From a virus, in the IMG/VR virus record IMGVR_UViG_3300049595_003053, positions 1-20,339 of that record: DNA of 20,339 nucleotides, one strand, 5' to 3'. Below, piece after piece: positions 1 through 20,339 of the stretch. Every line of letters begins with the position of its first letter. Position 1 is the stretch's first letter. The position numbers and the translations under genes were made by a program. A model generated the notes under the pieces. It was not told the DNA's origin. It saw only the letters and a program-made list of their open reading frames with translations, and searched no databases.

Positions 1-861
1 GATGAATTCAACGATTTTTTCGGCAATAATAATCTGGAATTTATTTCTTTACTTGGTAGTCTGTGGGATTACAATGGGCCTTATGAATCTCGACTTAAAA
101 ATTCCAAGTCCGTCATTGTTAATAACCCTACTATCAGCATTCTTGGTGGCAATACTCCTACTGCTTTTAGTCTTGCGTTTCCAGTAGAAGTTCTTGGCCA
201 AGGATTCTTTAGCAGAATTCTTCTGATCTATGCTGATCCCAGCGGAAAGCGTTTTACTTTTCCAGAAATTCCAGCGCCAGAAGAAACAGCCCACATAAAA
301 GAACTGCTGCAGCGAGTGAAGTATACTGCAGTAGGTTCTGCAAAGCTCACACAAAAAGCAAAGTACCTGCTGGATAAGATTTATAAGTCCGACAGCGAAA
401 TGCATGATGTTCGTTTTGCTTCCTACAGCACCAGACGATTTACTCACCTGCTGAAACTAAGTCTCATTCATGCTGCAGCAGGCTACGGAAATACCATAGA
501 TGAAGCAGCAGTTGTAAAAGCAAACACAGTGCTGCACTTTACTGAGCGCTTTATGCCAAAAGCACTAGGCGAATTTGGTAAAGCAAAGAACTCAGACATT
601 ACTCACAAGATCGTAAGCATCATTGAAAGCAATTACAGAGTTACTTCTTTCAAAGAAATCTGGAGTCAGGTGTATAATGATCTGGAAAAGATGCAAGATT
701 TGGGAACTCTGCTACAGAATCTTGTAGCTGCTGGCAGAATCCAGCAGATCGCAAAGCCAACTCTAGGTTACTTGCCAGTTAAAAGTATGCTGAGAGAAGC
801 AGATTCAGACACTGTAAACTGGGAATACCTATCGGAAGAAGAACGTGGAATGGAGCGTTAG
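1..861 (+). CDS. DUF3987-type replicative helicase/primase-like ATPase, C-terminal part (5' cut by window edge)
   Basis: The frame is open from base 1 and gives 286 residues ending at TAG 859-861; the true start lies outside the window. The fragment begins with a Walker-B-like DEF. It is followed by a helix with LLGSLWDY, a 'NPTISILGGNTP' sensor-like strand (about residues 41-52), and 'GQGFFSRILLIYADP' (about 67-81) with an Arg-finger-like residue. This order matches the C-terminal half of DUF3987/phage helicase-primase-like ATPases, which act in phage DNA replication. The last 180 residues look helical, like a winged-helix tail. The missing N-terminus should hold Walker A and possibly a primase domain. 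It is the first visible gene of a plus-strand operon. The next gene starts 3 bases after its stop. The family call is from motif recall, not a search. Confidence 0.72.
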   Translation, partial: DEFNDFFGNNNLEFISLLGSLWDYNGPYESRLKNSKSVIVNNPTISILGGNTPTAFSLAFPVEVLGQGFFSRILLIYADPSGKRFTFPEIPAPEETAHIKELLQRVKYTAVGSAKLTQKAKYLLDKIYKSDSEMHDVRFASYSTRRFTHLLKLSLIHAAAGYGNTIDEAAVVKANTVLHFTERFMPKALGEFGKAKNSDITHKIVSIIESNYRVTSFKEIWSQVYNDLEKMQDLGTLLQNLVAAGRIQQIAKPTLGYLPVKSMLREADSDTVNWEYLSEEERGMER

Positions 862-864
862 GAA

Positions 865-1188
865 ATGAAACTCAAATGCATTTGCTCCCAGAACTCAAAG
901 CTTAAAACCCTCGACAACAGACAGAGCCAAGAATTTCTTCGTCGTCGCTATGTGTGTCTTTCTTGTGGACGCAGGTTTGCAAGCCTAGAATTCTTTGTTC
1001 TTTCAACTACTACAGGCTTTGATCCTCGCAAAACAAAGCTCGTCCTGCAAGACGCCAAAGAAATAATTCGCAAGAGAATAAAGCTCACACCTGAGCTAAC
1101 TATGATTCAGGATTTTGAAGAAGAAGAAGCAGCAAAAAAATCCCCATCAGCAAAAAAACGTCCACGCTTTAATCCTTGGAGTATTTAA
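865..1188 (+). CDS. NrdR-like zinc-ribbon protein without ATP-cone
   Basis: 107 residues. The N-terminus has a C5-x-C7 pair, a 'LDNRQSQEFLRRRYVC' stretch and a second pair C31-x2-C34 followed by GRRFASLE. This closely follows the zinc ribbon of the NrdR repressor (Cys pair, D-S-R, RRRxxC-xx-C-xxRF-T-xE), which controls ribonucleotide reductase genes. Real NrdR is about 150-170 residues with an ATP-cone after the ribbon. Here that part is replaced by about 65 residues that end in an acidic run (DFEEEEAA) and a Lys/Ser/Pro-rich tail. It may be a phage transcription regulator or a DNA/RNA-binding zinc protein; the target is unknown. The ATG is preceded by TAGGAA, which includes the stop of the helicase gene, so translation is probably coupled. 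Confidence 0.6.
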   Translation: MKLKCICSQNSKLKTLDNRQSQEFLRRRYVCLSCGRRFASLEFFVLSTTTGFDPRKTKLVLQDAKEIIRKRIKLTPELTMIQDFEEEEAAKKSPSAKKRPRFNPWSI

Positions 1189-1189
1189 A

Positions 1190-1756
1190 ATGAATAAACA
1201 GTTTCTGCAATCGTTTAAAGACCGCCTGCACGTAATGGTAGATTTGGAAACTCTTGGCACGTCTCCGAACTCTGTAATTCTTTCGCTGGGTGCAGTGTTT
1301 GTGAATTTTGAGGGTGCAGAGTTTTATAAGAACTTTTCTATTGGAAGCCAAGATCCAAGATTCTTTAGCCTGAGCATGAAAACTCTGCAGTGGTGGAGAG
1401 AACAGAATAAAGAAGTAATGCTTGAAGCTTTTAATGGAAAGATTCATTTGCAAGATGGTCTGTCTTTGTTTAAAGAGTGGTTTCCTGCAGACGCAATAAT
1501 CTGGGGCAATGGCGCAGACTTTGATATTGCAATTCTCAAGTATGCTTATGAGCACTTTGGACTGGATACTCCGTGGAGCTATAAGAATACTGCTTGCCTG
1601 CGCACAATACGCAATATGGTAGACATGAAACTTGTGTATGAAGCAGTAGCTGAGCAAACAAAAGATGAGCCGCTGCAAGCTCATCAGGCTCTGCACGATG
1701 CAAAGCATCAGGCATTGCAGTTGAGAGAGATTTTCAATCTTCTGCTGGAGGAATAA
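1190..1756 (+). CDS. DEDDh-type 3'-5' exonuclease (DnaQ/Rv2179c-like fold)
   Basis: 188 residues from the ATG at 1190, one base after the upstream stop, with a GGAG 11 bases before it. An upstream in-frame ATG at 1115 would run through the preceding gene and is less likely. Exo I is 'MVDLETLGT' with D18 and E20. Exo II is 'WGNGADFD' with D110/D112. Exo III is 'HQALHD' with H165 and D170, the H-x4-D spacing of the DEDDh class. Members of this class remove nucleotides from 3' ends of DNA or RNA with two metal ions. The 'FSLSMKTLQWWREQN' stretch is typical of the small phage/Rv2179c-like (PF16473-type) members. Next to a helicase/primase it could act in replication proofreading, recombination or RNA turnover; the substrate cannot be told from sequence. 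Confidence 0.85.
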   Translation: MNKQFLQSFKDRLHVMVDLETLGTSPNSVILSLGAVFVNFEGAEFYKNFSIGSQDPRFFSLSMKTLQWWREQNKEVMLEAFNGKIHLQDGLSLFKEWFPADAIIWGNGADFDIAILKYAYEHFGLDTPWSYKNTACLRTIRNMVDMKLVYEAVAEQTKDEPLQAHQALHDAKHQALQLREIFNLLLEE

Positions 1757-1759
1757 ATC

Positions 1760-2026
1760 ATGGCACTTAACATTGTTATGTTTCCTGAAGCCTTTCAGGA
1801 GCTTTCAAAAGAAATCACTTTTCATCCGCAACTGCAAGAAAAACTGCAATGGAAAGAGAATTCAAACCTGGATGCCACAGATAAAATTGCAGTCATTGCA
1901 GCACACTGCGATGTTGTTCTTGATGGTATGTATTCTCCCAAGGATTTAGAAGAGCTTGCAGGAATTCTTACACAGCGGCTAAAGCAGAAGCGAGTGGAAA
2001 TTATTCTTCCGGTTGGTCCTTTTTAG
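1760..2026 (+). CDS. Small hypothetical protein of the early operon
   Basis: 88 residues. I do not recognise the family. It is predominantly helical with a 'TDKIAVIAAHCDVVLDGMYSPKDLEELAGILTQ' character in the middle (single Cys near residue 50) and a short hydrophobic strand at the C-terminus (VEIILPVGPF). It has no signal peptide or membrane segment. A strong GGAGG Shine-Dalgarno sits at 1748-1752, within the end of the exonuclease gene, and the gap to that gene is 3 bases. It is therefore probably co-translated with the exonuclease and may assist it, but that is only a positional guess. Confidence 0.65.
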   Translation: MALNIVMFPEAFQELSKEITFHPQLQEKLQWKENSNLDATDKIAVIAAHCDVVLDGMYSPKDLEELAGILTQRLKQKRVEIILPVGPF

Positions 2027-2038
2027 AAGGAGTAGAAG

Positions 2039-2215
2039 ATGAGTAACTTTGAATGCTTGCCTATTAATGCGGCTGCGCGGCTGAAAGAACTTGAGACCGA
2101 GGTCGAGAGGCTGCGGGCATTGCTTACCCGTTACCGCAACGAGACGCCGCTAGGCCATCAGCCGCACATGATCGCGCACGAAGTGGACGCCGCACTCAAG
2201 GAGGGCCAGCGATGA
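2039..2215 (+). CDS. 58-aa coiled-coil mini-protein in GC-rich DNA
   Basis: The ATG at 2039 follows AGAAGGAGTAGAAG, a good Shine-Dalgarno region, and the 58-codon frame ends at TGA 2213-2215. The stop overlaps the next start as ATGA. The product starts MSNFECLPIN and contains 'RLKELETEVERLRALL', a three-heptad coiled coil, followed by 'YRNETPLGHQPHMIAHEVD'. From memory, small proteins with this C-terminal motif occur in accessory regions of phages of higher-GC beta- and gamma-proteobacteria; the function is not known. The DNA is clearly richer in G and C (runs such as GGCTGCGCGGCTG) than the genes on either side, which points to recent acquisition. Confidence 0.72.
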   Translation: MSNFECLPINAAARLKELETEVERLRALLTRYRNETPLGHQPHMIAHEVDAALKEGQR

Positions 2216-2643
2216 GTGACACCGTTACTATCCCACGCGCCATGGCTTATGAAATGCGTGACTTGTTGTACCGTGCAGACTTTACGTATTTCCATACCGC
2301 TGCAAAACGGATCGAAATGAATTCTCGAGCTGGCGCCGTTCTCAAGGCATTCACCGCCGCACTGGCGACGCAGTCCGAACCAGTTTCAGCAGATGTTGAG
2401 TGGCCCGCACAAACTGGAAAACTTCCAGAAAGAATGGAACATTGTACAATTCTTTTTAAGCAATGCGAAAGAGGACATGGCCAACTTACTGCAACTAACT
2501 GGGTTCCTCAACCTTGTTTAGTTTGTGAGGTTCAAAAATTGCGAGCGCTGATTGGAGATGATGCATACGCTGCGTCATTTCAAAGTCTAAGTCAGTACCG
2601 CAACGCGCTGCTACGAGAACTCAAAAAAAGACTAACAATTTAA
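2212..2643 (+). CDS. Phage accessory protein with putative zinc-binding C-terminal motif
   Basis: 143 residues; its ATG overlaps the stop of the previous gene (ATGA), so the two are probably translationally coupled. The N-terminus 'SDTVTIPRAMAYEMRDLL' and the Ala-rich helix near residues 40-58 resemble short proteins in phage accessory regions. The middle carries C85-x3-H89 ('CERGHGQLTATNWVPQ') and C102-x2-C105 ('PCLVC'), a likely zinc site. The C-terminus is helical and basic (RNALLRELKKRLTI). I do not know its role. Base composition shifts within the gene: the first 150-200 bases are GC-richer and the rest match the surrounding phage. This suggests a recombination joint inside the gene. Confidence 0.7.
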   Translation: MSDTVTIPRAMAYEMRDLLYRADFTYFHTAAKRIEMNSRAGAVLKAFTAALATQSEPVSADVEWPAQTGKLPERMEHCTILFKQCERGHGQLTATNWVPQPCLVCEVQKLRALIGDDAYAASFQSLSQYRNALLRELKKRLTI

Positions 2644-2649
2644 TAGACC

Positions 2650-2675
2650 AAAAAAAGCCCCCAATAAAGGGGGCT
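2650..2675 (-). terminator. Rho-independent terminator of the leftward late operon
   Basis: A perfect 7-bp stem AGCCCCC/GGGGGCT (2656-2662 with 2669-2675) closes a 6-base loop. Read on the minus strand, the hairpin runs directly into a T-tract (TTTTTTT, complement of 2650-2656), the classic intrinsic terminator layout. On the plus strand there is no T-run after the stem, so it should end plus-strand transcription less well. It lies between convergent genes, 13 bases past the plus-strand stop. Confidence 0.9.
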
Positions 2676-2679
2676 AAAA

Positions 2680-2714
2680 TCTCTGCAAGGGGGAGACAAG
2701 TGAACTTGCAGAGA
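2680..2714 (-). other. 10-bp inverted repeat upstream of the terminator
   Basis: TCTCTGCAAG (2680-2689) and CTTGCAGAGA (2705-2714) form a perfect 10-bp stem around a 15-base purine-rich loop (GGGGAGACAAGTGAA). In the minus-strand late mRNA this stem-loop lies between the last stop codon (2733) and the terminator hairpin. It has no T-tract of its own. It may protect the 3' end of the mRNA, bind a protein, or act on the plus strand. Confidence 0.7.
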
Positions 2715-2732
2715 CCACCACAGAAGTTACAA

Positions 2733-2972
2733 CTACCAAAGAGCAACAATACTCGTAACATTAGTTCCAGTAACTCGCACCCTGCGAGCATTAATTTCAA
2801 ACCTGCCTACTGGAACTCCAGCAAAATCTACTTGCTGACCATTCACAGTTATCACGCTCAAACCGCCAGAGCCAGCTCCGCCAATCCAAAGTGCCTGACA
2901 AGGATTTGGCAAATCATCAGTATTGCTGGGAGTAACTGCTGCTGCGTTGGGATATGCAATATACGGGGCCAT
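2733..2972 (-). CDS. Small spike-base-like virion protein (RCAP_rcc01079-like)
   Basis: 79 residues; ATG at 2972 with CTAGGAG eight bases upstream. The sequence 'AAAVTPSNTDDLPNPCQALW' followed by 'GGAGSGGLSVITVNG', 'VDFAGVPVG' and a final 'RRVRVTGTNVTSIVALW' follows the pattern of short phage spike-base proteins. These are about 80-90 residues and entirely beta, with T-P-S-D-T near the start and I-V-A-L-aromatic at the end. In gene-transfer-agent-like particles such proteins sit at the base of tail or head spikes. It is the last gene of the late operon, directly before the hairpins. The family is recalled, not searched; location in this virion is inferred. Confidence 0.62.
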   Translation of the reverse strand: MAPYIAYPNAAAVTPSNTDDLPNPCQALWIGGAGSGGLSVITVNGQQVDFAGVPVGRFEINARRVRVTGTNVTSIVALW

Positions 2973-2995
2973 GCTAGATTCTCCTAGAAATTTAT

Positions 2996-3220
2996 CTACA
3001 TTACTGCAACAGACGCTTGCTTCATTTCATTTACAACTTCCTGTCCAGCAGCTAGCGCCTTATCTGCAAGCTCAGGATGTCCCATCTCTGTGCAAAATGC
3101 TCGCACAAAATCTTCCATTGTCATTGCCATAGAAATTCCTTCTACGTTTACAACAACAGAAATCTTAGGCTCGTGCCACTTGCGAGAAACCACAAGAGCC
3201 TTACGAGTAATAGCAGACAT
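2996..3220 (-). CDS. Small hypothetical late protein
   Basis: 74 residues from the ATG at 3220. An in-frame ATG nine bases upstream (3229) sits directly against AAGGA with no spacing, so the 3220 start, eight bases after AAGGA, is preferred. The start follows the stop of the repeat-protein gene by one base (TAACATG). The N-terminal third is basic with a beta strand (KISVVVNVEGI). The second half is helical (EDFVRAFCTEMG, PELADKALAAGQEVVNEM). There is no membrane segment or known motif. It lies among small beta-rich virion genes and might be a structural accessory or chaperone; I do not recognise the family. Confidence 0.65.
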   Translation of the reverse strand: MSAITRKALVVSRKWHEPKISVVVNVEGISMAMTMEDFVRAFCTEMGHPELADKALAAGQEVVNEMKQASVAVM

Positions 3221-3221
3221 G

Positions 3222-3860
3222 TTATGCATCCTTCAAAGCAAGGAACTGTGGCACAGTAATTCCTGGCACCAGCGTTCCAGTGTAGTCGGTTCCTGTCGGC
3301 CCGTAAGTTACTCCAAGTAGTACAGTAGCTGGCTGCGGCCAAACTGCTGCTGCGACTCCCTGAGAAACAACAGGAACTTTACCGTTTAAGTAAAGCTTTC
3401 CAGTTGTAGGAGTAAGTACAATGTTACCTGCTGCTACCACCGCAGGAACATAGCCCTGCAAGTTTAGTTTTCCAGTGCCCGGTGTAAGCGTAACTATGCC
3501 AGTGCTGCTAACTACAGGAATCTTGCCCTGCAAATACAGCTTGCCAGTGCTGGGAGTAACTACTACATTCCCTGTCGCACTAACTACAGGCACCTTACCT
3601 TGCAAGTACAGCTTACCTGTTCCTGGCGTAAGAACAGTAATTCCGCCGCTGGTAACTACAGGCACGTAGCCTTGCAGATTTAACTTTCCTGTAGCAGGAG
3701 TTACTGTAACTGTGCCAGAGTATGCAATCGTAGGAGTCTTACCTGCCAGCAGCAGCGATCCTTTGCTGGGACTTACAAGAACTTCAGTAGCTCCGCCACC
3801 TACAATGGGCAGACTACCTAATTCTATCTGTGCTCCATCAAATAGGCGACGGCTTGCCAT
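3222..3860 (-). CDS. Beta-repeat virion protein with six exact 24-residue repeats
   Basis: 212 residues. Residues 27-170 are six tandem units of exactly 24 residues with consensus V-x-V-T-P-x-T-G-K-L-x-L-x-G-x-x-P-V-V. The S/T-P dipeptides fall at 30, 54, 78, 102, 126 and 150, with no insertion or deletion. Such strand-turn units probably stack as a beta-solenoid or fibre. The end has 'VTYGPTGTDYTGTL', a motif I recall from phage structural proteins, and 'VPQFLALKDA'. There is no signal peptide or Cys. The start has TAGGA upstream, where the TAG is the stop of the 269-aa gene. A decoration or tail-fibre protein is likely from position and composition; I do not know a named family. Confidence 0.75.
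   Translation of the reverse strand: MASRRLFDGAQIELGSLPIVGGGATEVLVSPSKGSLLLAGKTPTIAYSGTVTVTPATGKLNLQGYVPVVTSGGITVLTPGTGKLYLQGKVPVVSATGNVVVTPSTGKLYLQGKIPVVSSTGIVTLTPGTGKLNLQGYVPAVVAAGNIVLTPTTGKLYLNGKVPVVSQGVAAAVWPQPATVLLGVTYGPTGTDYTGTLVPGITVPQFLALKDA
3229..3233 (-). promoter_or_regulatory. Shine-Dalgarno that decides the start at 3220
   Basis: AAGGA on the minus strand (complement of 3229-3233) is eight bases from the ATG at 3220 and abuts the alternative ATG at 3229. The site lies inside the last codons of the upstream repeat-protein gene. Confidence 0.6.
3351..3782 (-). repeat. Six 72-bp in-frame tandem repeats
   Basis: The repeat region of the 212-aa protein is six 72-base units (432 bases) with diverged DNA but conserved blocks such as TTGCAAGTACAGCTTACC-like segments. 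Units 3 and 4 (about 3495-3638) are the most alike and unit 1 the most diverged. The unit length is constant, so the reading frame is kept. Confidence 0.85.
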
Positions 3861-3868
3861 AGCAATTC

Positions 3869-4678
3869 CTACGCTTCAGCAAGAAGAATCGCGCCAATCA
3901 AAACCTGCGAGCCTGCGGCAGCACTGCAAAAAATAGACAGGCAGGCAGCGTCTAAAACTTCATTAAACTGTCCGGCCATGCGGCCAGAAGAAACACAATC
4001 AATCACATTTGCGCCTTCAGTATCGTTGATTGCAAACATGGCTAGTGGTCTGTAAAGCACAACGCCAAAATTTCCTGCTGTTGCAGTGCTAGCAACGAGA
4101 GTTACAGATTCTACAGAACGAACTCCGGTGTCTCCTGCAGCAAGAGGAATACGAATAAGCGTACCAGCCTCCCGAAAATTAATGCCTCCAATTTGGACAG
4201 CAGTAGAAGTTTGTCCAGAAGTTCCTGCTTGGTTTGTATAAGAAACTGTAACAGTTGTGATTGTAGTTCCAATCTGCGCATGAATAATCAGCGCAACTTG
4301 AACATCTGCGCCATTAGTGTATCTGGTAAGTGCCGCAGTCGGAAGATTTGTAGTCTGAGCTGTAGTAACAGTTGCATCTAAGCCACCGCTGATGTTAAGT
4401 AAGTCAACCAACATCAGCCCAACTCCGCCAACACCAGAAGGATTGACGCGAGCACCAAGCACAGAAAGTCTGCCAGCTCCAGCGTTTGGAACTGCAGAAT
4501 TTATAGCTCTTGTAGAATCTTTGTCTAAAGCTACGCTAGTTGTAGGAGTCGCCGGAGCGGGAATAATGGGCAAAGCTCCAAATCTCGCAACACCAAAAGC
4601 AGGCGCGCTCGTTTGAAAGTCTGCAAAGTTGTTTAGAGCAAGAGCATCTAAGTATGCATCGTAAGTTGCAAAAGCCAT
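3869..4678 (-). CDS. Beta-rich virion protein, paralogue of the adjacent 282-aa protein
   Basis: 269 residues, mostly small and hydroxylated residues with predicted beta strands, no signal peptide and no membrane segment. Residues about 143-213 ('VSYTNQAGTSGQT', 'FREAGTLIRIPLAAGDTGVR', 'TAGNFGVVLYRPLA') align closely with residues 160-228 of the next upstream gene. The similarity extends outward ('ALTRYT', 'ACLS'). This is a tandem duplication of a phage structural family that I recall as hypothetical. ATG at 4678 follows TAGAGGAG, whose TAG is the stop of the paralogue. Probable surface, decoration or spike protein by position near the operon end; the exact role is unknown. Confidence 0.7.
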   Translation of the reverse strand: MAFATYDAYLDALALNNFADFQTSAPAFGVARFGALPIIPAPATPTTSVALDKDSTRAINSAVPNAGAGRLSVLGARVNPSGVGGVGLMLVDLLNISGGLDATVTTAQTTNLPTAALTRYTNGADVQVALIIHAQIGTTITTVTVSYTNQAGTSGQTSTAVQIGGINFREAGTLIRIPLAAGDTGVRSVESVTLVASTATAGNFGVVLYRPLAMFAINDTEGANVIDCVSSGRMAGQFNEVLDAACLSIFCSAAAGSQVLIGAILLAEA

Positions 4679-4691
4679 TTAACTTGCTCCT

Positions 4692-5540
4692 CTACTTTTC
4701 AATCATTGTTCCTGTCCATACAAACTCTGCTGCGGTTGTAGATGCAGGAAAATAAGCAACAGACAAACAAGCGCCAGGATCAATGGTAGGAATTCCAGGA
4801 AGTCCAGTCGTATAATCTCTCCAACCGCCGGAGCCAGCAGCGCCAACAGGAACTAATGCAAGTGGCTGTGCAATGGTAATTCCAAAGTTTCCGACAGTAC
4901 CGGTAGTAGCAGAGAGGGCAATTTTTTCAACTGCTCGAACTCCAGTATCTCCTGCAGCCAAAGGAATTCGAATTGCGCGAGTAACTTCACGAAAGCCAGT
5001 AGCACCGATATTAATTGTGGCAGTTTTTCCTGTCGTGCCTGCCTGATTTGTGTACGTCATGGTAAGAGTAACACCAGTCGTGCCGATGACCGTGTAGATC
5101 TCAACAAAAACAATGTTACCTTCTCCGCCAGTATTTCTAGTAAGGGCAGGACTTGGCGTACTTCCTTGAATTGTTTGATCTGTAGTAGCAGTTCCGCTAA
5201 GACCACCAATATGAAACAGGCGATCGTAAAGCATATATACGCCAGCGATAGTGGGAGCCACTACTGAAGAAACAAGAAATTTTTCTCTGCCGCCGCCAGG
5301 AGCAGTAAAAGGTAAAGCGCCAGTCGTAGTGTTATCTGGAATTGCTCCCGTCGTAGGAACAGCTCCGCCTGCTGGCATTCCATCATAAGTCCAAGCACTT
5401 GCCAAGCGACCAGCAATTACAGCAGTTGCAGCTACCCCAGAAACCCGAGGAACTTTAAACCAAAATTTAGTTTCTGGACTTCCGTTGTTTCCGCCGGTCA
5501 ACCGATTAATGAGATCGGAAAGATCAGTAAGCGCAGCCAT
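4692..5540 (-). CDS. Beta-rich virion protein, paralogue of the 269-aa protein
   Basis: 282 residues from the ATG at 5540. A longer frame from a TTG at 5576 exists, but the ATG has GGGAG eight bases upstream and overlaps the previous stop as TAATG, so the shorter form is chosen. The N-terminal 20 residues are helical ('ALTDLSDLINRLTGG'). Next comes a Gly/Ala/Pro-rich stretch with 'TTGAIPDNTTTGALPF' (about 63-78). The block shared with the 269-aa neighbour is 'MTYTNQAGTTGKT', 'GFREVTRAIRIPLAAGDTGV', 'GNFGITIAQPLA'. A C-terminal 'GGWRDYTTGLPGIPTIDPGACLS' region follows. I recall similar proteins as uncharacterised phage virion proteins. The N-terminal extension is not present in the paralogue and could be its particle-attachment part. 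Confidence 0.7.
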   Translation of the reverse strand: MAALTDLSDLINRLTGGNNGSPETKFWFKVPRVSGVAATAVIAGRLASAWTYDGMPAGGAVPTTGAIPDNTTTGALPFTAPGGGREKFLVSSVVAPTIAGVYMLYDRLFHIGGLSGTATTDQTIQGSTPSPALTRNTGGEGNIVFVEIYTVIGTTGVTLTMTYTNQAGTTGKTATINIGATGFREVTRAIRIPLAAGDTGVRAVEKIALSATTGTVGNFGITIAQPLALVPVGAAGSGGWRDYTTGLPGIPTIDPGACLSVAYFPASTTAAEFVWTGTMIEK

Positions 5541-5767
5541 TACGTATTCTCCCAGGCCACTCCGCGAGCAGCGCAATCTGCTTTTGCAGCTACAATCAAG
5601 CTGGCAAGATTGTCAAGATTTGTTCCGGAGTTGTACACAAGCATTCCAGTAAGCTTCGGAAAAATGATGAATGCTGGCTCTGCCAGATCTATTGTAATTC
5701 TCCAGTCGCCGCTGTCGTATACCAGGCGCTGAGAAGTTACAGCTACCGTATAAGTAAAATCTGCCAT
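5540..5767 (-). CDS. 75-aa hypothetical late protein
   Basis: 75 residues from the ATG at 5767 (AGGAG seven bases upstream). A longer frame from GTG 5821 would overlap the upstream gene by 40 bases and is rejected. The stop overlaps the next start by one base (TAATG). The N-terminus is beta ('MADFTYTVAVTSQRLVYDSG', 'WRITIDLAEPAFIIFP') and the C-terminus is helical ('LDNLASLIVAAKADCAARG'). It has no membrane segment. I do not recognise it. It sits between two virion-protein genes and is probably structural. Confidence 0.65.
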   Translation of the reverse strand: MADFTYTVAVTSQRLVYDSGDWRITIDLAEPAFIIFPKLTGMLVYNSGTNLDNLASLIVAAKADCAARGVAWENT

Positions 5768-5781
5768 GCAAATCTCCTGGC

Positions 5782-6243
5782 TTACGGACGAGTCATATCC
5801 CACCAACCAGCGGCAGGACACTCAAGTTTAAGAGTCACGCCAGCAGTAGTAACAGGAATATTTGCGGGAGTATCATCTCCAACAAAGTATCCAAGCAGCG
5901 GATTCGTAATACCTTCCACAGTGCCGGAGATGTAAAACACAGCGTAGCGCCAAGCAGCAATACCAGAGCCGCTCGCAGTCCAAGATACATCGTCGGAGTC
6001 AAAACGAAAACCTTTGGTAATTTCCGTAAGCACCGGCGTAGTAACAGTAGCTCCGCCAGTTGTATATCCATGAGCACCAGCAATTTCGTTTGCACTCACA
6101 TCAGCCCAAGCATCATCGGTATCTTGGTTAGGTGTGTAAGAGCTAGTTACCAGCGCACACTTAATCGTATTCGTGGTAAGATCAGCACCACCTTGCAGAA
6201 ACTTAGCGGTAGCATCGTAGAGTTGAACGGTTCCGGCGGCCAT
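5782..6243 (-). CDS. Phage virion protein of the 'ALVTSSYTPN' beta family
   Basis: 153 residues. The N-terminus 'MAAGTVQLYDATAKFLQGG', then 'IKCALVTSSYTPNQDTDDAW', a 'DVSANEIAG' motif, a central 'DADDVSWTASGSGI'-like strand pair and 'RYAVFYISGT' follow a common family of about 130-150 residue phage structural proteins. In these, a short helix is followed by 'K-x-A-L-V-T-S-x-Y-x-P' and 'D-x-x-x-x-E-x-x-G-x-G-Y'. They are usually annotated as tail or virion proteins without a defined role. The Shine-Dalgarno AAGGAG lies seven bases before the ATG. It starts a run of small beta proteins downstream of the giant ejection protein. Confidence 0.7.
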   Translation of the reverse strand: MAAGTVQLYDATAKFLQGGADLTTNTIKCALVTSSYTPNQDTDDAWADVSANEIAGAHGYTTGGATVTTPVLTEITKGFRFDSDDVSWTASGSGIAAWRYAVFYISGTVEGITNPLLGYFVGDDTPANIPVTTAGVTLKLECPAAGWWDMTRP

Positions 6244-6253
6244 TTATTGCTCC

Positions 6254-6685
6254 TTATGAGTAGGACAGACTTGCTCTGTTGTTCCAAACATTTGTAAATC
6301 CAGGATTTCCTCCAGCATATCCTTTGCTCACATTAGCATTATTGGTTCCGCTAAAAGTGATCTGCTGAATTTGCCAGACTGCCGCCGAAGCGCTAGACCC
6401 TGGTACAGCTTTTCCAATATACATCACAGTTGCACTGACAGTATCTACTTCTAGCTTGTATGGAGTAGCAACAACAGAAGTAGGAGTACTGCCAGGAGTT
6501 GTTTGCGGAACCCAACTGAGAGTTGCAGGATCCCAAACATAGTTTGCTACTTTACTCCTGCCACCAGAGCTTTGCAGTAGGTGATAGGTGCCTGTGTCCG
6601 GATCATAGACAATAGGAATCTGCGCACCAATTTCGTGTGCACGAAAGACTCTGTCTGCTTCAAGATTTACAATTACTGCAGGCAT
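6254..6685 (-). CDS. Phage virion protein with 'YIGKAVPGSSASAAVWQI' motif
   Basis: 143 residues. The first half has 'VIVNLEADRVFRAHEIGAQI' and a Tyr/Trp-rich segment; the second half carries 'MYIGKAVPGSSASAAVWQIQ' and ends with 'NPGFTNVWNNRASLSYS'. The G-x-A-x-P-G-(S/T)-x-(S/T)-S-A-A-x-W-x-I signature recurs in uncharacterised phage structural proteins, as I recall. There is no signal peptide or membrane segment. The gene begins with TAGGAG ahead of its ATG, and the TAG is the stop of the 1733-aa gene. It is probably a tail or head accessory protein. Confidence 0.65.
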   Translation of the reverse strand: MPAVIVNLEADRVFRAHEIGAQIPIVYDPDTGTYHLLQSSGGRSKVANYVWDPATLSWVPQTTPGSTPTSVVATPYKLEVDTVSATVMYIGKAVPGSSASAAVWQIQQITFSGTNNANVSKGYAGGNPGFTNVWNNRASLSYS

Positions 6686-6694
6686 CTTAGTCTC

Positions 6695-9600
6695 CTACGG
6701 AGCAAAACTTCTAGCATCCACAACTTCTTCTCCGCCCATGAGAAGTTGCATTTGCTGCGACAGCGGAGACTTCAAATTCTCAGCAATCTTGTTTATTTGA
6801 GAAGTCTGAGAATTCTTAATCTGTTCCATCATCCACTTGTTGAAGTTCCTCAAGTCTCCGCCACGCTCAGCGTACTTAGCAGCAAAGACTTCGATCTGCT
6901 CAGGATTAGGCATGTTGCCATCCACGCTGATAGTTTTGAAAGTCTCTCCAAGCGAGATGAGTCTACGACGATCGTAGGAGTTGTAGTACAAAAACCGATG
7001 CATCGCATCTAGGAGTCTAGCTTCGTCAAACGGTTTTCCACCCACAAGACGAGTAACAGACGCCCAAGAAAATAGATCATGAGAGTACAGAATATTCCCA
7101 CGCGTACTGGTGCTGAAAACATTTCCATCATCTACTCCTCGCAGAAGTTGTGAGATTCCAGCAGCAGGACGACTAAGTCCAGCGTGCTCTACGCCTTGCA
7201 AAAATGCTTCCCATTTATCTCCGCCACCCTGAGTCTTTTTTACAGTTTCTCCAATGGAATTCAAGAACTTGCCCATCGTAGCAACGACTGGAACATCCAG
7301 AGGATTCACAGGAATAATCGTGGGATGCCGAGGATTAATGTCACCCCGAGTAAACAGGTTTACGCCGAGCAGATTTGACGGCAGTCCATACATCAGAGCA
7401 TCAGCAATATCATTGCCGAAAACTCCGTAGGTTGCACTATACAAATCCGTATGTGCAGTGTTTCCTGACGCAGTACCGACAAGATGCTGATTGATAAAAC
7501 TAAACGCAGGCAAACCATTCATTCCATAAATAGTGCCCTGCAGACCAAGCAACATTGCAGCATCTTTAGCAGTACCTTCGCCAACATAGCGCAGAAGCTG
7601 CTGAATCAGGTTGAATTGGTAAGTTTGAAACAGACCAACTGCCTGACCAATCGGGCCTTGGAAAATCAGCGGACGCTGAGAAGCAATGATGTTTCCTTGC
7701 GTACGATTCACAAACGTGCGAATGTAAGCAATAGCTTCTTGCGAGCTCATTCTACCAGCATCTACTGCAATGTCTGTAATCTGTTTCATCACATTTGCTG
7801 CAATGAAACGATTCATTTCTTCTGCGTGCTTGTTAAGCGTAACTGCTTCGCCAACATCTCCAATCTTTCGAGCAGCTGCATACGCACGTTCAATACGAGA
7901 ACTGATATCTTTTACACTTTCCGTGCCACGCAGAGTCAAATCATCCAGCATCTTGTGATACTGGGTACTGATATCTGTTACATAACCAAGCTCACGATAC
8001 AGCGCAAGTTTGCTTGGATCACGCACAGCTTCCGTGTAAGTCTTGAGAGAGTTAGCAATTAGTTTGCCAGCAGAAAGCGTAGAAGCTTTTGCATTTGTAG
8101 CTGCTGCAGCACTTCCTTCCATACCAGGAAGTGCAATACGAGTAAGTCCAGCAAGTTTGCCTACAGCTACAGAATCTCCTTCGATTGCACGCAGCACAGA
8201 TTTTAGTTCTGCGCCCAGCATTACTTGTGCGCCAACCGCATTGTTAATTGCATTCAGCGGATCAAGTCGAAGAATAGTAGTGGCGAGCAGAGCATTAGAG
8301 TCTCGCACAAACTTGGTGAGAACGCCGCGTGGCGCTGTGTGATTTGCAGCAATGAGTGTATCCATGTCTGCAAAAGCTGTTTTAAGGCCGTAGCGCTCCA
8401 TTGCAGAATTAACAGTTTCAAGATCTTGCACTCCTTGAGTGGTAGAGAAAGCTTTACTAATGACACGAGTAGCTTCACTAAATGCACGATCTACCGTACG
8501 ATTGATAGTAGCCAGCATCGGATACTCTTCAACCTTGGAAACATCCAATGCAGTTTTGATGTAATTAACGTACGGGTTCTTTACAACGTTTTCTGCAAAC
8601 TTGCGATCATAGCCGTAGCGAGACAGCGCAATTCCAGTGTACTGCTCACCCAGCCGCTCCAGCTCTTTAAACTCCTTTTCGTAGCGCAGAGAAATCATAT
8701 CTCGCGCATGAATATCTTCCTGACGCAGATGCCAGTTCAGCAAATCATCAGCAATCAAGTGCGGATCTGTTTTGGGAAGAAACTGAGAGTTTACGCCAGC
8801 ACGCTTGAGATTTACATCAATGTTAGAATTATGCAGGCTTCGCTCAAAGTTATACTGGCCAAGAGCTTTGTAGTAATCTTCCGTATCAGACTTTAGTACA
8901 ACAGAATACTCTGGCGGAATCTTGTTTCGCAGAGTTTCCAAGTCCTTTGCAGTAGCAGCATGTACCATGCGCACACGGCCAGAACTTTCAGAAGTTACCT
9001 TGTCATCCACAACAAAGAAAAAGTGCGGATAGTCTTTTGTATCCGGCTTTGGCACATACACAACATCTGAACGCAGAGACATTTCTTCGCCCTGCATATT
9101 TTTGCGAGTTGCCTGCGCAGAGAGTCTTTCTCCGTTGCGTCGCACATGAGCAGCAATCACATCTCTGGTTTGCGAATTGATGATTTCAATTTCTGGCAGC
9201 GCCCCCGGCTGAAGAACAGGAGCAGTAAGACCAGTCTTGCCAGCAGCAACTTTTGCTTCGTATTCTACCAGCCGCTGCGGACGCAGAATTCCTTCAGCAG
9301 TAAGAACATAATTCTCGCTGGTAGCAGCAATACGCTGAAACACTGCCTGCAATTCCAGGGCAGCTTCCGTATTTCCTTTTAGCTGAATCAGCGAAGGCTC
9401 AATAGTTTCCCGTGCGCGCACTCGCATTACTTCTCGCACACTCTTGGTTGTAGCTCCAACACTCTCCATCATTGAAGCAAGAGAGCCATAGGAACCATTG
9501 GCAAAACTAAAAAGTCCAGCACCAGCACCAAAACGATTGCTGTTAAGAATTGCTTCTTCGGGAATATCAAACAGCTGTTCTGCAAATGCGCCAAGCTGAT

Positions 9601-11896
9601 TGGAAGAAGAAAGAACATTCTTTACTTCCTGCAGATGCAGAGATTCCTTGCCTTTCAGATAAGCAATGCCACGAAGAACATTGCCATCTACGTCGGATAT
9701 GATGTCTTGCTTATAGCCAACCTGAATCCATTGCGGAAGTTTGTGCAGCTCATAAGCTCCGCGCTCAGGCTTCCAAAGACCTTTTGCTACTAGATCATCC
9801 TGATAGAGTTTCTGATACGTCTGATAGGCAAACACATCCGCAACTGGATCGTTTAAAACTTCCCCTTCCAGATACGAACGACGCACATTCAGAAGTTTTG
9901 CAATGTCGTCCGTAGAGTAGGTTGCAGCAATCTGCTTGCGCAATCCTTCAGCCTCTCGAACATTGGTGCTCTTTGCAAGTTTTGTTTGCAAGCCAGCTCG
10001 CTCTGCCAGCAGAGAAACAGCAACTTCATCTTTGCTGTTTTGCAGATGCGCCAGCAAGGATTTGCTAGTAAACTGCACAACTCCAGCATCTTGCGTGAGC
10101 ACTTTAACAGTGGGAATTCCCAGCAAGTATGCACGCTCCAGCACGGGGAAATCCGTAGCATTGATTACATCTGGCAAAGCTTCTTTTGTAAGGCTGCTTG
10201 CCCAAATGTATCGAGCCTGAAGTTTATCCGAGTCCTTGTACAGAGAGTCAAAGGTCAAAGATTCTTTTACTTTAAACTTCTGCTGAGCTACAAAACTCAT
10301 CACATCTTTCTGCGTATCTCCCAGAGAAAACACAGTGGGACGTTCAGCAACAACCTTGCCAGCATCATCTCCCCAAGTTTTCATCCAGACTACGCTGCGC
10401 TCAAGAGTTTCTGTAGCAGCAAGTCTAGCATCCGAAAGCTTTTCCAGCGTGGCACGAGCAGCAGACAGATCTTTCTTTTTCAAAAAACCAAGTGCTTCTC
10501 TTGCCAGCGAAGTAAGTTCTATCCGATCTTTCAATCCAACGGACTGATCGTTGTTGAAGAACTTAATGAACTTTTCCAGCTTGTTTTCCAGCGGCTTTAC
10601 TTTCAGCGACTGCATTGCAGCAGCTTCAAATGCCGTAGGAGTCTGAGTCTGAATAAGCGTTGCTTTCTGCAGCAGAGTGTTTACATCATCCACCAGCTCA
10701 TTTACAACTCCAAGCGAACCTCGCATGGCGCTGTTGATTTCTTTTGCAATCTTCAGCGTGTCGGGGCCACGAGCAAGTTCTATAGCGCCCAGCAGATTCT
10801 TTGTAACTGCATCTGAGTCCATGCCTTTTAGTGCATTGAACAGAGTTTCAGCAACAACTTCATCTGGCGCAAGCTTGTTTAGTTCCGTACGCACAAGATT
10901 CCAAATCTTGGTATCGCGCGCAGTAGCTTGCTGAGTGAAGCGAATAGAAAAATCCTTCATGGATTCTTCTTGGCCGATAGTAAGTGCAGCTTTTGCAGCC
11001 CCAATTTCCGGAGGCGGAACTTTCTTAATCGAATCCAGCCAGTACACAATCTTATCTGTGCTCGTGGCTTTGTCAGAAAGCTCAGGAATAAACGTATACG
11101 CCTTTTCAATCTCGTCAACTGCAGAAACTTGCTTTTTCAGCGTACCAAAAGTCTTGGCTCCAGTGAAAACTCCGCCGATGCCAGCACCAAGCACAGTACC
11201 AAAAGCAATATTCTTCAGCAAGTCTCCCGTATCCATTTCAGAAAGAATAGGAGACTTAAACATCGTAGCTGCTACTGCAACTTCAAAAGCAGCAGACTGC
11301 AGCGCAGCTTCACCAAAGCCAGCGCCAATCGCACGCACAGTATTTGCGTTGATTGCAGAGAACGTAGTTTGTGCAGTGGCAATCTGCCGAGTGTTCTGAG
11401 CAACCCAGTAGCTGGCACTAGGATTCAGAAGTCCCAAAGCTTTGCCAATGTTACCACCAAGATACCCAGTGTCTTTTGCAGCAGTCAAAGCTTTCTGGCC
11501 TGCCGAAAGTGCTTTCATTCCTGCAAGGCCAGGAATAAAACTGCTTGCAACAAAGCCTACAAGATCCGCAGCTTGCCGATTGTTAGAATAGTACTGGCCA
11601 AGATCAGAGTCCAGACCAGTAATCCAAGTCTTGGTATCGTTGTATTCTGCATCTGCACCAAAGAAATTTGCTACTGCAACTCCAGTGTTGTAAAAGCTAT
11701 TGGCACCGGAGAGCATGGAAACTGCAGCAAAGCTTGGCAGGTTGGTTACAGCATTATACCAAGACTTTGGAGAAAACCAAGAGAAGCCGTCGTTGCCAAC
11801 ATTGTGGTTATCTGCTGCAAGCAAGTGCGCGGGCAGAAGCCCAAAGTTTTGGCTTTGAGATTCTACCGCTGCAGAGAACAGAGAAAGATCGCTCAT
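6695..11896 (-). CDS. Giant inner-virion/ejection protein (1733 aa)
   Basis: 1733 residues, by far the largest gene here. Its ATG abuts the stop of the 538-aa gene (TAAATG). The N-terminal 250 residues contain Gly/Ala-rich hydrophobic stretches that may insert in membranes: about 111-135 ('DLVGFVASSFIPGLAGMKAL') and 226-245 ('LLKNIAFGTVLGAGIGG'). The rest is mostly helical, with a well-conserved-looking C-terminal part from about residue 1408 ('RPLIFQGPIGQAVGLFQTYQ', 'GLPSNLLGVNLFTRGDINPR'). By size, helicity and place after smaller helical genes it is the counterpart of T7 gp16-type ejection proteins, which enter the cell envelope ahead of DNA. I see no clear lytic-transglycosylase or polymerase motif. 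Sequence alone does not prove ejection. Confidence 0.75.
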   Translation of the reverse strand: MSDLSLFSAAVESQSQNFGLLPAHLLAADNHNVGNDGFSWFSPKSWYNAVTNLPSFAAVSMLSGANSFYNTGVAVANFFGADAEYNDTKTWITGLDSDLGQYYSNNRQAADLVGFVASSFIPGLAGMKALSAGQKALTAAKDTGYLGGNIGKALGLLNPSASYWVAQNTRQIATAQTTFSAINANTVRAIGAGFGEAALQSAAFEVAVAATMFKSPILSEMDTGDLLKNIAFGTVLGAGIGGVFTGAKTFGTLKKQVSAVDEIEKAYTFIPELSDKATSTDKIVYWLDSIKKVPPPEIGAAKAALTIGQEESMKDFSIRFTQQATARDTKIWNLVRTELNKLAPDEVVAETLFNALKGMDSDAVTKNLLGAIELARGPDTLKIAKEINSAMRGSLGVVNELVDDVNTLLQKATLIQTQTPTAFEAAAMQSLKVKPLENKLEKFIKFFNNDQSVGLKDRIELTSLAREALGFLKKKDLSAARATLEKLSDARLAATETLERSVVWMKTWGDDAGKVVAERPTVFSLGDTQKDVMSFVAQQKFKVKESLTFDSLYKDSDKLQARYIWASSLTKEALPDVINATDFPVLERAYLLGIPTVKVLTQDAGVVQFTSKSLLAHLQNSKDEVAVSLLAERAGLQTKLAKSTNVREAEGLRKQIAATYSTDDIAKLLNVRRSYLEGEVLNDPVADVFAYQTYQKLYQDDLVAKGLWKPERGAYELHKLPQWIQVGYKQDIISDVDGNVLRGIAYLKGKESLHLQEVKNVLSSSNQLGAFAEQLFDIPEEAILNSNRFGAGAGLFSFANGSYGSLASMMESVGATTKSVREVMRVRARETIEPSLIQLKGNTEAALELQAVFQRIAATSENYVLTAEGILRPQRLVEYEAKVAAGKTGLTAPVLQPGALPEIEIINSQTRDVIAAHVRRNGERLSAQATRKNMQGEEMSLRSDVVYVPKPDTKDYPHFFFVVDDKVTSESSGRVRMVHAATAKDLETLRNKIPPEYSVVLKSDTEDYYKALGQYNFERSLHNSNIDVNLKRAGVNSQFLPKTDPHLIADDLLNWHLRQEDIHARDMISLRYEKEFKELERLGEQYTGIALSRYGYDRKFAENVVKNPYVNYIKTALDVSKVEEYPMLATINRTVDRAFSEATRVISKAFSTTQGVQDLETVNSAMERYGLKTAFADMDTLIAANHTAPRGVLTKFVRDSNALLATTILRLDPLNAINNAVGAQVMLGAELKSVLRAIEGDSVAVGKLAGLTRIALPGMEGSAAAATNAKASTLSAGKLIANSLKTYTEAVRDPSKLALYRELGYVTDISTQYHKMLDDLTLRGTESVKDISSRIERAYAAARKIGDVGEAVTLNKHAEEMNRFIAANVMKQITDIAVDAGRMSSQEAIAYIRTFVNRTQGNIIASQRPLIFQGPIGQAVGLFQTYQFNLIQQLLRYVGEGTAKDAAMLLGLQGTIYGMNGLPAFSFINQHLVGTASGNTAHTDLYSATYGVFGNDIADALMYGLPSNLLGVNLFTRGDINPRHPTIIPVNPLDVPVVATMGKFLNSIGETVKKTQGGGDKWEAFLQGVEHAGLSRPAAGISQLLRGVDDGNVFSTSTRGNILYSHDLFSWASVTRLVGGKPFDEARLLDAMHRFLYYNSYDRRRLISLGETFKTISVDGNMPNPEQIEVFAAKYAERGGDLRNFNKWMMEQIKNSQTSQINKIAENLKSPLSQQMQLLMGGEEVVDARSFAP

Positions 11897-13513
11897 TTAG
11901 CGCGCTCCACTAAGCGTAGGCCCAAACTTCTTCATCCGATCTTCCATCTGGAATCGGAAAAGAATAGAACTTACTTCTAGATCATTAGCAAGATCTATAA
12001 CAACAGGAGCCTGGCCAGGAGTAAGTTCTACGTTTGTGCGATACGTGCGCTGGCGAGGCAGGCCAAAAGCATTGTAGTCTCGCACAGCATTGTTTGCTTC
12101 GATGGCTGCTTTCATGTACATCGAGAAATCTGAAGCGGCAGTTTGCAAATCCAGTCTGCCAGAAGCGACAAGTTGAGCAGTTTGGCTAAGCAGTTGCTGC
12201 GGAGTCACATCCACAATGCCAGCTTCTTTCTGTGGGCCAAGCAGAGCAGCAAAGAGTTTGGTTTCTTTTACTGCAGCCACATCAGTAATTACGCTAAATG
12301 GAAGTGCAGCATAGATATTCGTGGCATCTCCCGGCTTAATGAGAGCTGCTTGCTGTTTGGTACTTTCAAGCGCAGCAGTATTGGTGCCAGCAAGAATTTC
12401 TTGCGGCTTGGTAGCAGTGCGACCTTGAACAGTTTGCCGAAATTGAATTTGTGCACTATTGACAAAATCAATAATCGGTTTCTTCGGATGCCCTTCAGGA
12501 AAGACTGCGCCAGCAGAATTAAGAATGGTGACTGCGCTGGCAGGATCAGGAGCAAAAGTTACAATTCCTGCAGAGTCTCTCATGACTCCAGTCTTATACC
12601 AGGTCTCAATAAGAGACTTGCCTTCTCCGCCGAGCGACATGTAGTTTTTAATTTCCGCACGAGCCATAGGAGCAAGTCCCATTGCTGCACGGCCAGTATT
12701 AACAGTGCGAGTAAACGCTTCCTGCTCTTGTGCAGTTTGCAGCTTTTCTGCCATAGCAAGTTCGACTTGCCTGCGGCTGAGAGCATTTGCTTCTCGAGAA
12801 AGTCTCAGACGCTCTGCTTCATTTTGCACGCTGTTAAGTTGCACCAGCGCAGTAAGTTGCTGGCCGTTAAGCTGCTGCAAAGTTACAAGATCCTGCATTC
12901 CTTGCCTGCGGTTAGTCTCTCGAAATGCTTGCAGGGCAATTTCAGCATTGGCAGCAGCAACTTCCAAATCTTTTTGTGCGACTTCAGCGGTAACTCCGCG
13001 CTTCAGCATTTCTTCCGTCTTAATGGTAGTCTGCGCACCCACATTTAGAGCGTTCAGGCGAGCGGTAGCATTAAGAGAAGTAGTAGCACGCACACGCGCA
13101 GCATCTTCATAGTACGGAACGGTGAAAACTGAGGCAAGCGAACGAATCGGGTCTTGAAAGAAATTAACATTTCTTTCAGCATCTGCTTTGTTGGCAAAGT
13201 CATTTGCTTCGGCAGCATTTCGACGAGCGATTTCAGCAGTCGGAACAATAAGATTGTTCGAATCTGCAATGTTTACGCCGAAAGCGCTAGCAATGGTACG
13301 AGCATTCTCAGCTTCTGCAACAGCTCCAGCATTTGTAAGTGCTTTTTGAGCAATGGCAGCAGCATCCCGAGCTTTCATAAGCTGCTCAGTATTAACTGCT
13401 TCCGTACGCCCTTTTTCGCTGGCTGCTTGCACTTGCGTAATGGTGCGAGAAAGCTGATCTTGAAAAGCTTTTTGCTCCTGCATAATGCGAGAAAGCAGAG
13501 AAGTCTCAGCCAT
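11897..13513 (-). CDS. Coiled-coil inner-virion protein (538 aa)
   Basis: 538 residues, strongly helical, rich in Ala, Gln and Glu, with coiled-coil stretches at about residues 1-60 and 160-270 ('REANALSRRQVELAMAEKLQ'). The C-terminal 300 residues look globular ('EIKNYMSLGGEGKSLIETWY', 'PEGHPKKPIIDFVNSAQIQF') and end in a basic tail. There are no Cys residues or membrane segments. TAGGA is eight bases before the ATG. It lies between small Met/Gln-rich genes and the 1733-aa gene, as T7 gp15 does before gp16. I infer a core or ejection protein that forms part of a periplasm-spanning conduit. No sequence similarity to T7 gp15 is claimed. Confidence 0.7.
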   Translation of the reverse strand: MAETSLLSRIMQEQKAFQDQLSRTITQVQAASEKGRTEAVNTEQLMKARDAAAIAQKALTNAGAVAEAENARTIASAFGVNIADSNNLIVPTAEIARRNAAEANDFANKADAERNVNFFQDPIRSLASVFTVPYYEDAARVRATTSLNATARLNALNVGAQTTIKTEEMLKRGVTAEVAQKDLEVAAANAEIALQAFRETNRRQGMQDLVTLQQLNGQQLTALVQLNSVQNEAERLRLSREANALSRRQVELAMAEKLQTAQEQEAFTRTVNTGRAAMGLAPMARAEIKNYMSLGGEGKSLIETWYKTGVMRDSAGIVTFAPDPASAVTILNSAGAVFPEGHPKKPIIDFVNSAQIQFRQTVQGRTATKPQEILAGTNTAALESTKQQAALIKPGDATNIYAALPFSVITDVAAVKETKLFAALLGPQKEAGIVDVTPQQLLSQTAQLVASGRLDLQTAASDFSMYMKAAIEANNAVRDYNAFGLPRQRTYRTNVELTPGQAPVVIDLANDLEVSSILFRFQMEDRMKKFGPTLSGAR

Positions 13514-13528
13514 TGCGATTCCTAAGGC

Positions 13529-13921
13529 TTAGAAGCCAAAAATTTTACCCACACGCTTTACAAGTCCGCCAAGCGGAGAAGTATTCTTTGTCTGCGAACC
13601 AGTAGTAGTGGTAGTTTCCGCAGTCTTGGTAGTCTTTGCACTTGCAAGAGCAGTTTGTCCAGCAATTCTAGCAATAAGATCACTAGTCATCAGCGCTTGA
13701 TTGCTGCCACCGAAAGTTCCAGACGCAGCGCCAGGCCCAAGAACAGACTGCAAACCAGTGCTAGGATTCTCTAGCATCATACGTACAATCTGCATCTGAG
13801 CTTCAGGAGTAAGTTCCGTCTGCTGAGTTTCAGTTCCTCGAGAAGTTCCACTCTGGCTACCAGTAGTAGTGCCGGAACCAAAGAGTTTGTTAATGTCTCC
13901 GAGAGTGTTAAGCCAAGACAT
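13529..13921 (-). CDS. Small Thr/Gln-rich inner-virion protein
   Basis: 130 residues from the ATG at 13921 (GGGGA five bases before it). A TTG four codons upstream (13933) lacks a good ribosome site and is less likely. The N-terminus 'MSWLNTLGDINKLFGSG' is amphipathic. It is followed by Thr/Ser/Gln-rich linkers, a helix 'ELTPEAQMQIVRMMLENPST' and a second helix 'LIARIAGQTALASAKT'. The C-terminus 'GLVKRVGKIFGF' is cationic and amphipathic. Ends of this kind suit membrane contact. Gene order and size fit the small ejection proteins that precede the large ones in podoviruses. I do not recognise a family. Confidence 0.6.
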   Translation of the reverse strand: MSWLNTLGDINKLFGSGTTTGSQSGTSRGTETQQTELTPEAQMQIVRMMLENPSTGLQSVLGPGAASGTFGGSNQALMTSDLIARIAGQTALASAKTTKTAETTTTTGSQTKNTSPLGGLVKRVGKIFGF

Positions 13922-13935
13922 AAGATTCCCCAAAC

Positions 13936-14361
13936 TTAAACCATGCGATTGCGAGGATTCCGCACGCCAAAATTAAATGCGCCAGGAGCTTCCATAGGTT
14001 GCTGCATTGGCGCTTGCATTGGCATTTGCTGCGGAGGGCCAAAACCAAATTGCTGCGGCTGTTGCATTTGTCCAGCCATTGTCTGGTTCAAAAAGTTCTG
14101 CCGCACCATTCCCATCACGGCAGTAATGAAAGGATCTTGACCCAGTTGACCAATAGCCCCGCCGTCTGCAGGAGGATTCTTTCCAGTAGGAGTATTTTGC
14201 TGCCTACCCTTTTTAGGTTTAGTAGGAGCAGACTCCGCAGGCATAGCAAAATCAGTCATTGCTCCATGCCGCATTTCCATCGGAGGAGCAACTCCCATCG
14301 GAGAGCCTTCCATTCCAGGCATTCCCTGCATTCCAGAAAGAATCTGAGAAAAGTTAAACAT
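13936..14361 (-). CDS. Met/Gln/Pro-rich late protein
   Basis: 141 residues with 18 Met, 18 Gln and 19 Pro by my count, a low-complexity composition. The N-terminus alternates Met and Gly ('ILSGMQGMPGMEGSPMG'). A basic patch 'KPKKGRQQ' lies near 48-55. The one ordered-looking part is a helix at about 76-98 ('DPFITAVMGMVRQNFLNQTM'). The C-terminus is again Met/Gln/Pro-rich. It has no Cys or signal. The ATG directly follows the holin stop (TAAATG). It could be a core or scaffold-like accessory protein by position; composition makes homology searches unreliable. Function unknown. Confidence 0.65.
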   Translation of the reverse strand: MFNFSQILSGMQGMPGMEGSPMGVAPPMEMRHGAMTDFAMPAESAPTKPKKGRQQNTPTGKNPPADGGAIGQLGQDPFITAVMGMVRQNFLNQTMAGQMQQPQQFGFGPPQQMPMQAPMQQPMEAPGAFNFGVRNPRNRMV

Positions 14362-14904
14362 TTAGTTTCCTCTCGGTTTTGACAGCAGTGCAGTTTTTTC
14401 TGCACTTCCAGCACTAGAGCCAAAGTAGTAAGACACAACTTGATCTGCTTTAGCAGAGACATACCCAATCAGCGTACCAATCATACCAGCAGCTACAGGA
14501 TCAGTAATACCGGTAACTTTGCCAAGAAGCACGCTAGCTACCATCGCAAGAAAGCCACCAATGATGGTAGCTGCAAGAATGCGAGGAGTCCAATGATCTT
14601 TAGTTCTTTCTTCTCTGGCTCGCGCACTAGCACGATCTTTGTGGTGAATCTCTTCTAGATTAATATCTAACTCACGCATCTTAAGCGTGAATGCATTGTT
14701 TGCTTCTCGCAATTTTAACAATGCGTCTGCGCCGCCGCTCTGAATAGCAGCAGCAACTTCTTCTTCCGTACCGTCGTCTTTTCCTAGCAGGCTTTTAGAA
14801 ATTGCAGAAACTGCAACTCCTGCCAGCGGGCCGCCAAGAGCAGTAGCCAGCGCAGGAGCAACAGTTCCTACTACAGCTTTCCAATCAAAGTCTTTTAAGC
14901 CCAT
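14362..14904 (-). CDS. 3-TM holin (GTA_holin_3TM-like)
   Basis: 180 residues. Hydrophobic segments lie at about 10-40, 107-128 ('RILAATIIGGFLAMVASVLL') and 136-160, separated by a charged helical middle ('REANNAFTLKMRELDINLEE'). The end 'YYFGSSAGSAEKTALL' matches the hallmark 'Y-Y-F-G-S-S-A-G-S-x-x-K-T-x-L-L' of the 3-TM holin family (PF11351) known from gene transfer agents and many proteobacterial phages. Holins open the inner membrane at the time of lysis and release or activate the endolysin. The start overlaps the previous stop by one base (TAATG), placing it in a lysis cassette with a coiled-coil membrane protein and an M15 peptidase. Confidence 0.88.
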   Translation of the reverse strand: MGLKDFDWKAVVGTVAPALATALGGPLAGVAVSAISKSLLGKDDGTEEEVAAAIQSGGADALLKLREANNAFTLKMRELDINLEEIHHKDRASARAREERTKDHWTPRILAATIIGGFLAMVASVLLGKVTGITDPVAAGMIGTLIGYVSAKADQVVSYYFGSSAGSAEKTALLSKPRGN

Positions 14905-15170
14905 TAGTGCCTCACAACGTACTTAATAAATTCTATGAACCCTACATACAGTGAGCCAAAAGCGATGCAAATAACGCTGGCCCACTTTACAAACTTTCCC
15001 ATTACTCTGCCAGCGCGCACGATAGTAAGAAAGTCGCTTAGTTCTGCATCAATCTTATCTACCGTGCTCTTTAAATTTTTAAGCGAGTCATTTACTTCCA
15101 CTGCCATCTCTTCTAGTCTTTTTATCCGCTCGTCCTGCGCTCGCCGTTCCGGGGGAGAAGTAAGATTCAT
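14904..15170 (-). CDS. Small coiled-coil membrane protein of the lysis cassette (XhlA-like layout)
   Basis: 88 residues. The N-terminal 50 are a charged coiled coil ('ERIKRLEEMAVEVNDSLKNL'), followed by one transmembrane helix at about 60-83 ('FVKWASVICIAFGSLYVGFI') and a short basic tail. This is the layout of XhlA-type and related hemolysin/holin helper proteins, with the coil before the membrane segment, and the reverse of an inner-membrane spanin. The start overlaps the endolysin stop as ATGA, and its own stop overlaps the holin start as TAATG. It probably works with the holin in membrane disruption. The family is assigned on topology only. Confidence 0.65.
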   Translation of the reverse strand: MNLTSPPERRAQDERIKRLEEMAVEVNDSLKNLKSTVDKIDAELSDFLTIVRAGRVMGKFVKWASVICIAFGSLYVGFIEFIKYVVRH

Positions 15171-15637
15171 TTTCTTGACTCAATAAATCCGTTGACGTAG
15201 GTTTTGCTCAGCATAAATGTTAAATCATCATGCCTGGGATTGCGAGTGGGGACAGCTACACAGAAACTAATATGAACCCAAGTACCTTCAAAGATCAGTT
15301 GATCGTACCAGAGTTCTTTCTTATGCTTCTGCAATTGCAAACAGATTTGGTAAGGACTGCCAAAGCTGGGACAAATAAAATCTACAGCTTCGCCAGTGAT
15401 GTGACTAGAAGTTCTGGAGCCGCCAACAGCCCGGTTGACTTCTGAAGTCCGCAACCAAGAAGAAACTAGAATTGCTCGATTGGCAAGCAACTCTCGTACA
15501 CGCTCCATGCGTCGAGCAGTTTCTAGAATGTTGTTAAGTGTGACTTTGTCTGGCGTATTATCCAAACCAAGTCGCACAGCTGCTTGAGAATGAATTGCTT
15601 CTTCGTAAGTAAAATTCGGGGTAAGACGAGTGGTCAC
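15167..15637 (-). CDS. Endolysin: M15-family zinc peptidase
   Basis: 156 residues. The core is 'SSWLRTSEVNRAVGGSRTSS' leading into 'HITGEAVDF', with zinc ligands H79 and D86 (H-x6-D) and a third ligand H122 in 'TWVHIS'. This fits the M15/PF08291 D-Ala-D-Ala carboxypeptidase-like enzymes that many phages use as endolysins to cut peptide cross-links in peptidoglycan. A catalytic acid is likely D112 or E117 in 'YDQLIFEGTW'. The N-terminal 'NFTYEEAIHS' is a typical start for this group. There is no signal peptide, so it needs the holin. The start is GTG at 15637, overlapping the previous stop as GTGA. GTG plus coupling may limit expression of a lysis enzyme. Confidence 0.9.
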   Translation of the reverse strand: MTTRLTPNFTYEEAIHSQAAVRLGLDNTPDKVTLNNILETARRMERVRELLANRAILVSSWLRTSEVNRAVGGSRTSSHITGEAVDFICPSFGSPYQICLQLQKHKKELWYDQLIFEGTWVHISFCVAVPTRNPRHDDLTFMLSKTYVNGFIESRK

Positions 15638-16131
15638 GATACTTTCTCCAGGCGCATGATGGAACCCTTTGCTTCAGTGGCTCCGTTTAGGGCAATTGCA
15701 GAAATGGTCATGGTGTAAGTACCAGGACTTGTTACATTCAAGGTAGCTACGGCAATGTCAGACGCATGAATCAAATAGCTGTGACCAGAAGCTCCACCAC
15801 GATCCCAGTTTAGTGTCGTAGTGACAGTTACTCCGCTGATGCTGGCATCTTGTGTAGCATTGATTGCTCCTGCAGCAAGAAAGAGATAGGTTGCACGAGT
15901 ATCAAGAGAGACTTCCCAAGCACCGGCCGTAAGATACACATCTCGAGTTGCAGCAGTACCATCGCTTTTGGTGAGGGTGTACGAAGTTCTAGCTTCAGAA
16001 CTCTGAGCTGACGCAAGTTCAGTAATTGCTCGATGAATGGGAGTAAGTGTTTTTATGAGTTCCGGATCCTGAGTTACAGGATTCAGTGGAAGTAGTTTTA
16101 CCGCATCTGATGTATAGCTATAGTCTGCCAT
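15634..16131 (-). CDS. Beta-rich virion protein upstream of the lysis cassette
   Basis: 165 residues. The N-terminal 45 are helical ('MADYSYTSDAVKLLPLNPVT', 'LIKTLTPIHRAITELASAQS'). The remaining 120 residues are beta-rich and Thr/Ala-rich ('LTAGAWEVSLDTRATYLFLA', 'TLNVTSPGTYTMTISAIAL'), like a jelly-roll or Ig-like domain. AGGA precedes the ATG by eight bases. The gene overlaps the nozzle-like gene by 14 bases upstream and the endolysin by 4 bases downstream. I do not recognise a family; a tail-associated protein is plausible, with the helical part anchoring and the beta part outward. Confidence 0.65.
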   Translation of the reverse strand: MADYSYTSDAVKLLPLNPVTQDPELIKTLTPIHRAITELASAQSSEARTSYTLTKSDGTAATRDVYLTAGAWEVSLDTRATYLFLAAGAINATQDASISGVTVTTTLNWDRGGASGHSYLIHASDIAVATLNVTSPGTYTMTISAIALNGATEAKGSIMRLEKVS

Positions 16132-17773
16132 GCTGGTATCCTGTAAGAAGTACGGTGTTTACGTCAAACTCTCCACTCAAAACAATCGAATGGTTTTCTC
16201 CTACAATGTCACAAGGAAACTTTTTTAGCTGCCCATCGTAGTTGATATTCGACTCCAAATCTTCCGTGGGCCCAAGAGAGGATGTAATAGTCTTTCCGTC
16301 CAAACTAGTAAGAATGGTGCAAAGTGTGGTATGAGGTGCCAGATTCTCTAGCTGCACTTCCTGCAAAGAACTCTTGCGCGTACGAGAGAATTGATACTTA
16401 CCAAGAACCAGGTAGGCTTCTGGAGTATCTCCCTGATCGCAAGTACGCATAACATCTACGCTGCCGTCATAAGTCAAAAACGCTAAATTGTTATCATACG
16501 GCAAATCGTAAAAGTTGCTCGCAGCAAGCGTAGCAATTGCATTGTGTCCAACTTTTATAAGAGTCCAACGCTTTAGAATGGAGTCGAACAAGAAGCAATA
16601 GCTGTATTTGTTTCTTGCAGAAATTGTAGGAGGTCCACTTTCTACACCTTCTGTGTAAGTCCAAAGCGCATTTGGAATTGATATTGCCACATAGCGCTTA
16701 CCTACAGCAGAAACAGCCACAGATAGCAGGGTGTTTGCAGAAAAATCATATAGACTGAATTTTTTAGTTGTGGAATTATATACATAGAATTTCTTTCTAC
16801 GTATGACCTCTCCGAGTTCCGCTAGTGCTCCCTGCGCTACGTTATCAGAAATTTTTGTAATTCCTGCATCAGTCCAAGAAAATTGAGTATCAACAGAATT
16901 GTCACGAGTCACATGTTCGTAACTAATGATACCAGAAGAATTATAAATTTCTCTAAAGCTCCAAGGCGCCGCAAGATTTCCTGTGTATTCTGCGGCAATT
17001 ACATTGTCTTCGCAGTAAACAATAAACCCATACAGCGTGGGTACGCAGTGAGTAATTCTTCCGCGAGCATCCTGAATTTGAGTATTTCCTGCGCCAGTAA
17101 TGAGGCTAGGAGCAAAGTCAAGAGGATTAGTGAGAGAACTCCAAGCAACTAGATTTTGCTGATTTGACCAGACTAGAAGTCTTCCACGACTAGCAAAAAT
17201 GCCGTCAATCTGAGAAGTTCCTGCAATCGTTGGCAATCCAGTAAGCTGTCGAGCAATAAAACTAGGAATAGATCCGCCGTACGCTAGTTCAAAGAAATGT
17301 GTGCTGGCAGGAAACGACGTGGGAAAAGTAACAAAGACTCTGCCGTTTACAGTAGCAGATGTCATCGTTGCAGAAAAAGTGTCTTTTGCACTTAAAGTTC
17401 CTGTAGCTGTAAAAATCCACGTATTGGAACCAAAATTATAAATAGCAAACTCATTTACATTCGTAGTAAGATTTGCTACTGCGTATACATACTGACTGCT
17501 GCGAAAGTACGTTGGAAAAGAAATCCGCTGCCAGTCAAAGATGTACCGATTAGTTCCCCCAGGAATTGAAGGAATGATTTCAAACAAACCTACACTCTTA
17601 TACCCGAATTCTGTAGGAATAGCATTCTGCACGTAGTAAACCTGAGGAATTCCAGGATTTCCTTCGCTTGCATACTGGTCTTGGCCAGAAGCAATGACAG
17701 TCCGACCAAAGTTGCCGGAGTCAAAAGGAAAAAGCGAGCTTGTAAGATTTGCTCGATACCGAATCTGTCCCAT
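16118..17773 (-). CDS. Tail nozzle-like protein (551 aa)
   Basis: 551 residues. The start 'SSLFPFDSGNFGRTVIASGQ' and 'GIPQVYYVQNAIPTEFGYKS' lead into repeated strands. The central part 'IFASRGRLLVWSNQQNLVAW' then 'SSLTNPLDFAPSLITGAGNT' (about 192-231) and 'YGFIVYCEDNVIAAEYTGNL' (about 248-267) resembles the beta-propeller of podovirus tail nozzle proteins such as T7 gp12 and relatives, in which a strand 'R-L-x-x-W-S' precedes 'W-S-x-x-x-x-P-x-D-F'. These form the distal part of the short tail. The similarity is recalled from phage annotation and is only moderate. The gene sits between adaptor/spike genes and the ejection genes, the usual place. Its ribosome site is weak (GGGTGA). Confidence 0.65.
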   Translation of the reverse strand: MGQIRYRANLTSSLFPFDSGNFGRTVIASGQDQYASEGNPGIPQVYYVQNAIPTEFGYKSVGLFEIIPSIPGGTNRYIFDWQRISFPTYFRSSQYVYAVANLTTNVNEFAIYNFGSNTWIFTATGTLSAKDTFSATMTSATVNGRVFVTFPTSFPASTHFFELAYGGSIPSFIARQLTGLPTIAGTSQIDGIFASRGRLLVWSNQQNLVAWSSLTNPLDFAPSLITGAGNTQIQDARGRITHCVPTLYGFIVYCEDNVIAAEYTGNLAAPWSFREIYNSSGIISYEHVTRDNSVDTQFSWTDAGITKISDNVAQGALAELGEVIRRKKFYVYNSTTKKFSLYDFSANTLLSVAVSAVGKRYVAISIPNALWTYTEGVESGPPTISARNKYSYCFLFDSILKRWTLIKVGHNAIATLAASNFYDLPYDNNLAFLTYDGSVDVMRTCDQGDTPEAYLVLGKYQFSRTRKSSLQEVQLENLAPHTTLCTILTSLDGKTITSSLGPTEDLESNINYDGQLKKFPCDIVGENHSIVLSGEFDVNTVLLTGYQHGRL

Positions 17774-17776
17774 AAA

Positions 17777-17998
17777 TCACCCGTTCTTTGGACGCACAGG
17801 AAGCCACTCTTGTTTACCGTCTTTTACAAACAGCTGCACAAATCTGCCAGATGCAGGATCTATCCAATGATCTCCGTGCTTGGCATTGGTAGGAAGTTCT
17901 GCTTGTACAAACACTTTTCTCTCCACAGGAATTGGAGAAGTGGCTTTCCAAGCATTGCCTGCAAGCACACGTACATTTGGCAGAGGTTTAGTGGCCAT
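17777..17998 (-). CDS. 73-aa hypothetical virion-associated protein
   Basis: 73 residues. The N-terminus 'MATKPLPNVRVLAGNAWKAT' is followed by 'GDHWIDPASGRFVQLFVKDG' and ends 'EWLPVRPKNG'. The G-D-x-W-I-D ... G-x-W-x-x-V pattern recurs as a short module in phage tail fibres and collar proteins. Its function is not known to me. No strong Shine-Dalgarno is visible upstream of the ATG (only AAGAAAG), so initiation may depend on coupling to the 333-aa gene 15 bases upstream. Three bases separate its stop from the nozzle-like gene. Confidence 0.6.
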   Translation of the reverse strand: MATKPLPNVRVLAGNAWKATSPIPVERKVFVQAELPTNAKHGDHWIDPASGRFVQLFVKDGKQEWLPVRPKNG

Positions 17999-18013
17999 GA
18001 TAGAATTACTTTC

Positions 18014-19015
18014 TTATATGGTAAAGTTAACCATCCAAGGATGACCAAAGCCAACGTTTACGGTAGTGTTGTTTCCTTGCTCGGCAGCATTAAATTGCCT
18101 TGCAACAGTTGTCGGCCCAGCTATATTGTAAGGCTGAAACTGTGCAATAGTGGCAGGCCCAACTGCAATTTGGCGTAATTTAAGAACAAATCCCTCTCCC
18201 TTTGTAGTTCCAATCAAAGGAACAGGCAAAAACCAAGCTTTACTTATACTTGTATTTGTTAGCACGTCTGTAGAAGTTACAGCAGAGTGCGCCCATCCGC
18301 CAGGCCCGTAAGCGTGAAAGTACGAACGATTGACAGATTGGTAATTTGTTTTAATTACTCCAATTTGCGCACCAGAAGCTACTCCAGTGGGCGCGAAAGG
18401 AAAAGGAATTGTATTAGAAAAATTTACAGCAGTTCCGCTAGTGCCAGGGCCATAAGTTCCTCCATAGGCATTATCGGCTGCGTCTACAAGAATGTTTCCA
18501 GCACCACAAAAATACTGTGGGCGCGCGCTTTGAGCTAAATTAATAGTGCCAAAGAAAATTGATTCTGCAGTTTCAAAATAAAAGCACCTTGCGCCAGACA
18601 CATAGATGGAACTAATTACGCTAAAAGGAGCGCACTTTACTGCGGCTGTATCGTCTCCAAGAATTACTCCAGAACTTGCATCAATATTACTTGCAGTGTC
18701 TGCAGTAGCGTTTGGAAACCAGGCAATATACCCATTATTTGCTAACGGCGTAGTATCAAAAATTGTAGGATTTGCTGCTGCTGGAGCACTGCCAAACCAT
18801 ATCATTAAAATTCTGCCAGCAGCTCCACTCTTTCTTTTCAGTACTAACCAAAGAGTTTGTCCAGACACATTTTTTCCTGCTACTTGCCAATAGCTAGCAG
18901 GATTGGAAAAATTTGTATTAAACAACGCTTCGTAGTCATTTATCAATCCTGCAGCATTAGCGGCAGATTGAGAAGCAGAAATTCCGCTGCAAAACCAGGT
19001 AAGAACGGCAGCCAT
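18014..19015 (-). CDS. 333-aa virion protein, unknown family
   Basis: 333 residues, Ala/Gly/Thr/Ser-rich and beta-rich, with an N-terminal helix 'SASQSAANAAGLINDYEALF', then aromatic strands 'ASYWQVAGKNVSGQTLWLVL' and a middle 'ARCFYFETAESIFFGTINLA'. The C-terminal part 'GKAW-FLPVPLIG'-like strands and 'FGHPWMVNFTI' end the protein. AGGA precedes the ATG. It is encoded between the small Pro/Asp protein and the 73-aa protein, in the host-contact part of the late operon. Possibly a tail or head-surface protein; I do not recognise it. Six or so Cys residues are spread through it, unusual among the neighbours. Confidence 0.6.
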   Translation of the reverse strand: MAAVLTWFCSGISASQSAANAAGLINDYEALFNTNFSNPASYWQVAGKNVSGQTLWLVLKRKSGAAGRILMIWFGSAPAAANPTIFDTTPLANNGYIAWFPNATADTASNIDASSGVILGDDTAAVKCAPFSVISSIYVSGARCFYFETAESIFFGTINLAQSARPQYFCGAGNILVDAADNAYGGTYGPGTSGTAVNFSNTIPFPFAPTGVASGAQIGVIKTNYQSVNRSYFHAYGPGGWAHSAVTSTDVLTNTSISKAWFLPVPLIGTTKGEGFVLKLRQIAVGPATIAQFQPYNIAGPTTVARQFNAAEQGNNTTVNVGFGHPWMVNFTI

Positions 19016-19025
19016 TTAGAGTCCT

Positions 19026-19241
19026 TTAAACATACGTTATTTGATACCAAGCCGGAAAGTCTGCGGCTCCTAGCACTGGGCGCGGAAGTTCTTCTGCAAA
19101 CTCGTTATAATTTAAACCCCTGAAAGTAGTGCAAGTTTGTTTTATTGCTGTAGGATCCACTGGATCTATTGGATCTACTGGATCAGGAGGATCTATTGGA
19201 AACGGGTTAACTAATCCAGGCGCCCAGACATTGGTATACAT
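19026..19241 (-). CDS. 71-aa protein with Pro/Asp repeat linker and spike-like N-terminus
   Basis: 71 residues. The start MYTNVWAPGL resembles the first residues of the neighbouring tailspike (MTYTNIWESGI). A linker with P-(I/V)-D-P repeats follows (residues about 16-30, from 9-bp DNA repeats). The last 40 residues ('TTFRGLNYNEFAEELPRPVL', 'FPAWYQITYV') have no recognisable domain. The start leader TAGGACTCGCC is identical to that of the tailspike gene. It may be a short adaptor or anchoring peptide that shares an attachment point with the tailspike, or a degenerate spike left after a domain loss. Both readings are inference. Confidence 0.6.
   Translation of the reverse strand: MYTNVWAPGLVNPFPIDPPDPVDPIDPVDPTAIKQTCTTFRGLNYNEFAEELPRPVLGAADFPAWYQITYV
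19153..19197 (-). repeat. 9-bp tandem microrepeat encoding (P-I/V-D)n
   Basis: Five consecutive 9-base units starting GGATC (GGATCCACT, GGATCTATT, GGATCTACT, GGATCAGGA, GGATCTATT) lie in the 71-aa gene. Read on the minus strand they encode the Pro/Asp linker. The fourth unit is diverged. Nine is a multiple of three, so gain or loss of units by slippage would keep the frame. Confidence 0.85.
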
Positions 19242-19252
19242 GGCGAGTCCTA
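19242..19252 (-). promoter_or_regulatory. Fused stop codon/Shine-Dalgarno before the 71-aa gene
   Basis: On the minus strand TAGGACTCGCC directly precedes ATG. TAG ends the tailspike gene and is part of AGGA. The same 14-base string including ATG is present before the tailspike gene at 20153-20166. Confidence 0.75.
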
Positions 19253-20155
19253 AGCCACAAAGCTGTTTCTGTTAACGACTGTTCCGCTGAACACCGAGGC
19301 CGGTGCGTCGCTGTTGCTGATGTAAACGGCAGTTCCGGCCTCGTTGAAGATCGAAACGCCACTCGCTGCGTTTTGCGGGCCTGCCATGTCGCACTGCCGT
19401 ACTTCCACGCTGGGCGTTCCGGTTACGCCAAAACGCTCCAGACGAATGCCGGTGTTCCAAGTCGCAGAGCCGCGAATCGTAGACCGCTTGATACGAACAT
19501 CCTGCACTCCGCGCAGCAAGAAAGAGCCGCCGAAGTTTGTCAGATTGTACGCATCAAAGAAAACGTCATTGATGTTCGCGTCAACAAACCGCGCCGCGCC
19601 GCTGGTGTTTTCAAGAAGCACCGCGTAATCGTTTAGCGCTCTGTAGTCAATGATGCAATGCTCGATAAACAAGATTCTCCAAGTAGCGCCAGATTGCTTT
19701 AAGAACTTTTGCCTTGAAACATCGCCGACATTCCTAAGCATGTCCACATTTCTTACATGCACCGCATTTGCGTTATTGCCGTCAAACGCATACAAACTGG
19801 CGTTCGGGCTTCCCTCTACCAAAAAATCCTCGAAAAACGTGTCCTCAGAACATTTGAATAGGTCAGTCGAATCATTCTGGAATTGAACGAGTCCCTTTGA
19901 CAGCCCTTTGATTCCAACAAACTGCGGAACCGTGATAACGCTAGAAGTAACGTATTTCCCCGGCCACACATAAACTATCGACCGCCTGTTTACAGACGGC
20001 GGATCTTTATCATTTATCGCATCAACCGCAGCTTGCACACTTGGAAACATGCCAGAAAGAAGTCCAACATGGTAAATATTTGAGGTGTCCTTATCTACAG
20101 GATAGATAGGAGGAATTGCAGGTATGCCAGATTCCCAAATATTAGTGTAGGTCAT
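19250..20155 (-). CDS. Tailspike with pectate-lyase-like beta-helix
   Basis: 301 residues. The N-terminus 'MTYTNIWESGIPAIPPIYPV' is shared in part with the 71-aa neighbour and is probably the attachment peptide. Residues about 27-100 ('GLLSGMFPSVQAAVDAINDK', 'SIVYVWPGKYVTSSVITVPQ', 'FVGIKG') have the start pattern of Pectate_lyase_3-type right-handed beta-helices, with a leading helix, 'Y-V-x-P-G-x-Y' and turn glycines. The rest shows repeated short strands with N/D/G turns ending '...VVNRNSFVA'. Tailspikes bind and often cut host polysaccharides, but no catalytic residues can be named here. DNA of the 3' part (19250-19650) is much GC-richer than the 5' end, a sign of domain swapping. Confidence 0.72.
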   Translation of the reverse strand: MTYTNIWESGIPAIPPIYPVDKDTSNIYHVGLLSGMFPSVQAAVDAINDKDPPSVNRRSIVYVWPGKYVTSSVITVPQFVGIKGLSKGLVQFQNDSTDLFKCSEDTFFEDFLVEGSPNASLYAFDGNNANAVHVRNVDMLRNVGDVSRQKFLKQSGATWRILFIEHCIIDYRALNDYAVLLENTSGAARFVDANINDVFFDAYNLTNFGGSFLLRGVQDVRIKRSTIRGSATWNTGIRLERFGVTGTPSVEVRQCDMAGPQNAASGVSIFNEAGTAVYISNSDAPASVFSGTVVNRNSFVA

Positions 20156-20166
20156 GGCGAGTCCTA
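20156..20166 (-). promoter_or_regulatory. Fused stop codon/Shine-Dalgarno before the tailspike gene
   Basis: TAGGACTCGCC on the minus strand precedes the tailspike ATG. TAG is the stop of the adaptor-like gene. It is identical to the leader before the 71-aa gene. Confidence 0.75.
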
Positions 20167-20339
20167 GTAAGCTCCAAAATCTGCGTTACCTACAATGCGA
20201 ATTTGCTGCAGCCATTCTTTGCTTTCATTTTCCATTCGCACGTATTCTTCGTCTTTGCCAATGCCTTTGTAAATAGCGCGAGAAGCTTCGTGAATGATGG
20301 CGTAAGGAAGCTCTGCAGCAATCCAGGAATCCCAGCCAT
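20164..20339 (-). CDS. C-terminal end of a putative head-tail adaptor protein (5' cut by window edge)
   Basis: Only the last 57 residues are visible, ending TAG 20164-20166. The fragment begins 'GWDSWIAAELPYAIIHEASR', continues 'AIYKGIGKDEEYVRMENESK' and ends 'EWLQQIRIVGNADFGAY'. It is a helical hairpin with conserved-looking Pro-Tyr, as in the C-terminus of phage adaptor proteins (gp11/T7-tail-tubular-A-like), where a helix 'P-x-x-x-x-x-A-x-x' with a variable D-x-E-x-A linker leads to a last helix. That call rests on general pattern and gene order (before spike and nozzle genes) and is tentative. The start lies beyond the right edge. Confidence 0.5.
   Translation of the reverse strand, partial: GWDSWIAAELPYAIIHEASRAIYKGIGKDEEYVRMENESKEWLQQIRIVGNADFGAY

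Follow-up and report, generated by a model that had tools for sequence, protein, structure and literature searches.

Two adjacent genes in a phage tail block, one encoding a 301-aa tailspike-like protein and the other a protein of only 71 aa, begin with an identical 14-base leader and a common N-terminal motif, which raises the question of whether they share a docking element to which different bodies can be attached. An initial annotation had answered with a duplicated promoter-proximal anchor segment, placed on two host-contact genes and possibly serving as a plug-in scheme for swapping receptor-binding parts. The locus lies in a viral contig of 20,339 bases, the whole of which is referred to here as the window, with the tail genes on the minus strand. 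In order, these encode an adaptor-like protein (incomplete, at the contig end), the spike, proteins of 71, 333 and 73 aa, and a 551-aa nozzle-like protein, after which come a 165-aa protein, an M15-peptidase-type endolysin and further genes onward to a 1733-aa protein that is probably internal. These genes make up the tail block of a phage that is short-tailed and uncultured. The upstream genes missing from it are provided by a near-identical contig, L002, and the portal, major capsid protein and terminase by L007, from the same kind of phage. The features discussed below are collected in Table 1.

Table 1. Positions in the window of the leader copies, the two motif-bearing genes and their neighbors
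Feature	Positions	Strand	Description
Adaptor-like protein, C-terminal part	20164..20339	-	putative docking partner; 197 aa full-length in L002
Leader copy 1, TAGGACTCGCCATG	20153..20166	-	adaptor-like stop codon, AGGA and spike start codon
301-aa tailspike-like protein	19250..20155	-	directly after adaptor-like gene, as in L008 and L081
Spike residues 1-26, MTYTNIWESGIPAIPPIYPVDKDTSN	20078..20155	-	putative tail-docking peptide and Pro-rich linker
Exchanged spike body, residues about 50-284	19304..20008	-	core 95% identical in DNA to L001
Leader copy 2, TAGGACTCGCCATG	19239..19252	-	spike stop codon, AGGA and 71-aa start codon
71-aa protein	19026..19241	-	YTNVWAPG peptide, Pro/Asp repeat linker, 41-residue tail
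333-aa gene, leader AAAGGACTCTAAATG	18014..19015	-	directly after 71-aa gene
Nozzle-like virion protein, phrog_3287 / phrog_16563	16118..17773	-	alternative docking partner
Near copy of leader, TAGGAATCGCAATG	13511..13524	-	start of unrelated 538-aa gene; 9/11 leader bases
Near copy of leader, TAGGAATTGCTATG	3858..3871	-	start of unrelated 212-aa gene; 8/11 leader bases

As first described, the spike and 71-aa genes, both on the minus strand, each start with an exact copy of the leader TAGGACTCGCCATG, which is found nowhere else in the record. In both copies, TAG is the stop codon of the preceding gene and AGGA is the Shine-Dalgarno core, followed by six bases and then ATG. Two further genes have the same TAGGA-N6-ATG arrangement in the window, their spacers being ATCGCA and ATTGCT, and similar starts occur in a related contig, L081. 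Since the leader is built from a stop codon and a ribosome site, and since near copies of it stand at two unrelated genes, it is weak evidence when taken alone; the initial annotation had named an occurrence before many unrelated genes as a point against its own proposal, and these near copies bear that out halfway. The identity that goes beyond the common construction is a real but modest coincidence, the chance of one pair matching at all six spacer bases among four TAGGA-N6-ATG starts being about 0.0015. As for a promoter, the leader yielded one weak site, compared with 1.5 expected in shuffled sequences, and hence none beyond chance. For leader TAGGACTCGCCATG, "translation-start arrangement" is a more fitting description than "promoter-proximal element".

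The products of the two genes resemble each other precisely where the leader ends. The spike starts MTYTNIWESGIPAIPPIYPVD and the 71-aa protein MYTNVWAPGLVNPFPIDPPD, and both display the motif (T)YTN[IV]WxxG followed by a Pro-rich stretch, just as originally noted. These N termini form the top-scoring of 325 gene pairs in the window (score 46, with the runner-up at 32), and that score is unmatched by any of 482 N termini from other phage loci, whichever of the two they are compared with. It could still be argued that the two genes are unrelated and have no common origin, the leader being a habitual overlap of stop codon and ribosome site and YTN[IV]W a product of convergence or chance. Such a view is consistent with the 9/11 and 8/11 leader matches at two other genes, with the 11 other exact 14-base same-strand repeats that the window contains, and with the alignment of the YTN[IV] codons, in which three of the four synonymous third positions differ between the two genes. 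We nevertheless consider it unlikely, because it has to accommodate the identity of six spacer bases, a pair of N termini ranking above every other pair and the whole background, and the coincidence of leader and motif at adjacent genes. Since the spacer match and the best N-terminal pair occur together, leader and motif in combination are beyond chance. The divergence of synonymous positions makes a recent duplication improbable, and a recent segmental duplication of leader plus anchor was rejected on this ground and because unrelated genes have similar leaders. The duplication of a promoter-proximal segment that had been postulated is therefore not supported; the motif common to the spike and the 71-aa protein was not copied recently but goes back to an old relationship or to functional convergence.

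Behind the motif, the spike carries a body that has been exchanged. Among the 2.9 million viral contigs searched, its sole full-length relative is in L001, an unrelated phage with a GC content of 0.58, a phrog_578 connector gene just upstream of the spike and a neighborhood unlike that of the window. Nothing in the first about 73 residues of the L001 spike corresponds to the first 26 or so of the window spike. Similarity is distant over residues 27-50, and over residues 67-276 the two genes are identical at 601 of 630 DNA bases. The same spike core is thus found on different N-terminal parts and in different neighborhoods. Moreover, GC3 is 0.32 in spike residues 1-41, like that of the other tail genes in the window, and 0.58 in residues 42-301, which is also the value for the L001 spike. 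Swapping of spike bodies between phages is a known evolutionary route, and the simplest reading is that a spike gene already resident in this phage recently received its body from a lineage rich in GC and kept its native N terminus, perhaps also its native C terminus, codon use pointing to this direction of transfer. The last 15 residues of the spike (19250-19306, minus strand) differ from those of L001, after 230 residues that are nearly identical, which may mean that two crossovers inside the gene brought in the body and left the native sequence at either end. For the spike, the plug-in scheme put forward in the initial annotation holds, as attested by the body exchange with L001 and the break in GC3. 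The spike matches a pectate-lyase/beta-helix domain (PF12708, E 0.003) below the Pfam gathering score, and the structure model of the spike (mean pLDDT 29) has too low a confidence to interpret. A prophage search with the spike and adaptor-like proteins returned no match in bacterial genomes.

The location of the breakpoints also bears on the role of the leader copies, which flank the spike gene exactly. Together with the presence of other spikes at this place in L008 and L081, this might suggest that the 14-base copies are recombination sites bounding a cassette, the whole gene being inserted or lost between them. However, the exchanged block runs from near residue 50 to near residue 284, so its boundaries both lie within the gene, at a distance from either copy; in addition, codon use at the N-terminal end of the spike is native, and the leader is not present in L001. 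A cassette delimited by the leader copies is, in our estimation, highly improbable.

The position occupied by the spike is informative in related phages. The adaptor-like proteins of L008 and L081 are 56% and 46% identical, respectively, to that of the window, and in the same place of the tail operon these phages encode spikes of 441 aa (L008) and 581 aa (L081) with different bodies, a nozzle-like gene following directly. The L008 spike starts MTTVWGAVVPGAP (MTTVWGAVVPG), and its N terminus aligns with that of the window spike with a significant score (p about 0.01 or less). The L081 spike starts MSASVWNPNPQ, its likeness to the window spike being confined to V-W, with an alignment score that is not significant. 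A permissive W-peptide filter, written after the sequences had been seen, was run on the window together with ten related loci (490 candidate starts). It picked out both window genes, the spikes of L008 and L081, a fiber in L028 and one spurious case consisting of two nested ATGs of a single L007 gene. In L002, the leader and the first 22 residues of the spike are identical to those of the window. That contig stops at spike residue 23 (L002 positions 4965-5031), which is the end of the shared peptide, and since it ends there, strains in the sample may carry different bodies beyond the peptide.

Motif scans brought in two further genes, nozzle-adjacent fibers that start MAYTNVWNEAFPA and MAYTRSWNDATPA, both of the YTxxW type (N termini MAYTNVWNEAFPADT in L028 and MAYTRSWNDATPAGT in L082/L083). 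Because these fibers came from the scans, their likeness to the motif is circular, and only their position is independent evidence: the L028 and L082 fibers lie directly upstream of nozzle-like genes that belong, as in the window, to phrog_3287. Their bodies differ from each other and from that of the window spike. A related N terminus is found in the same nozzle-adjacent place in Aeromonas phage P5 (P5_0014). The class formed by the fibers of L028, L082 and P5 is defined by the pattern YTxxWNxxxPxG followed by a helix-like AANQID..R..ER segment; the window genes have only YTNxW and the following prolines in common with them and lack the AANQID..R..ER segment. A strict motif scan of viral contigs returned mostly non-tail proteins (such as an 827-aa protein with MFYTNVW) or very short frames, and an MGYTHYWN family that emerged from the second scan was discarded since it sits among non-tail genes. 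The initial annotation had made its proposal depend on the motif occurring with differing bodies in other phages, and such cases do exist, in the L008 and L081 spikes and in the two nozzle-adjacent fibers.

Elsewhere in the window, the 165-aa gene that follows the nozzle-like gene (15634-16131, minus strand) has its first about 40 residues in common with an 84-aa gene at the same place in L008 (11528-11782), the remainder differing by eye, and it looks, again by eye, like a second gene of the tail block with a conserved N terminus and a variable body. A proposed assignment of the L001 N terminus to the same class as the N terminus of this gene received no support from the scores. Two adjacent genes (3869-4678 and 4692-5536, both on the minus strand) resemble paralogues by eye, with common stretches such as IRIPLAAGDTGVR; their third-position GC is 0.30 and 0.55, which suggests that one of the pair came from outside. 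A 58-aa open reading frame at 2039-2215 on the plus strand has a third-position GC of 0.68 in an AT-richer genome and was possibly acquired.

As for where the peptide would attach, the N terminus of the spike is most likely a short tail-docking peptide, and better-known tails offer precedents. In phage SU10, adaptor and nozzle each dock one class of fiber through the N-terminal parts of the fibers, and the short fiber does so through aromatic and hydrophobic side chains (PMC9509320). The protein encoded upstream of the spike weakly matches SU10_adaptor over its full length, at E 0.084, which is below the cut-off, and its designation as adaptor-like is based on gene order and this subthreshold match; no sequence relation to the SU10 docking residues has been established. 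Its structure model (mean pLDDT 41) is not interpretable, and Foldseek with this low-confidence model returned nothing usable. Through the short hydrophobic peptide (T)YTN[IV]WxxG and its Pro-rich linker, the spike and the 71-aa protein would each plug into one kind of tail site, on the adaptor, which is encoded upstream in the operon, or on the nozzle. The spike would then consist of this peptide with an interchangeable beta-helix-type body behind it, the present body having been imported by recombination within the gene, while the 71-aa protein would have retained leader and peptide with almost no body. The identical leader would be one of the overlaps between stop codon and ribosome site that this phage also uses at other genes, kept or copied at both starts. 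As a whole, this reading, in which a docking peptide is common to both proteins, the spike body can be exchanged and the second protein has the peptide but almost no body, is in our judgment moderately probable. In its conserved N-terminal part and exchanged C-terminal body, evident from the comparison with L001, the spike resembles the modular tailspikes of T7/K1F and of many Klebsiella phages. Unlike in those, the conserved part comprises only about 26-50 residues and has no match to a Pfam anchor domain.

The 71-aa protein is the less certain member of the pair. Its linker is encoded by a 9-base tandem repeat (19152-19200), and the GC3 of its gene, 0.29, is native. No family match was found in Pfam, PHROGs or NCBIfam, and no meaningful match among GenBank phages. 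Only two contigs, L005 and L006, gave a match at all. The first was dismissed as a relative, the match passing through Asp-Pro repeats of an unrelated protein, and the second falls in the same repeat region; the tail of the 71-aa protein is without relatives. Since the protein has neither a body nor a family match nor a relative, a host-contact role, as envisaged in the initial annotation, is unsupported, and the plug-in scheme is shown for the spike only. Most probably, the 71-aa protein is either what remains of a second receptor-binding protein, an origin by truncation being what we infer in that case, or a small accessory protein of the tail.

Precedents for both a shared mode of docking and a truncated partner exist. 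In K1-5/SP6, a K5 lyase and a K1 endosialidase are docked via short N-terminal hepta- and undecapeptides (PMC6872550). The window is similar in that two tail genes per phage carry a short peptide at the N terminus instead of a large anchor domain, with bodies that are independent of the peptide. The two peptides of K1-5/SP6, however, are not alike, and their binding partner is a separate adapter that has a T4gp10-like domain, whereas in the window one peptide is found in both genes, no T4gp10-like domain was found and only one of the genes has a body. Klebsiella phages have conserved docking peptides and also truncated receptor-binding proteins of 69 aa, which keeps the peptide, and 61 aa (PMC6872550). 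Like the KP32-virus group C phages KpV767 and KP-Rio/2015 (69 or 61 aa), the window has a tiny gene beside an intact spike, and as in KpV767 this gene has the conserved, putative docking peptide (YTNVWAPG in the 71-aa protein); by size and make-up, the 71-aa protein would fit the truncated receptor-binding type. In KP32 viruses, the peptide docks on a T4gp10-like domain of a first receptor-binding protein, which has a long anchor of its own, whereas in the window one and the same peptide opens the spike and the 71-aa protein. A T4gp10-like docking domain is absent from the 301-aa spike by Pfam, PHROGs and NCBIfam, a test on sequence only, and the system is therefore not assigned to the KP32-type anchor-branch arrangement.

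The truncated receptor-binding proteins have been proposed to be remaining docking sites for acquiring new bodies (PMC6872550). By extension, the phage might be maintaining the 71-aa gene, which has its own translation signal and the peptide in common with the spike, as a docking stub almost devoid of a body, a reserve site to which recombination could join a new body, as happened in the adjacent spike; this we regard as quite doubtful. A somewhat better, though still minor, chance belongs to the alternative that the 71-aa protein is functional as it stands, a small tail protein docked by its W-peptide and acting as connector or plug for another virion protein, perhaps the 333-aa product, in which case the spike and a two-part fiber would use one type of docking site. 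The intact reading frame, ribosome site and native codon use are consistent with this, as is the partly similar start leader of the 333-aa gene (AGGACTC). The 71-, 333- and 73-aa genes form a block between spike and nozzle (17777-19241, minus strand) that L008 and L081 lack as a block, the spike adjoining the nozzle there. Against this alternative, neither the 71-aa nor the 333-aa protein has relatives or a family match in the searches made.

The spike is a clean natural example of a body moved between unrelated phages with different N termini, far from the well-studied enterobacterial ones, and the junction of the moved body is visible in both identity and codon use. The 71-aa gene would extend the pattern of truncated receptor-binding proteins only if its product is in the virion. 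If YTN[IV]W is a docking element, it would offer a sequence handle for receptor-binding genes in uncultured podoviruses, the bodies of which are too variable to provide one.
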